A stretch of 64,000 nucleotides of DNA. Source: Bacteroidota bacterium (GTDB taxonomy: Bacteria; Bacteroidota; Bacteroidia; Flavobacteriales; Schleiferiaceae). This document shows, piece by piece, positions 1 to 64,000 of the stretch. A program made the translations under genes and the position numbers. Location of the stretch: assembly GCA_003045865.1 (NCBI GenBank), contig PZPB01000001.1:1-64000 (forward strand). Direction: 5' to 3'. The first letter of the stretch is position 1. Each line of letters begins with the position of its first letter. The notes beneath the pieces were generated by a model. That model searched no databases, was not told the DNA's origin, and saw only the letters and a list, made by a program, of their open reading frames with translations.

Positions 1-54
1 CAGCTGCACGATCTAGATTGGTCTTTTCCTTTTCTTGAAAATCTGAGACTATAA
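1..54 (+). CDS. C-terminal end of an unidentified gene (partial)
   Basis: Frame 1 stays open from the window edge for 17 codons and ends at a TAA stop at 52-54. The visible tail is QLHDLDWSFPFLENLRL, which has a protein-like composition, but it is too short to assign to any family. It could be a chance open frame. The 81 bases that follow hold a near-consensus promoter for the next gene. Confidence 0.35.
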   Translation, partial: QLHDLDWSFPFLENLRL

Positions 55-111
55 TTTTACGCCGAACTCAGGTTTCAAGGCTTCTTGGGAGATGAAGCTG
101 TGCGCTTTTCT

Positions 112-119
112 TACATTCG
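112..119 (+). promoter_or_regulatory. Near-consensus -7 box before the channel gene
   Basis: TACATTCG differs at one position from the Bacteroidota -7 consensus TAnnTTTG and lies 16 bases before the GTG start at 136. No well-spaced upstream TTG is evident, so this is tentative. Confidence 0.3.
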
Positions 120-135
120 CTAAAATTCCTTTAAT

Positions 136-1197
136 GTGAAGCAGTTTTTCTTTTTTTTCATGCTTTTTTGGGTCTTTTCATCGCCTTTAAAAGCACAAGA
201 TTCAACTTTAGTAATCGGCCTTAAAACAACGCCCCCTTTTGTAATACAGGAAGCTAATGGCCGGCCGGCGGGTTTGTCCCTCGCTTTTTGGGAGTTAATT
301 GACGATAAAATCCCTGCTCGGATAGAGTACCGCTGGTTTGATGATTTAGATGAGATGCTAAAAGCGGTAGCTAATAATGAGCTTGATTTATCTATAAACC
401 CAATTACCGTTACCGAGAAGCGCATGGATAGTCTTGTTTTCTCGCAACCTTTCTTTATTTCGGGTACTACAGCAGCACGCAAAGAGGTGAGTTCGTGGAC
501 GGGCTTTTTTGAGAATTTATTTAGCCGTGACTTCTTTTCGGCTATTGCCATTTTAGCGGCGGTAATATTTGTCTTTGGCTTTATGGTTTGGCTATTTGAA
601 AGGCGCAAGAACCCTGAGCAATTTGCTCCAGGTTGGCAAGGTATTTTAGATGGCTTTTGGTGGAGCGCGGTAACCATGACTACCGTGGGATACGGTGATA
701 AGTCGCCCGTAAGTAGAGGGGGAAGATTGATAGGCTTAATATGGATGTTCTCAGCAATTTTGCTAATTAGCGGTTTAACCGCCGGGGTTGCCTCTGCTTT
801 AACGGTAAATAATATTGAAAGAAAAATTAACGGCATTGAAGATCTTCGTCGTTTCGAGTCGGGTAGTATACGCGGTAGTGGTACCGCTGAGTATCTGGAA
901 ATTTACGGCCTACCTAATCGGTATTTTGAAGATGTGAATGCCGGTTTGGAAGCGGTGCAGAAGGGTGAAATTGATGTTTTCCTCTTTGATCGACCCATTT
1001 TGCAGTTTTATTTAGAACGGGGAGATTATCAAGATTTAGTATTGGACCATCGAAATTTAAAGACGGATTATTATAGTTTTACGTACCCAAAAGGCAGTCC
1101 TTTGCGGGAAGCGCTCGATCCGAAAATAGTGAGAGCACTAAAGTCGGATAGTTGGAATTTTATTTTAAGAAAAGCAAGTAGAAATGAGAATGATTAA
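136..1197 (+). CDS. Glutamate-receptor-like (GluR0-type) ligand-gated potassium channel
   Basis: The 353-residue protein has the layout of prokaryotic ionotropic glutamate receptors. It has a signal peptide (1-20), ligand lobe S1 (about 23-118), TM1 (133-154), a pore loop with the potassium filter TVGYGD at 183-188, TM2 (198-220) and lobe S2 (about 228-345). Residues that bind the alpha-amino-acid group in eukaryotic receptors appear conserved: P89, T91 and R96 in PITVTEKR, and an acidic D285 in LFDRP. This suggests an amino-acid-gated K+ channel in the inner membrane with a periplasmic binding domain; the ligand is unknown. Translation starts at GTG 136, because the ATG at 134 is followed at once by a stop. 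The next gene overlaps by 14 bases. The filter and topology make a plain solute-binding protein unlikely. Confidence 0.88.
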   Translation: MKQFFFFFMLFWVFSSPLKAQDSTLVIGLKTTPPFVIQEANGRPAGLSLAFWELIDDKIPARIEYRWFDDLDEMLKAVANNELDLSINPITVTEKRMDSLVFSQPFFISGTTAARKEVSSWTGFFENLFSRDFFSAIAILAAVIFVFGFMVWLFERRKNPEQFAPGWQGILDGFWWSAVTMTTVGYGDKSPVSRGGRLIGLIWMFSAILLISGLTAGVASALTVNNIERKINGIEDLRRFESGSIRGSGTAEYLEIYGLPNRYFEDVNAGLEAVQKGEIDVFLFDRPILQFYLERGDYQDLVLDHRNLKTDYYSFTYPKGSPLREALDPKIVRALKSDSWNFILRKASRNEND

Positions 1198-2089
1198 AAA
1201 AATGAGTTTAGGCTTTATCGCCTTAGGAATGGTGGCTTGTAATGGTGGCCAAAATGCAGGAGATGAAAATACAAACCCAGTTGATAGCGCATCTGCGGAA
1301 GCAATAGAAGAGGTGATAAGTACAATGACTTTAGTGCCCCTATGGCAAAGCGATAGTACTTTAATTACCAACGAATCCGTTTTTTACTATGCAGAGGGTG
1401 ACTTTTTATTAGTGAGTAATATTGAAGGAAAGCCAACAGAACTAGATGATAAGGGTAGTATTGCCAAAGTTAGTACTGATGGTAAAATTATAGATGCAGC
1501 TTGGGCTACAGGGATTAACGCACCTAAAGGTATGTGCGTATTAGGTGAGAAGCTATTCGTTAGCGATGTAAATCGGGTAATCGCAATATCGATGGAAAAC
1601 ACCGCCGATCGTGACTTCTACCCTATTGAAGGCGCACAATTTCTTAACGATTTAAGTACTGATGGTAAGGCAGTTTACGTTTCCGATATGGCTATGGGAA
1701 CTTTACATCGCATTAAGGATGGGGTACTTAGTTTAGTAGCCGATAGTGTGGCTAGTTTGAATGGCCTATGCTACGCCGAAAACAAACTTTTTGGTCTTAA
1801 TGCAGAAGGCTTAATAGAGTTTGATCTGCAGGATGGAACTTACCAAGTGTTAAACGACAAAGTACAAGGTGGTGATGGTTTGGTTTCTTTAGGCGACGGA
1901 AAGTTCATCGCTTCTAAATGGCAAGGAGAAATTTGGTTTATCGATGGCGAAGAAGCTTCACAAATGTTGAGCAGTCAAGAAGAAGGAATCCAAACAGCGG
2001 ATATTGGCTTTAACCCAAATACCAATACGGTATATGTTCCCCGTTTTTTCTCTAATTACATTTCGGCCTTTACGCTTGTAAGCGAATAG
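1184..2089 (+). CDS. Lipoprotein, SMP-30/NHL-like beta-propeller
   Basis: The 301-residue protein starts with a short hydrophobic leader ending in MVAC, a plausible though not canonical lipobox, so it is probably anchored in the envelope. The rest is rich in repeating four-strand blade patterns such as DGKAVYVSDM and GKFIASKWQGEIWFIDG, typical of SMP-30/gluconolactonase-like or NHL propellers. No catalytic metal site could be assigned with certainty. It overlaps the channel gene by 14 bases and is probably co-transcribed with it. ATG codons at 1184, 1190 and 1202 are all possible starts. Substrate and role are unknown, and a functional link to the channel is only inferred from the overlap. 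Confidence 0.65.
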   Translation: MRMIKKMSLGFIALGMVACNGGQNAGDENTNPVDSASAEAIEEVISTMTLVPLWQSDSTLITNESVFYYAEGDFLLVSNIEGKPTELDDKGSIAKVSTDGKIIDAAWATGINAPKGMCVLGEKLFVSDVNRVIAISMENTADRDFYPIEGAQFLNDLSTDGKAVYVSDMAMGTLHRIKDGVLSLVADSVASLNGLCYAENKLFGLNAEGLIEFDLQDGTYQVLNDKVQGGDGLVSLGDGKFIASKWQGEIWFIDGEEASQMLSSQEEGIQTADIGFNPNTNTVYVPRFFSNYISAFTLVSE

Positions 2090-2110
2090 GATACAGATGA
2101 TTTATACTAA

Positions 2111-2148
2111 TAAGCCCTAACATTTATATTGTTGGGGCTTATTTTTTT
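2111..2148 (+). terminator. Rho-independent terminator after the lipoprotein
   Basis: AAGCCCTAAC (2112-2121) pairs with GTTGGGGCTT (2131-2140) with one wobble pair, followed by an A and seven T residues. It sits 22 bases after the stop of the propeller lipoprotein. Confidence 0.8.
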
Positions 2149-2247
2149 GAAGTAAAACGCGAGGTAGTTTTGCAAGAGATCTTCTATTGCGCATCTAGCG
2201 AAAGCGGCAAACTCAGGTTAAGAAGAATTTCAGGCCAAATTTAGCCC

Positions 2248-2721
2248 TTAGCGCCAAGTTTTTAGTTCTTGTGCTTTACGGTCTAAGAATACCTTTAGAC
2301 CATATTTGGCGCTAACCCACCTTATTACTAGTAGTATAGCGGCTAGAGTTAAGATTAAAGGAAGGGAGTTGAGACGAAAGCCACTTGCAATGAAAGCCAG
2401 CAATGCAAAACCAAAAACTAGGCTTCCTATTTGGATGATCATTCGCAGGAACTCGGCTTCTAAATCAATATTAATGTAGCCATCGTTCTCGCTAATCTTT
2501 AGCTCTCCACTATTAAAGTGGATGAAAGGACCCCGTCTAAAAATTCTTCCAAAATGGAATAATTTCTGCTCAAATTTGAGCTCATTTTCACTTTCTGAGT
2601 AAAGGTGGTCAAGACCTTGTTCCAGAAGACCTTTTTTAAAAAAGGAATATACTTGAACGATATTTAGATTAATTGCTTCATCCTTTTTAATAGAGCTTCC
2701 AGTTTTAATAGTAAGCTTCAT
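2248..2721 (-). CDS. Small membrane protein of unknown function
   Basis: The 157-residue protein has about 95 soluble N-terminal residues, then two adjacent hydrophobic segments (about 93-111 and 118-136) and a short basic tail. No family is recognised. The soluble part holds FIHFNSGELKI and other strand-like stretches that resemble a small beta domain. Its start lies one base beyond the stop of the ATPase-like gene, so the two are almost certainly co-translated. It is the last gene of a RidA/ATPase-like/membrane-protein set. It may tether its neighbour to the membrane, but that is only a guess from position. Confidence 0.7.
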   Translation of the reverse strand: MKLTIKTGSSIKKDEAINLNIVQVYSFFKKGLLEQGLDHLYSESENELKFEQKLFHFGRIFRRGPFIHFNSGELKISENDGYINIDLEAEFLRMIIQIGSLVFGFALLAFIASGFRLNSLPLILTLAAILLVIRWVSAKYGLKVFLDRKAQELKTWR

Positions 2722-2722
2722 A

Positions 2723-3667
2723 TCACTGCTTGGCTAACCATTGCAACCAGCGAAGAAATAGCTGATCATGCACAAAATAAGCCTGCTCATCGCGCTGAAT
2801 TAGCTTAGTGCTTAGCAGATTTTGAAGGGCCCTTTCAATACTGCTTGCGGCGCCTAAATTATACTTTACCAAAAACGCAAAAGCATGCGGCTGCTCTACT
2901 CTTTCTTCTATGGCAATAGCCTGTAAAAGTTTCCATTGTAGAGCGGTAAAACGGTGTTGAAAGAGTTTGAAGAGAGGGTGAACCTCTTTTAATAAATTAA
3001 CAATTGCCTCGGCTGCTTTTTCCTGTTTTTTGGCCAAAAGGGCATTCAGTAATTGTAAGTTACCTTGGCTAAATTCATAAAGTTCATGCTCAAAGGCAGA
3101 TGGGTGCTCCCAAATATCTTCGGCGGAAGCCTTGGCAAGGGCGTGTTTTTCAAGCTTTAGTATCGAAGGTATTTTAAGAGAAGCATCGCTGTTAAGTAGC
3201 ACTTGTATATTTCGCGCTTCGGTAAGGTGGCTAAAGGCTTCTAACATTCCTTTTTCTTGCAGGTCGAGGTTCCAGTCTTCAATGTGTTCAAAAATGAAAA
3301 GGAAATCCAGTCCCACTTGTTGTAGATGATCGGCCAATAGTTTTAAGCATTGGTGAAAATCCGCAAAGTTTTGCATGGTTACGTAGGCGGTCTCCTGGTA
3401 AAAACGGTTGAGCTGAAAGGATAAATTAGGCCTTTCTTGGGCCTGTTTTTCGAGCTCAGCAAAAAAGGCTTTTTTAAAGGTACCAAACTTTTGGCTGCTA
3501 TTAAAAGTATAACGAAAGCAAATGCGACGATTTACCAATCGCTCTTCTAACCGGCTCAATAAAAAGCTGGCGCCATATCCGAGAGGGGCTTCGAGATGTA
3601 AGTTTTTACGATTCATAATCGCATCGTAAAGTTCCTCCAGTTTTTTCGCCCTAATTAAGGTTTTCAT
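2723..3667 (-). CDS. AAA/STAND-like ATPase homologue with degenerate P-loop
   Basis: The 314-residue protein has the order seen in archaeal-type/STAND ATPases: an N-terminal P-loop region, a central helical region, and a C-terminal winged-helix-like stretch (about 235-314, ending FVHDQLFLRWLQWL). The Walker A position reads APLGYGASFL, with no Lys-Ser/Thr after the glycines. The Walker B position reads FLFIFEHIED, with no Asp at the expected place. ATP hydrolysis is therefore doubtful and a scaffold or nucleotide-sensing role is possible. It lies 7 bases after RidA and 1 base before the small membrane protein. Fold assignment rests on layout only and needs a structure comparison. Confidence 0.6.
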   Translation of the reverse strand: MKTLIRAKKLEELYDAIMNRKNLHLEAPLGYGASFLLSRLEERLVNRRICFRYTFNSSQKFGTFKKAFFAELEKQAQERPNLSFQLNRFYQETAYVTMQNFADFHQCLKLLADHLQQVGLDFLFIFEHIEDWNLDLQEKGMLEAFSHLTEARNIQVLLNSDASLKIPSILKLEKHALAKASAEDIWEHPSAFEHELYEFSQGNLQLLNALLAKKQEKAAEAIVNLLKEVHPLFKLFQHRFTALQWKLLQAIAIEERVEQPHAFAFLVKYNLGAASSIERALQNLLSTKLIQRDEQAYFVHDQLFLRWLQWLAKQ

Positions 3668-3674
3668 AGCTACC

Positions 3675-4091
3675 TTAATTAAACTCTGCCACGCACTTAA
3701 GCTCTATGGCAATAGGGGTGGGAAGCGCTGTAATAGCAATAGTCGTGCGACAAGGTTTGGGTTCAATATCTCTAAAGTAGTCGGCGTAAATACGGTTGAA
3801 AGTATGGAAGTCACGCTTCATATCTACTAAAAAAACTTGGACGTCTACTAGTTTATTCCAGCTGCTTCCGTGCTCGTCTAAAATGGCTTTTACATTTGCA
3901 AAAACGCTATGTACCTGGGCTTCAAAGTTAAACTCTTTGAAATTGCCATTATGGTCGAGGCTTAAACCTGGAACACCAGAGTCGTTAGCGTCGCTACCGG
4001 CAATGCGCGGACCAACGCCGCTTAAAAATAATAGTGATCCTGCCTTACGGGCCAAGGGATATAGCCCTACGGGCTTAGGTGCTTTACTCAT
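3675..4091 (-). CDS. RidA/YjgF-family deaminase
   Basis: This 138-residue protein is the usual size for the Rid family and carries its landmarks: LLFLSGVGPR near the start, VDVQVFLVDM in the middle, and CRTTIAITALPTP with the conserved Arg near the C terminus. Family members hydrolyse reactive enamine/imine intermediates; one branch deaminates 2-aminomuconate. The dehydrogenase at 53.8 kb could belong to the same aminomuconate route, so this branch is worth considering, but the link is inference. The gene heads a minus-strand set with the ATPase-like and membrane proteins and has its own promoter box at 4109-4116. Confidence 0.88.
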   Translation of the reverse strand: MSKAPKPVGLYPLARKAGSLLFLSGVGPRIAGSDANDSGVPGLSLDHNGNFKEFNFEAQVHSVFANVKAILDEHGSSWNKLVDVQVFLVDMKRDFHTFNRIYADYFRDIEPKPCRTTIAITALPTPIAIELKCVAEFN

Positions 4092-4108
4092 AATTCAATT
4101 CTATGCTT

Positions 4109-4116
4109 CAAAAATA
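4109..4116 (-). promoter_or_regulatory. -7 promoter box for the RidA set
   Basis: Read on the minus strand this is TATTTTTG, an exact match to TAnnTTTG, 17 bases before the RidA start codon. An upstream TTG was not clear. Confidence 0.5.
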
Positions 4117-4179
4117 AGCAGCTAAGAGCAGCAGTGGAAATTAGGAGCGTATTTATTTTTAAGTCTAATTTTTTAGATC

Positions 4180-7100
4180 CTAATTTCTGTTTTTCAAAAA
4201 GGCTTCAATTTCGCGGCGACTGTAATTTTCAAGGTAGGGCCCGCGATATAGAGGGGGGTGTAATTCTTCCGTGGTGCTAATGGCTAGCTCATCTATACTA
4301 ATGTCTAAATGTAATTTATAGTGGTGGGCTTGATACGGCACAATAAGGTCGAGCACATGCGAACCATTTAGTTCTTTTAAGGCAATGGGCTGTTCGTTAT
4401 AGTCATATTTAACTAATTTCCAGTGATAGGTATAGCGGTCTTGATCGCTTAAGGCTCGCCATTTTCCATTCGTTTTTAGTAAGGCTTGATAGCGGTGGTG
4501 CATACCTCTAATAACTGGCTTGGCTACAGGTATAATACGAATTTGATCCAATGCTAAATTGTTACTTTCAGTAAGCATTAAAAAGGATTGTTTCTTTTCG
4601 CCGTCAAGGGTTTTTAAACCGTTAAAAGACACTTTAGTGCTAAAAATTTCATCCTGCCATGCTTCTAATAAGAAACCAATTTTGTGCTTTTTAAAATAGG
4701 GAGCATATTGAGCAGGACAGCTGTTTATAAACACATCCGCTCTCAATTTTATAAGGTCATCTTCATCTATTTGCTTAGGCAGTTTTTGATTCGGGTTGAT
4801 ATTAATTCCCACCGCATCGATAAAAGGCACCTGTTTTAAAATGTGTTTTATGTTTTCTTCGCAAAAGGGTCCTGAATCTATTTCAATGGAAATACTTCGA
4901 CTTGGGTCGAGTTTTTTAATTTCAAAGGAAATGTCAGTGAGCCAACGGAGGTAAGCTTTGCGTTCAAAGTTAAGTTCTGGCTGATTGTGATAAAAACCAA
5001 GCTTGTTCCAACTTGCGCCCCCGAGATGCCAAGCGATGATGCTCTTTTCTCCCATTTTGTCGCTTACGCTATTTAGAATAAGCTCTTTAAGTGCGGCTAA
5101 TTCTTTGAGGTCCTTTTCGAAGCTTTTTATGTGGGCCGTCCAGAAACTATACAGAATCTGATGTTCTGATTGCTCTGCTTGATTTAAGATGTTGAAATCG
5201 TAGAAGCCGGGCCCGGTGCGCTTAATAGTTTTCAGTCCTAATTGGTTCATTTCCCTAAAGTCGTTTTCCAAGGTTTCTCTGAAAAGGGGATTACGGGTAG
5301 CTTGCCAGTCGGAGCCCTTGTAATAGTTTACGCCAGCTAGCATTGGATAATCAAGAGGAGTGGAGGCATCTAACTCGTTTTGGGAAATTTGTGGCGTAGG
5401 GTATTCAGCAAACTTTCTTTTTTCCTGCAAGGGCTTTGGGAAGGGAAGCGTAGCACTTAAACAGCTAAAGTCTTTCACGATTAGTCCGCCAATTTGAGCA
5501 AAAGAATCCGAAAGGCTTTTGTAGTTGTTATATAATTCTTTATGATTTTCAAAGTGGCTATTGAGTTCAAGAATTACTGGCAATTCTAAACTATAGGCTT
5601 CGCTTACATATAATTTTTGAAAATCTTTATAAAGAGGACTTTCACCGGTAAGAGATTCGCTTAGGTCGGTTTTTAGCCAATCCACATAGGCTAAGCCTGG
5701 AAAAAAACGATCGATATTTTTTGGATCGCTAGCATGGTAAACGGAAATAATATTATTAACGCCCGACTTCCGGAAAAATTCATAGATGTAGCGCCAGGCC
5801 TGTCGATACTTTTTACCCAGGGCAATACGTTCAATGTCGGCAAGTCCAGCACAGAGTGAATCGAATGGTGGTAGGAAGGAAATTAATACCGGTTTTTCGT
5901 CACGCATTATTTCCTCCGCAAATTGCGATATTCGATTATTTTGCGACCCCAGAATAAGTTGATCGCAAAGCATCATTAAGTCGGCACTACTATTTAATTC
6001 AGATTGCTTAAAACTAATCAATGGATATTGGTTCTTAGCCCAAACCGCATTTAGGCCTTTCTGGAAATCGCTGATAGGTGCATTCCAGTAAAAATTGATT
6101 TTCTGAATATTACAGCTGCTAGTTTGGTTCGTTAGCCCCACTTGGTAAGTTGCCCCTAATAAGTTATTTACGGGGTAAACAGGCTTTTGGCCGACAGGTA
6201 TATTTTCTATTTCTTTCAGTGAGGATTGCTGATAAAGAAGAACAATTATCGCAACTAAAAGCGGGGCAGCGGTATAACGTAAAACCACATAGCTGCGCCG
6301 GCGGAGACGCCAAAAACGGTCTTTTAAGAAGCGGGTGACATCATCTATTTTTTTGGCAAAAGCATGCTTTTCTAGATAACGACGATAGCGGTTTTGCATG
6401 CTTATCATAACCATAAAGGCCATGAAAAAAACATTCATTAAAGCAAAGCCTGCCATTATTAAATTATAGGGATTAAAGTCGCGTAATAGTCCGTAAATAA
6501 TGGCTAAAATTGAAACTGCTGCCACCACAAGGTTGGGAATATTTAGGGCCCAGATATTTTCTTCCTTCCCATCTTTGGGGGTGGGGTTATAGGGAACTTT
6601 ACGCCTTAAGATGGTGAAAATAAACCCTAGGGAGTGAATCCACCAAGTACCAATCATCATGAGACCGCCTTGTAGATGAAAACCTCTTTCGTCTTCTTCC
6701 ATTACCCATTTTTGAACATAGTGGCGGATTATTAAAGTACTAGCGGTAAAAGGAACGCCCAAAAGAACAAAGTTCCATAAACTCATGGTCATTGGCTTTG
6801 CGCCAAGAATGAGAGACAGAATGGGAATTAAAAAGTTAATGAGGTAAATGAAACCGGTAAAATAGTTCCAAGGGAGAATACCATAGTGAATTTTCTGACG
6901 AAGATTTAATTTGCTAAAGATTTCTACATAAGTGGTAACCAATAATTCAAAAACTCCGCGCGACCATTTTAGTTGCTGCTGATAATAAGCAGAAAGGGTA
7001 TTGGGCACTAAGCCGCGCGTTAGCATACGCGGAACATAGCTAGATTTCCAGCCTTTACCATGCAGTTTCATGCTGGTGTTCATGTCTTCTGCTAAACCGG

Positions 7101-7875
7101 GCGCATGTCCGCCAATGCTATCTAAAGCCGCTCTTCTAAAAGTACAATTTGCACCAATGGCTTGGGCGGTACCATAGCTATTCATGCTCATCATAATTGG
7201 CCCATAAAACTGAAAAGTTTGTTGAGCCGAGCCTTTGGCAATTATATTTTCATAGATGTTGTAATAACCCTGCACCACCTGCACAAAACCAGTTTCAGGA
7301 TTATTAAAATGGGGTAATACCCAATCTAAAAAATCCCGCGCTGGAATATGATCGGGGTCGAGAATTAGGCAGATTTCCCCCCTGGCTTGTTGCAAGGCAT
7401 TATTGATATTACCAGCTTTAGCATTCACTTTTATTTCTCGGGTAACATGCTTAACCCCTAATCTTTTGCACTGCTCAATTAAATAAGGGCTGTTTCCTTC
7501 ATCGCAGAGATAAGTAGTATGGGGATAAGTAATTTTTTGGATGGCTTCCAGTGTTTCCACCAGCATATCGTAGGGTTCACCAGGCACAAAAGTGGTGAGG
7601 ATGTCAACGGTATATTGTTTTTCTAAGATGGGGGTTTCTGGAACACGGATATCCCAGTAGTGATACCATTCATAGCTTATGCGAAGAACAATAAAAAGTA
7701 AGGCAAAAATAAGGGGGTAATAAAGTGGTTTAAAGCCAATGTACTCTTCTTGCAGAATGCCATAGGTAAAAAGCCCTGCGCTAATTACGCCGATGAGAAT
7801 CATAGTTCTCAATAGCCACCTTTGCTTAAAGGTAGGGGCGATTACAGGACTAGGTCTTCTATTCTGGTACCACAT
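4180..7875 (-). CDS. GT2 processive glycosyltransferase fused to two inactive GH-like domains
   Basis: This 1231-residue inner-membrane protein starts with two TM helices (about 20-41 and 51-70), then a cellulose-synthase-like GT2 domain (85-330). Catalytic motifs are CDEGN (D125), DPD (173-175), AED (262-264) and QQLKW (300-304, a variant of QxxRW). Six further TM segments follow up to about 548. The rest is periplasmic by prediction. Residues 575-800 resemble a GH26 barrel, but the acid/base position reads SFLPPF without Glu. Residues 850-1105 resemble a GH2/GH5 barrel, where LGGASWN replaces the usual Asn-Glu. Both hydrolase domains therefore look catalytically dead and may bind the growing polymer. 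The frame-corrected GH lipoprotein gene upstream overlaps it by 17 bases. The product is probably an exported beta-linked polysaccharide of unknown kind. No PilZ domain was seen. Confidence 0.85.
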   Translation of the reverse strand: MWYQNRRPSPVIAPTFKQRWLLRTMILIGVISAGLFTYGILQEEYIGFKPLYYPLIFALLFIVLRISYEWYHYWDIRVPETPILEKQYTVDILTTFVPGEPYDMLVETLEAIQKITYPHTTYLCDEGNSPYLIEQCKRLGVKHVTREIKVNAKAGNINNALQQARGEICLILDPDHIPARDFLDWVLPHFNNPETGFVQVVQGYYNIYENIIAKGSAQQTFQFYGPIMMSMNSYGTAQAIGANCTFRRAALDSIGGHAPGLAEDMNTSMKLHGKGWKSSYVPRMLTRGLVPNTLSAYYQQQLKWSRGVFELLVTTYVEIFSKLNLRQKIHYGILPWNYFTGFIYLINFLIPILSLILGAKPMTMSLWNFVLLGVPFTASTLIIRHYVQKWVMEEDERGFHLQGGLMMIGTWWIHSLGFIFTILRRKVPYNPTPKDGKEENIWALNIPNLVVAAVSILAIIYGLLRDFNPYNLIMAGFALMNVFFMAFMVMISMQNRYRRYLEKHAFAKKIDDVTRFLKDRFWRLRRRSYVVLRYTAAPLLVAIIVLLYQQSSLKEIENIPVGQKPVYPVNNLLGATYQVGLTNQTSSCNIQKINFYWNAPISDFQKGLNAVWAKNQYPLISFKQSELNSSADLMMLCDQLILGSQNNRISQFAEEIMRDEKPVLISFLPPFDSLCAGLADIERIALGKKYRQAWRYIYEFFRKSGVNNIISVYHASDPKNIDRFFPGLAYVDWLKTDLSESLTGESPLYKDFQKLYVSEAYSLELPVILELNSHFENHKELYNNYKSLSDSFAQIGGLIVKDFSCLSATLPFPKPLQEKRKFAEYPTPQISQNELDASTPLDYPMLAGVNYYKGSDWQATRNPLFRETLENDFREMNQLGLKTIKRTGPGFYDFNILNQAEQSEHQILYSFWTAHIKSFEKDLKELAALKELILNSVSDKMGEKSIIAWHLGGASWNKLGFYHNQPELNFERKAYLRWLTDISFEIKKLDPSRSISIEIDSGPFCEENIKHILKQVPFIDAVGININPNQKLPKQIDEDDLIKLRADVFINSCPAQYAPYFKKHKIGFLLEAWQDEIFSTKVSFNGLKTLDGEKKQSFLMLTESNNLALDQIRIIPVAKPVIRGMHHRYQALLKTNGKWRALSDQDRYTYHWKLVKYDYNEQPIALKELNGSHVLDLIVPYQAHHYKLHLDISIDELAISTTEELHPPLYRGPYLENYSRREIEAFLKNRN

Positions 7876-8024
7876 AGAAAGGAAGGTTTACACTGCTAAA
7901 GTTTCCGTGGCCGTCGGTAATTTTTACAAAGAGGCGGTAAGGACCAGGTTTTGAAGGGCTGTTAAAACGTATTTTCCCTTCTTTGGTGATAGGAGAAAAT
8001 ACCGTGTTTTCAAGCGCAGCGGAG
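7859..8024 (-). pseudogene. Out-of-frame C-terminal part of the GH lipoprotein (frameshift)
   Basis: After the point where the hydrolase frame runs into an early stop, the neighbouring frame reads about 54 sensible residues, including TVFSPITKEGKIRF, GPYRLFVKITDGHG and NLPFYVVPE, and ends at a TAG at 7859-7861. This completes the immunoglobulin-like domain that begins in the main frame. The total length from 9155 to 7859 is one base more than a multiple of three, so a single extra base near 8021-8026 explains the break. The restored end overlaps the synthase start (7875) by 17 bases. It could be a sequencing error, a recent mutation, or recoding. Confidence 0.8.
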
Positions 8025-9155
8025 GTCTCCTTTAACGAAAAACCAGTCTTCGGTGCGGATGTTCCAATGGTAATTTAAACTGTCCTTTTCAGGGTCGCTG
8101 GCAATTACCTTGGCGAAGTGAGCAGTGGAGGGTTCTAATAGTAACTCATTGGCATTAAAAATCGAGTCGATACTTAATAAACCAACCTTTGGGGGACGAT
8201 TGGTTTTTAACTCTTTACCAAAGCTTTCAGCAAGCTTAAAGTACATCTCGTTTTTTTCCCCTTCTTGTGAAAACACATTAAACCAAGTATGGGTTTGTTC
8301 TTGTCGCCAACCCCAAAAGAAGGCGAGTGAACCTAAAAAAGCGGGATTGTCTTTTGGTAAAATGCTATCGTAAATGGCAGCGAGTCGCTCGGCTTTTTGA
8401 CTGCTATTAATTTCGCCAGGTGTTCCCCAAACGGTCCCATCAGATTCCCAAGGGCCGTTTTCGCCAAACTCTCCAATTACAAAGGGTTTGTTAAAAAGCC
8501 AAGTCCACCTATCGCGATCTGCTTCTAGTTGGTTTAAACGCCCAAAGGTATTGACATAAACCAAGTCTATATTGCGAATTTTTAATCCAAAATTTAAGAT
8601 AGCTTTATTGCCATAATTAGCGAAAGCTGTACCTACTGGATGATTAGGATCTCCACTTTTAAGAGAGTCTAAAATTTGATTGTAGCCTCTAGCAAATCCC
8701 CAATCTTTAATATTGTAGTAAATTAATTCATTGCCTAGGCACCAACTAAGCAAGGCAGGGTGATTGCTGTATTTTTTAGCAAAAGCCTTTAATTTTTGGG
8801 ATGTCTCAGCCACTACACTATCATTGGGGTAGAACCACTTAGAGTTACTTTTTGGAAGCCAAATTCCGGCTATAACGGCGATATTTAAGCTTTGCGCTTC
8901 GTCTAAAATAGCCCCCAAATTCGTAGTGTCATAAGTGCGGATGCAATTGCCGCCAATATCCGCAAGCTCTTTTAATCTTACTTCTCCAGAAACTCCTTTA
9001 ATAATAAAAGGCTCGCAATTGCGGATAAGCTGAAATTTATCGCCCGTTTTTTCTATATAAACGGTTCCTTTACTTTGTTCAGAAGGTGAGCAGGCAGGCC
9101 ATAAAAAACTGCTAAGCAGGACCAAAAATAGATTTCGAGCAAGTTTTTTTGTCAA
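8010..9155 (-). CDS. Lipoprotein glycoside hydrolase (GH2/GH5-like TIM barrel), frameshifted 3' end
   Basis: As read, 381 residues: a leader ending in LWPAC (Cys22), a TIM-barrel hydrolase domain (about 50-320), and the start of an Ig-like C-terminal domain that is cut short by a frameshift. Likely catalytic residues are E143 in CLGNELIYY (acid/base) and E229 in FVIGEFGENG (nucleophile), as in clan GH-A retaining enzymes. Correcting one base gives 431 residues ending at 7859 inside the start of the synthase gene. The enzyme probably trims or releases the polymer made by that synthase. The start is a TTG at 9153-9155; no better in-frame ATG exists upstream. The exact GH family is uncertain. 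Confidence 0.8.
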   Translation of the reverse strand: MTKKLARNLFLVLLSSFLWPACSPSEQSKGTVYIEKTGDKFQLIRNCEPFIIKGVSGEVRLKELADIGGNCIRTYDTTNLGAILDEAQSLNIAVIAGIWLPKSNSKWFYPNDSVVAETSQKLKAFAKKYSNHPALLSWCLGNELIYYNIKDWGFARGYNQILDSLKSGDPNHPVGTAFANYGNKAILNFGLKIRNIDLVYVNTFGRLNQLEADRDRWTWLFNKPFVIGEFGENGPWESDGTVWGTPGEINSSQKAERLAAIYDSILPKDNPAFLGSLAFFWGWRQEQTHTWFNVFSQEGEKNEMYFKLAESFGKELKTNRPPKVGLLSIDSIFNANELLLEPSTAHFAKVIASDPEKDSLNYHWNIRTEDWFFVKGDLRCA

Positions 9156-9219
9156 TGTAATGGTCCCATAAAAAGCAAGGTAAATCTAAACAGTGTTAAA
9201 AATACTATAAAGGAAGAGA

Positions 9220-11040
9220 TTATTGCGAGTTACAGCGTTTAATAAAAGCCAATTGATCACCTGAATTAAAATCTGGGATGTTTCTATCAATAACTTTAAG
9301 GCCCCCATTTTGATTAATTAAAAAGAGCGGTATTAGTCTACCGTCCATTTCTTTCACTAAATTTTTGTAGTCCTGTTGGCTTTCGCAAGATGCCTCTTTC
9401 ACATGATCGGCTTGCCTAATCGATTGCGCCAGGTTTAAGTAATCAACTGTGGCGGCAAAAAGTACATTTATCGGCAAACGAATATCGCCAGCTTCTAATT
9501 CTTTTTTGCTGCTAAGGCGGAATACGTGGTTCTCACCAAATTCATCTTTGTAAAAATTACAAGAGAGGTTATTAATATCAGCACTAGAAGTGAGGGCCAT
9601 TAGCTTTCCAATATTGGTAAGGTCCAAATCTTCCAATACGCTATCACTGAGAATGCTACCCTCATAAACCTCAAAACCTAATTTTTGCGCTTCTTTTAAA
9701 TTGTTTTTAGAAGTATCCGCTAACAGTACTTCTATGCCTTTATTTTTAAGATACGTTCCTAAAAAGCGTGCGTTTTCATTGGCCCCAGCAATTAAAAAAC
9801 CTTGGGGTTCTTCGCGTTCAACCTTTAGTAAGCGTGCGATATATTTGGAACTAGCCCCTTGAATTACAACCGTTCCCACAATCATCATAAAAGTGAGAGG
9901 CAGTATGAGTTCTGCTTGCTCATGGTTAATGCTAGCGTCGGTATTATTGCTCAGCTGTAAAGCAAATAAAGAAGCCACTGCAGCCGCTACAATTCCTTTG
10001 GGCCCTACCCACGACATAAATAAAATCTCGCGCCAATTGAAATCAGAACGAATAGTGCTTATCCAAACAATTAAGGGACGAAGGCCAAAGGTTACTACCG
10101 CAAAAAGTATCAGTGAAGCCTGACCAAGTTTTTCAATTTGACTGATATCAATTCTACTGGAAAGTAGGATAAATAGCACCGAAATAAGAATGATGCTCAC
10201 GTCTTCCTTAAAAGATAAAATTTTCTTGAGATTTTGCACCCTCACATTGGCTAGAATAATCCCCATAAAAGTGGTCGACATCAGGCCGGCTTCGTGGGCA
10301 ATAAACTCGGCAAAGGTAAAGGCCATAATAACCATTCCTAAGGCCATAACATTGCGTAAATAGGCGGGTAAACGATTTTTCTCTAGCAACCAACGCAGGA
10401 AAAAAGCAGCCAAGGCCCCTACAAACATACCGGACGAAACGGTAATGAAAAATTCTTTAAAAACCTCTACGGTATTCGAATTCCCGAGGTCGCTGGTTTG
10501 AATAAATTCATAAACCAAAACAGCAATTAATGCTCCCAAGGGGTCAATTAAAATCCCCTCCCATTTCAGCACACTATTAATGCGCATGTTGGGCCTAACA
10601 TTTCGTAAAATGGGAATAACAACGGTAGGCCCGGATACGATAATTAAAGCACCAAAAAGGAAGGCCAACCGGTAGTCGAGCCCCAGCAGATAATGGGCGG
10701 CAAAACCCCCACCGAAAAGGGTTATTATGGGTCCAACAATTAGGAGGTTTCGCACCACACGGGCTTGATCGCGAATTTCCCGCAGCTTCAGGGTTAATCC
10801 ACCTTCGAAAAGAATTACCCCTACCGAAATCGAAACAAAAGCAAAAAGTAGGTCGCCCGAAAAAATGTCGTCACCGTCTAATATTTTTTCGCCATCAGGA
10901 CTAAAAAGAGTAGAGGCTGGACCCAGGGCTAAGCCAATAATAATTAAAGGAAGAATGGCCGGAATTTTAATTTTCCACGCCAACCATTGTGCGAAAACGC
11001 TTAAAATTAAAATACTCGCTAATTCGGCCATTCCCTCCAT
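9220..11040 (-). CDS. Cation:proton antiporter (CPA family) with RCK/TrkA-N domain
   Basis: The 606-residue protein has about 12 TM segments (1-400) and a cytoplasmic RCK/TrkA-N-like domain (about 415-525) with a nucleotide-binding start, FLIAGANENA, and an acidic residue after the second strand (LLADTSK). The conserved membrane signatures are ILFEGGLTLKL, SGPTVVIPIL and EGILIDPLGA, typical of NhaP-like Na+ or K+/H+ antiporters. It probably expels Na+ or K+ in exchange for protons, gated by nucleotide or redox state. Two nearby ATG starts exist (11040 and 11031). It is separated from the next minus-strand gene by 28 bases and may share its transcript. Confidence 0.88.
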   Translation of the reverse strand: MEGMAELASILILSVFAQWLAWKIKIPAILPLIIIGLALGPASTLFSPDGEKILDGDDIFSGDLLFAFVSISVGVILFEGGLTLKLREIRDQARVVRNLLIVGPIITLFGGGFAAHYLLGLDYRLAFLFGALIIVSGPTVVIPILRNVRPNMRINSVLKWEGILIDPLGALIAVLVYEFIQTSDLGNSNTVEVFKEFFITVSSGMFVGALAAFFLRWLLEKNRLPAYLRNVMALGMVIMAFTFAEFIAHEAGLMSTTFMGIILANVRVQNLKKILSFKEDVSIILISVLFILLSSRIDISQIEKLGQASLILFAVVTFGLRPLIVWISTIRSDFNWREILFMSWVGPKGIVAAAVASLFALQLSNNTDASINHEQAELILPLTFMMIVGTVVIQGASSKYIARLLKVEREEPQGFLIAGANENARFLGTYLKNKGIEVLLADTSKNNLKEAQKLGFEVYEGSILSDSVLEDLDLTNIGKLMALTSSADINNLSCNFYKDEFGENHVFRLSSKKELEAGDIRLPINVLFAATVDYLNLAQSIRQADHVKEASCESQQDYKNLVKEMDGRLIPLFLINQNGGLKVIDRNIPDFNSGDQLAFIKRCNSQ

Positions 11041-11068
11041 TCAACTGTAATTTATTAGGTGTTAAAAT

Positions 11069-11479
11069 TTATTTCAATAATGTGCTAGCTAGTTCTTTTG
11101 CAAAGCTTTTAATCTCATCTCTTAGAACTCGCAGTTCTTGCAAACGTTCGACTCCACCAAAGCCTTCAATTTGGCTAAAATTAGCATAAAAAACTGGGCA
11201 TTGCTCCGTTTTCAAATCGGCTTCAAGCATTATATTTTCTGCGCAAAATAAAATGGCATTGTAGGGATAAGCCTCAACTTCCTTTAATGTTTTAGAAGTT
11301 TGCCCGGCGATTACATAGCCGTCTTCGGCCATTATGCGAATGGCTTGGGGATCAATGCCTGTGGCTTCTTTGCCTGCACTAATTACTTGAGCTCTCTTAT
11401 TCAGTGCTTTAGCTAGGTAGGCTTCTAGTATCTGACTACGAATAGAATTATGGTTATCTACTATTAGAAGTTTTAGCAA
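11069..11479 (-). CDS. ArsC/LMW-phosphatase-like protein lacking the catalytic Cys
   Basis: The 136-residue protein matches the low-molecular-weight phosphatase/thioredoxin-type arsenate reductase fold in length and motifs. The phosphate-binding loop, normally Cys-x5-Arg-Ser, reads DNHNSIRS (8-15), so Asp replaces the nucleophilic Cys. The following helix (QILEAYLAKAL) and ISAGKEATGIDPQAI match the family well. Two later cysteines, C79 and C94 (the latter in QCPVF), sit near the positions of the resolving cysteines of ArsC but are spaced wider than usual. Normal phosphatase or arsenate reductase chemistry looks impossible; phosphate or arsenate sensing is conceivable. It lies 28 bases before the antiporter gene on the same strand. 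Confidence 0.75.
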   Translation of the reverse strand: MLKLLIVDNHNSIRSQILEAYLAKALNKRAQVISAGKEATGIDPQAIRIMAEDGYVIAGQTSKTLKEVEAYPYNAILFCAENIMLEADLKTEQCPVFYANFSQIEGFGGVERLQELRVLRDEIKSFAKELASTLLK

Positions 11480-11564
11480 AAGGAAATATTTTATTCTGGT
11501 GGTTTTGAGGGGGAAGTTAATTATTATTGCTGCAATATTAGAATAGAAATTATAAAAGCCTAGA

Positions 11565-12113
11565 ATGAAAATATATACAAAGGGGGGTGATCAAGGCGAA
11601 ACGTCTTTAATTGGTGGGGCACGCGTTTTAAAAAATCATAGCCGCATAGAAGCCTATGGTACTATTGATGAGTTGAATGCTATTATTGGTATCGTGCGCG
11701 ATTCGTCTCAGAACGCATCTGCCGACGAGCAATTAGAAGCCGTGCAGAATATTCTTTTTAGCATAGGTTCGGCTCTCGCTGCCGCAGATGGCCATAAAAT
11801 GCAATTGCCCGACTTCGAGGAAACAGCAATTAAAGATTTAGAAAAGGCAATAGACCTAATGGATGAGGAATTAGAGCCGCTGCGAAATTTTATTTTACCC
11901 GGTGGCGATTTAGCTTCCTCCTATTGCCATTTAGCCCGCACTGTATGTAGAAGGGCGGAAAGAAAAGTGGTGGCCATGCAACAAGAGCTTCAGGTAGAAC
12001 CCAAAATTGTAAAATACTTAAATCGCCTAAGCGACTACTTTTTTACTTTAGGGCGGTTTTACACCAAATTAAACAGCGGCAAAGAAACTCTTTGGAACCC
12101 TCGTAAGGCTTAA
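11565..12113 (+). CDS. ATP:cob(I)alamin adenosyltransferase (PduO/MMAB type)
   Basis: At 182 residues this is the usual length for the PduO-type enzyme that transfers adenosyl from ATP to cob(I)alamin, making coenzyme B12 in the cytoplasm. The N-terminal ATP-binding signature KIYTKGGDQGETSLIGG is clear. The cobalamin-side motifs are RIEAYGTIDELNA and the C-terminal RTVCRRAERK and LNRLSDYFFTLGR. No cobalamin riboswitch is visible in the short upstream region (11480-11564). It is followed by a DUF2795 gene 158 bases on, which has its own promoter box. Confidence 0.95.
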   Translation: MKIYTKGGDQGETSLIGGARVLKNHSRIEAYGTIDELNAIIGIVRDSSQNASADEQLEAVQNILFSIGSALAAADGHKMQLPDFEETAIKDLEKAIDLMDEELEPLRNFILPGGDLASSYCHLARTVCRRAERKVVAMQQELQVEPKIVKYLNRLSDYFFTLGRFYTKLNSGKETLWNPRKA

Positions 12114-12141
12114 AGCTCTTTTATTGGAACGCTAAAGCGAA

Positions 12142-12178
12142 TAATCTTTTCAACATTTTAGCATAATGTAGAAGATTA
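12142..12178. repeat. Imperfect inverted repeat between adenosyltransferase and DUF2795 genes
   Basis: TAATCTT (12142-12148) and ACATT (12153-12157) pair with AATGT (12165-12169) and AAGATTA (12172-12178), giving a two-part stem with a 7-base loop. No T run follows, so it is more likely an operator or RNA structure than a terminator. Confidence 0.45.
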
Positions 12179-12234
12179 CTGGATTTTTATTGGCACTATT
12201 AGCTAATATAACTTGCTCAGGTGAAAGAAAAAAT

Positions 12235-12242
12235 TATTTTTG
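12235..12242 (+). promoter_or_regulatory. Promoter of the DUF2795 gene
   Basis: TATTTTTG matches TAnnTTTG exactly. A TTG at 12213-12215 lies 19 bases upstream, the spacing expected of a Bacteroidota -33 element. The ATG is 30 bases downstream. Confidence 0.6.
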
Positions 12243-12271
12243 CAAAAAATTAGCGCCTAAAATACTAAAAT

Positions 12272-12496
12272 ATGTATTGGACTTTAGAACTTGCTAGCTA
12301 TTTAAGCGATGCTCCTTGGCCAGCTACAAAGGATGAATTGGTGGATTATTCCATTAGAACAGGTGCCCCTTTAGAAGTGGTGGAAAACCTACAGGCCATG
12401 GAAGAAGAGGAAGAAGAGGTGTATGAGTCTATCGAAGACATCTGGCCCGACTATCCCTCCGAGGAAGACTTCCTGTGGAATGAGGATGAGTATTAA
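12272..12496 (+). CDS. DUF2795 domain protein, acidic
   Basis: This 74-residue protein has a compact helical N-terminal part, LASYLSDAPWPATKDELVDYS, matching the DUF2795 pattern, and a very acidic C-terminal half beginning at a run of glutamates near residue 45. Proteins of this type are common and conserved in Bacteroidota, but their function is unknown to me. It has its own promoter box and a strong terminator, so it is likely expressed alone. The length and the flanking signals support a real gene. Confidence 0.85.
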   Translation: MYWTLELASYLSDAPWPATKDELVDYSIRTGAPLEVVENLQAMEEEEEEVYESIEDIWPDYPSEEDFLWNEDEY

Positions 12497-12518
12497 GTAG
12501 CAACATTAATAATCTTGC

Positions 12519-12551
12519 AAAGGCTGTCATTTTATGATGGCCTTTTTTTTT
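12519..12551 (+). terminator. Terminator after the DUF2795 gene
   Basis: AAAGGCTGTCAT (12519-12530) pairs with ATGATGGCCTTT (12534-12545) through two wobble pairs, with a 3-base loop and a run of nine T residues. Confidence 0.85.
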
Positions 12552-12557
12552 CACTTT

Positions 12558-12572
12558 AGTTCAAATTGAACT
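12558..12572. repeat. 15-base palindrome
   Basis: AGTTCAA and TTGAACT flank a single A. It lies just after the terminator and before the end of the FIST/receiver remnant. It could be a protein-binding site, but no gene start is close. Confidence 0.35.
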
Positions 12573-12709
12573 TATCGCGCTATATCTAAACTGCTTTGTT
12601 TGGTAGCACTCCATAGAGTTTGCCGCCAATTTTTCGTCCACTTTGTTTTAAGTGCCATTGCTTTGAATGCTCCGAATCTTAATATTTGCAAGGGGGCTGA
12701 GGCGTAATT

Positions 12710-13574
12710 TTACGTCGGTCTCACGTTTTTAGCTTCGGAATGCTTAACATTAAGGGCCTCTAATATAGCCTTGTATAGTTCCCCAGATTTAAAGGGCTTG
12801 GTAACATAAGCAGAGAAATCATTATTCTTAACAATGTGCTTGGTTTCTGCTAGCACATCTGCCGTTAAGGCAATATTGGGTGTTTTTCTGTTGGGATTTA
12901 GAGAGTTTTTAAAGATTTCACTTGCCGCCATAATGCCGTTTTTCTTGGGCATTTGTATGTCCATTAAGATTACATCGTACTTTTTGTCTAAGCTTTTCCG
13001 TAAAACATCTTCCCCATCACTTGCTATTTCGAAAGAATTCCAGTCCCCATGGAGCTATAACCAACATTAAGATTGTCCCCGTAAAAACCTAGGGCAATTA
13101 CCGTGTTGTTTTTTAGCTCGCGATTGTTGTTTGGGAGTAGCGTTTCTTCAAATTTGGTCCCGTCACCTGCCAATCCGCCAGTAAATTTACAGTGATTGTC
13201 CAGTTTGTCACGCATGCTAATTACCAATTGGGAGCCATTTATATTCAGACCATCCGATAAAACGAAGACATGTTTTAGTTTTTCTTGAGGGAATGATTCT
13301 AATTAGGCCGCTCCCGGTATATAATTTCTGTTTTTTCAAATTCAATAAAGGGGATACTAGCCGTGTTTTCTTTAACCATAGACTGGCCAATTTCCCCAGC
13401 AGTGCTGCAGCCTGCCAATGTTGCTTGCGGAAATGCTTGGCGTATTTCTTGACCAACAATGGATTTTTGTAATAATTCTCGATTGGAGAAAACTAAAATC
13501 AAATTAGGATTCAATCCGACTTTGTGAAAGTCAATAGTAGAGCTTGCATTGAAAAAGACTTGTTTGGCTTTCAT
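12710..13574 (-). pseudogene. Remnant of a FIST - receiver signalling gene
   Basis: Three minus-strand pieces in different frames belong to one decayed gene. Piece 1 (13574-13299) is the FIST N-terminal region, with NLILVFSNRELL and LAGCSTAGEIG. Piece 2 (about 13290-13024) continues FIST with HVFVLSDGLNINGS and FTGGLAGDGTKFEETLL. Piece 3 (about 13040-12710) is a receiver domain with DVILMDIQMPKKNG (phospho-acceptor Asp) and YVTKPFK. Between pieces 1 and 2 there is a stop and frame change. Between 2 and 3 the frame changes again and the rest of FIST and any kinase body are missing. FIST domains sense small molecules and often sit on hybrid kinases, so this is probably the two ends of such a kinase left after internal deletion. 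The receiver piece could still be translated from the ATG at 12964. Confidence 0.8.
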
Positions 13575-13682
13575 GTATGGAGGATTGTCGCTTAAAATTA
13601 GTGATACTGCTAATAAAATTATGAATCAATCATTTTTTTTTAACGGAAGCCCTTTAAATTACCGCGCCGCAAGCCTTTTATG

Positions 13683-13690
13683 TAACTTTG
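13683..13690 (+). promoter_or_regulatory. Promoter box of secA
   Basis: TAACTTTG is an exact TAnnTTTG -7 box 34 bases before the secA ATG at 13724. It overlaps the only earlier in-frame start codon (TTG 13688), which argues against that start. Confidence 0.6.
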
Positions 13691-13723
13691 CGGCTATTGG
13701 TTAGATACAAAAGCAATCAAATT

Positions 13724-16700
13724 ATGTTGGGAAATTTTCTCGCTAAGATATTCGGAGATAAGAGTGCAAAAGATATGAAAGCCTTAAAGCCTATGATAGA
13801 GGCTGTAAATGCGGAATATCAAAAACTGCAAAGTTTAAGTAACGATGAGCTAAGAGCGAAAACTATAGAGTTTCAAGCAAGAATTTCAGAATACATTTCC
13901 ACAGAGGAAGCGGAGATTTTAGAGCTTAAAGATAAAATTGAAATCGAAGAAGATTTAGAAACCAAGGAGGCTTTTTATGCTCAGGTAGACGATCTTGAAA
14001 AGAGAATTACTGAAAAAATTGAAGAAGTTTTAGAAATCATTAAGCCTGAGGCTTTTGCGGTGGTTAAAGAAACGGCTCGTCGTTTAAAGGAAAATGATAC
14101 GCTTGAAGTTACCGCCAGTGAAATGGATCGCAGTTTAGCACCTAAACTAGATGCTGTACAAATTTCGGGTGATAAAGCCATTTGGAGCAGCACTTGGTCG
14201 GCTGCTGGCGCAGAATTAGTTTGGGATATGTTGCATTATGATGTGCAGCTTATTGGGGGTTCGGTTCTTCATAAAGGTTCTATCGCCGAGATGGCCACGG
14301 GTGAAGGAAAAACATTGGTATCTACTTTACCGGTTTATTTAAATGCACTGCCACAACGAGGGGTGCACGTAGTAACGGTTAACGATTACCTCGCTCGTCG
14401 TGACTCAGAATGGATGGGGCCTATTTATCAGTTCCATGGTTTATCGGTAGATTGTATCGATCGCCACCGTCCCAACTCGGAAGAACGTCGTGCAGCCTAC
14501 CGCGCGGATATTACTTACGGTACAAATAACGAATTTGGTTTCGATTACCTGCGCGACAATATGGCGAGCAGCCCTGAAGATTTAGTGCAGCGCAAGCATA
14601 ATTTTGCCATTGTAGATGAGGTAGATTCTGTTTTAATTGATGAAGCCCGTACACCCTTAATTATTTCAGGCCCTACCCCACAAGGGGATCGTCAGGAGTT
14701 TAATCAGCTTAAACCTCATGTGGCCAAATTAGTAGAAGCACAAAGAGCTTTTGTAAATCTTCAGTTAAAAGAAGCGCGCGAGCTAATTGCGTCGAGCGAT
14801 AAAAATGACAGAGAAGAGGGTGCCAAACGGTTACTGCGAGTTTACCGTGGTATGCCTAAAAATAAAACCCTCATTAAGTTTTTAAGTGGGGAAGGCATGA
14901 AAACCTTGCTTCAAAAAACGGAGAACAACTTCATGCAGGAGCAAAGTAAAAATATGCACATTATTGATGATGAGCTGTTTTTTACCATTGACGAAAAGAA
15001 CAACCAAATTGATCTTAGCGATAAAGGGATTGCTCTAATTTCGAGCGATACGGAACCAGACTTTTTCATTTTAGAAGATATTTCTACCCAATTATCTGCC
15101 CTTGAGGCGGAAGGCCTAACGGCAGAAGAAAAAGCAAAAAAGAAGAGCGATGTAATGCGCGAATACTCGATAAAGAGTGAGCGTATTCACACGATGAACC
15201 AATTGCTTAAAGCGTACACCTTATTTGAAAAAGACGTGGAATACGTTTTAATGGATAATAAGGTTAAGATTGTAGATGAGCAAACCGGTCGTATTATGGA
15301 AGGCCGTCGTTATTCCGATGGTTTACACCAAGCGATTGAGGCCAAAGAGAATGTAAAAATTGAAGCGGCCACCCAAACCTATGCTACGGTTACCTTGCAG
15401 AATTATTTCCGCATGTATAATAAGCTTAGCGGTATGACCGGTACCGCCGAAACAGAAGCGGAAGAACTATGGGACATCTATAAATTAGAGGTTACCGTAA
15501 TCCCAACCAATAAACCCATTATACGTGATGATCGCGAGGATATGGTTTTCCGCACGAAGCGTGAAAAGTTTAATGCGATTATTGAAGAAATTGCTCGCTT
15601 AGTGGAGCAAGGTCGCCCCGTTTTAGTGGGTACAACTAATGTGGAGATTTCTGAAGTACTAAGCCGGGCCCTAAAATTGCGGAAAGTGCAACACAATGTG
15701 CTTAACGCGAAGCTTCACCAAAAAGAATCTGAAATTGTTGCGGAAGCGGGTCAACCTGGCCGCGTAACTATTGCTACCAACATGGCTGGTAGGGGTACGG
15801 ATATTAAACTAAGCGATGAAGCAAAAGCCGCGGGCGGTTTAGCAATTATTGGTTCGGAACGTCACGATTCTCGTCGCGTTGACCGTCAGTTAAGAGGTCG
15901 TGCTGGTCGTCAAGGTGATACAGGTAGCTCGCAGTTTTTCGTGTCTTTAGAAGATGATTTAATGCGTCTTTTTAATTCCGAAAGAGTTGCGAAGATTATG
16001 GACCGCATGGGACTGGAAGAAGGTGAGGTAATTCAGCATAGCATGGTTACCAAGAGTATTGAAAGAGCCCAGAGAAAAGTAGAAGAAAACAACTTCGGTA
16101 CCCGTAAGCGTTTGCTAGAATACGATGATGTAATGAACTCGCAAAGAGAGGTAATTTACCGTCGTCGTCGCCATGCCTTATACGGTGAGCGTATGCAGGT
16201 AGATATTGCCAATATGTTCTACGATACAGTAGAGTCTATCGTTAGCGAGAATCAACCCGCTAAAGATTTCGAAAACTTTAAACTCGATTTACTGCGTGTT
16301 TTCAGTATTGAAAGCCCTGTCGATCAAAGCGCCTTTGAGAAAACTAATACTGATGAATTGGTTAGTCTTTTACACAATGAGGTATTAAAGGCCTACACCA
16401 TTAAAAACGAGCGCATTGCCGAAATGGCCATGCCCGTGATTAAAAATGTATACGACAATCAAAAAAATCAGTACCAAAATATAGTAGTGCCCATTACCGA
16501 TGGTCAAAAGGCCGTGCAGGTAGTTACCAATTTAGAGAAGGCGGTTAGTAGCCAGGGTCGTCAGCTTATTCGCGATTTCGAAAAGGGAATTTCCTTAGCG
16601 ATGATTGACGATAAGTGGAAAGAGCATTTACGCGACATGGACGATTTACGTCAGAGTGTAGGAACGGCCCAATACGAGCAAAAAGATCCACTTTTAATCT

Positions 16701-17065
16701 ATAAGTTCGAAGCTTTCGAACTCTTTAAAAGTATGATGGAAAACCTAAATCGTGAGGTAGCGTCTTTCTTGTTTAAAGGTTCTTTACCTACTCAGCAGGA
16801 GGCTCCGCAGGTTCAGCAAGCAGCAGCACCACGCAAAAGCGCCTACGATAAAATGCAAACTTCCCATCCACAATTAAATACTAGTGGTGGGGGTGAGCAA
16901 GGACCGCCCGAAGCACCGAAACGTCAGCCGATGGTGGCCGACAAGAAAGTAGGTCGTAATGATTTGGTTACGGTGCAAAACCTTAGCACTGGTGAAAAAC
17001 AAGAAATGAAATATAAAAAAGCGGAAGGCTTAATTGCCTCACAAAAGTGGATTTTAATCGACTAA
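13724..17065 (+). CDS. secA: Preprotein translocase ATPase SecA
   Basis: The 1113-residue motor drives unfolded preproteins through SecYEG at the inner membrane. It has Walker A MATGEGKT, Walker B with [16 protein letters not shown], helicase motifs [10 protein letters not shown] and [11 protein letters not shown], and the preprotein-binding and helical scaffold regions. It is longer than the roughly 900-residue Escherichia coli protein because of insertions, as usual in Bacteroidota. The C terminus begins like the zinc tail (KVGRND) but continues as [20 protein letters not shown] with no Cys/His, so the metal-binding SecB-docking tail is replaced. The ATG at 13724 is chosen because translation from TTG 13688 would begin inside the promoter box. 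Confidence 0.97.
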
Positions 17066-17086
17066 GCTTAAGTAATATACTGTATC

Positions 17087-17113
17087 AAAGGCCGCATTTA
17101 TGCGGCCTTTTTT
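17087..17113 (+). terminator. Terminator after secA
   Basis: AAAGGCCGCA (17087-17096) and TGCGGCCTTT (17101-17110) form a perfect 10-base stem with a 4-base loop, running into a T tract. Confidence 0.92.
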
Positions 17114-17196
17114 ATTGATAATCAATATCTTGGGAAATATTTAATATATTTAGACAACCAATAAAGAAATCACTCGTCTATATTATAAGAACCTAA

Positions 17197-17817
17197 GTGT
17201 TGAACTCTAATTCCGAGCATATAATCCGATTAGAAGATTTAGAGGACTATTTAAAGCCTAAAGAAATTCTTCTTAACTCTTCCGAGCAAGAGCTGGTGTT
17301 GGCTTGTGCAAATGGCAAAGCCGCTGCACAGAAAAGGGTTTACGAATTATTTGCAGGTAAGATGCTCAACATCTGTCGCCGCTACGCAAAGGATAAAGAC
17401 CACGCCCAAGATTTAATGCACGACGGCTTTATCAAGGTTTTTATGAATATCCAAAGTTTTAAGGGTCAGGCAAGTTTGCAAACTTGGATTACCAGGATAA
17501 TGATTAACAACAGCATTAGCGCCATTCGAAAGGAAGTGCGCAAGGGAATAAAAGTGAGTTTGGAAGATATTCAAATCGCGGAATCTGAAATTGTATACTT
17601 CGAGTTAGAGGATCAGCAAAACCTAAGTGCTACTGAGGTATTTAAAAAAATAAACGAGTTGCCCCTAGGGTACAAAACTGTCTTTAGTATGTATGTTTTA
17701 GATGGCTATACCCACCGAGAAATCGCCACTGAACTTGATATTACGGAAGGAACCAGCAAGAGTCAATTGGCCAAAGCCAAAAAGATGCTTGCCCGAAAAC
17801 TAAGAGAAGCCCAGTGA
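17197..17817 (+). CDS. ECF-type RNA polymerase sigma factor
   Basis: This 206-residue protein has sigma region 2 (about 50-115, with DLMHDGFIKVFMNI and LQTWITRIMINN) and region 4 (about 150-205, with LPLGYKTVFSMYVLDGYTHREIA, a helix-turn-helix). Such factors direct RNA polymerase to envelope or stress regulons. There is an N-terminal extension of about 35 residues before region 2. The start is GTG 17197 or the adjoining TTG 17200. The next gene overlaps by 4 bases and encodes an anti-sigma-like membrane protein, so the pair is translationally coupled. The target promoter is unknown. Confidence 0.93.
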   Translation: MLNSNSEHIIRLEDLEDYLKPKEILLNSSEQELVLACANGKAAAQKRVYELFAGKMLNICRRYAKDKDHAQDLMHDGFIKVFMNIQSFKGQASLQTWITRIMINNSISAIRKEVRKGIKVSLEDIQIAESEIVYFELEDQQNLSATEVFKKINELPLGYKTVFSMYVLDGYTHREIATELDITEGTSKSQLAKAKKMLARKLREAQ

Positions 17818-19184
17818 ACAAAAAGTTTACAGATATCGAAGATTTTATTCGCGAGAAGCTTAGCTTTCTCGATGGAGCTCCCACGAATGATTGGGCCGAT
17901 TTCGAGCGCAAACTGAAAAGAGCGGTCTTTTTACGTCGCTTAAAAAGAGCAACAGGGGTTGTTGGCTTAATGCTGCTTTTATTTGCAGGCCAGCAGTATT
18001 TCGATTTTTACACCACACAACAGGCTTTAAAGGCCAAAAGCAATCGCATAGAATTTAGCGCTAAGCCAACAACGAGCTTTAGCAATCAGCATTACAGCGC
18101 TTCCGCAGATGGGTCTCTTTTAGATAAGCAGTCTATAAGTAATAGCGAAACAGCCAAGAATAATTCTTCAAGTACTAGCCAAAATGCGGACTATTTAGCC
18201 ATGGCAAATTCTGATAAGGATAATCTCGCTTTGAAAACCACGGCTCAAAAAAACGCATCTGCGCAAGCAAAAAAAGTACAAAGCAAGAAAGCAACAGAGG
18301 AAGAGCCCCTTGTTTTCGAATACAGCGAAAAAGTAACCAATATTAGTTCTACTGGCTTGGCTTATGTCGATAATTTGCTGAATGATTATCGCCGACCAAC
18401 CATGGACTCTGAAAGTATTGTGCCTAGCGATAGTAAGGACTTTTTTAGCCGTAAAACCAAAAAGAAAATTTATATCAGCCCTTTACAGGAGAAAGACCCT
18501 TGGAGCTATAGCCTTAATATTTACCCCAACTTTGCCTTCCGTAAGTTTAGTGTAGACCCAAATAAACGAGCACGTTTACACAGCGACTTTATTGATGCTA
18601 TGGTAAACTCTGAGGCTTCGGGATTAAACTTAAACTTGGGTTTTGAGGTAAATAAACGTATCGGATTAATCACCTATGTAAATACGGGCGTTGAATACAT
18701 CCGCAATAGCTATCTCGCCGAGTTTGACTTTGTGAATTTTCGCAATGCAAACATTGATTACAGCACGGGTGAAATTACCAGCTACACCATGCGCAAAGAT
18801 CCTAACCGTATAGTATTTAGCAATACCAATAGTTTTCATTACTTAAACTTCCCCTTTAGCATTAGTCACCAGCCATGGGCTTCTGAAAATGTGCGGATAA
18901 ACCTTGAAGTAGGCTTTAGCGTTTTGTATTTTCTTAAAGCTCAGGGATCTACTATTGATTATCGTAACCTAGAAGTTATTGCTTTATCGGAAAGAGATTA
19001 CCGTAAGTTTATTGGCTCTAGTAGTCTTAAAATAGGCTTGCAGTACTATGTGAATCCTAAGTTGAATGTTGGTTTAGAGCCTACTTTAATGTATTTCACT
19101 AATAGCATCTACACCGAAGAATATCCTTTTGAGGTTATCCCTTACAGCATGGGTTTAAATGTAAACTTGCAGTTGAAACTCTAA
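17814..19184 (+). CDS. Anti-sigma-like protein with one TM helix and an outer-membrane beta-barrel domain
   Basis: The 456-residue protein begins with about 45 cytoplasmic residues of anti-sigma type (DIEDFIREKLSFLDGAP..DWADFERKL), followed by basic residues and one TM helix (47-62). A long Ser/Asn/Lys/Gln-rich linker (64-200) could cross the periplasm. The C-terminal half (about 215-456) alternates hydrophobic and polar residues in strand-sized pieces (LNLNLGFEVNKRIGLITYVN, LKIGLQYYVNPKLNVGLEP), as in PorT-like outer-membrane barrels. If both ends are placed as predicted, one chain joins the sigma factor to the outer membrane. Start GTG 17814 overlaps the sigma gene stop. The barrel placement is inference. 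Confidence 0.8.
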   Translation: MNKKFTDIEDFIREKLSFLDGAPTNDWADFERKLKRAVFLRRLKRATGVVGLMLLLFAGQQYFDFYTTQQALKAKSNRIEFSAKPTTSFSNQHYSASADGSLLDKQSISNSETAKNNSSSTSQNADYLAMANSDKDNLALKTTAQKNASAQAKKVQSKKATEEEPLVFEYSEKVTNISSTGLAYVDNLLNDYRRPTMDSESIVPSDSKDFFSRKTKKKIYISPLQEKDPWSYSLNIYPNFAFRKFSVDPNKRARLHSDFIDAMVNSEASGLNLNLGFEVNKRIGLITYVNTGVEYIRNSYLAEFDFVNFRNANIDYSTGEITSYTMRKDPNRIVFSNTNSFHYLNFPFSISHQPWASENVRINLEVGFSVLYFLKAQGSTIDYRNLEVIALSERDYRKFIGSSSLKIGLQYYVNPKLNVGLEPTLMYFTNSIYTEEYPFEVIPYSMGLNVNLQLKL

Positions 19185-19236
19185 GTATTTTTGTACGCAT
19201 CTACCGTAGAGTGATTTAACAAAAACTCCCCAGAAT

Positions 19237-20400
19237 TTAAAGCTTAGCTAAGCGCTCAATGGCGGATTCGATGGTCGCTTGGTTTTTAGCAAAACAGAAA
19301 CGGATGGTTTTAGTATTATCGGGTGCTAAATAAAAAGGACTGAGGGGGATTCCCGCCACGCCTTTTTCGGTGCAAAGCCATTCACAAAACTCAAGGTCTT
19401 TCTGGTCGCTTATTGCGGAATAATCGAAAAGTTGAAAGTATGAACCGAAACTTGGTAAGGGTTTGAAGGCCGTGTGTTGGATAATTAGTTTTTCTAAAAA
19501 GGCCTGCTTTTCGCCGTAAAAAGCGCCAATTTCAGAGAGATTAATCTGACCTAAATAATCGGCTAAAGCCAATTGCACGGGATGGTTAACACTAAAAACC
19601 TGAAACTGATGCAGCTTTTGAAACTCTTTCATGAGGGCAGCAGGAGCCATGCAGTATCCTACTTTCCAACCGGTAGAATGGGTGGTTTTCCCCAAAGACC
19701 CCACTACAAAACTGCGTTCCGCTAAAACGGGATAAGCTCTCACGCTGCGATGTTTAGCACCATTAAAGACAATGTGCTCATAAACTTCATCGGCTAAGAT
19801 TAAGATATTGCTATTACGCACAAACTCTTGTAGCTTTTGATAGTCTTCATCTTGCCAAACCGCTCCACTAGGATTGTGGGGCGTATTGATAATCAACATT
19901 TTAGTGCGGTGATTCAACAATAGCTTAAACTGCTCCCAGTCGATCGCGTAATTAGGATGCGCCAACTTTACGGTAATAGCCGTACCGCCATTCAGCTCAA
20001 TCATTGGGATATAAGAATCATAGGCTGGGCTAAAAACAATCACTTCATCACCTTCGCGGATACTAGCCGCCAGTGCGGTAGCAATCGCTTGTGTGGCGCC
20101 CGCCGTAATTGTAATTTCTTTATCGGCTTGGTAATTACAACCGTGTTGGGCATTGGTCAGTTCGCAAAGTTTTTCTCGTAGGGCTAAAGCGCCTGCCATA
20201 GGTGCGTACTGATTGTAGCCTTTTTCCATGTAGTGATTTACCAAACCGACCAGCTTGGGGTCAACGGCAAAATCGGGAAAGCCTTGCGAAAGATTTATCG
20301 CTTGATGCAGATTGGCTAAGGCCGTCATTTTACTGAAAATGGACTCACCAATATGATTCAGCTTACCTGTGAAACCGAGACTTTTAGTAGAACTTTGCAT
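19237..20400 (-). CDS. PLP-dependent aminotransferase (methionine/kynurenine type)
   Basis: This 387-residue fold-type I aminotransferase has INLSQGFPDF near the start, PHNPSGAVW, the aspartate in ILADEVYEH, and the PLP-binding Lys in SLGKTTHSTGWKVGY. These features match the YbdL/kynurenine aminotransferase branch, which transaminates methionine, glutamine or kynurenine with 2-oxo acids in the cytoplasm. The 5' end overlaps the region upstream of the SlyD-like gene on the other strand, so the two genes are divergent. Exact substrate cannot be read from sequence. Confidence 0.92.
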   Translation of the reverse strand: MQSSTKSLGFTGKLNHIGESIFSKMTALANLHQAINLSQGFPDFAVDPKLVGLVNHYMEKGYNQYAPMAGALALREKLCELTNAQHGCNYQADKEITITAGATQAIATALAASIREGDEVIVFSPAYDSYIPMIELNGGTAITVKLAHPNYAIDWEQFKLLLNHRTKMLIINTPHNPSGAVWQDEDYQKLQEFVRNSNILILADEVYEHIVFNGAKHRSVRAYPVLAERSFVVGSLGKTTHSTGWKVGYCMAPAALMKEFQKLHQFQVFSVNHPVQLALADYLGQINLSEIGAFYGEKQAFLEKLIIQHTAFKPLPSFGSYFQLFDYSAISDQKDLEFCEWLCTEKGVAGIPLSPFYLAPDNTKTIRFCFAKNQATIESAIERLAKL

Positions 20401-20457
20401 GGGGAGACTAAATTTATTGCTTCAAAACTTTTGTGCTTGTTCTTTGTTTTAGAGGCT

Positions 20458-20988
20458 ATGAAGAGTATTGTAGAAGATCAAATAGTAGAGCTCAAATATA
20501 CCTTACGCGAAGGTGGTGAAAATGGAGCGATTTTGGAAATTATGGATGAACATTGGCCCTTGAAGTTCTATTATGGCTCAGGACAAATGTTAAAGGCTTT
20601 TGAATCAGCACTCCAAGGCTTAATGGAAGGTCAATCTTTCTCATTTACTCTGAAACCGGAAGACGCTTACGGCGTTTTAGATTTCGCACAGATTAAGGAA
20701 ATTGCCTTTAAGGATATGCCCGAAAGCGAACGTTTTCCCAACAAAGATTTTGAGGTGGGCGATCGTTTGGTTTTTAATATCGGTAGTAGCGATGAGCGTT
20801 TAGGAACCATTAGTGAAGTAATGGGGCATTCGGTTTTAGTGGATTTCAATCACGCACTAGCGGGAAAAGATTTGCATTTTTCGGGTCAAGTACTGTATAT
20901 CCGCGAGCCCCGTAAGGATGAAAGTGCGGCCAAACGCTATATAGAACCTAACGGCATTCGCTCTGATAGTCGCCTGCGCCCAGAGTAA
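20458..20988 (+). CDS. FKBP-type peptidyl-prolyl isomerase, SlyD-like
   Basis: The 176-residue protein has a SlyD-type FKBP fold: a split FKBP domain (VELKYTLREG at the start, KPEDAYG, and VLVDFNHALAGKDLHFSGQV after the insert) with the inserted chaperone flap around residues 75-125. The family speeds proline isomerisation and assists folding. The His-rich metal-binding tail of E. coli SlyD is absent; the C terminus is short and charged. The ATG at 20458 is preferred over an earlier in-frame ATG at 20353, which would lie inside the divergent aminotransferase gene and add residues unlike the family. Confidence 0.9.
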   Translation: MKSIVEDQIVELKYTLREGGENGAILEIMDEHWPLKFYYGSGQMLKAFESALQGLMEGQSFSFTLKPEDAYGVLDFAQIKEIAFKDMPESERFPNKDFEVGDRLVFNIGSSDERLGTISEVMGHSVLVDFNHALAGKDLHFSGQVLYIREPRKDESAAKRYIEPNGIRSDSRLRPE

Positions 20989-21040
20989 ATTCGCATTTCG
21001 CTTTAAGCAGATGCGTGCTTATTGAGCTAATGCTTTAGCG

Positions 21041-21048
21041 TACCTTCG
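21041..21048 (+). promoter_or_regulatory. Near-consensus promoter box before the ABC-F gene
   Basis: TACCTTCG differs from TAnnTTTG at one base, 17 bases before the ATG. A TTG lies at 21022-21024, 16 bases upstream. Confidence 0.4.
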
Positions 21049-21064
21049 TGGCTTAATATTTTTT

Positions 21065-22954
21065 ATGAATTTCCTTTCGGTAGAGCGCGTTTCAAAGAGT
21101 TTTGGTGCACGAGTGTTGTTTAAAGAGATTTCCTTTGGTTTGGCCGAAGGGGAAAAAGCTGCTTTGGTAGCCAAAAATGGTAATGGTAAAACGACCTTAC
21201 TGAAAATCCTTTCCGGCACCGAACAAGCCGATACAGGTATTGTATCTTATCGCAAAGATATTAAGGTGGAATTCCTGCATCAGGACCCCGAATTAGATGC
21301 CGATAAAACCATACTTGAAAGTGTTTTAAGCAGCGACAACCCTAGCACAGCAGCCATTGTTAATTACGAAAGAGAGTTGGCTAAAGGCACTTACGGTGAC
21401 CAATACCAAAGCGCTTTCGATGCCATGGAACGCCTAGGCGCTTGGGACTTTGAAGGGCAGGTAAAAACCATTCTTGGTAAGCTAGGTTTACATGAAACGG
21501 AATTAAAAATTGGACCCCTTTCAGGTGGTCAAAAGAAAAGGGTTGCTCTTGCGAAAATTTTAATTTCTCAACCGGATCTTTTAATTTTAGATGAGCCCAC
21601 CAACCACCTCGATTTAGACATGATTGAGTGGCTGGAGCAGTATTTAGGTCAAAGAGGTATTACCCTTTTAATGGTAACGCACGACCGTTATTTCCTCGAA
21701 ACAGTTTGTGATGTAATCTTCGAGCTGGAAGATCAAAAACTATATAAACACCCGGGTAATTACTCTGCCTTTTTAGAGCGTAAAGCCGAGCGCGAAGAAG
21801 TAGAATCGGTAAATGTTGGCAAGGCGCAAAGCCTTATGAAAAAGGAGTTACAATGGATTCGTCGTCAGCCCAAAGCGCGCGGCACCAAAAGTAAAGCGCG
21901 GGTAGAGGCCTTTCAAGAAATTAAAAAAGAAGCCACTAAAGATGTAAGCGAAGCTGAGTTGAAGATGCGCGTGAAAATGACCCGTCTCGGCAGTAAAATT
22001 ATTGAGCTTCATAAGGTTAAGAAAGCCTACGGCACCAAACCGATTTTAGATAGCTTCGATTATGTATTTAAGCGCGGAGAAAAGATTGGCATCGTTGGCC
22101 CCAATGGTGTGGGTAAATCTACTTTGTTGCGCCTCCTTACGGGAGAAGAGCAGGTAGATGGAGGCAAAATAATAATTGGCGATACGGTAAAATTTGGCTT
22201 CTATACTCAGCAGGGCTTGAAGCTGGATGAGGATAAGCGTGTTATTGAGGTAATTAAGGATATCGCCGAATACATCCCCACAGAGGGAAAAGGTGGCGAT
22301 ATTACCGCTTCGCAAATGTTAGAACATTTCTTGTTCGAAGGCGATAAACAATATACCTACGTATCTAAATTAAGTGGGGGCGAAAAAAGGCGATTATACC
22401 TCCTTACAGTGCTCATGTCTAATCCCAACTTTTTAATTTTAGATGAGCCAACAAACGACTTAGATATACTCACTCTCAATGTTTTAGAAGAATTCCTTCT
22501 TAACTTTCAGGGCTGTTTAATAGTGGTTACTCACGATCGGTACTTTATGGATAAACTTACCGATCACCTCTTTGTGTTTCAAGGAGAGGGACAGGTAAAA
22601 GATTTCCCTGGTAACTATACCGAATACCGTATTGCGGAGGAACAGGCAGTGGATGATCGACGTTTGCGCGAAGAGAGTATGGTAAAGGCGAAGAAAAAGG
22701 ACAAAGCCAAGGCCGATGCGAAGACCAAGGAAAAGGCTAAGCTTACTTATGCCGAAAGCATAGAGCTTAAAGAATTGCCCGCCGAAATTGATAAGTTAGA
22801 AAAAGAGCGTGATCGATTGGCGAGTGAGCTAGAACAAGCATCCAGCGATGCCGAACTATTACAGCGCTTGGGAGCAGAAATGCAAGAAGTAATAGATGTT
22901 CTTGAAGAAAAAGAATTTCGCTGGCTAGAGCTGAGTGAATTAGCGGAAGAATAA
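21065..22954 (+). CDS. ABC-F family ATPase (Uup-like)
   Basis: The 629-residue soluble protein has two ABC ATPase domains and no membrane segment. Domain 1 has Walker A AKNGNGKTTLLK and signature LSGGQKKRVALAKIL; domain 2 has GPNGVGKSTLL and LSGGEKRRLYLL. A charged linker with RRQPKARGTKSKARVEAF joins them, as in Uup. The C terminus (about 535-629) is a Lys/Glu-rich coiled coil, typical of Uup-type proteins that contact nucleic acid or ribosomes. ABC-F proteins act on ribosomes or DNA structures rather than in transport. The gene has its own promoter box and ends at a bidirectional terminator. Confidence 0.95.
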   Translation: MNFLSVERVSKSFGARVLFKEISFGLAEGEKAALVAKNGNGKTTLLKILSGTEQADTGIVSYRKDIKVEFLHQDPELDADKTILESVLSSDNPSTAAIVNYERELAKGTYGDQYQSAFDAMERLGAWDFEGQVKTILGKLGLHETELKIGPLSGGQKKRVALAKILISQPDLLILDEPTNHLDLDMIEWLEQYLGQRGITLLMVTHDRYFLETVCDVIFELEDQKLYKHPGNYSAFLERKAEREEVESVNVGKAQSLMKKELQWIRRQPKARGTKSKARVEAFQEIKKEATKDVSEAELKMRVKMTRLGSKIIELHKVKKAYGTKPILDSFDYVFKRGEKIGIVGPNGVGKSTLLRLLTGEEQVDGGKIIIGDTVKFGFYTQQGLKLDEDKRVIEVIKDIAEYIPTEGKGGDITASQMLEHFLFEGDKQYTYVSKLSGGEKRRLYLLTVLMSNPNFLILDEPTNDLDILTLNVLEEFLLNFQGCLIVVTHDRYFMDKLTDHLFVFQGEGQVKDFPGNYTEYRIAEEQAVDDRRLREESMVKAKKKDKAKADAKTKEKAKLTYAESIELKELPAEIDKLEKERDRLASELEQASSDAELLQRLGAEMQEVIDVLEEKEFRWLELSELAEE

Positions 22955-22990
22955 TTTTAGGCCGCACCCAGAGGTGCTGGGTAAGAAATA

Positions 22991-23020
22991 AAAAAAGCCG
23001 CTCAATTTGAGCAGCTTTTT
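22991..23020. terminator. Bidirectional terminator between ABC-F and msrA
   Basis: AAAAAGCCGCTCAA and TTGAGCAGCTTTTT form a stem with one mismatch, flanked by A and T runs, so it can end transcripts from both convergent genes. Confidence 0.85.
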
Positions 23021-23041
23021 AATCTGATTTGTAAAGTCCTT

Positions 23042-23605
23042 TTAAAACTTTTCCGTGTATTTATGGCAGTAAGGCGTTCCACCTTTTTTGTCGTAGTAAT
23101 CGTGATGATACTCTTCTTGTTCGCGGTAAAATATAGCGTCCATGGTAATTTCGGTGGCTACATCGTAACCTTTATCGCGTAAAATTTGGGTCACTTTTTC
23201 GGCAATGGCTTTTTGCTCTGCGTTTAAAGGGAAAATAGCCGAGCGATATTGCGTACCGATATCCGGTCCTTGGCGGTTCACTTGAGTAGGATCGTGGGTT
23301 TCGTAAAAGATTTTACAAAGTGTTTCGTAATCCGTTTTACTGGGGTCGAAAATCACCTCTACCGTTTCCGCATGTCCCGTTCTACCCGAGCATACTTCCC
23401 GATAACTCGGGTCAGCTACACTGCCGCCGGCATAACCAACTGCTGTCTCAATTACACCATCAACTTTTTGGAGGTAATATTCTGTTCCCCAGTAGCATCC
23501 TGATGCAAAAAGAGCTCTTTCGTAATTTTTATCCTTATTCATTTTTTGTCCGTTTAGGCTTACTGCACTTAGTACTAAGCTTAGGCCGAAAATTAGTGCT
23601 TTCAT
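23042..23605 (-). CDS. msrA: Peptide methionine sulfoxide reductase MsrA, exported
   Basis: The 187-residue enzyme reduces methionine-S-sulfoxide in proteins. The catalytic Cys is in ASGCYWGTEYY (a variant of GCFWG). Other family motifs are VGYAGG, GHAETVEVIFDP and YHHDYYDKKGG; a second Cys in PYCHKY near the C terminus can act as resolving residue. A cleavable signal peptide (1-19, ending in LNG) places it in the periplasm, unlike cytoplasmic MsrA. A single-gene unit is likely, since the neighbour on one side is convergent and the other is 98 bases away. Confidence 0.96.
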   Translation of the reverse strand: MKALIFGLSLVLSAVSLNGQKMNKDKNYERALFASGCYWGTEYYLQKVDGVIETAVGYAGGSVADPSYREVCSGRTGHAETVEVIFDPSKTDYETLCKIFYETHDPTQVNRQGPDIGTQYRSAIFPLNAEQKAIAEKVTQILRDKGYDVATEITMDAIFYREQEEYHHDYYDKKGGTPYCHKYTEKF

Positions 23606-23703
23606 AGTATTTCTTTAACCTAATTACGGCGCATTTGTTTGTTTGGCTTTCTGCCGAAAGGCATTTAGCAACAATTTAACAAATGCAGAAGAAGCACCAG
23701 GTT

Positions 23704-24696
23704 TTAAACGAGAATTTCTTTGGCTGTTAATACTTGGGCAATTTGCACCGCATTAGTAGCCGCACCCTTGCGGAGATTATCGGCTACAATCCACATGTTT
23801 AGGCTATTAACCTGACTTAAATCGCGACGAATACGACCCACGAAAACATCGTCTTTTCCCTTGGCATAGCGCGGCATAGGATAGACATTTAATTCTACAT
23901 TATCTTGTAAAGTAATACCATCTGTGTCGGCTAAAAGTCTTTTGACATCGCTTAATACAAACTCATTTTCAAAGCTGAGGTTTACGCTTTCGCTATGACC
24001 GCCCTCAACCGGAATACGCACCGCTGTGGCCGTAATTCCTATAGAATCGTCGCTTAATATTTTCTTGGTTTCATTGGTCAGCTTCATTTCCTCTTTGGTA
24101 TAGCCGTTTTCCAAAAACACATCGCAATGGGGCAAGCAATTTTTATCGATTGGATAGGGATAAGCCATGGGACCATCCGTGCCATTGCGTTCATTTTCCA
24201 GCTGCTGAACCGCTTTTAGGCCTGTGCCCGAAATACTTTGGTAGGTACTAACTACCACGCGCCTTATTTTATACTTTCTATGCAGAGGCGCCAAAGCCAA
24301 AACCATTTGTATGGTGCTGCAATTGGGGTTGGCAATTATATAATCTTCTTTGCTTAAGCTCTCGCCATTGATTTCAGGAACCACCAATTTTATACTAGGA
24401 TCCATGCGCCAGGCGGAAGAATTATCAACTACATAGCAGCCGATAGCGGCAAATTTGGGTGCCCACTCTAAACTGGTTTCGCCACCTGCCGAAAATAGGG
24501 CTAAATCGGGTTTTGCCTCCAGAGCTTCAGCCAGAGTAATAACGCTAAGTTCACGATCGGCGAAAGCCAACTTCTTACCCTTCGATTTCTCGGAGGCTAC
24601 CGCTAAAATTTCGTGTTTAGCAAAGCCGCGTTCTTTCAAAACGTTTAACATTACCTCTCCCACCATACCGGTGGCCCCCACAACAGCGATTTTCAT
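23704..24696 (-). CDS. asd: Aspartate-semialdehyde dehydrogenase
   Basis: The 330-residue enzyme reduces aspartyl phosphate to the semialdehyde for lysine, threonine, methionine and diaminopimelate synthesis. The NADP-binding start is KIAVVGATGMVGEVML, the catalytic Cys is in ANPNCSTIQ, and the substrate-binding region includes RIPVEGGHSE. The ATG at 24696 is chosen: it puts the Rossmann glycines at the usual distance and lies 20 bases after a consensus promoter box. An earlier in-frame ATG at 24738 would start upstream of that box. It is divergent from the lamin-tail gene with 46 bases between. Confidence 0.97.
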   Translation of the reverse strand: MKIAVVGATGMVGEVMLNVLKERGFAKHEILAVASEKSKGKKLAFADRELSVITLAEALEAKPDLALFSAGGETSLEWAPKFAAIGCYVVDNSSAWRMDPSIKLVVPEINGESLSKEDYIIANPNCSTIQMVLALAPLHRKYKIRRVVVSTYQSISGTGLKAVQQLENERNGTDGPMAYPYPIDKNCLPHCDVFLENGYTKEEMKLTNETKKILSDDSIGITATAVRIPVEGGHSESVNLSFENEFVLSDVKRLLADTDGITLQDNVELNVYPMPRYAKGKDDVFVGRIRRDLSQVNSLNMWIVADNLRKGAATNAVQIAQVLTAKEILV

Positions 24697-24715
24697 TTTT
24701 CGTAAATTAAGTGGA

Positions 24716-24723
24716 CAAAAGTA
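24716..24723 (-). promoter_or_regulatory. Promoter box of asd
   Basis: On the minus strand this reads TACTTTTG, an exact TAnnTTTG match, 20 bases before the asd ATG. Confidence 0.6.
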
Positions 24724-24742
24724 AAGCTTAAAACCCATTGAA

Positions 24743-27319
24743 ATGTATCGCCTAATTTTAATCCTTCTTCCCTTTTATACCTTTTCCCAGACTACCGTTT
24801 TTGATGATTTTTCCGACGGTAATTTTCATTTTAATCCCTTGTGGTATGGCGATTCCAGCCGTTTTTTAGTGGATAGTCAATTCACCCTTTCTTTAGCCGA
24901 TACTCTTGCCAATCAATCGACCTTAGCTACTGCTTCACCCATTGCCTTAAATGCCTCTTGGGAATTAGAATTTAGGCTAGATTTCAGTCCTTCCGCCAGT
25001 AATTTTGCCCGCTTTTACTTAATGTATAATCGGTCGTGGCCAGATGGGCAGGGACAAGGGTATTATCTAGAAATTGGCGGCTCATCCACCGACCAAGTTA
25101 GCCTTTATAAATGCAGTGCGAATCAGTCAACTCTGCTATTGGCAAGCGCAGTAGATTTGCTGGATAAGAACGACAATCACCTAGCAGTGCGAGTGGCTCG
25201 AAATGCCCATCATTATTGGTTTTTAGAGATAGATACGCTTTTAGATGGCAGTTATTTTAAAGTCGATTCGGTGCAAGATAGTAGCTATTTTCAGTCGCAA
25301 ATTATGGCTTGGCAATGTAATTATACGCGCACCCGCGCCGACAAGTTTTTCCTCCATAAAGTGATAGCGCAGGGGGATGTTTTTCGCGATACTATTGCTC
25401 CCCAAGTGGACAGTATAGAAGTCAGGAATCGGGATTTAATTATTTATTTTAATGAGCCCCTCGATTCCTCCTTAAGTCTTCATTTTCAGAACTTTTACCT
25501 CGATTCGATCAATCGACCTACGCGCCTCAGTTTAGACAGTATTAATCGTCACAAACTGGGGCTTTCTTTTGCTCAGGCTTTTCCTGCAAATAAGAACTTG
25601 AAGCTCTATTATAAAGATGTTTATGATTTGGCAGGAAATGCGGCCGAAGGGGAAATTACTTTTTTAAACTATCAAGCACAACGCGGTCACTTGCTAATTA
25701 ATGAACTAATGATTGACCCTAGTCCCCCCGTGGCGCTGCCTCCACAGGCTTTGCCTGAAAGCGAATATGTGGAGTTATATAATGCCAGTACTTTTAGCCT
25801 AAATTTAAAGGATTGGCGCTTGCGGATTAATGATAAGGATTACGTTTTTACCGATTATAAAATGCCGCCCGATACGTATTTGTTGCTGGTAAACGGTTCG
25901 AAATTAGATGGTTTTGTGAAATTTTCACCTTGCTTAGATATTGGTTTAAGCGCTTTTAGTTTGTTAAATGATGGAGCCGCTCTGCTGTTATTTTCAGCCG
26001 ATAACCTTTTGGTAGATGCGCTCGAATATCAAGCCGATTGGTATAATGATCCTCTAAAAATTGAGGGCGGCTGGAGTTTGGAGCGCAGCATCGGTAGTTC
26101 CTATTGCCGCGGATTTAGTCAATGGCAGGCTAGCCAATCTCCCCAAGGGGGAACGCCAGGTACAGTCAATTCTGTGAGCGGAGGTGCTATTGATACTTTA
26201 GCGCCTAAGGTGCAATTTATAGCCTGGGAAGAAGATGCGATACTTTTCAAATTCAGCGAAAGCATTAAGGCAACCGCGCCATTAAAAGTGATAAACATTC
26301 AAACGGAGCCGCACTTAAAAATCGACTCCCTTACTTGGTCTTTAAACCAAGATCTTTTAAAAATTCATCTGGCGCAAGCCCCAATATACGGCCAAGAATA
26401 TAGCCTCAGCTTTTTAGACAGCTTAAGCGATTGTAGCGGTAATACAAGCCTTTTTGTAAACCTTCCTTTCGCCCTTCCGGTAGATGCGCAGGAAAGAGAT
26501 ATTTTGATAAGCGAGATATTATTCGCTCCGAAAAGTGGTGGTGCCGATTTTATCGAAATCTATAATAGCAGCGCCAAGGTCTTTGACTTAGCTCATTTAC
26601 ATATTGCTCGCTGGGATAAAGATTTAGGAGCTTATGACATAGAAAATCTGAGCGCGGAAAGTCAGCTATTTTTTCCAGGTCAGTTTATGGCCTTAAGTGA
26701 GGATATTCAATTTTTAAAGGAAAATTACTTTTGTGCCCAGGCTAATTTGAGCGAAGCTTCTTTGCCCACTTTCCCTTCCAATGAAGGTGCTTTCGCGCTG
26801 TTAAATTCACGATTAGAAATTATTGACCGTGGAAATTATGCGGACGATTGGCATTTTAAATTATTGGAAGAAACCAATGGGATTAGTTTGGAAAGGGTAG
26901 ATTTTACGCATCTGCCTACGAGCGAAAAGCACTGGCAAAGCGCCACCGAAAAAGAAGCTTATGCCACTCCAGGAAGGGCCAATTCGCAACAAGCTTTTAA
27001 AATGCAAGAGGCCGAATGGGAAGCAATTCCTCCTTATTTTAGTCCTAATGGCGATGGAAACCTGGACGAAGCACAGCTTTATTTTAAATGCGAAGGCGGC
27101 GCTAGTGTTATTACCGTAGAGATTTATTCGGCCAAAGGAGAGAAGTTACGGACTATGGCCGAGTATGATTATAGCGCCGAGCAAGGTTATTTTTTATGGG
27201 ATGGCTTTAATAATGACGGGCAATTATTGGGCGCGGGTATTTATATTGCTGTTTTAGAATATTATAATGACCAAGGTATAAGCGCAGTGATGAGAACTCC
27301 AATTGTATTAAGTAGATAA
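24743..27319 (+). CDS. Secreted lamin-tail-domain surface protein with gliding-type C-terminal domain
   Basis: The 858-residue protein has a signal peptide (1-15, ending FSQ), an N-terminal concanavalin-like region (about 20-215), and two Ig-like segments beginning DTIAPQVDSIEV and DTLAPKVQFIAW. Two lamin-tail-like domains are marked by LLINELMIDPSPP..EYVELYNAS and ILISEILFAPKSGG..FIEIYNSS. The end is a FlgD-Ig/gliding-type domain with FSPNGDGNLDEA and LWDGFNNDGQLLGAGIYI. Such proteins are exported and cell-surface attached in gliding Bacteroidota; the ligand is unknown. It is followed 8 bases later by the exonuclease gene. Confidence 0.85.
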   Translation: MYRLILILLPFYTFSQTTVFDDFSDGNFHFNPLWYGDSSRFLVDSQFTLSLADTLANQSTLATASPIALNASWELEFRLDFSPSASNFARFYLMYNRSWPDGQGQGYYLEIGGSSTDQVSLYKCSANQSTLLLASAVDLLDKNDNHLAVRVARNAHHYWFLEIDTLLDGSYFKVDSVQDSSYFQSQIMAWQCNYTRTRADKFFLHKVIAQGDVFRDTIAPQVDSIEVRNRDLIIYFNEPLDSSLSLHFQNFYLDSINRPTRLSLDSINRHKLGLSFAQAFPANKNLKLYYKDVYDLAGNAAEGEITFLNYQAQRGHLLINELMIDPSPPVALPPQALPESEYVELYNASTFSLNLKDWRLRINDKDYVFTDYKMPPDTYLLLVNGSKLDGFVKFSPCLDIGLSAFSLLNDGAALLLFSADNLLVDALEYQADWYNDPLKIEGGWSLERSIGSSYCRGFSQWQASQSPQGGTPGTVNSVSGGAIDTLAPKVQFIAWEEDAILFKFSESIKATAPLKVINIQTEPHLKIDSLTWSLNQDLLKIHLAQAPIYGQEYSLSFLDSLSDCSGNTSLFVNLPFALPVDAQERDILISEILFAPKSGGADFIEIYNSSAKVFDLAHLHIARWDKDLGAYDIENLSAESQLFFPGQFMALSEDIQFLKENYFCAQANLSEASLPTFPSNEGAFALLNSRLEIIDRGNYADDWHFKLLEETNGISLERVDFTHLPTSEKHWQSATEKEAYATPGRANSQQAFKMQEAEWEAIPPYFSPNGDGNLDEAQLYFKCEGGASVITVEIYSAKGEKLRTMAEYDYSAEQGYFLWDGFNNDGQLLGAGIYIAVLEYYNDQGISAVMRTPIVLSR

Positions 27320-27327
27320 TTTTAGAT

Positions 27328-28032
27328 ATGATTAAAGAAGAACAGCTAGAAAGAATATTGTTTTTAGACATTGAAACGGTAAGTGCCGAGCCCGACTTTG
27401 AGGCCTTGGCCGAAGATTGGCAAAATTTGTGGGCTGAGAAAACTCGCTTTCAAAGAGCAGAAGACGAAAGTCCGGCAGTCTTTTACCCTAAACGAGCAGG
27501 AATTTTGGCCGAATTCGGACAAATAGTTTGTATTTCATGTGGGTTTTTCACTGCTAAAAGTGGCCCTTGGCAATTTCGGGTAAAAAGTTTTTCTTCTCCC
27601 GAAGAAGCTGAGATATTGCATGATTTCGCTGCTTTAATGGAACGCATGCCGCAGTATATTTTATGTGCGCATAATGGCAAAGAATTCGACTTCCCCTACC
27701 TTAGTCGTCGTATGTTGATAAACGGTATTCCCTTGCCCGGGCAGTTTAATAATGCGGGCAAAAAACCTTGGGAAATTCCGCATTTGGATACCTTGGAGCT
27801 GTGGAAATTTGGCGATTATAAAAATTATACCAGTCTTAAGCTCTTAGCAGCCGTATTCGGGATTCCCACGCCAAAAGATGATATTGATGGCAGCATGGTA
27901 GGCGACGTTTTTTGGAAGGAAAATGATTTAGAGCGTATCCAAGTGTATTGCGAAAAGGACGTATTAACTTTGGCAAAGGTATTTTTGAAAATCAATCAGA
28001 TTGAAGCGCCGCATGCTTTTGACGAAATTTAA
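27328..28032 (+). CDS. Predicted 3'-5' exonuclease, PolB-like DEDD family
   Basis: The 234-residue protein matches the stand-alone exonuclease domain related to that of DNA polymerase B. ExoI is LFLDIETV (Asp and Glu for metals), ExoII is CAHNGKEFDFPYL, and ExoIII is VYCEKDVLTLAKVFL. The four acidic residues are all present, so it should be active on DNA or RNA 3' ends in the cytoplasm. It lies between the lamin-tail gene and the double ABC ATPase with very short gaps (8 bases and 1 base), probably in one transcript. Confidence 0.9.
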   Translation: MIKEEQLERILFLDIETVSAEPDFEALAEDWQNLWAEKTRFQRAEDESPAVFYPKRAGILAEFGQIVCISCGFFTAKSGPWQFRVKSFSSPEEAEILHDFAALMERMPQYILCAHNGKEFDFPYLSRRMLINGIPLPGQFNNAGKKPWEIPHLDTLELWKFGDYKNYTSLKLLAAVFGIPTPKDDIDGSMVGDVFWKENDLERIQVYCEKDVLTLAKVFLKINQIEAPHAFDEI

Positions 28033-28033
28033 A

Positions 28034-29698
28034 ATGAGTGAAGTCCTACTTTCGGTAAAAGATTTAGAAATAAGTAGTCTCGATACGCCTATCGTGCAGC
28101 AGCTTAGTTTCGAATTAAAAGCATCTGAAACCTTAGCGATTGTGGGTGAGTCTGGTTCTGGGAAAAGCCTCTCCAGCTTGGCATTAATGGGACTTTTGCC
28201 CAAAAATTTAAAAGCCCAAGGCTCGATTATTTACCAAAAAACCGAGCTTCTAAAAAACACGGAGGAAGACTGGCGCAAACTACGAGGAAAGGATATCGCT
28301 ATGATTTTCCAAGAACCCATGTCGGCGCTTAATCCTTCTATGACCTGCGGCAGGCAAGTGGCAGAAATTTTAGAAATCCACAGCGAATTAAGCGCTAAAG
28401 CAATAGAGGAGAAAGTAATTGCGCTTTTTAAAAAGGTGGAGCTACCGCGCGCCGAAAGCCTATATAAATCCTATCCTCACCAGTTGAGCGGCGGTCAAAA
28501 ACAGCGGGTTATGATTGCCATGGCCATTGCCTGCGATCCGAAAATTCTTATTGCCGATGAGCCTACCACCGCCCTCGATGTAAGTGTACAAGCGGGCATT
28601 TTATCTTTACTTAAAAAACTGCAAGAGGAGAAGGGAATGGCAATGCTCTTTATTTCTCACGATTTAGGGGTGGTTCGTAGAGTGGCGGACGAAATTATGG
28701 TGATGCACTTGGGGCGTGTGAAGGAATCGGCTAGCACGGAAAAACTATTTAGATCGCCGCAAGACCCTTATACTAAGGGCCTTTTAGCTTGTCGGCCTTC
28801 GGCGGATACTTATTATTATCGCTTGCCTTTAGTGCGGGATTTTTTACAGGCTGATATTCATCAAACGGAGATTATTAGTCCGACGGTTCGAGAAGATCGT
28901 GCTAAAATGAAACTGAAGCAGGAACCCTTGTTTCGCATTCATGATCTGGAAAAAATTTATCGTAGCAGTCAGGGTATTTGGGCAAAAAAGGTAGAGCATA
29001 GAGCTTTAAATAAGGTGGGTTTTGAAGTTTTTCCCCGCGAAAGTTTGGGATTAGTAGGAGAGTCTGGCTCGGGTAAAACCACCTTGGGTAGAATTCTGGT
29101 GGGCCTAGAAAAGGCAGAACAAGGCCAAGTGTTTTTCAAAGATCAAGATATTGCCCACGCTTCAGCCAAGCAATGGCGTGCCTTGCATAAATCTATTCAG
29201 ATAATTTTCCAAGACCCATTTTCAGCTTTAAATCCTAAAATGCCTATTGGTGAGGCGATTGCTTCGGTAATTCGCAAAAGAAAAAGGGTCGATAAAAAGC
29301 AGGCCGAAATCGAAACCAAGGAACTTTTAGAAAAGGTGGGCCTTTTAGCAGATTACTATCCGCGTTATCCTCACGAATTTAGTGGAGGACAAAGACAGCG
29401 TATTGGCATTGCTCGCGCCTTGGCAGTGCAACCCGAATTTATTGTTTGCGACGAATCGGTCAGTGCGCTCGACGTTAGTGTACAGGCGCAAATTCTCAAT
29501 CTTCTTAACGACTTAAAAGACGAGTTTGGTTTTACCTACCTGTTTATTTCCCACGATTTACAAATTGTAAAATACTTCTGCGATCGCATATTAGTTTTGC
29601 AAAATGGTGAATTAGTAGAGAGCGGATTTTCCGAGGAAATTTACCGCGAACCAAAAATGGACTACACACAAAAATTGATTGCGGCGGTGGAGGGCTAG
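28034..29698 (+). CDS. Double ABC ATPase of peptide/nickel transporter type
   Basis: This 554-residue protein joins two ATPase domains of the DppD and DppF type (YejF/GsiA-like). The first has GESGSGKSLSSLAL and LSGGQKQRVMIA; the second has GESGSGKTTLGRILVG and FSGGQRQRIGIARAL. The usual C-terminal oligopeptide region follows the first domain (PQDPYTKGLLACRP), and a shorter one ends the protein. It would power import or export of peptides at the inner membrane, but no permease or binding protein is nearby, so partners must be encoded elsewhere. The ATG at 28034 lies just after the exonuclease stop; an earlier in-frame start at 28001 is less likely. Confidence 0.93.
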   Translation: MSEVLLSVKDLEISSLDTPIVQQLSFELKASETLAIVGESGSGKSLSSLALMGLLPKNLKAQGSIIYQKTELLKNTEEDWRKLRGKDIAMIFQEPMSALNPSMTCGRQVAEILEIHSELSAKAIEEKVIALFKKVELPRAESLYKSYPHQLSGGQKQRVMIAMAIACDPKILIADEPTTALDVSVQAGILSLLKKLQEEKGMAMLFISHDLGVVRRVADEIMVMHLGRVKESASTEKLFRSPQDPYTKGLLACRPSADTYYYRLPLVRDFLQADIHQTEIISPTVREDRAKMKLKQEPLFRIHDLEKIYRSSQGIWAKKVEHRALNKVGFEVFPRESLGLVGESGSGKTTLGRILVGLEKAEQGQVFFKDQDIAHASAKQWRALHKSIQIIFQDPFSALNPKMPIGEAIASVIRKRKRVDKKQAEIETKELLEKVGLLADYYPRYPHEFSGGQRQRIGIARALAVQPEFIVCDESVSALDVSVQAQILNLLNDLKDEFGFTYLFISHDLQIVKYFCDRILVLQNGELVESGFSEEIYREPKMDYTQKLIAAVEG

Positions 29699-30310
29699 TC
29701 TTACGAAGGCTTTTTTAATGTTACTCATGTGCAAAAATGAGTTGTTCGTGCCCCATTTAGCCGAGGTTTAATAGGGATTCTCTAATTTCCAACCGAATTG
29801 TGAATCGGGATATGGGGAAATTCTATTCGTTACTTTTATTTAAGATTTTTAGTGCTTCTTTTAGAGCGCAGCTCTTACAAACTGCTCAGGTAGTTTTTCG
29901 AAATGCTAATCTTGTTTTTACAGTGGGTCATCTAAAAGCTGAGGCAATTAGCCTTCATATCAGCTTTAACTGGATGCATCATTTTGTAAAGCAACTTAAG
30001 AGAGTTGAAATTAAAGGCTTTCACAGTGCAACTAATCGGGTGGACCTGTTTTATTTTCCTAGTCTAAGGCTAACACCGCAAGCCACTGTTATAAGAGAGT
30101 GCGCGACACATGGTAAAGTAGGAGCAGAGCTGAGAAGTTTCTGGCAAGAGCTGGATTTCCACCCAAAGATTATAGATTCTTATTGTAGCATTTCCCCCAT
30201 CCAACACATTGATATTGGATGTAAAGGGCTTAACGTATTATAGCAAAATCTGCGACGCATTGTTGAAACCAAATATGGATAATCTTAAAATTAAGTAAAG
30301 ATAAAGACGA
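29699..30310. other. 612-base stretch without a convincing gene
   Basis: One open frame (29800-30243, plus, GTG or ATG start at 29800 or 29812) would give about 147 residues with a leader-like start, but it shows no family features, is followed by no terminator, and its codon use looks unlike neighbouring genes. The minus strand is broken by stops, though one segment (LDGGNATIRIYNLWVEIQ) reads like protein. It may be a decayed gene. A short inverted repeat ACTCAT/ATGAGT lies at 29723-29742. Confidence 0.45.
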
Positions 30311-32089
30311 ATGAAGCTTTTAAATTTCAATAGTAAAAAGGGGCTAGGTTTATTAGCCTTTCTGATTAGTTTTAATTTCAGTTATGGCCAAAATGGTTCG
30401 GCGACCATAACCATCACTCATATCCCAGGAAAGACGATGATAAAAGGAGAATCTAAGTGGGATATTCCAGAATGGCAGCGAGCGGAAACTCAAAGTTCAA
30501 ATTGCTTTTCGTTTTTAGGTTTAAGTTTATTTGTAAAAAGTGAATATGGTGGGGCCGAGCTGAAATACAAACTAGAAGTGACTAATAATGCCCCTTACAC
30601 TCTAGACATATCTTGCACCAAGTGGGGTTTTGGCTCTGGTGGCAAAACGTCCGTAAGATCAGGTTCTAGCACGAGCGGTTCCGGTACCTTCAAAATGAAA
30701 GATGGAGAGCAAACTATAACCTTTAGTAACCTGCAATTTGTTTTCCCAAAAGGCGATCAGGAGAAGTATAATATTTCTCCTTTGTCGGCATACTTAGCCT
30801 GTGGGGAAGATGCAAATACTGCTTTAGAGAAGGCGAAAAGCAGAAACAACTCTGCTTCTAATGATAGTGAAACGGGTGGAGGTGACGCCACTGAGTCAGG
30901 GTCAGCTGAGAACGCGAATAATAATGAACAGGACGCATTAACTAATCTAACGCAGCAAGTAATGGGAGGTGGAACTTTTAGTAATAGTCCTAAACCTAAG
31001 AAGACAACCGCTGAAATACACGCTGAGCATGTTGCGGCCAATAATGCTCGGTCAAAAAGTTCTGGTTCCACTAGCAAATCAAATAGCGGGAATTCTAGTT
31101 CTACCCGCGGAAAAACGGCAAGCGGTCCAAGCCAGGAGGAAATGGAACGGCAGCGCAAGGCAGATGAGTACGCCCGAGCGCAAGCGAAACAAGCGGAAGA
31201 AAATAGACAGCGGCAGGAGTACGCGCAATGGAAAAACCAACAAAACCAAAGGAATGCGCAAATTGCCGCCGCTACAGCTGCAGGTACCGTTAGTATGTTG
31301 GCCATATTAGGTAAGATGATTTATCAAAACATGGGTATGGTGGACTTTGATCAGGTTTATCAAAATAAACCTTCCTTATCTATCAGCACTGAGTTTGGAT
31401 ACTCTTTTATGATTCAACCTATTTACTTTAATAGTGAGGTTTTTGATGGAGTTGATTATAAATATAATACGGACTACGACTTTACTTGGCCTGTAAATTT
31501 TGATTTCAAGTTTAAAATCGGTTATGAATCAGAATATATCGGGGCTTATGGTTTTGCAGGTGGTGGTTTAGGGGCATCGTTAATAATGCACAGCTTTAAT
31601 ATTCCCACCTATAATTATGGGGGACAAGTTTATGCCGGTCATCCTAATTTTAAGGCACTTTTTGAATACCAAGGCGGCGGAAGAGATATAAGCCAAAATT
31701 ACTGGCTACTGGAAGAGGAAAGTGGTTCGGCATACTCTAGTATTACCTACAGTCAGGTGCGTTATGGTGCTAAGTTTACATGGGGACAGTTTACTCGCAG
31801 CCACTTAAGCATGGGTATTATTCAAGAGGGTTTAAGTGGAAACGATGATACACGAATCCAGCGAATAGAATTGCCAGAATCATACAATATGGAGGATCGC
31901 TTTGTGACAGGCTATTTTTTAGATTATAAAAAAGACCATAGCTTTAATTTCTTTTTAAATATATATCCAAATTACCCTTTCACAGGGGAAATAGAAAGCT
32001 CACTTAGAAATAATACAGACACTAATTATGATGATGGTAGTCTTTACTTTTTAGTAGGGTTTCATCGTTCTTTAGACATCTTTTTATAA
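30311..32089 (+). CDS. Envelope protein of unknown function with low-complexity linker and barrel-like C terminus
   Basis: Not recognised. The 592-residue protein has a signal peptide (1-26, ending SYG), a beta-rich domain (about 30-165), a Ser/Asn/Gly/Thr-rich stretch (about 180-275), a charged Gln/Arg/Ala coiled-coil-like segment (276-315), a hydrophobic helix (about 316-335), and a strand-rich C-terminal half (350-592) resembling an outer-membrane barrel. The segment SQNYWLLEEE and regular aromatic spacing fit that. It is followed 9 bases later by another barrel-like protein, so both are likely in one transcript. They may form an outer-membrane complex; that is inferred from position only. 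Confidence 0.75.
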   Translation: MKLLNFNSKKGLGLLAFLISFNFSYGQNGSATITITHIPGKTMIKGESKWDIPEWQRAETQSSNCFSFLGLSLFVKSEYGGAELKYKLEVTNNAPYTLDISCTKWGFGSGGKTSVRSGSSTSGSGTFKMKDGEQTITFSNLQFVFPKGDQEKYNISPLSAYLACGEDANTALEKAKSRNNSASNDSETGGGDATESGSAENANNNEQDALTNLTQQVMGGGTFSNSPKPKKTTAEIHAEHVAANNARSKSSGSTSKSNSGNSSSTRGKTASGPSQEEMERQRKADEYARAQAKQAEENRQRQEYAQWKNQQNQRNAQIAAATAAGTVSMLAILGKMIYQNMGMVDFDQVYQNKPSLSISTEFGYSFMIQPIYFNSEVFDGVDYKYNTDYDFTWPVNFDFKFKIGYESEYIGAYGFAGGGLGASLIMHSFNIPTYNYGGQVYAGHPNFKALFEYQGGGRDISQNYWLLEEESGSAYSSITYSQVRYGAKFTWGQFTRSHLSMGIIQEGLSGNDDTRIQRIELPESYNMEDRFVTGYFLDYKKDHSFNFFLNIYPNYPFTGEIESSLRNNTDTNYDDGSLYFLVGFHRSLDIFL

Positions 32090-32098
32090 GCGATTGGA

Positions 32099-33259
32099 AT
32101 GAAGAATATACTCTACGCCTTTATCGCCTTGTTAATATTTTCGGCTGCGGGGCAGGCACAAGAAAAATATATTGGCCTCAACTCTATGGAATTGGGAGTT
32201 TTAAGTCAGTTTGCTAGCTTGCAAAATGATAAGGCTGAACAAGCGCGAATTGAGGGCTACAAAAACTTTTTAGCCAAAATTGATACCCTTTACGAGGTCT
32301 TTTCTGCAAAATTAAATGAGGATGGGCTTGCGCCAAGTTTTAAGAGCCTGTTAAATAGCAGGCTCAGGACTATTGATGAGCTGCACTACTATGCAAGTAG
32401 CTATCGTGAAGCGCTTAGTGAAGGAAGAAATACTGAAGCTCAAGAAAGCTTGCAGGCCTATTATAAGGCTTTAGAGCAGCTAGAATTAAAAGAGTACTTT
32501 CTTTCGCTCTCCATAGAGGAGACAAACACTAGTAATGAAGGGTCGAGCACAGAGTCCGTTGCGAGTACAACGTATTCTCCAGAATCGGGAAGTTTAAACT
32601 ATTACCTTGGCTTTAAGTTAAACTACTCCATTGTTTCTTATCGTACCGAACAAATGCAAGACCCACTGGGGAGTACTGTTTCTGCTGATGAGGGAATCGG
32701 AGGTGTTTCTTCAAATCTTTATTTTGGATTGAGCTATCAAATTAACCCTCAATTCTCAGCTTTTGCAGAGCTTGGTTTAAGTGGTCAAGATTTAAGCTAT
32801 GGAAGCGAATTGACGTTTACTGATGGTGTTGATCCAAATGTTTCATTTTTTTTTAAGAACACGGGCGATTTTAGACAAAGTTTTACTGATCTTAAACTAG
32901 GAGGGACTTACCATTACAAGAAGTTCCAGGCTCACCTTGCTTTGCAGTTTTCGTTTATGAATAGTCTGAAATTAGTAGAGACTTACGAAGACTCATTTCT
33001 CACTGAAAGCGTAATAAACAACAGAACAGAAGATGAGCTTATAGGCGTGAAGAAAATTCGTACATTTTTATTTTTAGGGGCTTCTTATCCTGTATACCAG
33101 TTTTATGTTTTCGATCGAAATCTAAGCCTCGATGCTCTTGTAGACTTTACTTTCGGCTTAAGTTCTGTTTATGATGACGAGGTACAAGGTGGGTATTTTT
33201 TTAATGTGGAAAAGTTTAACAACTCAATGATTAACTTGGGTCTGCGTTTAAGATTGTAA
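32099..33259 (+). CDS. Outer-membrane barrel-like protein with helical N-terminal domain
   Basis: Not recognised as a named family. The 386-residue protein has a signal peptide (1-20, ending GQA), a helical region (about 25-150) with heptad-like patterns, a Ser/Thr/Glu linker (150-165), and a strand-rich remainder (166-386) with LNYYLGFKLNYSIVSY and FYFGLSYQINPQFSAF-like repeats that resemble an 8- to 10-stranded barrel, ending LRLRL. It is 9 bases after the preceding barrel-like gene. A weak hairpin follows the stop at 33259. Role unknown. Confidence 0.75.
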   Translation: MKNILYAFIALLIFSAAGQAQEKYIGLNSMELGVLSQFASLQNDKAEQARIEGYKNFLAKIDTLYEVFSAKLNEDGLAPSFKSLLNSRLRTIDELHYYASSYREALSEGRNTEAQESLQAYYKALEQLELKEYFLSLSIEETNTSNEGSSTESVASTTYSPESGSLNYYLGFKLNYSIVSYRTEQMQDPLGSTVSADEGIGGVSSNLYFGLSYQINPQFSAFAELGLSGQDLSYGSELTFTDGVDPNVSFFFKNTGDFRQSFTDLKLGGTYHYKKFQAHLALQFSFMNSLKLVETYEDSFLTESVINNRTEDELIGVKKIRTFLFLGASYPVYQFYVFDRNLSLDALVDFTFGLSSVYDDEVQGGYFFNVEKFNNSMINLGLRLRL

Positions 33260-33286
33260 CTTCCAACTGGGGAAGTCAGTGTTTTT
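33259..33286 (+). terminator. Weak hairpin after the barrel genes
   Basis: ACTTCC (33259-33264) and GGAAGT (33271-33276) form a 6-base stem with a 6-base loop, followed by GTTTTT. It may be a weak terminator. Confidence 0.4.
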
Positions 33287-33520
33287 CAGCAAAAACATGT
33301 GCCGGTTTTGTGAGTGATACATTTGGCTACCGGAGTAACTACGGGCGTGTTTTAGATTTTTTATAGTAGTTGTTGCTTTATTGGCTAAAGTTCGAATTAG
33401 TTAATAGCTAGCAATAGGAATATATTAGAAGTTGCTCATTCTTGACCCTGAAAAATGCCCTTATGATTGCGACTAAACGTTATTAATACTGACTGTGTTT
33501 TTCCCTTTCAAAATTCAGGG

Positions 33521-34513
33521 ATGGATAAAATGAATCGATTAATGAAAAAGAGTATACTTTTTTTAATAATGATTTCAATTAACTCCTTTGGGCAAAACTT
33601 GGACTGCCAGGAATTAATAGAATATAGAGACAATGAACTTGTTGTGCTTTACGACAAAGCAGTTAGCGCATACCAGCTGAACGCAGAGGCCTTGAAGGAT
33701 ATAGAAAAGTATAGAAAGGAGTTGCAGGATGATAATAGTTGGGCAGCAAGTAATACAGTAGCCTTAGTGGTCACGGTTAAACTTTTATGTGATGCATTCA
33801 ATGATATTATGGCAATCGGAAGTCCACAGGGAAAGGTTTTGGGCTTAGCAAGGCAGTTTCATGGAAAAGCAATTAGTAACAATTCCGTAAAATTTTTCGA
33901 TGCATTAGGAAAAGGCAAAAACAATCTATCACTTTTAATTAGTGAGAATGTAGAGTACGAGATGTTTAAAATGGCATTATCTGAACTAGGTCAAGTCGGC
34001 AACGCAACCGCCTTTTTTCTCAACCTAAGAGATAATGTTGAGTCTTTAGATGATCATCAAAACCTAAGGAAAGAGCTCAGGTTACAATTGCTACAGTTTG
34101 ATAAGGCGAGTGCTGCTTACTCTAGTAAGCTAAATGAAACATTTGAAAAAGTTGATTTACTGAATGAATACAAGGAGTATATCGATGAGTACTTAAATCA
34201 AAATTGCTCGCTGCCGAATTGTAATTGGATATATGATTTGCGAGGCTCTGTGTACATAGGGACCCGTTGCGGTAAAAGTACAAGCGTGGAAGTAACCTTT
34301 ACAAATAACTTAGGTCACAATTTAAGAACCTTTGCAAGTTTTCAAAAACCGGATGGTTCTTGGGGTAAATGGCAGTATGACGGATCCTTCGGCGAAGGAA
34401 TTAAGCCGGGAGGAGAAGTGAAATGGTATACTTGCGATGGCACAGGTGAAGTGAAAATCTTAGCGATTGTACCAAGTAAGCTAAAGTGTAAACTACCTGA
34501 CCCTAATAATTAG
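33521..34513 (+). CDS. Secreted protein of unknown function with Cys-rich C-terminal domain
   Basis: Not recognised. About 330 residues, with a signal peptide (KKSILFLIMISINSFG), a mainly helical middle (about 30-220) and a C-terminal domain (about 230-330) rich in Cys, Gly and Trp, with CSLPNC, GTRCGKS, WYTCDGTG and LKCKLP. The cysteines could form disulfides in the periplasm or outside. Start codons at 33521, 33530 and 33542 are all possible; the last places the signal peptide at the very N terminus. A TTG 54 bases earlier is less likely. It follows the barrel genes on the same strand but after a 260-base gap. Confidence 0.65.
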   Translation: MDKMNRLMKKSILFLIMISINSFGQNLDCQELIEYRDNELVVLYDKAVSAYQLNAEALKDIEKYRKELQDDNSWAASNTVALVVTVKLLCDAFNDIMAIGSPQGKVLGLARQFHGKAISNNSVKFFDALGKGKNNLSLLISENVEYEMFKMALSELGQVGNATAFFLNLRDNVESLDDHQNLRKELRLQLLQFDKASAAYSSKLNETFEKVDLLNEYKEYIDEYLNQNCSLPNCNWIYDLRGSVYIGTRCGKSTSVEVTFTNNLGHNLRTFASFQKPDGSWGKWQYDGSFGEGIKPGGEVKWYTCDGTGEVKILAIVPSKLKCKLPDPNN

Positions 34514-34612
34514 TGTTTTTTATAGCATTAGCGGCTAGAATGACACATATTTTGTGTGAGGACGCAAAATTACAAAGAAAGTCTTAGTTCTAATTTCACT
34601 TCGAATTCACAT

Positions 34613-35950
34613 TTAATAATCTTCCTCCCCCTTTTTTGCCGCGTCATAATCCGGGTGCTCTAAATAGCTTTCGTATTCTTTTACAAAGTGATCTTTAAAA
34701 AACTGTTTCCAAAAAAGCTCCTTGCTCATGCTGTCGTAATGAATAATGCTACTCTTATACTGCTTATTCATAAAAACAGACCAGATGCTTAAAAAGCTTA
34801 ATACGACTATTACGGGGGCTTTTATTAGGCGCTTTTGCTGAGAAAGCCACATAAGAAAGGCCGCCAGGCCAAAAGCCATAAAGGGTAAAAAGTCAATTAA
34901 AGAACGCGCTCCAAATCCACCGCCATACCACCAGCACCACCAGCTAAGGTTAACCCAAAGCCCCAAGGCCAGAACAATTAAACTACTGCTAAAAAGTAGC
35001 TTCGATTTTTTAAACAAGGCAATAAAACCGAGCGCAGCAAATAGTAAAAGCGGACTGTAAACAAACCAGCCTTTACGATAACTAAAAAGGCCATCCCAAA
35101 TATGAGGGTTTAGGAAAAAGAAATGTTCATCATTATAAGAATACAGGACCCAGTTTCCTGTCATATAGTGCCAGTAAAAAAGCTGCGGACTTACCGCTAA
35201 AAAGGCAAAGAAAGCGGCGATAAGACCATACTTTAACCATTCATTGGCATTTTTTAAGCTTCCGCTAGATGCGAGATAAATAATAGGAAAAAGCAAGATG
35301 AGAATATTCGTAGGACGAATCAAAATCATTAAGCCCGCCAAAGCCCCTATGGGAATGGCTAATTTAAAACTGGGTTTATCGCAAAACTTGAGACTAAGAA
35401 AGAGGATGGCCGAAATCAGAAAGAAATTGTAGACATGACTCATCGGCTCTACAAAAGTGTAATGCGGCATGTTGGTTCCTACAAAAAGTAAGACGACACT
35501 AATATTGCCTACCCAAGGTGGAAAGAAGCGTTCTAATACTTTGCGCAGTAGGTGGAGCCCCCAAAGCGCAAAAAACAAAGAGGAAAGCAGTAAGGAAAGG
35601 CGATAAGGGATGCTAAAACCATCGGCGGCATAGACCTCGCTAAGGCTAGCATAAAGATGCCCTAAAGCGAAAAAGGGGCTGTACATAATGGCCAAGCCGC
35701 CCGTCATTTTTACATAGCGATTACCTTCAGAGTCGCTATTCATATAAAAATGACGCTTGCCCCACTCTTCCGTGGGCTGTTCAAACTTTAAATCATCATA
35801 AATGAAAAGCGCTGGTAAATAGCTGTAGTAAAGTGTCATGTCCCAGTCAATAACTGGCTTCTTATCCCAAAAACGCGATAAGCTGAAAACAAAAACACAG
35901 ACAACTACCAGCAACCAGTAGAGATTATTCGCCTTAAGAAAGTTCTGCAT
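34613..35950 (-). CDS. GT-C-like polytopic membrane protein (second of two)
   Basis: The 445-residue protein has about ten TM segments, and a first periplasmic loop begins with DWDMTLYYSYLPALF, similar in position to the acidic loop of GT-C (PMT/ArnT-like) glycosyltransferases. It probably uses a lipid-linked sugar donor, but the motif match is loose and no family could be assigned. A long soluble tail (about 400-445) is acidic. Its start overlaps the scoB stop by one base, so it is co-translated with the CoA-transferase subunit, which is an odd partner. It is the last gene of the minus-strand run from ricT. Confidence 0.7.
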   Translation of the reverse strand: MQNFLKANNLYWLLVVVCVFVFSLSRFWDKKPVIDWDMTLYYSYLPALFIYDDLKFEQPTEEWGKRHFYMNSDSEGNRYVKMTGGLAIMYSPFFALGHLYASLSEVYAADGFSIPYRLSLLLSSLFFALWGLHLLRKVLERFFPPWVGNISVVLLFVGTNMPHYTFVEPMSHVYNFFLISAILFLSLKFCDKPSFKLAIPIGALAGLMILIRPTNILILLFPIIYLASSGSLKNANEWLKYGLIAAFFAFLAVSPQLFYWHYMTGNWVLYSYNDEHFFFLNPHIWDGLFSYRKGWFVYSPLLLFAALGFIALFKKSKLLFSSSLIVLALGLWVNLSWWCWWYGGGFGARSLIDFLPFMAFGLAAFLMWLSQQKRLIKAPVIVVLSFLSIWSVFMNKQYKSSIIHYDSMSKELFWKQFFKDHFVKEYESYLEHPDYDAAKKGEEDY

Positions 35951-36606
35951 TAATTGAGTTTCATTGTGGGGATATCGCCCTCAATAATCAGTTTACCAGC
36001 GGTGGCATTTTTAATTTCATCTATACTAATGCCAGGGGCTAATTCACGCAGATGGAAGGCACCATCTTTAATATCTAAAACCCCTAAATTGGTAACTACT
36101 TTTCGTACGCATCTTACGCCAGTTAAAGGCAAGCTGCACTTTTCCAAGAGTTTCGATTCGCCCGCTTTATTGGTATGCATCATGGCTACAATTATGTTTT
36201 CTGCGGAAGCAACTAAATCCATCGCTCCTCCCATGCCTTTCACCATTTTGCCAGGAATTTTCCAGTTGGCAATATCGCCATCTTGCGAAAGCTCCATGGC
36301 GCCAAGCACTGTCATTTGCACATGCTGACCTCTAATCATGGCAAAGCTCATGGCAGAATCGAAAAAGCTCGCCCCGGGCAAAGCGGTTATGGTTTGTTTA
36401 CCAGCATTTATAAGGTCGGCGTCTACTTCATCTTCGGTGGGAAAAGGACCCATGCCTAAAATGCCATTTTCACTTTGAAACTCAACGGAAATACCTTCTG
36501 GAATATAATTAGCCACAAGGGTAGGGATACCAATTCCTAGGTTAACATAATAACCATTTTCCATTTCTTGTGCGATGCGTTGTGCAATTCCATTTTTATC
36601 GAGCAT
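35950..36606 (-). CDS. scoB: 3-oxoacid CoA-transferase subunit B
   Basis: The 218-residue subunit carries the catalytic Glu in EFQSENGILGMGP and the family motifs YVNLGIGIPTLVANY and LPGASFFDSA. With subunit A it moves CoA from succinyl-CoA to acetoacetate or a similar oxoacid, in the cytoplasm, for ketone or branched-chain catabolism. Its partner scoA lies 1.8 kb upstream, separated by a membrane-protein gene, whereas the subunits are normally adjacent. Gaps are 12 bases on one side and an overlap of 1 base on the other. Confidence 0.96.
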   Translation of the reverse strand: MLDKNGIAQRIAQEMENGYYVNLGIGIPTLVANYIPEGISVEFQSENGILGMGPFPTEDEVDADLINAGKQTITALPGASFFDSAMSFAMIRGQHVQMTVLGAMELSQDGDIANWKIPGKMVKGMGGAMDLVASAENIIVAMMHTNKAGESKLLEKCSLPLTGVRCVRKVVTNLGVLDIKDGAFHLRELAPGISIDEIKNATAGKLIIEGDIPTMKLN

Positions 36607-36618
36607 ATGTGGGATATT

Positions 36619-38397
36619 TTATTTCAATTTCCAAAGAGTCCATTCACTAGCTTCTAGGCTAAAGGTCTCATTTTCTGGGTTCCAGACAAAAAGTTTTAGC
36701 CGATCACTACTTTGAGGCAGGTTTTCCAAACTTACAAAAAGGCGCCAATCCTGCCATTCCTTTTTGTGGCTTAAGTAGTCGCGGGCCCTAAAAGCTTGCC
36801 AATACACTTGCTCGCCATTCTTACTTAAGCCTTGTAAGGCGATGCATAATTGGTTAGGGGCATTTTCGGTTTTGATTTTTACACGCCCCGAAATAGCATC
36901 GACCCTAAGACTATCAGAGCTCTTGTAAATCGGGAATCCTTGTTGATGTCTCTCTTGTGCGGCTAGCGGAATGCGCTTTAAGGCAATTTTTTCTTTAAAG
37001 CTTTTACGCTGCAAGAGGTAAAGACCGGCATTATTGCTATCAATGGGCTGGTAATTCTCCGCCCATTTTTGCAAACCTTTCTTCTCGCTTAAGCGGTAGT
37101 CGAGGCTAGGACTGTCGCTAATTATAATAGCGGGAAGAGATCCCTTAATTTTAGTATGTAAAAAATTCCATTGTGGTATGTGCAAATAAGAGCCGCCGAT
37201 GTTTTCGGCATTGAGATTAGTTAATTTTTGGTAAAAGCGATCAGGGATCTGTTCTTTACTCCAACCCGAAAAAGAAACCCGATTGAGCGAAAGCTGAGCT
37301 AAGAATAAAAGCGGGAATACTACAGTCCAACTGAGAGTTAATAGCATGCTTTTATGGCCCTGTTGAAGAAGTTTATTAAGCCAAATAAACTGGATGACTA
37401 AACCAAAAACTAACCAATAGATTAGAGCACGATCGTAAGGGAAGTTTAGCTGGATAAGCCAATGCCCAATGGGGTAAAAGGCTGTAATTAGAAAGAAAGA
37501 CAGTAAGGACCAAGACTCAATATTTAATTTTTGAAAGTTGTGCCAGGCTTTACTAATAATTAAGCTAAGTAGGAATAGGATACCGGCTGCTACAAAAATA
37601 TAGGGCGAAAGATCAGGATGTAAGACCATGCTTACCAAAGAATTAAGGCTATCGCTGATAAAACCACTTTGCCCTCCGTAATACAGTTCACGGTGCTCTC
37701 TTAGTTGGAAAATCCACCAAAGGTGGAATAAAAAGGGAAGGACGGTTAAAGCGGTTAAGCGAATTTTGAGCCCTAGGCTTTTGGAAGATCGCCAACTAAG
37801 GTAAAGGGAGCTTAGCAGCAATAAGCCAATTAATGGTAAACAGCTAAGATTACTGAGTAGCGCTAAAAAGCTAAAAACTAGTAGGCAGTATAAAGTGCTT
37901 AAGCGGAATTGTAAGTAAAGGGCGCGCAAATACCAAAGACTGCCCAGTATAAAGCAAAGCATTAGTCCGTAGCCTCGTGCGTAGCCAAAGAACTCTAAAA
38001 TTCCGTGACTGGTAAAAAATAGTACGAATGCCCACCAGCGAAGCACAGCACACTCTAGTTTACTCATCAGGCGAAAGCCAAAAAGCGCGTAAAAAGGGAA
38101 GGCAATTAAGCTGGGTAAGCGCAAGGCCCATTCTTGGGGACCAAAAACCAAAACAGAGCCATGGCCTAAAAGGGAGTTTAGGAAATGATTATTGGCGGAC
38201 CAGTAAGCTTGTCCGGGCCAAAAAGTGCCATTTTTTACAAATAAAAAATAGCTAGTTGCTTCATCAAAAACTAAGGGAGCGCTGTATGCACGAACGATTA
38301 AGTAAACCCACGTGACGATACTAAGCGCAATAAAGCTGCGCTGGTAAAGCCGCTTCTCGTCCAAGGTTTTAAGACTTACGGACGGTACGTTGCTCAA
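36619..38397 (-). CDS. GT-C-like polytopic membrane protein inserted between scoA and scoB
   Basis: The 592-residue protein has about ten TM segments up to residue 380, with an acidic first loop near [14 protein letters not shown] of the kind seen in GT-C glycosyltransferases, then a soluble region (about 390-592) of strands resembling a carbohydrate-binding or jelly-roll domain. Function is not recognised; glycosylation of envelope molecules is the likeliest guess. As read, the start is TTG 38397, overlapping scoA by 29 bases; TTG 38364, just after the scoA stop, is an alternative. Its stop is 12 bases before scoB, so it looks like a stable part of the operon. Confidence 0.75.
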
Positions 38398-39067
38398 TGC
38401 GTTTCTCGTAGTTTACCCCTTGAAAAATACGCTGCACAAAAATACCGGGTGTATGAATAAAATTAGGATCCAGTTCTCCGGCAGGAACAAGTTCTTCTAC
38501 TTCGGCGACGGTAATTTTTCCGGCCATTGACATAAGGGGGTTAAAATTTCGAGCGGTTCCTTTGAAAATCAGATTACCTGCTTCATCGCCTTTCCACGCT
38601 TTTACAAAGGCAAAATCGGCGTCGAAGGCCTGTTCTAAAATATGCGGTTTACCATTGAAATCGCGTACTTCTTTGCCTTCTGCCACTTCGGTTCCAAAAC
38701 CAGCGGGTGTAAAAAAGGCGGGAATACCAGCGCCGGCGGCGCGACATCTTTCGGCTAAGGTCCCTTGTGGAATGAGATCTACCTCTAATTCACCGCTCAG
38801 CATCAGTTTTTCAAAGAGATCATTTTCGCCCACATAGGAGCTAATCATCTTTTTAATTTGACGAGTTTGGAGAAGTAAACCCAAGCCAAAATCGTCCACA
38901 CCGGCATTATTACTAATGCAGATTAAATTTTTAGCACCATTACTACGAATCGCTAAAATGGAATTTTCGGGAATGCCACTTAAACCAAATCCACCCAGCA
39001 TTAGGGTCATATTATCTTTTAATCCTTGTACTGCCTCTTCGGCATTTTTTACAACTTTTCTTATCAT
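38369..39067 (-). CDS. scoA: 3-oxoacid CoA-transferase subunit A
   Basis: The 232-residue subunit has the family motifs [30 protein letters not shown] and RGT-type [20 protein letters not shown]. It pairs with scoB. It starts 2 bases after the PBP1A stop and is followed by a membrane-protein gene rather than directly by scoB. Confidence 0.95.
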
Positions 39068-39069
39068 TT

Positions 39070-41397
39070 TTAATCGATATCAAATTGGGGATCAACATTA
39101 TTGCGAAGGCCAGTAGTATCGTTACTGAAACTTTGACCCAGCGAAGCTTTATAGGCCGCACAATTAAGTTCAATAGTGAGCGGTTCCACCGGTTTTTCAA
39201 AATCACCTTTGCTTATGCCAAGGTCTGGGTTTGAATAGCATTTGCGCATGAAAAGGGCCCAAACTGGTAGGGAGACCGTAGCTCCTTGTCCGTCTCGGGT
39301 TTTCCCAAAATGAGCGGAACGATCTTCGCAGCCGCCCCAAACCCCAGTAATTAAATTGGGAACCATGCCCATAAACCAACCATCAGCATTGTTTTGGGTG
39401 GTACCTGTTTTCCCGGCAATAGGATTAGTGAAGGCATAAGGAAAGCCCGTTACTATATCATTGGCATAGGTTCCCCAAGCGGAGCGCAAGCGGGTACCAG
39501 TTCCTCCTAGAGTAACCCCTTTTAAAAGGTCTGTTACAACATAAGCATCTTGGGCGCTCATTACTTCATTGGTTTTGGGACTAAACTCTTGAAGGATAAC
39601 CCCATTTTTATCTTCTATGCGGGTAATAAAAATTGGTTCCGTATAAACACCTTTATTAGCAAAAGTAGTGTAGGTGCCCACCATATCGTAAACCGATAAA
39701 TCAACTGTGCCCAAAGCGATGGAAGGCTGCGGATCGATTTCATCTTTCACTCCCATTTCGTGGAGCAGACGAATAACGGGCTCGGGACCGACCTGCTTCA
39801 TTAAATAGGTGGTTACACTATTTACACTGTGGGCCAGCGCATATTTTAAAGTATAAACACCGCCGTATTTATGGTCCGAGTTTTCTGGACACCAATCTTT
39901 CAATAAGTTAAACTTACCACGCTCGATGCAAGTGCGCACATTAGGAACTTCAAAGCAAGGAGAGTAGCCTTTTTGTTTAATGGCGGTTGCGTAAACGAAA
40001 GGTTTGAAAAGTGAACCTGCTTGTCTTTTTCCCTGTACTACATGATCGTATTTAAAATGGCTAAAATCAATGCCACCCACCCAAGCTTTAATAAAACCAG
40101 TTTGGGGTTCAACCGAAAGTAGTCCACTACGGTAGAAGTGTTTGTAATAGCGGATTGAGTCGAGGGGAGTCATAAGGGTATCAATATCACCTTGGTAGGA
40201 GAATACGCTCATTTGACGCGGGGTATTAAAAACGATATCAATACTATCGTTCGACATACCATTCTTTTTTAAACCGCGATAGCGCGGACTGCGGCGCATT
40301 GCTTGCTTAAGAATATTGTCAATTTGACTTTCGTTTACAGAATGGAAGGGCGCTGTTTTACGTCCTTTTTCCATCTTAAAAAACACGCGTTGTAGATTGC
40401 TCATGTGCTCGTTTACCGCTTCTTCAGCGTAAGCTTGCATGCGTGAATCCAGCGTAGTGTATATTTTAAGACCGTCGGTATAAAGGTTATAAGGACTACC
40501 ATCCGCTTTTGGGTTTTCTTTAATCCAATCGGCCATATATTGCCTTAGGTATTCGCGAAAATATGGGGCTTGCCCATCAAAGTGACGTTGTCTTTGAAAA
40601 TCTAAAACAATGGGACGACCTTTTAAAGTATCATAGGCTTCTTGCGTAAGCATATTATTGCGGATCATTTGTCGATACACCACATTGCGACGCTCTTGCA
40701 TTAACTCGGGTTTGCGCTTGGGGTTATAGAGGGAGGGGTTTTTAGCCATTCCCACAATTACCGCTGCTTGCTCTAGCGTAAGGCTATCCGTGCTGCTATT
40801 AAAATAGATGGCTGCCGCCGATTGCACTCCAACCGCATTGTAAATGAAGTCGAGCTGATTAAAATACATCGCAATAATTTCTTGCTTGGTGTATTGTCTT
40901 TCCAGTTGAACGGCGATAATCCACTCTTTCAGTTTTTGACGGATACGGTCGATGATATTTTTGGGATCTTCGGAGAAGAGTTGTTTGGCCAACTGTTGGG
41001 TAATAGTACTACCCCCTCCAGCCGAACCTAACTTTACCACCGCGCGAGCCAAGGCTTCGAAGTCGATACCGGAATGATCGTAATAGCGTTCATCTTCGGT
41101 AGCTACGAGCGCATTTACAAGATGAGGGGAAAGTTGCTCATAGTCAACGTGGGTACGGTTGTCATGGTAAAACTTACCTAATAGTTCCCCATCAGAACTT
41201 ATAATTTGGGTGGCCAAGTTACTCTTCGGGTTTTCAATTTCATCGAAGGTAGGCAGGGGACCAAATCCGCCCAAAGCGGTAATACTAATAATTAAAACAA
41301 GGCTAAAAACACCGAGAAAAATGAGCCACCAAAATAGTTTTACATAGCGGCGATAGTCGTTTTTTTTGGGGCTATTTGTTGTCTTTGCCATCTTCAA
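39070..41397 (-). CDS. Class A penicillin-binding protein 1A
   Basis: The 775-residue bifunctional peptidoglycan synthase has a short cytoplasmic N terminus, one TM helix (about 22-45), a glycosyltransferase domain with [14 protein letters not shown] (catalytic Glu) and [14 protein letters not shown], and a transpeptidase domain with GSLFKPF (active-site Ser), SVNS and KTGTTQNN. It polymerises and crosslinks glycan strands in the periplasm. It overlaps gldH by 26 bases, an arrangement known from Flavobacteriales. A second ATG at 41391 is possible. Confidence 0.96.
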
Positions 41398-41872
41398 TTT
41401 TATAAACGGTTAAACCAACCTCTTCTACGCCAGTTAATGCCTTGGTGCGCATGGCCTGACTGAATTCGAATGTGTAAACACCCTTCTTGCGAAAGCTGAG
41501 GGGCTCGCGGCGATAAGCGCGCTGAAAGGTTTTAAGTTCACCAATGCCGTCTCCCAACCAACGCCCATAGGCATCGGCTAAAAATAACTGGGCCGTATCG
41601 GCGTATTCGGTGCTTTCTTCCGAAAGGATTTTACGGAAAAGGTAAAGGTTGCTGTAAGGGTAATTGTCGTTAGCGCGTAGGTTAAAAACTAAAGCGTAAG
41701 CGCTGCTCGTGTCTTCAATTTCTACTTGAAAACGGGCACTGCTATCGGCTATCCAACCACTCTGGTCTACTTTTAAATATTCTTCAAAGTAGGGGCGTTC
41801 ATCGCAGCTGCTTAAATTAAAAGCAGCTGCAATAATTAATAAGAGAGGCGCCAATGAGGTATACCTGCACAT
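41372..41872 (-). CDS. gldH: Gliding-motility lipoprotein GldH
   Basis: The 166-residue protein has a signal peptide with a lipobox ending in LSSC and a compact beta domain that includes FEEYLKVDQSGW, YPYSNLYLF and YTFEFSQAMR. Size, sequence and position between ricT and PBP1A match GldH, which belongs to the gliding/type IX secretion set in Bacteroidota. The ATG at 41872 is chosen because it gives a normal signal peptide and starts 1 base after ricT; a longer frame from 41953 would overlap ricT by 80 bases with an unnatural start. Confidence 0.93.
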   Translation of the reverse strand: MCRYTSLAPLLLIIAAAFNLSSCDERPYFEEYLKVDQSGWIADSSARFQVEIEDTSSAYALVFNLRANDNYPYSNLYLFRKILSEESTEYADTAQLFLADAYGRWLGDGIGELKTFQRAYRREPLSFRKKGVYTFEFSQAMRTKALTGVEEVGLTVYKIEDGKDNK

Positions 41873-41873
41873 T

Positions 41874-43235
41874 TTATTCACCTTGATTGCCTTTGTTTTT
41901 AGGTTTGTAACGTCTGCGATTGGGTCGTCTTTTTGGCTGACCATTTTCACCATTTTCAGCTTTAGCCTCGGGATTTACTGTAGCCTCAGGCTTATTGGCA
42001 GGTTTTGGGCTAGCATTGGGGGCCGTTTTCGCATCAGGATCCTTCGCGTTTCTAGCAGTAGGGTTCGCTCTATTGTTAGGACCTTTGGCCTGGTTGCTAT
42101 TGCGTTTACGGTTATTGTTGTTGCGGGTATTGCGACCTTTTTGACCTTTATTATCGAAGCGGGTAAGTTCATCTTGACCTACAACGTTTTCGTAGCTTTT
42201 TTCTTCTGTTTGAACATTATTAACATTATACTCATCGAGTGAATCGGGTTTTTCACCTTTTTCATTCATGGCCATAATTGCGTTTACATCAGCAAGTTTA
42301 ATGGCAAGCCACTCATTATTTCCTGGGGTAGGATTGGCATACCAAAGAACTTCTTTGAAAATATCCATTTTCATGAAATAAGCATCGCCCGCTTTCGTCT
42401 GCAGGTTTTTACTTGTATCTGGAAATTTTTTAAGGGCATCTAAGTAAGTGTCGAGCTCGTAGTTAAGGCAGCATTTTAGTTTACCGCATTGTCCCGCTAG
42501 TTTAGTAGGATTAAGCGATAATTGCTGGTAACGTGCCGCGGCCGTATTAACCGAGCGGAAATCGGTGAGCCAAGTGCTACAGCACAGTTCGCGGCCGCAA
42601 GAGCCAATGCCACCAATTTTTCCCGCTTCTTGGCGTGACCCAATCTGACGCATTTCCACACGCACTTTAAACTCCGAAGCAAAGCGTTTGATTAGCTCAC
42701 GAAAATCAACGCGATCTTCTGCGATATAGTAAAAAGTAGCCTTGGCATTATCTCCTTGGTACTCTACATCGCTTAGCTTCATATCTAAGTTTAATTCTTT
42801 CACTATTTCGCGGCTGCGCACCATGCTGGCATGCTCGCGTTCTTGGGCAATGCGCCAAAGGTCTATATCGCGCTGATTGGACTTGCGGTAAAGTTTTCTA
42901 ACCTCAGGAGATTCTACATTGAGACGTTTCTTCTTCATTTGCAGGCGAACTAATTCTCCCGTAAGGGAAACCGCGCCGATGTCATGACCAGGTGAACCCT
43001 CTACGGCCACCACGTCGCCCATATAGAGCTTGAGATTATTAACGTTTTTAAAATACTCTTTACGACCATTTTTAAAACGAACTTCTATACAATCAAAAGG
43101 ATTTACCGAACTAGGTAACTCCATATCACTAAGCCAATCAAAAACTGTAAGTTTCTCGCAACCGTCTACGCCACAAGCGCCGTTACTTTTACAACCTTTT
43201 GGAATGCCACTAGTACTACAACTTCCACAACCCAT
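41874..43235 (-). CDS. ricT: RicT-family (PSP1 domain) regulatory protein
   Basis: The 453-residue protein has a Cys-rich start (MGCGSCSTSG..CKSNGACGVDGC), a PSP1 domain (about 60-300) with the conserved GGIGSCGRELCCSTWL and KLAGQCGKLKCCLNYE, and a long Asn/Pro/Lys-rich tail (about 360-453). In Bacillus the homologue forms a complex with partners that steers mRNA processing and may hold an iron-sulfur cluster, and the many Cys here fit that. Here it heads the operon with gldH and PBP1A. It is divergent from porZ. Confidence 0.9.
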   Translation of the reverse strand: MGCGSCSTSGIPKGCKSNGACGVDGCEKLTVFDWLSDMELPSSVNPFDCIEVRFKNGRKEYFKNVNNLKLYMGDVVAVEGSPGHDIGAVSLTGELVRLQMKKKRLNVESPEVRKLYRKSNQRDIDLWRIAQEREHASMVRSREIVKELNLDMKLSDVEYQGDNAKATFYYIAEDRVDFRELIKRFASEFKVRVEMRQIGSRQEAGKIGGIGSCGRELCCSTWLTDFRSVNTAAARYQQLSLNPTKLAGQCGKLKCCLNYELDTYLDALKKFPDTSKNLQTKAGDAYFMKMDIFKEVLWYANPTPGNNEWLAIKLADVNAIMAMNEKGEKPDSLDEYNVNNVQTEEKSYENVVGQDELTRFDNKGQKGRNTRNNNNRKRNSNQAKGPNNRANPTARNAKDPDAKTAPNASPKPANKPEATVNPEAKAENGENGQPKRRPNRRRYKPKNKGNQGE

Positions 43236-43281
43236 TCAATCTATATTTTGTGTGCATTAAAATAAAATTTGTGCTATCTCG

Positions 43282-43289
43282 CAAATATA
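43282..43289 (-). promoter_or_regulatory. Promoter box of the ricT operon
   Basis: Minus strand TATATTTG, an exact TAnnTTTG match 46 bases before the ricT start. Confidence 0.6.
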
Positions 43290-43374
43290 GGATTTCGTAA
43301 CTATGGTAAAATCTATTCCCGCCTATCATTTTTGGCTAATTTTAGCGTTCACATACGCAAGAAGCTCTGTTACG

Positions 43375-45684
43375 ATGAATAAATGCTATTGGTTAATTTT
43401 ATTTTTTATCCCTTTCCTGTCTAAATCGCAGATATCGAATAACTTAGGGGTGTGGGTTGACCACTTGCCCTATGCGAACTCGGTTGACATTGTAGAGGAA
43501 AAAGGAATAACCTATGTGGCTTCCGAGCAAGGATTATACACTTATAACCTTAGCGATCGAGCGATTAATCGGGTTTCGAAGGTGAATGGATTAAGCGATG
43601 TGGGCTTAACTTGTATCGCTTACAGCGAGAGAACCGATGAACTTTTAATCGGTTATGAAAATGGAAACTTGGATATTTACCGCGATGGTGAGGTAACAAC
43701 TTTTCCCGATTTACGGTTAAGTAGCAATTACAGTGGATTAAAACGTATTAACCATATCCACATTTTGGATAGCGTTGCTTTTATCGCCACCAATTTTGGT
43801 ATTCTGGCTTATGAAATTCCCTCGGGCTTAGTACGTGAAACTTATATTATAGGCCCTAATGGTACCACTTTAGGGGTTAATCAGATTACCGATGATGGCG
43901 ATACGCTTTATGCGGCAACACCCGAAGGATTGTACAAAGCTCCCCTAAATTCTGCAAAATTTTTCTTTGCCAATTGGAAGAAAGACCCTCAAATGGGACG
44001 CTCGGTAAATCTTATCTGTTATTTCGACAACCGCCTATTTGTGAATCGCAATATCGAACCCAATAGGGATTCTATTTATTATCGTGAAAACGGACAGTGG
44101 CTGCATTTCGATGCCAATGAAATTGCCGATAACCGCGCCCTACGTGAGTCGAAAGGCACATTGGTTGTTGTAAATAATTTTAGTGCTCGTGCCTATGATG
44201 CGAATTTCCAATTTGTAAAAAACTGGAACTCAATTACCGTGGGCGATAGTGCTTTTAGTCCCGTTGCAGCGGTGATGGGAACCAATCCCGAAAATTTTTG
44301 GATTGCGGATGCGGCATCGGGAATATATCAAGTCTTTCAAATTTTCCCTTTTCCCTTAGTACCGAATAGTCCGCGTACCAAAAACGTAATGCGTATGCAG
44401 CAAAGTGATTTTGGGCTTTTGGTTTGTCCGGGTGGGATTGATGCGGTTGGAACGCCGCAGTTTAATTCAGAAGGTTTCTTTCGACTACTTGATTTACAGT
44501 GGACTAATTATCCGTCAGGTCAATTTGAGGGCTATAAGGATATCGTGGAAATAATGCCGCATCCTACCGATGCCAATATTTATTACGCTTCTACCTACGG
44601 AACGGGAATTTTGGAACTCTTCATTTCAAGGGAGGAACTTCGCGTTGAGCGCTTAATTAACGAGGCCAGCACCAATGGTGTTTTACCTTCTATTCAAGGC
44701 CTGGGTAATCATCGTGTGGCCGATATGGACATGGATCAAAATGGTAATATTTGGTTCAGTAATTCTTTAACCGAAAAGCCTTTAGGGGTAATTCGTCCCG
44801 ATGGAAAGATCGAAAGCTATAGTTTGGGCGCCTCGGGTTCGGGTGCCAACGTATTAAAAGTCATGGCCACAACCTCTAATCAGGTTTGGTTGCAGGTACG
44901 TAATGGCGGTTTAATCGTGGTGCGCATCGAAGACGGTGTTCCGGTTGAAAACCGCAGTTTAGGCTCTTCGGAAGGCTCTGGTAACCTACCCTCGGAGTCG
45001 GTTCTTTCCTTTGCGGAAGATTTGGATGGTGAAATTTGGATTGGAACTAACGAGGGCTTGGCGGTGCTCTTTAGTCCTGAAAATATTTTTGAAGCGAATC
45101 GTAGTTATGATGCCTCCATCATTGTTATAGATGAAGATGGCGATGGCAATGGCGAAAGAGTTTTAGGAACGGAGGCCATTAATGATATTGAAATTGATGG
45201 CTCTAATAAAAAGTGGTTTGGAACGGTAAATAGTGGCGTTTTCTATACCAATGAAAACGGTCGAGTTCAACTTTTACGTTTCTCCAAAGAGAACAGCCCC
45301 TTAGCAAGTAATACTATTTTAGATATTGAAATTGATGATAAAACGGGCATGGTGTACTTTGGTTCCGATCAAGGAATTGTGTCTTACCAAGGGCAGGCCA
45401 CTGCCGGTGAAGAGCGCATGACTGATGTTTTTGCTTATCCTAATCCGGTGGAGCCTGGTTATACAGGTCCTATTTTAATTCGGGGTTTGGTAACCAATGC
45501 TCAGGTGAAAATCACCGATTTGGAAGGCAATATTGTTTTTGAAACGGTGGCCGAAGGTGGGCAAGCCATTTGGAGTGGCAATCGTTTTGACGGCGAGCGC
45601 GTGGCTTCGGGGATTTACTTGGCTTTTATTAGTGACGATTTAGGGGCCAATACGGAAGTGGCTAAAATCATGATTATCAATTAA
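43375..45684 (+). CDS. porZ: PorZ-like beta-propeller protein of type IX secretion
   Basis: The 769-residue exported protein has a signal peptide (1-18, ending SKSQ), two propeller regions of two-component-regulator type (blades such as VASEQGLYTYN and IWIGTNEGLAVLFSP), and a C-terminal sorting-type domain with YPNPVEPGY and NRFDGERVASGIYLAF. PorZ proteins sit on the cell surface and help the sortase complex attach cargo. The ATG at 43375 is preferred, as the earlier in-frame ATG at 43303 would put 24 extra residues before the signal peptide. The stop overlaps the recO start by 1 base. Confidence 0.9.
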   Translation: MNKCYWLILFFIPFLSKSQISNNLGVWVDHLPYANSVDIVEEKGITYVASEQGLYTYNLSDRAINRVSKVNGLSDVGLTCIAYSERTDELLIGYENGNLDIYRDGEVTTFPDLRLSSNYSGLKRINHIHILDSVAFIATNFGILAYEIPSGLVRETYIIGPNGTTLGVNQITDDGDTLYAATPEGLYKAPLNSAKFFFANWKKDPQMGRSVNLICYFDNRLFVNRNIEPNRDSIYYRENGQWLHFDANEIADNRALRESKGTLVVVNNFSARAYDANFQFVKNWNSITVGDSAFSPVAAVMGTNPENFWIADAASGIYQVFQIFPFPLVPNSPRTKNVMRMQQSDFGLLVCPGGIDAVGTPQFNSEGFFRLLDLQWTNYPSGQFEGYKDIVEIMPHPTDANIYYASTYGTGILELFISREELRVERLINEASTNGVLPSIQGLGNHRVADMDMDQNGNIWFSNSLTEKPLGVIRPDGKIESYSLGASGSGANVLKVMATTSNQVWLQVRNGGLIVVRIEDGVPVENRSLGSSEGSGNLPSESVLSFAEDLDGEIWIGTNEGLAVLFSPENIFEANRSYDASIIVIDEDGDGNGERVLGTEAINDIEIDGSNKKWFGTVNSGVFYTNENGRVQLLRFSKENSPLASNTILDIEIDDKTGMVYFGSDQGIVSYQGQATAGEERMTDVFAYPNPVEPGYTGPILIRGLVTNAQVKITDLEGNIVFETVAEGGQAIWSGNRFDGERVASGIYLAFISDDLGANTEVAKIMIIN

Positions 45685-46412
45685 TGCAAATTCGCAGCGA
45701 AGCGATTATTTTACGGGCGGTAAAGTATGGCGATGCCAGCATGGTGCTTACCGTTTTCGGTCCCGAATGCGGACTTCTATCACTAATTAGCAGCGTTTCA
45801 CGGACCAGTAAAAAGGGTTTACGTCAGCCTTTGATGCAGGTCCTAAGCTTGGTTGAAATAGTTTACAGCGATAAATCGAAAGGTCAACTAAAGCGTTTGC
45901 AAGAATTGCGTTTGGTGCATCCTTACCAGGAAATTCCTTTTGATCCGGTTAAATCTTGCTTGGCTCTTTTTCTGGCAGAGTTGCTCAGTAAATCCTTAAA
46001 GGAAGAAGCGGCTGCTCCGCAGTTGTATCAATTTCTGAAAGAAGCCTTTATTTTTTTAGACGAGGAGCAGGCCTCTTTGGGAAATTTCCTACCTGCATTT
46101 TTAATGGACTTTAGTGCTTTTTTAGGCTTCGAACCACATTTTAAAAAAGAAAACGAAGCGCCTTATTTTGATTTGCTAGATGCGCAAGAAATCTTGGTGG
46201 AGCCTCTTCATTCTTATTATATCTATGGCTATGAAGCCCGTGTTTGGGCCGCTCTTCAGGCAGAAGGCTATAAAAATTCAGCGGCGGTAGATTTAAAGAA
46301 TTCTACTCAGCGCAGGCAAGTTTTAGAAAACATCCTTAGTTATTACCGCTTGCACTTCACCGACTTCGGGAAGTTGAAATCCTTACCCGTTTTGTACGAT
46401 CTTTTACACTAG
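45684..46412 (+). CDS. recO: DNA repair protein RecO
   Basis: The 242-residue protein has the RecO start EAIILRAVKYGDASMVLTVF, an OB fold (about 1-80), and a helical C-terminal half. It loads RecA onto single-stranded DNA with RecR during gap repair. The zinc-binding Cys cluster of some RecO proteins is absent. It starts at the last base of porZ and its end overlaps the convergent DUF4837 lipoprotein by 4 bases. Confidence 0.95.
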   Translation: MQIRSEAIILRAVKYGDASMVLTVFGPECGLLSLISSVSRTSKKGLRQPLMQVLSLVEIVYSDKSKGQLKRLQELRLVHPYQEIPFDPVKSCLALFLAELLSKSLKEEAAAPQLYQFLKEAFIFLDEEQASLGNFLPAFLMDFSAFLGFEPHFKKENEAPYFDLLDAQEILVEPLHSYYIYGYEARVWAALQAEGYKNSAAVDLKNSTQRRQVLENILSYYRLHFTDFGKLKSLPVLYDLLH

Positions 46413-47419
46413 TTTGTAATTTCCACCGTATTTAAAATACTCTCCAATTCGAAGAGCGTTTTACGTTTCTTTTTATCGGGCTGCAGTAAAAACGCATCTA
46501 TATAAATGAGCTGTTTATGCGTTTCGTCGTAAATGCTGTAACTCACAAAAGGGCCGCCCATAATATCGCCTTCGCTGCGCCAGAGTCCCCGTGTTTTTAG
46601 CGCGAAATTATTGGAAATTTCTGTGGGTTCGCTTTGGGGTTTAATAAGATCTTCGGTAACCATATAGCTGTTTTCGCGGGCGCCTGCTACATAGAGTTTA
46701 GTGAGGCTATCACGCAGGGGAACAAGATGTTCGCCAATTATAGCGCCTTCTTGCGGAAGCGGACCACGGTAAATAATAATACCCATATCATTCACTTTGG
46801 TACGGCGCCAGTAAATTACCAGGTCTTTCTTTTCTACACTAATTTCAAAATCTTTGGGAATGCTAATTTTGATGTGATTTTCGGCTAGAAAATCGGGATA
46901 GAGTTTATGGGTAAGAGCGGCAATGCGTTTACTCATGCGTAGCATTTCGCGTTGCTCTATAAGGGCGTCAATTTCTTTATTCTTGGCTAAAATATGCTTA
47001 CGCAGAAGGGCTTCGGAAGGGGCTTGAAGGTAAAAGACTAATTGATCGCGGGCCCACTTATCGTTTTCACTGGTAAAGATGGTACTATCACCAAGGCTGA
47101 GAAGCACTAAATAGCGCGATCTTTTTAGCAAATCGCCGAAATCGCGGCTACCTACTTGTCGAACGGTATACAGGGGTTCGGGTTGCGGTAAGCCGTAGGT
47201 CATTGCTGTGAAATGCTTTAAGAAGGCATCTCCCGCAGGGCCATCCCACACTTTATCATCGGCAACAACGAGAATATCTAAAATGCCGCCATTACTGGGA
47301 GGCAGCACCTTTTCGCTGCCAAAAATACCTGAGGCTCCCTTGCCTTCTTCCGAATTAGTGCAGGCACTCACAAGAGTAAGACTTACGAAAAGAAGAAAGA
47401 AGGATTTTAGAGCGTTCAT
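46409..47419 (-). CDS. DUF4837 family lipoprotein
   Basis: The 336-residue protein has a lipobox ending in LVSAC, then a region of about 300 residues with ILDILVVADDKVWDGPAG near the start, the landmark of DUF4837. The rest is strand- and helix-rich without catalytic motifs. Proteins of this family are common in Flavobacteriales and of unknown function. It follows the MltD gene by 6 bases and is probably co-transcribed with it, suggesting a cell-wall link. Confidence 0.85.
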   Translation of the reverse strand: MNALKSFFLLFVSLTLVSACTNSEEGKGASGIFGSEKVLPPSNGGILDILVVADDKVWDGPAGDAFLKHFTAMTYGLPQPEPLYTVRQVGSRDFGDLLKRSRYLVLLSLGDSTIFTSENDKWARDQLVFYLQAPSEALLRKHILAKNKEIDALIEQREMLRMSKRIAALTHKLYPDFLAENHIKISIPKDFEISVEKKDLVIYWRRTKVNDMGIIIYRGPLPQEGAIIGEHLVPLRDSLTKLYVAGARENSYMVTEDLIKPQSEPTEISNNFALKTRGLWRSEGDIMGGPFVSYSIYDETHKQLIYIDAFLLQPDKKKRKTLFELESILNTVEITN

Positions 47420-47425
47420 AGGCGT

Positions 47426-48961
47426 TTAGCTTTCGCGATAAATTTTGAGGGTCATTCCTGGTTTTAAACGACGGGCATTGTCAATATTGTTCCACGACAT
47501 GATGTTTTCTGCACTAATGCCAGGATATTTTTGAGCAATGGAGTAAAAAGTCTCCCCATCTTGCACGCGGTAATTTTCGTATTCTCCGTTTTTACTGGAC
47601 GTAGATGCGGTATTACTACTTTTAGAACTGTTAGAAGCGATAGTTTCAGTGGGTAAGCGACGTGGGTAAATGGTTAGTCTTTGCCCTATATGTATGGTGT
47701 TACCGCGTAAACCGTTCCAGCTGCGAATGCTGCTAACACTTACGCCATATTTTTGGGCGATTGTTCCTAAAACTTCTCCGCGGCGCACCTTGTGGCGGAT
47801 ACGATCGTTCATGGGAACTTCTTCGGGCACTTCCGCCTGCGTTTCTTCGAAATGTAGGGCCGCTATTTTGTAAATCGAATCTTCGTTACTTACAAAAAGA
47901 CCAATTTTATCGTGCGGTAAAACTAAGGCATAGGCGCCTCCTTCTTTTTTCGGAATAAGCTTGTGACGGTAGGCAGGATTGAGGAATTCCAACTCTTCTT
48001 CACTAATGTCGATTAATTTAGTAATCTGCTTGAAGCTAAGACGTTCTTTAATATTTACCGTGTCGGTACTAAAAAAAGAAGGCTTTAATTGAGTAGGGAA
48101 GATGAGGTGCTCCTCATGGTAATTCATAATGTAATTTACAGCAATAAAGGCGGGAACGTAGCTTGCCGTTTCACGGGGAAGGTAAGGGCGAATGGCCCAG
48201 TAATCTTTTTGGCCACCACTGCGACGAATGGCTTTATTTACATTTCCTGGTCCTGAATTATAGGCCGCTAATGCTAAATTCCAATCACCAAAAATGCGAT
48301 ACAGGTGGGTGAGATATTGGCAAGCTGCTTCGGTCGATTTAATGGGATCATTGCGCTCGTCGATATAGCTATTAACGTTTAAGCCATTCATTTTTCCAGT
48401 GGCGTACATAAACTGCCATAAGCCGGTAGCACCCACGCGTGAACGCGCCATTGGGTTAAGTGCCGATTCTACTACGGCTAAATATTTCAGCTCAAGCGGC
48501 ATATCATATTTATCCAGTGCTTGCTCGAAAAGAGGGAAGTAATACTGGGCTAAACCAAGCATTTTACTAACCTGCTCGCGACGACGAATGGAGTACAGTT
48601 CGATATACGATTTTACGGTGGAGTTATAGCCTAAAGCCATGGGGCTAAGTTCGTTCAGGGCTTCTAGGCGAGCGGCATAAATACTATCGCTAAAGCGAGG
48701 AGCCTCGGCATTATTAGTATTCCAAAGCATAATGCTATCGGAATCGTTAAGGCGAACGCTATTTAGATCTTCAAAAAAGCTAAGACTCAGTAGGCTGTCT
48801 AGACGGGCCGCAAAGGGGTCGTCTTCCAACTGAATTGCATCTAAAGCAACAAGCTTGGGCTTGACAATACTGTCGGTTTCCCCTTTCTTAGGATTTCCCC
48901 CCAATAGCAAAGCTGGGAGGAAAAATACCTGAGTAGAGAGTAAAATTATTTTTTTCTTCAT
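47426..48961 (-). CDS. Membrane-bound lytic transglycosylase (MltD-like) with two LysM domains
   Basis: The 511-residue protein has a signal peptide (1-21), a transglycosylase domain (about 130-270) with the catalytic Glu in LAVVESALNPMARS and the family pattern GATGLWQFM and AYNSGPGNVN, and two C-terminal LysM domains (about 390-435 and 463-509) that bind peptidoglycan. It cleaves glycan strands in the periplasm. It lies in a set with tatA, gatA and the DUF4837 lipoprotein, an order seen in related bacteria. Confidence 0.95.
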   Translation of the reverse strand: MKKKIILLSTQVFFLPALLLGGNPKKGETDSIVKPKLVALDAIQLEDDPFAARLDSLLSLSFFEDLNSVRLNDSDSIMLWNTNNAEAPRFSDSIYAARLEALNELSPMALGYNSTVKSYIELYSIRRREQVSKMLGLAQYYFPLFEQALDKYDMPLELKYLAVVESALNPMARSRVGATGLWQFMYATGKMNGLNVNSYIDERNDPIKSTEAACQYLTHLYRIFGDWNLALAAYNSGPGNVNKAIRRSGGQKDYWAIRPYLPRETASYVPAFIAVNYIMNYHEEHLIFPTQLKPSFFSTDTVNIKERLSFKQITKLIDISEEELEFLNPAYRHKLIPKKEGGAYALVLPHDKIGLFVSNEDSIYKIAALHFEETQAEVPEEVPMNDRIRHKVRRGEVLGTIAQKYGVSVSSIRSWNGLRGNTIHIGQRLTIYPRRLPTETIASNSSKSSNTASTSSKNGEYENYRVQDGETFYSIAQKYPGISAENIMSWNNIDNARRLKPGMTLKIYRES

Positions 48962-49037
48962 GAGGCTTAGAGCTAAGAAGGGAATTTACAGAATATTAAA
49001 GAGCCCCTCAATGAGGGTTTAACGAAAGGACTAACCT

Positions 49038-50456
49038 TTAATTGTTAACTAATGTTTGCGCAAATTGCAGCAAATCAGCTTCTTCGTACTTGGCTGCCGT
49101 AAACTGCATGCCTAAGGGTAGGCCGTTTTTATGTTGGGCTAGCGGCAAAGAAATAGAAGGGCAACCCGTAATATTTGCGTGTACCGTAAAGATATCTTCT
49201 AAATACATTTGGGTGGGATCACTTTCCACTTGGTTAATGGGGAAGGCGGTGTGCGGTGTAGTTGGCGAAAAGATAAAATCGTAATCGGCGAATATTTCAT
49301 TGGTTTTATCCGTTACCAAACGGCGAGCTTTTTGTGCTTTGCCATAATAGGCTTCATAGTAGCCACTGCTTAATACGAAGGTTCCTAAAAGGATACGACG
49401 TTTTACTTCGGGGCCAAATCCTTCGGTACGGGAAAGTTTATAGGTGCTTTCTAAGTCGTGAGCATTAGGACTGCGGTAGCCAAAATGGATTCCGTCGTAG
49501 CGCGCTAAGTTACTGCTTGCTTCGGCGGTGCTTAAAATATAATAAGTAGGTACAAGATACTCGAGAAGCGGAAAGTCGATAGCTTCCACCGTATGTCCGG
49601 CTGCTCGTAGTTTATCGATAAAGGCCTCTGCTTGAGCGCGTACTTCGGGGTCGAGGCTCGCATTTTCTAGCGCATCTTTAAAATAGGCAATCTTGCGTGT
49701 TTGTTTTTCCCCATCTAGGGAAACCGGGATTACCTCGCGTTGGCTGCAGGTATTATCGTATTGATCGGCACCCGCCATTACTTCGTAAAGCAGGGCGGTG
49801 TCTTCAATTGAATTTGCGAAAGGACCAATTTGGTCGAAACTAGAGGCAAAGGCAATTAATCCGTGACGCGAAATTCGTCCGTAACTGGGTTTAAAACCAT
49901 AAATGCCAGTAAAGCTGGCGGGTTGACGAATAGAACCGCCGGTATCGCTACCGAGGCTGGCCATGCATAAACCAGCAGCTACTGCAGCGGCGCTTCCACC
50001 CGAAGAACCACCGGGAACAAGGTTTTTATCGAGAGGGTTTTTTACAGGGCCGTAATGACTAAAACGGTTGGAAGAACCCATCGCAAATTCGTCGCAGTTG
50101 AGGCGACCAATAATAATCGCATCTTCTTCTAAAAGCCTTTCTACGGCAGTGGCCGAATACAGGGAGGTGAAACCTGAAAGTATTTTACTGGCGGCGCTTA
50201 GGCCATGATCTTGGTAGGCGATATTGTCTTTTACGCCAATTACCATTCCCGCTAATTTCCCCGCGGTGCCATGTTTTATTTTGGCATCAATTACCGTGGC
50301 TCTGCTGCGAGCATCGTGGGAGTATACTTCCACGAAGGCATTAAGGTCTTTATTATCCTCAATTTTTTGTAGGTAATGCTCTACGAGTTGGGTGCAACTA
50401 GTTTTACCATTACTTAAATCGCTTTGTAGAGCCTGAAGGTTAGAATAGTCCGCCAA
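49038..50456 (-). CDS. gatA: Asp/Glu-tRNA amidotransferase subunit A
   Basis: The 472-residue amidase subunit has the Ser-cisSer-Lys triad: Lys in GVKDNIAY and two serines in PGGSSGGSAAAVAAG and GSDTGGSIRQPA. It supplies ammonia from glutamine to make Gln-tRNA and Asn-tRNA with GatB and GatC, which are not in this window. The start lies 18 bases after tatA. Confidence 0.96.
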   Translation of the reverse strand: MADYSNLQALQSDLSNGKTSCTQLVEHYLQKIEDNKDLNAFVEVYSHDARSRATVIDAKIKHGTAGKLAGMVIGVKDNIAYQDHGLSAASKILSGFTSLYSATAVERLLEEDAIIIGRLNCDEFAMGSSNRFSHYGPVKNPLDKNLVPGGSSGGSAAAVAAGLCMASLGSDTGGSIRQPASFTGIYGFKPSYGRISRHGLIAFASSFDQIGPFANSIEDTALLYEVMAGADQYDNTCSQREVIPVSLDGEKQTRKIAYFKDALENASLDPEVRAQAEAFIDKLRAAGHTVEAIDFPLLEYLVPTYYILSTAEASSNLARYDGIHFGYRSPNAHDLESTYKLSRTEGFGPEVKRRILLGTFVLSSGYYEAYYGKAQKARRLVTDKTNEIFADYDFIFSPTTPHTAFPINQVESDPTQMYLEDIFTVHANITGCPSISLPLAQHKNGLPLGMQFTAAKYEEADLLQFAQTLVNN

Positions 50457-50474
50457 GGTATTGTACTTAAATTT

Positions 50475-50675
50475 TTAGGCTTTACCGCCTTTATCTGAAT
50501 CTTTGTTGTCTTTGTCGTCTTCTTTTACAGCATCTTTAAATTCTTTGATGCCGCCACCTAAGCCGCGCATTAGCTCAGGAATTTTACGACCTCCAAATAA
50601 TAAGAGGACAAGCGCTACTACAAGAATAATTTGCCAAGGACCAATAGCTCCTAACATGACAGATAATAGAGTCAT
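50475..50675 (-). CDS. tatA: Twin-arginine translocase subunit TatA
   Basis: The 66-residue protein has an N-terminal TM helix (WQIILVVALVLLLFG), the FGGRKIPELMRGLG amphipathic hinge, and an acidic/Lys-rich tail. TatA forms the pore for folded proteins with TatC, not found here. The first gene of the tatA-gatA-mltD set, with a promoter box 27 bases upstream. Confidence 0.95.
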   Translation of the reverse strand: MTLLSVMLGAIGPWQIILVVALVLLLFGGRKIPELMRGLGGGIKEFKDAVKEDDKDNKDSDKGGKA

Positions 50676-50701
50676 AATTATTTATGAATGAAATTTGGGG
50701 A

Positions 50702-50709
50702 CAAAGTTA
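50702..50709 (-). promoter_or_regulatory. Promoter box of tatA
   Basis: Minus strand TAACTTTG, exact match to TAnnTTTG, 27 bases before the tatA ATG. Confidence 0.6.
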
Positions 50710-50834
50710 CTAAAAGAATAGGCTCGGCTGGGTTAAAGGCAGCACTCATATTTCACAGACTTTTAGGGCTGGGGATAAGAGCTGGTTTTGGGCATAATTA
50801 TAAGATTTGGCACATAAAATATTCTGAGCTTTTG

Positions 50835-50856
50835 AAACCGATAGTAAGATCGGTTT
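50835..50856. repeat. Perfect 8-base inverted repeat
   Basis: AAACCGAT (50835-50842) and ATCGGTTT (50849-50856) with a 6-base spacer. No T run follows on either strand, so a binding site or RNA hairpin is more likely than a terminator. Confidence 0.45.
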
Positions 50857-50908
50857 GAGTAATGGTTATAGACCTGCCATAAATCGGTGCAAAAAGAAGT
50901 TTTGCTGA

Positions 50909-50996
50909 GCGTAAAATTTACCCGCACAAAGATAACGAGGGTAAAATTATTGTAAATTTACCCTCGTTTAAGTAACAAGCGTAAAATTTACTCTCG
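50909..50996. promoter_or_regulatory. Operator-like repeats before the Fic gene
   Basis: The 13-base repeat GCGTAAAATTTAC occurs at 50909-50921 and 50979-50991, exactly 70 bases apart. Each copy holds the palindrome GTAAAATTTAC (GTAAA/TTTAC around one A). Between them, AACGAGGGTAAA (50934-50945) and TTTACCCTCGTT (50957-50968) make a perfect 12-base inverted repeat with an 11-base spacer. The last copy ends 10 bases before the Fic ATG. The layout suggests cooperative binding by a dimeric regulator, perhaps the Fic protein itself through its C-terminal winged helix. Confidence 0.65.
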
Positions 50997-51001
50997 AAAT
51001 A

Positions 51002-52090
51002 ATGACTTTTGATAAAACCAAACCTTACAACGATTTACCGCCGCTTCCGCCGAAGTTCGATTGCGAAACCAAGGCGATTTTACTGAAGACTATTGCTGCC
51101 AGTAGGGCATTAGCGCAGTTAAATGGTGCCATTCGCAACCTTCCCAATCCTAGTTTATTTTTAGACAGCTTACATCTTCAGGAAGCAAAAGCTAGTTCGG
51201 AGATTGAGAACATAATAACCACGAACGATGATTTATACCAAGCACTAGTATCCGATAAAAAGCATAAAGATCCCGCTGCTAAGGTGGTGATAAGTTATAA
51301 AGAAGCCATTTGGCTTGGAGTGAAGCGCTTGGAAGAAAGGCCTTTTATTACTACTAATTTATGTATTGAATTGGTGCAATGCATCAAGCAAAATTCGGCG
51401 GGAATTCGAACTTCGAGCGGCACAAAATTAGCAAACCCTAAAGGCGAGGTTATTTATACGCCTCCAGCGGGAGAAAATAGTATTCGCGAAAAGTTAGCAG
51501 ACTTTGAAAAGTTTGTGAATCAGAATGATCAACTCGATCCTTTAATTAAAATGGCTGTCGCGCATTATCAATTTGAAGCGATTCATCCCTTTTTTGACGG
51601 CAATGGTAGAACGGGTAGAATTCTGTTATTACTGCAATTGAAAATGGAAAAGCTACTGGATATTCCCGCTTTATTTTTAAGTGAATACATTATTGAAAAC
51701 AAAGAGGCCTACTATACCCATCTACGGGAAGTGACGGAAAAGCAAAACTGGGAGGCTTTCATTTTATATATGCTCGACATGGTAGAGCAAACTGCTATTA
51801 AAGGTTTGGCAAGCTTAGAGGCTATTATTAGTCTAATGGATAATACGGGGCAAAAAATTAAAGAACAGTTACCAAAAGAGTATTCAAAGGAATTAGTGGA
51901 AGTTATTTTTAGGCTGCCCTATACAAAAAGGCAACATCTTATTGATATTGGCTTAGGAACGCCCAAAACAGTGGGTAATTATTTAATGGCGCTGGAGGAA
52001 AAAGGTTTTTTGAAATCGCTAAAAGTGGGGAAGGAGAAGCTTTATGTAAATCATGCTTTAATGGCGCTGTTGGAGAAAAAGAATTTCTAG
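51002..52090 (+). CDS. Fic-domain AMP-transferase, class II, with C-terminal winged helix
   Basis: The 362-residue protein has an N-terminal Fic_N-like region with the inhibitory motif SSEIEN (65-70, fitting S/T-xxx-E-G/N), the Fic motif HPFFDGNGRTGR (195-206) with the catalytic His, and a C-terminal winged-helix-like part (about 295-355). Such enzymes transfer AMP from ATP to hydroxyls of target proteins and are held off by the inhibitory Glu (E69). The flap region IYTPPAGE (151-158) is present. No antitoxin gene is adjacent, consistent with self-inhibition. The promoter is full of palindromic repeats, so it is likely autoregulated. Targets are unknown. Confidence 0.93.
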   Translation: MTFDKTKPYNDLPPLPPKFDCETKAILLKTIAASRALAQLNGAIRNLPNPSLFLDSLHLQEAKASSEIENIITTNDDLYQALVSDKKHKDPAAKVVISYKEAIWLGVKRLEERPFITTNLCIELVQCIKQNSAGIRTSSGTKLANPKGEVIYTPPAGENSIREKLADFEKFVNQNDQLDPLIKMAVAHYQFEAIHPFFDGNGRTGRILLLLQLKMEKLLDIPALFLSEYIIENKEAYYTHLREVTEKQNWEAFILYMLDMVEQTAIKGLASLEAIISLMDNTGQKIKEQLPKEYSKELVEVIFRLPYTKRQHLIDIGLGTPKTVGNYLMALEEKGFLKSLKVGKEKLYVNHALMALLEKKNF

Positions 52091-52199
52091 CTCTTAAGCT
52101 AATTTAACAGTGAAGGCAGGTAAGGCAAGCTTCTATCTTTTTATCCTCACATTAGGTTTTGATTAGAAAAAAGATTAAAACGGACCAAATATGTGATCA

Positions 52200-52224
52200 T
52201 AGATTCATGTTCCTAAGGAATCTA
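52200..52224. repeat. Inverted repeat between fic and the ABC gene
   Basis: TAGATTC (52200-52206) and GAATCTA (52218-52224) are perfect 7-base arms, and the 11-base spacer holds part of a second palindrome TTCCTAAGGAA. Role unknown; no T run follows. Confidence 0.35.
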
Positions 52225-52319
52225 CTAATTCCTTTCCCACCCAGTCCTCTCCAAAGCTTTAGCAATATTTGCTTCCGCTTTCCCCTGCAAATTGGTATCT
52301 TCCCCGCCACATTGCGCTT

Positions 52320-53003
52320 ATGGAAACACTGATTAAATTAAAGCAAATCACCCGCGATTTCGCCCTTGGAAGTCAAACCGTTAAGGTGCTAAAAGGTATA
52401 GACCTAAGCATCAATAAAAACGAATATGTAGCTCTAATGGGGCCTTCCGGAAGTGGGAAATCTACCTTAATGAACTTGCTTGGCTGCCTCGACACTCCTA
52501 CTGGTGGCGAATATTGGTTAAACGGCAAGGACGTTAGTAAAATGAGCGACAATGAACTAGCCGAGGTACGCAACACCGAGATAGGTTTTGTTTTCCAAAC
52601 CTTTAATCTCCTGCCGCGCAGTACCGCCCTAGAAAATGTAAGTCTTCCCATGGTTTACGCTGGAAAAAGCAATAGCGAAAGAGTAAGCCGCGCCACCGAC
52701 GTTTTGGACCAAGTGGGCCTTTCCGACCGGATGGATCACCGCCCTAATCAACTTTCGGGGGGGCAAAGACAAAGGGTAGCGGTGGCTCGCGCCCTGGTAA
52801 ATAAACCTTCGATTATCCTCGCGGATGAGCCTACTGGTAATCTCGACTCGAAAACCTCGGTGGAAATAATGAACCTCTTTAAAGACATTCACGCCTTAGG
52901 GAACACGGTTATTTTGGTAACACACGAAGAAGAAATTGCGCAGTACGCCAAACGCATTATTCGCTTACGCGATGGAATTATAGAATCAGACGAATTAAAT
53001 TAA
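52320..53003 (+). CDS. ABC transporter ATPase, LolD/MacB type
   Basis: The 227-residue ATPase has Walker [11 protein letters not shown], the LolD/MacB-specific [18 protein letters not shown], signature [15 protein letters not shown], and Walker [12 protein letters not shown]. It would energise a lipoprotein-release or macrolide-type permease, but none is encoded nearby. The ATG at 52320 is chosen over an in-frame start at 52269, which would add a non-conserved extension. It is followed 3 bases later by the SDR gene. Confidence 0.94.
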
Positions 53004-53006
53004 GAT

Positions 53007-53795
53007 ATGGATTTAAACCTCAGTGGTAAAAATGCCCTTGTATGCGGAGCCAGCGATGGCATCGGTAAAGCCGCCGCTTTAGAATTAGCCCGCATGGGCG
53101 CCAACGTTACTCTTTTAGCCCGCAACCCCGAAAAATTGCAAAGCGTTCTCGCCGAGCTATCTACCCCGAGTGGCCAAACACACCAATTTTTAAGCGCCGA
53201 TTTTAACGATCTTATTTCTCTGGAAGCAGTTATTACCGCGGCTTTAGAAAAAGGTCAGACTTATAATATTCTTATTAATAATACCGGTGGCCCGCCTGCT
53301 GGTCCTGCTCATACCGCCGATCTCGAAGCTTTTATCACCGCTTTTCGTCAGCATTTGTTGGCCAACCAGCTTATCACGAAATTGCTTTTGCCGAAAATGC
53401 GCGCCTCCAATTATGGTCGCATTATCAATGTAATTTCTACTTCCGTGAAAGCGCCTTTGCCCAATTTGGGCGTAAGCAATACCATTCGCGGCGCCGTGGC
53501 CAACTGGTCTAAAACGCTTTCGCGTGAATTGGGTCCCGATGGCATTACCGTAAATAATGTTTTGCCAGGTGCCACGGAGACCGGTCGCTTAACGGGTATC
53601 ATCTCTAATAAGGCCAATAAAACCGGCGCTAAAGAAGATGAGGTAGCGCAACAAATGACGGCTGAAATTCCCTTGGGACGTTTTGCCGCTCCCGAGGAAG
53701 TGGCCAATGCCATTGCCTTTTTAGCCTCACCAGCTGCCGCTTATATTAGTGGTATTAACCTTCCGGTAGATGGGGGAAGAACACCAAATCTCTAA
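53007..53795 (+). CDS. SDR-family protein without the catalytic Tyr-Lys pair
   Basis: The 262-residue protein has a Rossmann start, ALVCGASDGIGKAAALELA, and the NNTG segment of short-chain dehydrogenases, but at the active site, where Tyr-xxx-Lys is expected, it reads LGVSNTIRGAVANW. It therefore belongs to the BKR-like subgroup with a non-standard catalytic site, and its reaction is uncertain. The C terminus, GINLPVDGGRT, is typical. It is 3 bases from the aldehyde dehydrogenase and probably works with it. The LolD-like ATPase gene precedes it by 3 bases. Confidence 0.85.
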   Translation: MDLNLSGKNALVCGASDGIGKAAALELARMGANVTLLARNPEKLQSVLAELSTPSGQTHQFLSADFNDLISLEAVITAALEKGQTYNILINNTGGPPAGPAHTADLEAFITAFRQHLLANQLITKLLLPKMRASNYGRIINVISTSVKAPLPNLGVSNTIRGAVANWSKTLSRELGPDGITVNNVLPGATETGRLTGIISNKANKTGAKEDEVAQQMTAEIPLGRFAAPEEVANAIAFLASPAAAYISGINLPVDGGRTPNL

Positions 53796-53797
53796 GC

Positions 53798-55240
53798 ATG
53801 GAAATTATTGCAAACTATATAAACGGGGCCTTGGTAGCGCCGCAAGGGGGCGAGTATATCGATAATTACGAGCCCGCCACCGGTAAAGTGTATGGTAAAA
53901 TTCCTCGCTCGCAGGCAGATGACGTCGCCGCAGCAGTACAGGCTGCCGAAGCCGCATTTCCGTCTTGGTCGGCTTTAAGTATGCAAGAGCGATCGCGTTA
54001 TTTGCTTAAAATTTCGGAGGCGATCGACGCCAAGTTAGGCCATCTAGCGCAAGCGGAAAGCCGCGATAATGGCAAGCCCATAAAATTGGCCGAAGCGGTA
54101 GATATTCCCCGCGCTCGCGATAACTTCGCTTTTTTCGCGACCGCCATTTTGCATCAAGAAGACGAGTTTCACAATATGGGTGAAAAGGGTTTTAATTACA
54201 CCTTAAGGCAGCCCATTGGCACGGTAGCCTGCATCTCACCTTGGAATTTACCGCTCTATTTATTTACCTGGAAAATCGCACCCGCCCTAGCTTCTGGAAA
54301 CTGCGTGGTAGCCAAACCTTCGGAGGTAACACCCTTTACCGCCTTTTTGCTTTCGCAGATTTGCATAGAAGTAGGCTTACCCGCTGGGGTTTTAAATATT
54401 GTACATGGTTTAGGGGCCGAAACGGGACAAGCCATGGTGGAGCATCCTAAAGTAAAAGCGATTTCTTTTACCGGAGGAACTGCTACGGGAGCGCGCATTG
54501 CTAGCATTGCCGCCCCAAAATTTAAAAAATTATCGCTCGAGTTGGGTGGGAAAAACCCCAATATAATTTTCGCCGACTGCGATTTAGAGCGTGCTATTAA
54601 TATCAGTGCGCGTGCTGCTTTTGCTAATCAGGGACAAATTTGTCTTTGCGGTAGTCGCATCTTTATCGAGCGTTCTATTTACGAAGACTTTAAAAAAGGA
54701 TTTTTACAACGCGTAGCAGGCTTAAAGGTAGGTCCGCCCCAAGAAGCCGATTCGCGCATGGGTGCTTTGGTTTCTAAAGAACATTTGGAAAAAGTATTCT
54801 CCTACATTCAGTTAGCGCAAGAAGAAGGCGGTAAAATTTTAGCGGGCGGCAATAAGGTAAATTTACCCGCCCCTTACGATCAGGGCTATTATTTAGAGCC
54901 CACCGTTATTGAGGGTTTGGCATTCAATTGCCGTACCAATCAGGAAGAAATATTTGGACCAGTAGTGACTCTTACGCCCTTCGATAGTGAAGAGGAAGTT
55001 TTAATGATGGCCAATAGCACAGAATATGGATTGGCTTGCACCATTTTTACAGAAAATCTCAACAAGGCCCACCGCGTGGCCAAGGAAATTCACAGTGGCA
55101 TTGTGTGGATCAACGATTGGTTAGTGCGCGATTTGCGCACTCCTTTTGGGGGAATGAAAAATAGTGGCGTAGGCCGCGAAGGTGGTTTTGAAGCCTTGAA
55201 GTTTTTTACGGAAGCGAAAAATGTTTGCGTGAATTATTGA
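53798..55240 (+). CDS. NAD-dependent aldehyde dehydrogenase, 2-aminomuconate/2-hydroxymuconate semialdehyde type
   Basis: The 480-residue enzyme has the catalytic Cys in NQGQICLCGSR, the general base Glu in LELGGKNPNI, SPWNLPLYLFTWKIAPAL for NAD, and C-terminal WINDWLVRDLRTPFGGMKNSGVGREGG, which resembles the muconate-semialdehyde branch with extra Arg for carboxylate binding. It oxidises a semialdehyde to the acid in the cytoplasm. The pairing with the SDR fits tryptophan/kynurenine degradation clusters of Flavobacteriales, but no dioxygenase or decarboxylase of that route is nearby. Confidence 0.9.
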   Translation: MEIIANYINGALVAPQGGEYIDNYEPATGKVYGKIPRSQADDVAAAVQAAEAAFPSWSALSMQERSRYLLKISEAIDAKLGHLAQAESRDNGKPIKLAEAVDIPRARDNFAFFATAILHQEDEFHNMGEKGFNYTLRQPIGTVACISPWNLPLYLFTWKIAPALASGNCVVAKPSEVTPFTAFLLSQICIEVGLPAGVLNIVHGLGAETGQAMVEHPKVKAISFTGGTATGARIASIAAPKFKKLSLELGGKNPNIIFADCDLERAINISARAAFANQGQICLCGSRIFIERSIYEDFKKGFLQRVAGLKVGPPQEADSRMGALVSKEHLEKVFSYIQLAQEEGGKILAGGNKVNLPAPYDQGYYLEPTVIEGLAFNCRTNQEEIFGPVVTLTPFDSEEEVLMMANSTEYGLACTIFTENLNKAHRVAKEIHSGIVWINDWLVRDLRTPFGGMKNSGVGREGGFEALKFFTEAKNVCVNY

Positions 55241-55456
55241 AAAAGAGGATTAAGACCGCTGCGCCAGGAGACTGGGGCTTGTTTAAAGAAATGAAATCCG
55301 CTTACAATTGCAGAAATAGTCTATCATTAAATAGCTAATCCGGCAGCAATTAGGTTCTGACGTAATTATCTCTCTCACGACTAAAAGGCGGATAGTGTAA
55401 ATATGGAATATCGTGCGGGCTTAAAAAGGCGCGTGTATTATTTGTGAGCTTTTCCT

Positions 55457-55477
55457 GTAAAGTAGAATTCACTTTAC
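55457..55477. repeat. Inverted repeat around an EcoRI-like core
   Basis: GTAAAGT (55457-55463) and ACTTTAC (55471-55477) flank AGAATTC. A possible operator for the cupin gene, though about 180 bases upstream of its start. Confidence 0.4.
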
Positions 55478-55628
55478 GTTAAAGTCATGTGAAAATTAGC
55501 GTGAAGACCTAGCTCTATTTCCTATCTGCCAGCCCTAGCTTAAACAAAATCAATACTTTAATTAAGAAGCGTGTTCTTTTCAATTTGGGTGCTAATCTCT
55601 AAAAAGGCTTATAGGTTCTTGCAATTTT

Positions 55629-55636
55629 TACCTTTG
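55629..55636 (+). promoter_or_regulatory. Promoter box of the cupin hydroxylase gene
   Basis: TACCTTTG matches TAnnTTTG exactly, 19 bases before the ATG. Confidence 0.6.
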
Positions 55637-55654
55637 CATTAAATAAAACCAACA

Positions 55655-56542
55655 ATGCAATTAAGACCAGTTGATGTAGTAGAGCATATTGATCCTGAGG
55701 ATTTTTATCAGCGCTACGTTAAAACTCTTACCCCAGTTAAGCTAACAAACTATGCTAAAGACTGGCCTGCATTACAAAAGTGGACCTATTCTCATTTAAA
55801 GGAAATCGCCGGAAAGCATAAGGTAAAATTACACGGTGCTTGGCAAGATCATGAGCCAACGCAAATAGAAATGCCTGCGGTTAAGGAAGTTGCCTTTTCC
55901 GAGTATTTGGATATCCTAGAAAAGGACACTCCTTCCGATTTGCGAATTTTCTTATTCAACCTTTTTAAATTAGAGCCATCCTTATTGGAGGATTTTACTT
56001 TTCCACCTATTATGGAGGGTTATTTAGAAGATTACCCTTATCTGTTTTTTGGCGCCGCGGGTAGCGATGTGCGCTTACATTACGACATAGATTTGTCGAA
56101 CGTTTTTATAACGCAGTTTGGTGGCACGAAGCGCATCACCCTCTTTGATCAAAGTCAAACAAAATACCTCTATAAATTACCTTTTACTACCCATAGCGCG
56201 GCCGACATACGTGCCGCCGATTATGAAAAGTACCCCGCCTTAAAATTGGCGGAAGGTTGGCAGACCGAACTCAAACCGGGTGAGACTCTTTTTATGCCGG
56301 CGGGAATTTGGCATTATATCGAATATTTAGGCGGAAGTTTTTCATTAAGTCTACGGACCCTAAACCCAACCCGTTTAGGAAAAATTCATGGGGCCTACAA
56401 TGTATTTGTAATTCGCAAGCTGGATGAATATCTGCATAAGTTTTACAAAAACAGTTGGGGCGATTATAAGCTGCGTAAAGCCATTGAGCATGCCAATGAA
56501 ATTGTTGATGAGCAGTTAGCCAATCGAAATTCGATAAAATAG
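55655..56542 (+). CDS. Cupin_8/JmjC-like Fe(II)/2-oxoglutarate oxygenase
   Basis: The 295-residue protein matches the cupin-like JmjC hydroxylases related to FIH and TYW5. The iron triad is H142 and D144 in LHYDIDL and H220 in AGIWHYIEYLGG; GGTKRITLF carries a Lys (159) near the 2-oxoglutarate site. It begins with the typical VKLTNYAKDWPALQKW. It would hydroxylate a protein or other macromolecule in the cytoplasm. It has a consensus promoter box and lies 71 bases before the Cys4 protein gene. Confidence 0.9.
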   Translation: MQLRPVDVVEHIDPEDFYQRYVKTLTPVKLTNYAKDWPALQKWTYSHLKEIAGKHKVKLHGAWQDHEPTQIEMPAVKEVAFSEYLDILEKDTPSDLRIFLFNLFKLEPSLLEDFTFPPIMEGYLEDYPYLFFGAAGSDVRLHYDIDLSNVFITQFGGTKRITLFDQSQTKYLYKLPFTTHSAADIRAADYEKYPALKLAEGWQTELKPGETLFMPAGIWHYIEYLGGSFSLSLRTLNPTRLGKIHGAYNVFVIRKLDEYLHKFYKNSWGDYKLRKAIEHANEIVDEQLANRNSIK

Positions 56543-56613
56543 TTTTTCCCGTTTTAAGCCGTGTTTTTAACCGCCAATAGGGCAAAAATTTTACCTTAGA
56601 GAAAAATATACTC

Positions 56614-57330
56614 TTGCGTAGAATTCCCGAAATCCAAAATTATTGCAATCGTTGGTGTCAGCGTTGTCCCCTGGCACACCGTTGTGGGGTCTATCAGGTT
56701 ATAAATTCCGATTCAGAGGATATTTCGGTCTTGGCCGAAGGCACAGAATCCAGCGAAGTAGAAAGTGAAAACCCTTTTGCTGATTTAAATCTCGATTCTA
56801 ATGAAGCGTTGCAAAAGGTTAAAAAGGAGCGAGAGAAAATGGCTCTGCTAAATTTACAGAAGCATGCATTAATGCGGAGCTTCCACCAATGGGATGAATA
56901 CTATCAGAAACTGCTGCTTTATCTAGAGACTAGTTTATTAAAAGAGTATTTAACTAAACCCATCTTGCGTAAGCAAAAAGAGCAGGAAATTGATAATGCC
57001 TTTAGTGCCTTAGATCGTTACAAAGATTTTATCGGACCGAAATTAAGTCGTGCCCTAGGAGGAAAACACGACTTTGTACAAGGCTTGGAGTTGCTTCAGT
57101 CGGATTGGAATGGAACGGCAAAAATTGCCCTGCTAGTATTAAATGATATCTGTTTGGCCACCGAAAAACTCTTGCAATATATGGGCGATTCAGAGCAAAT
57201 GCTTATTCGCTTTTGGCAGCTTTCGCAGAATTTAAGAGACGAAATGCGTCACGAATTCCCTTATGCCCAAAGTTTTATTCGTCCTGGTTTCGATACGCTG
57301 GGTTTACAGCATAATTTGGGTTTAGAATGA
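56614..57330 (+). CDS. Unknown protein with N-terminal Cys4 motif
   Basis: Not recognised. The 238-residue protein starts with four cysteines (C11, C15, C18, C24 in YCNRWCQRCPLAHRC), spaced C-x3-C-x2-C-x5-C, a pattern that could bind zinc or an iron-sulfur cluster. The rest is helical with an acidic linker (about 30-60) and no membrane segment. The start is TTG 56614, with a near-consensus promoter box TACCTTAG at 56592; no ATG lies between the start and the first Cys. It overlaps the next gene by 4 bases, and sits between an oxygenase and a secreted hydrolase. Confidence 0.7.
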   Translation: MRRIPEIQNYCNRWCQRCPLAHRCGVYQVINSDSEDISVLAEGTESSEVESENPFADLNLDSNEALQKVKKEREKMALLNLQKHALMRSFHQWDEYYQKLLLYLETSLLKEYLTKPILRKQKEQEIDNAFSALDRYKDFIGPKLSRALGGKHDFVQGLELLQSDWNGTAKIALLVLNDICLATEKLLQYMGDSEQMLIRFWQLSQNLRDEMRHEFPYAQSFIRPGFDTLGLQHNLGLE

Positions 57331-58598
57331 AGAAGCTGGGTCGCTTATTTTTATATTTTCTCTTAGCACCGAGCTTTCTCTGGGCCCAAAATTACTTTCC
57401 GCCCAACACGGGTTTTTGGGATACCATTTCCCCGCAGCAAATGGGCTGGTGTGCCACAGAATTGAGTGGCCTCGATAGTTTATTGATTGCCACCAATACT
57501 AAGTCATTTATAATTTTAAAGGGAGGGAAAATCGCCTACGAAAGGTATTATAATGGCTTTGGGCCAGATTCGATTTGGTATTGGGCTTCTGCCGGAAAAA
57601 CGCTAACAGCCAGTTTAATTGGAATCGCTCAAGATGAGGGCTTGTTGGATATAAGCGATAAAAGTTCCGATTATTTAGGTCGTCCGTGGACCTCCTTGCC
57701 TTTAAATAAAGAGGACTTAATTAGCATTGAAAACCAATTAAGTATGACAACGGGCTTGGACTACCAAGTGCCCAATCAAGATTGTACCGCCGATTCTTGT
57801 TTACTCTACCGAGCGGATGCTGGCACCCAATGGTATTATCATAATGCCCCGTATTTACTTTTGCAGGATGTGATTGAGGCGGCATCTGGCAGCAGCCTAA
57901 ACCAATATACAGCGCAAAAATATTTTGGCAGTATCGGTCTTCGAGGTTTGTGGGTTGCTAACACTTATTTCAGTAATGTGCGGGCAATGGCGCGTTTTGG
58001 TTTATTAATGCTGAATGATTTTAACTGGGCGGGGCAAAGCTTAATCGCCGATACGGTTTTCATAAAGCAAATGAAAGAAAGCAGTCAAACACTTAATCCC
58101 GCCTATGGTTATCTAACCTGGCTAAATGGCAAAAGCACTTACATTCAACCGGGGTTTAGCTTTACTTTTCCGGGTGCAATAATTTCCTTGGCGCCAGCAG
58201 ATTTATACATGGCAGCGGGAAAAAATGACCAGCGCATTTATATGGTTCCCAGTCTTGATTTGGTGGTAATTAGGCAAGGCGAAGCGGCTGATTCCTCTTT
58301 ATTAGCCTTGTCGGGTTTTGACAATGACCTATGGCAGATGATTATGAAAGTTTTATGTCAGACGGTAAGTTTGGAAACTAACCCGGCCGAGGAATATGCG
58401 CTATACCCCAATCCAAGTGAGGGCGTATTATTTTTAGAAGGTCCTTGGTCGCAAGATTTAATTTTACGCGATATCGCCGGAAGAAAGCATCTTCTTAAAC
58501 TTGAAAGCGGGGTGGTAAACATTTCGCATCTACCGCAAGGTATATACTGGTTAATGGATAGGGAAAATGGCAGGACGGAGAAAGTGCTTTTGAATTAA
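57327..58598 (+). CDS. Secreted class C beta-lactamase-like serine hydrolase with T9SS sorting domain
   Basis: The 423-residue protein has a signal peptide (1-20, ending LWA), a serine hydrolase domain (about 35-335) with the SxxK motif in ASAGKTLT and YHN as the tyrosine motif, and a C-terminal type IX sorting domain (about 350-423) starting EEYALYPNPSEG. It should be exported by the Sec system, then across the outer membrane by type IX secretion. Its substrate is unknown; the domain also occurs in peptidases and esterases. It overlaps the Cys4 gene by 4 bases. Confidence 0.9.
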   Translation: MKKLGRLFLYFLLAPSFLWAQNYFPPNTGFWDTISPQQMGWCATELSGLDSLLIATNTKSFIILKGGKIAYERYYNGFGPDSIWYWASAGKTLTASLIGIAQDEGLLDISDKSSDYLGRPWTSLPLNKEDLISIENQLSMTTGLDYQVPNQDCTADSCLLYRADAGTQWYYHNAPYLLLQDVIEAASGSSLNQYTAQKYFGSIGLRGLWVANTYFSNVRAMARFGLLMLNDFNWAGQSLIADTVFIKQMKESSQTLNPAYGYLTWLNGKSTYIQPGFSFTFPGAIISLAPADLYMAAGKNDQRIYMVPSLDLVVIRQGEAADSSLLALSGFDNDLWQMIMKVLCQTVSLETNPAEEYALYPNPSEGVLFLEGPWSQDLILRDIAGRKHLLKLESGVVNISHLPQGIYWLMDRENGRTEKVLLN

Positions 58599-58607
58599 AT
58601 CCTTTCT

Positions 58608-59144
58608 TTAAATATGTATCGTTTCAGCCACGGTATCATAGCTCATTTCTTTGCGGATGAAAACGCCTTCTTTTTCATCGAAAATGCGACAGCTATCAAT
58701 GGGGTTCATGTATAGGTGAAGTGTCATGCCACGGCGCGCACTACGGTTGTGCAAACTGTGAAAACCCATATTGTCGTGCATGTAAGAAATTTCATCGGGC
58801 TTCATCGATTCACGACTTGTTTCGATTAATTCCGTTTCACTGTTGTCTTTTAATACGAAGCGGATTTCTTCGAAAGAGCCTTGGAGATTGTAAACCCAGC
58901 ACTCTTCGCCGTTGTGGCAGTGGATGGGAGTATCCTGTTTAGCATCCCAACAGAGAAGAAGTAATTCGTAATGTTCGTTGCGGCTGAGGCAGTTACGGGT
59001 ATAACAGTCTTTGCTCCAAGAGGCATATGCGCTAAAGTCGGCGGCTGCGAGTTTTAGCCGCTCACTGATTTTTGTAAAATCACTTGCTTGCGAATTTTCC
59101 AGTACCTCAATAAGCTGCCTTACGCTGTCTATGTCTCCTTCCAT
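58608..59144 (-). CDS. cdo: Cysteine dioxygenase
   Basis: The 178-residue cupin oxidises cysteine to cysteine sulfinate with oxygen and iron. Iron ligands are H75 and H77 in IHCHNGEECW and H129 in GFHSLHN. The Tyr of the Cys-Tyr crosslink is Y145 in LHLYMNPIDSC, and C82 is present at the position of its partner Cys, as in mammalian CDO and unlike many bacterial CDOs with Gly. The ATG at 59144 is chosen; a longer frame to 59423 would overlap the divergent gene and start with unrelated residues. It is divergent from the decarboxylase gene that would use its product. Confidence 0.95.
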   Translation of the reverse strand: MEGDIDSVRQLIEVLENSQASDFTKISERLKLAAADFSAYASWSKDCYTRNCLSRNEHYELLLLCWDAKQDTPIHCHNGEECWVYNLQGSFEEIRFVLKDNSETELIETSRESMKPDEISYMHDNMGFHSLHNRSARRGMTLHLYMNPIDSCRIFDEKEGVFIRKEMSYDTVAETIHI

Positions 59145-59157
59145 GGTTAAAAATGAG

Positions 59158-59195
59158 CCTCTCAGTTTTGATGAAAAATAGTAAAAATTGAGAGG
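59158..59195. promoter_or_regulatory. Inverted repeat in the divergent CDO/decarboxylase promoter region
   Basis: CCTCTCA (59158-59164) and TGAGAGG (59189-59195) are perfect arms with TTTT and AAAA just inside them, 24 bases apart. It lies between two divergent genes, so it may be an operator for both. Confidence 0.45.
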
Positions 59196-59269
59196 AAATT
59201 GTAGAAATTTCTTCAAAACTAAAAGAATTTGAATGAAAATCCTCGTTTTTTCGCTAATTTTTAAAAGGC

Positions 59270-59277
59270 TATATTTG
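59270..59277 (+). promoter_or_regulatory. Promoter box of the decarboxylase gene
   Basis: TATATTTG, exact match to TAnnTTTG, 31 bases before ATG 59308. It lies inside a longer open frame from 59233, so that earlier start is unlikely. Confidence 0.65.
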
Positions 59278-59307
59278 CCTTTCTTGCAAAGAAATACCCA
59301 AAAAATT

Positions 59308-60675
59308 ATGAATAATGATCTCGATCTTTTTCGGTCGATAGCGGAGGAATTATTTGAAGCAGAGAAGCTTGAGCCGGTACTGAAACCGATGGAGCCCTTA
59401 GCTTTATTTTCAAAATTAGACATCAGTTTAAATCAAGAGGGAGTAGACGAAGAGACCTTTGCCAAGCTTTTACGCGATTTAGTTTTAAGTACTCCCCGTA
59501 CGGCCAGTCGTAAGTTTTTTAACCAACTTTTTGGGGGCCGCAATAGCAAATCAACTTTAGGTGAATTACTGGCCGTTTTGCTGAATAATAGCATGTACAC
59601 CTATAAAGTAGGTGGGCCTATGATTGGGGTAGAGAAGGAATTAATTCACCGTTCCAATGAACTTTTAAATTACCCCGCTGAGGCAGATGGAACTTTAGCG
59701 CCTGGTGGTTCGATGACCAATTTAATGGCCATGCTAATGGCGCGTGATAAAGCGCAAGAGTCGGCGCGTACGGAAGGAATGCAAGGGCAATTGTGTTTGT
59801 ATACTTCGGCCGAATCGCATTATTCGGTTCCCAAAAATGCAGCTTTTATTGGGGTTGGTCGCAAGCAAATACGCTATGTAAAAGCCGATGCCCAAGGCAG
59901 AATGGATCCTGTGGATCTTAGGTTTCAAATTAAGAATGACATAAAAGAGGGCAATCAACCCTTTTTAATTATTGGTACTGCCGGAACTACGGTTATGGGG
60001 GCCTTTGATCCTTTTGAAGACCTTGCCGTGATTGCCAAAGAATTTAATTTGTGGTTTCATATCGATGGCGCCTACTGCGGCAGCGCTATTTTTAGCGAAC
60101 GCTATAATCATCTTTTACAAGGTGCCGCGGCGTCGGACAGCTTCAGTTATAATGCCCACAAAATGTTGGGAACGCCTTTGTCTTGCTCGCTTATTTTAGT
60201 GAAAGACAAGCGCTATCTCTACGAGAGTTTTGCCAATGATGCCGATTATTTATACCAAACCGATGGCGATGATTATAATTTAGGAAAGACTTCTTTGCAA
60301 TGCGGTCGCCGCAATGACGCTTTGAAGTTTTGGACTTTATGGAAATCGGTAGGCACCAAAGGCTTAGGTGAAATTGTAGATTGGCAGTTCGATTTAGCCA
60401 ATCACGCTTTAAAATACGTGCAAGAAAATCCGGATTATACGGTTTATAGTTACCCCAACTCTATTGGCGTTTGTTTCAATTATAAAGATATTCCCGCCGA
60501 TATTCTTTGCAATCAGCTCTACCAAAGTGGCGAGTTGATGATTGGCTACGGTCAGTTCGATGGTGATGAATTCATTCGACTGGTTACCGTTAATGCGGGC
60601 AATACCTTTGCGGATATCGATGTGTTTTTTCAAGAACTAGAGCAATTTGCGGAGGCCAATCTCGTAAACTCGTAA
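59308..60675 (+). CDS. PLP-dependent decarboxylase of cysteine-sulfinate/glutamate type
   Basis: The 455-residue group II decarboxylase resembles animal CSAD/GAD67: RKFFNQLFGG, the APGGSMTNLMAML segment, HIDGAYCGSAIF with the PLP-ring Asp, SYNAHKMLG with the PLP Lys, and LQCGRRNDALKFW near the C-terminal third. It would remove the carboxylate of cysteine sulfinate, aspartate or glutamate. The neighbouring cysteine dioxygenase makes cysteine sulfinate, so hypotaurine production is the favoured reading, but substrate choice cannot be settled from motifs. The symporter follows 3 bases later. Confidence 0.9.
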   Translation: MNNDLDLFRSIAEELFEAEKLEPVLKPMEPLALFSKLDISLNQEGVDEETFAKLLRDLVLSTPRTASRKFFNQLFGGRNSKSTLGELLAVLLNNSMYTYKVGGPMIGVEKELIHRSNELLNYPAEADGTLAPGGSMTNLMAMLMARDKAQESARTEGMQGQLCLYTSAESHYSVPKNAAFIGVGRKQIRYVKADAQGRMDPVDLRFQIKNDIKEGNQPFLIIGTAGTTVMGAFDPFEDLAVIAKEFNLWFHIDGAYCGSAIFSERYNHLLQGAAASDSFSYNAHKMLGTPLSCSLILVKDKRYLYESFANDADYLYQTDGDDYNLGKTSLQCGRRNDALKFWTLWKSVGTKGLGEIVDWQFDLANHALKYVQENPDYTVYSYPNSIGVCFNYKDIPADILCNQLYQSGELMIGYGQFDGDEFIRLVTVNAGNTFADIDVFFQELEQFAEANLVNS

Positions 60676-60678
60676 AAA

Positions 60679-62175
60679 ATGTTAACCAACCTAATTGTTT
60701 TGGGAATTTACTTTGCCATCCTTTTTGGGATTGGCATTGTAGCTTCTAAACGTGTAAATAGTTTAGACGATTATTATGTTGGAGGTAAAAAATTAGGCTA
60801 TTGGTTGGTAGCCTTTTCTGCACGCGCCACGGGCGAGTCGGGTTGGTTGTTAATTGGCCTTACGGCGATGGGTGCTTTAGCGGGTTTTTCGGCCTACTGG
60901 GTAGTAGTTGGAGAAGTGGTAGGGGTGGCGGTATCCTGGTTTTTTATGGCTAAGCGCTTTAAAACACTCACTGATAAATACGATTCTATTACCGTTCCCG
61001 ATTTTTTAGAAAGTCACTTTAAAACTAAAACCCATACCTTAAGAATTGTAGCGGCTTTATGCTTGTCCATTTTTGTGATCATCTACGTAAGTGCGCAAAT
61101 TGATATTACGGGCAAAGCCTTTGAAACCTTTTTAGGGGTAAATTATTATACTGGCGCCATTGCGGGTTTTCTAATTGTGGTGGCCTATATTTTTGTAGGC
61201 GGATTTGTAGCGGTGGTTTGGTCTGATGTATTTCAGGGCGTTCTGATGTTTTTGGGTCTTTTGGCTTTACCACTGGTAGCCTATTTTGCCATCGATCATT
61301 CGGGTAATATTTATGGGACATTAGAATCACTAGACCCTAATTTGGTAAACATTTGGGGCGCCTTTGATGACCCTTGGATGCAGGCAGCGAGTATGTTGGG
61401 ATTTGCCTTTATTGGTCTGGGCTTTTTAGGATCGCCGCAGGTTTACGTGCGCTTTATCTCCGTTAAAAACACCAAAGAAATTGACAAGGGCAAATGGGTT
61501 GCTATTGTTTTCACCTTTATTACCGACGCAGCCGCCGTTAGCATTGGCATTTTGGCACGTTATCTTTTTACCGAAATAGGGCAAGATCCAGAAAGTGTTT
61601 TAGGTTTGGCGGGTGAAGACAGTTTAATGGTTTTATTAAAAGCAACCTTCCCCGTTTTTATTGTGGCAATTTATATTGCCATTATTTTAAGCGCGATCAT
61701 GTCTACCATCGATTCTTTATTAGTGGTGGCGTCAAGTGCTATTACGCGCGATTTGTATCAAAAAGTATTGCATCCCGAAATTGGCAATAAAGATCTCAGT
61801 AAAATGTCGGCTCGAGTTACCGTGATTATGGCTTTATTGGCCTTAGCCTTGGCTATGGCGGTAGCTATTTTTGTGCCGGGCAGAACTGTTTTTTGGTTTA
61901 CCATTTTCGGCTGGTCGGGCATTGCCGCTACTTTTTGCCCGATGATTATTTATTCTCTTTTTTGGAATGCCTTCAATCAAAGGGGCGCTTTAGCCTGCAT
62001 GCTGAGCGGCTTTATGGCAGTACCATTCTTTAAATTTTACGTGCAAAAACTGGAGGGCATCGGTCCTTATTTTGAACAACTCGATGTAATGGGACCCGCC
62101 TTTGCGGTTTCGTTTGTTTTTGGATTTCTATTCACCCGTTTTAGTCCTAAAACAGCGCAGAAAGCAGCGGCTTGA
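60679..62175 (+). CDS. Sodium/solute symporter (SSS family, PutP-like)
   Basis: The 498-residue protein has about 13 TM segments and SSS family landmarks: YYVGGKKLGYWLVAFSARATGESGW near the first helices, the GGFVAVVWSDVFQGVLMF segment, and SAIMSTIDSLLVVASSAI with sodium-binding Ser/Thr. Members take up proline, pantothenate, sugars or osmolytes with Na+. The operon with the decarboxylase suggests uptake of a precursor or release of a product related to taurine. No substrate can be named. Confidence 0.92.
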   Translation: MLTNLIVLGIYFAILFGIGIVASKRVNSLDDYYVGGKKLGYWLVAFSARATGESGWLLIGLTAMGALAGFSAYWVVVGEVVGVAVSWFFMAKRFKTLTDKYDSITVPDFLESHFKTKTHTLRIVAALCLSIFVIIYVSAQIDITGKAFETFLGVNYYTGAIAGFLIVVAYIFVGGFVAVVWSDVFQGVLMFLGLLALPLVAYFAIDHSGNIYGTLESLDPNLVNIWGAFDDPWMQAASMLGFAFIGLGFLGSPQVYVRFISVKNTKEIDKGKWVAIVFTFITDAAAVSIGILARYLFTEIGQDPESVLGLAGEDSLMVLLKATFPVFIVAIYIAIILSAIMSTIDSLLVVASSAITRDLYQKVLHPEIGNKDLSKMSARVTVIMALLALALAMAVAIFVPGRTVFWFTIFGWSGIAATFCPMIIYSLFWNAFNQRGALACMLSGFMAVPFFKFYVQKLEGIGPYFEQLDVMGPAFAVSFVFGFLFTRFSPKTAQKAAA

Positions 62176-62198
62176 TACTTTTAAAAGCTGTTTTGCAA

Positions 62199-62954
62199 TT
62201 AGTTGGGGATGCTGTATTCCCCAGGCGAGATATACTGACGGCTATTCCCGGTAAGATCGAAGGCTTTCGCTAAAACCTTATAGCTACTGCCGCCAGGGTA
62301 GTTTGGACTACCCGTAAAGTAGGCGATTCCTTGACGTTGCTTTTCGCCGTTTAGCTTAATCCCTTGCGCCACAATAGTGTCGCCTAGTAGATTGCCATTT
62401 TGGCTTTTCATAAAATAAATATAGAGGCTATCCAATCCTTGATCATCGCTTAAATCGTAGGCAATTGACATAGCAGACTGAGGGTCTCTAGTTAAAATGC
62501 CTTGGTGGGCAATGGTATTAATTGTGGGTGCAGAGTTATCCTGGTTAAGAAAATAAAAAGTTTGCTCAACAAAGGTTTCATTGCCGTCCTCGTCGAAACA
62601 TTTTACGATAATATAATTTTCACCAACAGGGTTAATGGTAGGAGCAATATCTGCATCAAATTGTAAATCGTCATTCATGCCACTTAAACCTCTTAAAGAA
62701 TAGTGATACACCAAATTTCCTAGATCAGCATTACCAATGCTAATTTCGGTAGAAACCAAACCGCTGTTATCGTTAAAAAGAATTTCTACGGGAACCTTAT
62801 TATTACTTAAGCTCAAAGTATCTGCTGGGCTAAGAATAGTTACGGTAGGGGCGGTGCTGCGTTCCTCATCGCCACTGCTTCCACAAGAGTAAAGGCTAAG
62901 GCTTAATGCCAATAATAATCCCTTTAGGGCAAAAGAGGTATAAAAAAGTTTCAT
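62199..62954 (-). CDS. Lipoprotein with Ig-like domains
   Basis: The 251-residue protein has a lipobox ending in LYSC and two Ig-like/cadherin-type repeats beginning APTVTILSPADTL and APTINTIAHQGIL, each with a diagnostic NSG/DQGLDSLYIYF pattern. It is probably a surface lipoprotein with an adhesive or structural role. No catalytic motif. It stands alone, convergent with the symporter gene. Confidence 0.75.
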   Translation of the reverse strand: MKLFYTSFALKGLLLALSLSLYSCGSSGDEERSTAPTVTILSPADTLSLSNNKVPVEILFNDNSGLVSTEISIGNADLGNLVYHYSLRGLSGMNDDLQFDADIAPTINPVGENYIIVKCFDEDGNETFVEQTFYFLNQDNSAPTINTIAHQGILTRDPQSAMSIAYDLSDDQGLDSLYIYFMKSQNGNLLGDTIVAQGIKLNGEKQRQGIAYFTGSPNYPGGSSYKVLAKAFDLTGNSRQYISPGEYSIPN

Positions 62955-63019
62955 AAAAATATAGCTTATTTTGGTATGTAATATAATGCTTTTAGGGGCG
63001 CATCTTGGCGCAGACCTAC

Positions 63020-63664
63020 CTAAGCGAAATGCGTATGATAAAAAGAGAAAACCCCGCTAAGAAACATTTGTGCGGCCAAAGATCCTACTACCAAACCCAT
63101 AATGCGGTTGAAAACCTTTAGGCCATTATCGCCCAAAGTTTTCTTGATAAAAGGCATTCTTTGCAAAATGAGCAGAGCGGCGATAGAACAAACCACTATC
63201 GCGAGTACGCCACTAAGGTAATCTTGCCAAGTTTCCGCGGCAATGCTCAGGTTAATTAAAGTAGTAGCTAAACCAGCGCCCACCATAACCGGAATGGCTA
63301 GAGGAACCACGCTGATATCCTCGCGTTCTAAAGCCGCTTGCTGATCTTTCATATTGTGGTTTACTTTTTTGCCATGACCTTGCACCATGTTTAAACCCAT
63401 AATAAAGAGAATAGTACCCCCAAATATGCGCAAGCCGTCGGGGGAAATGCCAAAGAACTGAAAAATGTAAGTCCCTAATAGAAATGTAATTAACATGGCA
63501 ACGAAGGAGGCGCGTGTGGTTTTTTTAGCAGTATGCCTTACTTCTTCCTTGCTGGCGTTCTCATCCAATAAACCTAGCATAATTACCCCTACCGAAAGCG
63601 GGTTCATAATGGTGAAAATGGAAACGCTGTTACCCAGTATGTCTTTGAGAAGTTCTACTACCAT
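63020..63664 (-). CDS. MarC family integral membrane protein
   Basis: The 214-residue protein has six TM segments and the MarC pattern: IMNPLSVGVIMLGLL near the N terminus, GGTILFIMGLNMV, and VPLAIPVMVGAGL after a basic loop. MarC proteins are inner-membrane proteins of unknown transport role; despite the name, a link to drug resistance is unproven. It is 65 bases from the Ig-like lipoprotein gene on the same strand. Confidence 0.9.
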   Translation of the reverse strand: MVVELLKDILGNSVSIFTIMNPLSVGVIMLGLLDENASKEEVRHTAKKTTRASFVAMLITFLLGTYIFQFFGISPDGLRIFGGTILFIMGLNMVQGHGKKVNHNMKDQQAALEREDISVVPLAIPVMVGAGLATTLINLSIAAETWQDYLSGVLAIVVCSIAALLILQRMPFIKKTLGDNGLKVFNRIMGLVVGSLAAQMFLSGVFSFYHTHFA

Positions 63665-63781
63665 GCAATAATTTTTCGCGGCAAAGGTTGTTATTTTTGC
63701 TGGAAAAGAGAGCTATTTTTTCGGGCGGGTAGTATCAACCTTAATAATTTTTAGATTTGAAGGATTAATTCTTCCTTCAGT

Positions 63782-64000
63782 ATGTTTCCTAACTTAATTC
63801 AGGCGGCCATTCCCTTTTTCGTTTTCTTCGTGCTGCTCGAAATTGTACTCACTGCTTGGCGGCGCATTCCAAGCTATGAAACCAAAGACGCTTTAAGTAG
63901 CATTGCCATGGGTTTGGGAAATGTGGGCGTGGGAATTTTGAGCAAGGGACTTATTTTTGGCATCTATCTACTGGTGTACCAGTTTAGAATATTCGAGTTA
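63782..64000 (+). CDS. Sterol desaturase/fatty acid hydroxylase-like protein (partial)
   Basis: The first 73 residues run to the window edge. They start MFPNLIQAAIPFFVFFVLLE, followed by SYETKDALSSIAMGLGNVG and a hydrophobic helix, as at the N terminus of sterol desaturase family proteins. The His-box motifs that hold the di-iron site are beyond the edge, so the family call is provisional. Confidence 0.7.
   Translation, partial: MFPNLIQAAIPFFVFFVLLEIVLTAWRRIPSYETKDALSSIAMGLGNVGVGILSKGLIFGIYLLVYQFRIFEL

Follow-up and report, generated by a model that had tools for sequence, protein, structure and literature searches.

Organization of the Locus

The window, as we call the whole stretch of 64,000 nucleotides of Bacteroidota DNA analyzed here, carries a module of two genes on its reverse strand. 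A gene for a GH158-type lipoprotein overlaps the start of a gene for a synthase of 1231 residues, and the features of both are collected in Table 1. The synthase open reading frame has full-length orthologues with 36–48% identity, and dN/dS is far below 1 for all of its domains when two congeners are compared. These two observations rule out a chance open reading frame. The predicted model of the synthase (mean pLDDT of 79, pTM of 0.77) shows two barrels as well as a β-sandwich.

Directly upstream of the module, at 9220–11040, lies a Na+/H+ exchanger with a TrkA_N domain, and an osmotic link is possible. A gene of similar size (608–611 residues) is situated upstream of the module in the congeners examined; the exchanger is not conserved outside the genus. 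Elsewhere, the window encodes a protein of 353 residues (136–1197) with family 3 solute-binding and ligand-gated ion channel domains, as in a prokaryotic glutamate-receptor-like channel, and a PorZ-type β-propeller protein of the type IX secretion system (43303–45684).

Table 1. Features of the synthase-hydrolase module in the window
Feature	Position	Strand	Basis or remark
GH158-type lipoprotein gene, TTG start	7859..9155	(-)	381-residue open reading frame stops at 8010; 3' end at 7859 by homology
Overlap of GH158 frame and GT2 start codon, 17 nt	7859..7875	(-)	overlap or close abutment in most relatives
Synthase open reading frame, 1231 residues	4180-7875	(-)	GT2, two TIM barrels, and a β-sandwich
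BcsA-like GT2 synthase part, residues about 20-540	6256..7818	(-)	sequence; Foldseek match to 4P00, E 1e-25
Last transmembrane helix, residues 529-547	6235..6291	(-)	hydropathy and positive-inside rule
GH26 lichenase-like barrel (barrel 1), residues 568-838	5362..6174	(-)	profile and fold; catalytic Glu pair lost in the window's genus
Pseudo-GH158 barrel (barrel 2), residues 848-1100	4576..5334	(-)	hhalign and fold; acid/base Glu absent in 19/19 sequences
Ig-like β-sandwich, residues about 1105-1205	4261..4563	(-)	matches the Ig domain of GH158

The GT2 Synthase

The GT2 part contains the conserved motifs CDE (Asp-125), DPDH (residues 173–176), AED (Glu-Asp at 263–264), and QQLKW (residues 300–304), and also a PTPK motif (residues 431–434) that resembles a gating loop. 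The usual signature of processive GT2 synthases is QxxRW. In the GT2 homologues examined, QQLKW takes its place, and the D, DPD, and ED motifs are present. Bacterial cellulose synthases are the nearest solved relatives, both by sequence and by the fold of the predicted model (4P00). Among the NCBIfam families, CelA is far ahead as a match, yet it scores well below the curated cut-off, and the weak matches (CelA, PgaC, HpnI, and NodC) span several specificities. To our knowledge, the sugar specificity of the GT2 is not readable from sequence. A search of the 1231-residue protein for a PilZ domain gave no match. A search for plasmid relatives of the GT2 domain yielded only distant BcsA-type and rhizobial synthases of ~25% identity, mostly unannotated, and these were left out of the specificity argument.

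The last transmembrane helix is preceded by 8 Lys or Arg residues within 20 positions. Because the helix comes after this strongly basic stretch, both C-terminal barrels are predicted to lie on the periplasmic side.

The Partner Lipoprotein

The partner matches GH158 with profile E-values of 6e-80 to 9ORO and 2e-75 to 6PAL. The latter is BuGH158, an endo-β-1,3-glucanase for which Glu-137, Asn-136, and Glu-220 are needed for activity (PMC7157763). The partner keeps Glu-143, situated in an NE motif, and Glu-229, which correspond to the catalytic residues of BuGH158, and both glutamates are kept in all 23 module homologues.

The partner gene contains a one-base frame disruption near a run of T at 8038–8042. 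Its C terminus resumes in another frame, ending ...PGPYRLFVKITDGHGNFSSVNLPFYVVPE as in the relatives, which are 424–464 residues long in the first set compared versus 381 in the window. The profile of these relatives covers all of 9ORO and 6PAL, and the window's own C terminus lies beyond the disruption. The disruption could be an assembly error of the draft genome or a real, recent mutation. A programmed frameshift was rejected, because the relatives have one continuous frame.

The C-terminal Barrels

Pfam and NCBIfam give no glycoside hydrolase assignment for either barrel of the window protein. By itself, the protein shows only a faint GH26 match (phmmer E 2e-4). A profile built from eight orthologues finds CtLic26A at an E-value of 1e-29 over profile positions of about 588–833, and other GH26 entries are far behind at 1e-9 or weaker. 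The lichenase assignment of barrel 1 rests on the orthologues. A fold search with the window's own model also returned CtLic26A as the best match for this barrel (2CIP, E 1e-10), with a Foldseek TM score of 0.62 to the target. The GH26 family also includes mannanases and β-1,3-xylanases. The catalytic glutamate pair is not encountered in the window barrel, where FLPPFDS and VILELNS stand in place of the expected RFAHEFDN and IMIAEFGS. The acid/base Glu is missing and the nucleophile column holds no Glu; there is a Glu one residue off this column (VILEL).

By sequence and predicted fold, the most fitting description of barrel 2 is that of a degenerate and distant relative of the family to which the partner belongs, GH158. 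Its top fold matches are 6PAL (E 2e-12) and 9P26, both GH158, and hhalign of barrel 2 plus the sandwich against the partner gives a probability of 97 and an E-value of 6e-11 over nearly the whole length, including the Ig-like part. The likeness to GH158 is remote, at about 15% identity. GH17 is not the best match for either barrel; GH26 and GH158 are. The window barrel has LGGA at the acid/base position and a residue other than Glu in the nucleophile column. At the acid/base position, the relatives contain GGA, GGS, GNH, GND, SNL, SND, GNT, and others, so that the Glu is missing from every sequence compared. A Glu is left in the nucleophile column only at loci L105, L106, L108, and L047, which is a sign that barrel 2 descended from an active enzyme.

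The original prediction, made from the window's letters, had named a full GT2 synthase with a GH26-like and a GH2/GH5-like barrel, both without an acid/base Glu, next to a lipoprotein hydrolase that keeps both of its glutamates. The conserved GT2 motifs and the partner's catalytic pair bear out the synthase and the hydrolase. The comparison of predicted barrel folds with known structures that it had called for yields matches to CtLic26A and to GH158 (6PAL and 9P26). Its GH26-like barrel is thereby upheld and refined to the lichenase type, with CtLic26A as the nearest structure. The second barrel does lack the acid/base Glu, but fold and hhalign make GH158-like the more precise description.

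Catalytic State and Selection among Relatives

The C-terminal domain of PgaB was once thought inactive and was later shown to be a hydrolase (PMC5933820). In view of this precedent, a barrel is called dead here only in the sense that, judged by alignment, it is without the known catalytic residues of its family. Both glutamates of barrel 1 are gone in all five module-bearing genomes of the window's genus. The pair is intact in fused orthologues from Spongiivirga, Galbibacter, Pseudarcicella, and genomes G013, G135, G157, G158, G176, G225, and G390, and it is likewise intact in G008 and G248, where the gene is unfused. G244 retains its acid/base Glu and has a Glu in the nucleophile column, but the neighboring residues are altered. 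Most orthologues beyond the genus thus keep the catalytic pair, so that the death of barrel 1 is lineage-specific. The design with two dead barrels put forward in the original prediction thus holds in the window protein, but it does not extend to most orthologues of other families, in which barrel 1 is intact.

The pair is also broken in GT2-GH26 proteins that have no barrel 2, at loci L102–L103 in one family and L130–L132 in another. In a tree of the GT2 domain that took in L102–L103 and left out L130–L132, the window's genus forms a supported clade with the active G013 as its sister, and L102–L103 branch elsewhere. These positions indicate that catalytic loss in the GH26 barrel, with the barrel retained, probably occurred at least twice.

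For the congeners G001 and G006, dN/dS is 0.012 for the GT2, 0.088 for the dead GH26 barrel, 0.025 for barrel 2, and 0.024 for the sandwich; the values rest on this one pair, in which the GH26 dS is high, other pairs being saturated and unused. The dead GH26 barrel is relaxed relative to the GT2 yet still constrained. In distant pairs, dead GH26 barrels share 35–42% identity where the GT2 shares 81–87%, and active GH26 barrels share 42–55% where the GT2 shares 60–67%.

Architectures and Distribution of the Module

The distribution was taken from profile searches of whole genomes. These replaced a scan with the window protein as the lone query, which found 6 loci, all in Bacteroidota, and reaches close relatives only. 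The module has a scattered occurrence in Flavobacteriales, Cytophagales, and other Bacteroidota, and it is present in 5 of the 7 genomes of the window's genus. Four architectures were distinguished. Architecture A consists of GT2, GH26, and barrel 2 in one protein with GH158 directly upstream. Architecture B (L099 and L100) has GT2 joined to barrel 2, a GH158 gene upstream, and, next to these, a separate gene with two GH26 copies, the second of them intact. In architecture C (L102, L103, and L130–L132), GT2 fused to a dead GH26 stands beside a GH158 gene on the opposite strand. The more distant architecture D comprises a TPR protein, a lone GT2, and a lone intact GH26 as neighbors (L098, 6114–10379, and L101, 3684–8195); no GH158 was seen in these two clusters. 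Among the relatives, domains are fused, split, or swapped while they remain neighbors, and some are missing.

The window's genome also encodes, on C31, a separate GH26-type protein of 603 residues (L115, 6526–8334) with an apparently intact Glu pair. Double-barrel relatives adjoin the synthase in L010, L099, and L100; judged by residues, their first copy is inactive, and their second copy is intact.

In a sample of 395 Bacteroidota genomes, GH158 occurs in 14 of 14 genomes with GT2-barrel fusions (architectures A–C) versus 32 of the 381 others (Fisher p 1.2e-14, a value made optimistic by related genomes). All of the nine best GH158 matches in the phylum sample are module genes, and no GT2 was found near the GH158 genes inspected outside modules. 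The GH158 gene adjoins the fusion in every complete locus. Adjacency and co-occurrence in the 14 sampled genomes agree with the earlier view of synthase and hydrolase as one unit. That view had named orthologues lacking the C-terminal domains as a finding that would refute it, and orthologues without one or both fused barrels do exist, so that it is not supported as a general design.

Proposed Function

We propose, with a probability of roughly 60%, that the module synthesizes and processes a β-glucan, that the product is β-1,3 or mixed-linkage, and that the barrels handle it at the periplasmic face. Computation shows what the domains are, the state of their catalytic residues, their adjacency and distribution, how they have been shuffled, and that they are under purifying selection, whereas the donor sugar, linkage, topology, binding role, and fate of the product are inferred. 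The GT2 would most likely polymerize UDP-glucose at the inner membrane and extrude the chain through a channel of its own in the fashion of BcsA, with the fused barrels at the periplasmic mouth of this channel. The pseudo-GH158 barrel may bind glucan or serve as a docking domain, without cutting. In the ancestor, the GH26 barrel would have been a working glucanase, cutting or re-linking the chain as it emerged, and it would have turned into a second non-cutting barrel in the window's genus. Cutting would be done by the separate GH158 protein and, in most lineages, by GH26. The product is probably a β-1,3 or a mixed β-1,3/1,4 glucan, because these are the two kinds on which GH158 and lichenase-type GH26 enzymes act. 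Barrel 2 is retained although its acid/base Glu is absent, and the dead barrel 1 is constrained, so that a binding or guiding role of the non-catalytic barrels is plausible.

The polymer need not leave the cell. It is possible, if tentative, that the products of the module are short or cyclic glucans of the periplasm (osmoregulated glucans) and that active barrels cleave the chain or transglycosylate it. Conservation at the module loci is limited to two genes, and no outer membrane exporter is linked to them; in the 90%-complete window genome, BcsB (PF03170), the BcsC C-terminal domain (PF05420), and MdoG were not found. A periplasmic glucan is thus as credible as a secreted one, and the absence of these Bcs parts agrees with the earlier statement that the system is unlike Bcs. 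A GT2 with a periplasmic GH17 has been proposed as a maker of cyclic β-1,3-glucan (PMC10237404), and the exchanger upstream in the window, with its like-sized counterpart in congeners, fits osmoregulation, although this neighbor is not kept outside the genus. Cyclization by GH26 is, however, impossible in the window's genus, where the fused barrel is dead, and Bacteroidota may use unlinked genes for export.

The original prediction saw a module dedicated to secretion, with the two dead barrels steering the polymer through the periplasm and the lipoprotein acting as the trimming enzyme. We now consider this unlikely. The window protein and its counterparts in the congeners do lack the standard acid/base Glu in both barrels, the dead barrel 1 is under purifying selection (dN/dS of about 0.09), and the barrel is kept despite catalytic loss in the GT2-GH26 proteins of other families (L102–L103 and L130–L132). 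However, most orthologues from beyond the genus have an intact barrel 1, and some modules have no fused barrels, so that the machine does not depend on dead guiding barrels; moreover, no export component is known.

The same selection data bear on whether the GH26 barrel of the window's genus is a decaying remnant without a function of its own. Its much faster evolution than the GT2 (35–42% versus 81–87% identity) would be expected of a remnant, but the constraint between G001 and G006, an unbroken reading frame across the genus, and a complete barrel predicted with good confidence make decay an improbable account. Still more doubtful is a polymer other than a glucan, such as a β-mannan or an amino-sugar polymer: the weak GT2 matches of several specificities and the mannanases within GH26 would allow it, but GH158 and lichenase-type GH26 both indicate β-1,3-containing glucans, and CelA is by far the top NCBIfam match, though well below cut-off. 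That the barrels are still catalytic through other acidic residues is very improbable, because the aligned catalytic positions vary freely (G/A, N/D, N/H, S/L, N/T), even though D306, D424, and D509 of barrel 2 are invariant or nearly so among relatives and a PgaB domain held inactive proved to be a hydrolase (PMC5933820).

The proposal of β-glucan synthesis and processing can be extended, as a speculation that we hold with little confidence, to a Bacteroidota-wide group of β-glucan synthases with glucanase-derived barrels at the channel exit, some of them turned to glucan handling after losing catalysis in separate lineages, in which a dedicated GH158 partner would set the chain length of a β-1,3 or mixed-linkage glucan at the surface or in the periplasm. 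Bacteroidota are known mainly as degraders of β-glucans. The module suggests that such degraders also make their own β-glucan, with compact machinery that resembles neither Bcs nor Pga, and GH158 and GH26 genes tallied as degradation capacity in this phylum may serve synthesis. Otherwise equivalent synthases whose active sites are intact, half lost, or wholly lost provide a natural series for studying non-cutting roles of the barrel.

Relation to Known Systems

GT2-GH26 modular proteins may already be listed in CAZy. The literature searched held no description of a GT2 with GH26 or GH158 or of such fusions, although one part of this negative result is weak evidence. The Bcs and Pga systems (PMC5933820) share with the window module an inner membrane GT2 and a periplasmic hydrolase, BcsZ or PgaB, in one operon. 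In contrast to them, the window's genome yielded neither BcsB nor a BcsC C-terminal domain, the hydrolase of the module is of the GH158 type, and hydrolase-like barrels are fused to its synthase.

The individual parts have known counterparts. Barrel 1 has the same fold as CtLic26A (2BV9 and 2VI0), and the catalytic pair is common to CtLic26A and most orthologues outside the genus, but barrel 1 is joined to a GT2 and, in the window protein, is inactive by residues. The partner belongs by profile to the same family as BuGH158 (6PAL) and GH158(Pro) (9ORO) and has both catalytic glutamates. BuGH158 is part of a β-glucan uptake locus, whereas the window GH158 is paired with a synthase.

BgsA of Sinorhizobium and RiGT2 of Romboutsia (PMC10374906) have a BcsA-like GT2 in common with the window module and a predicted β-1,3/1,4-glucan product. 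RiGT2, like the window module, has no linked BcsB, and BgsA has no PilZ domain, just as none was detected in the window synthase. The window module differs from both in having QxxKW rather than QxxRW, fused barrels, and a GH158 partner. The nearest precedent is the BcsA-like "Orphan"/NdvB GH17-GT2 protein of pseudomonads, a proposed cyclic β-1,3-glucan synthase (PMC10237404), which likewise combines a BcsA-like GT2 and a predicted periplasmic TIM-barrel hydrolase in a single polypeptide. The pseudomonad protein has one active, N-terminal GH17 domain, whereas the window module has C-terminal GH26 and pseudo-GH158 barrels that are often inactive, and it adds a separate GH158 partner with an intact active site.
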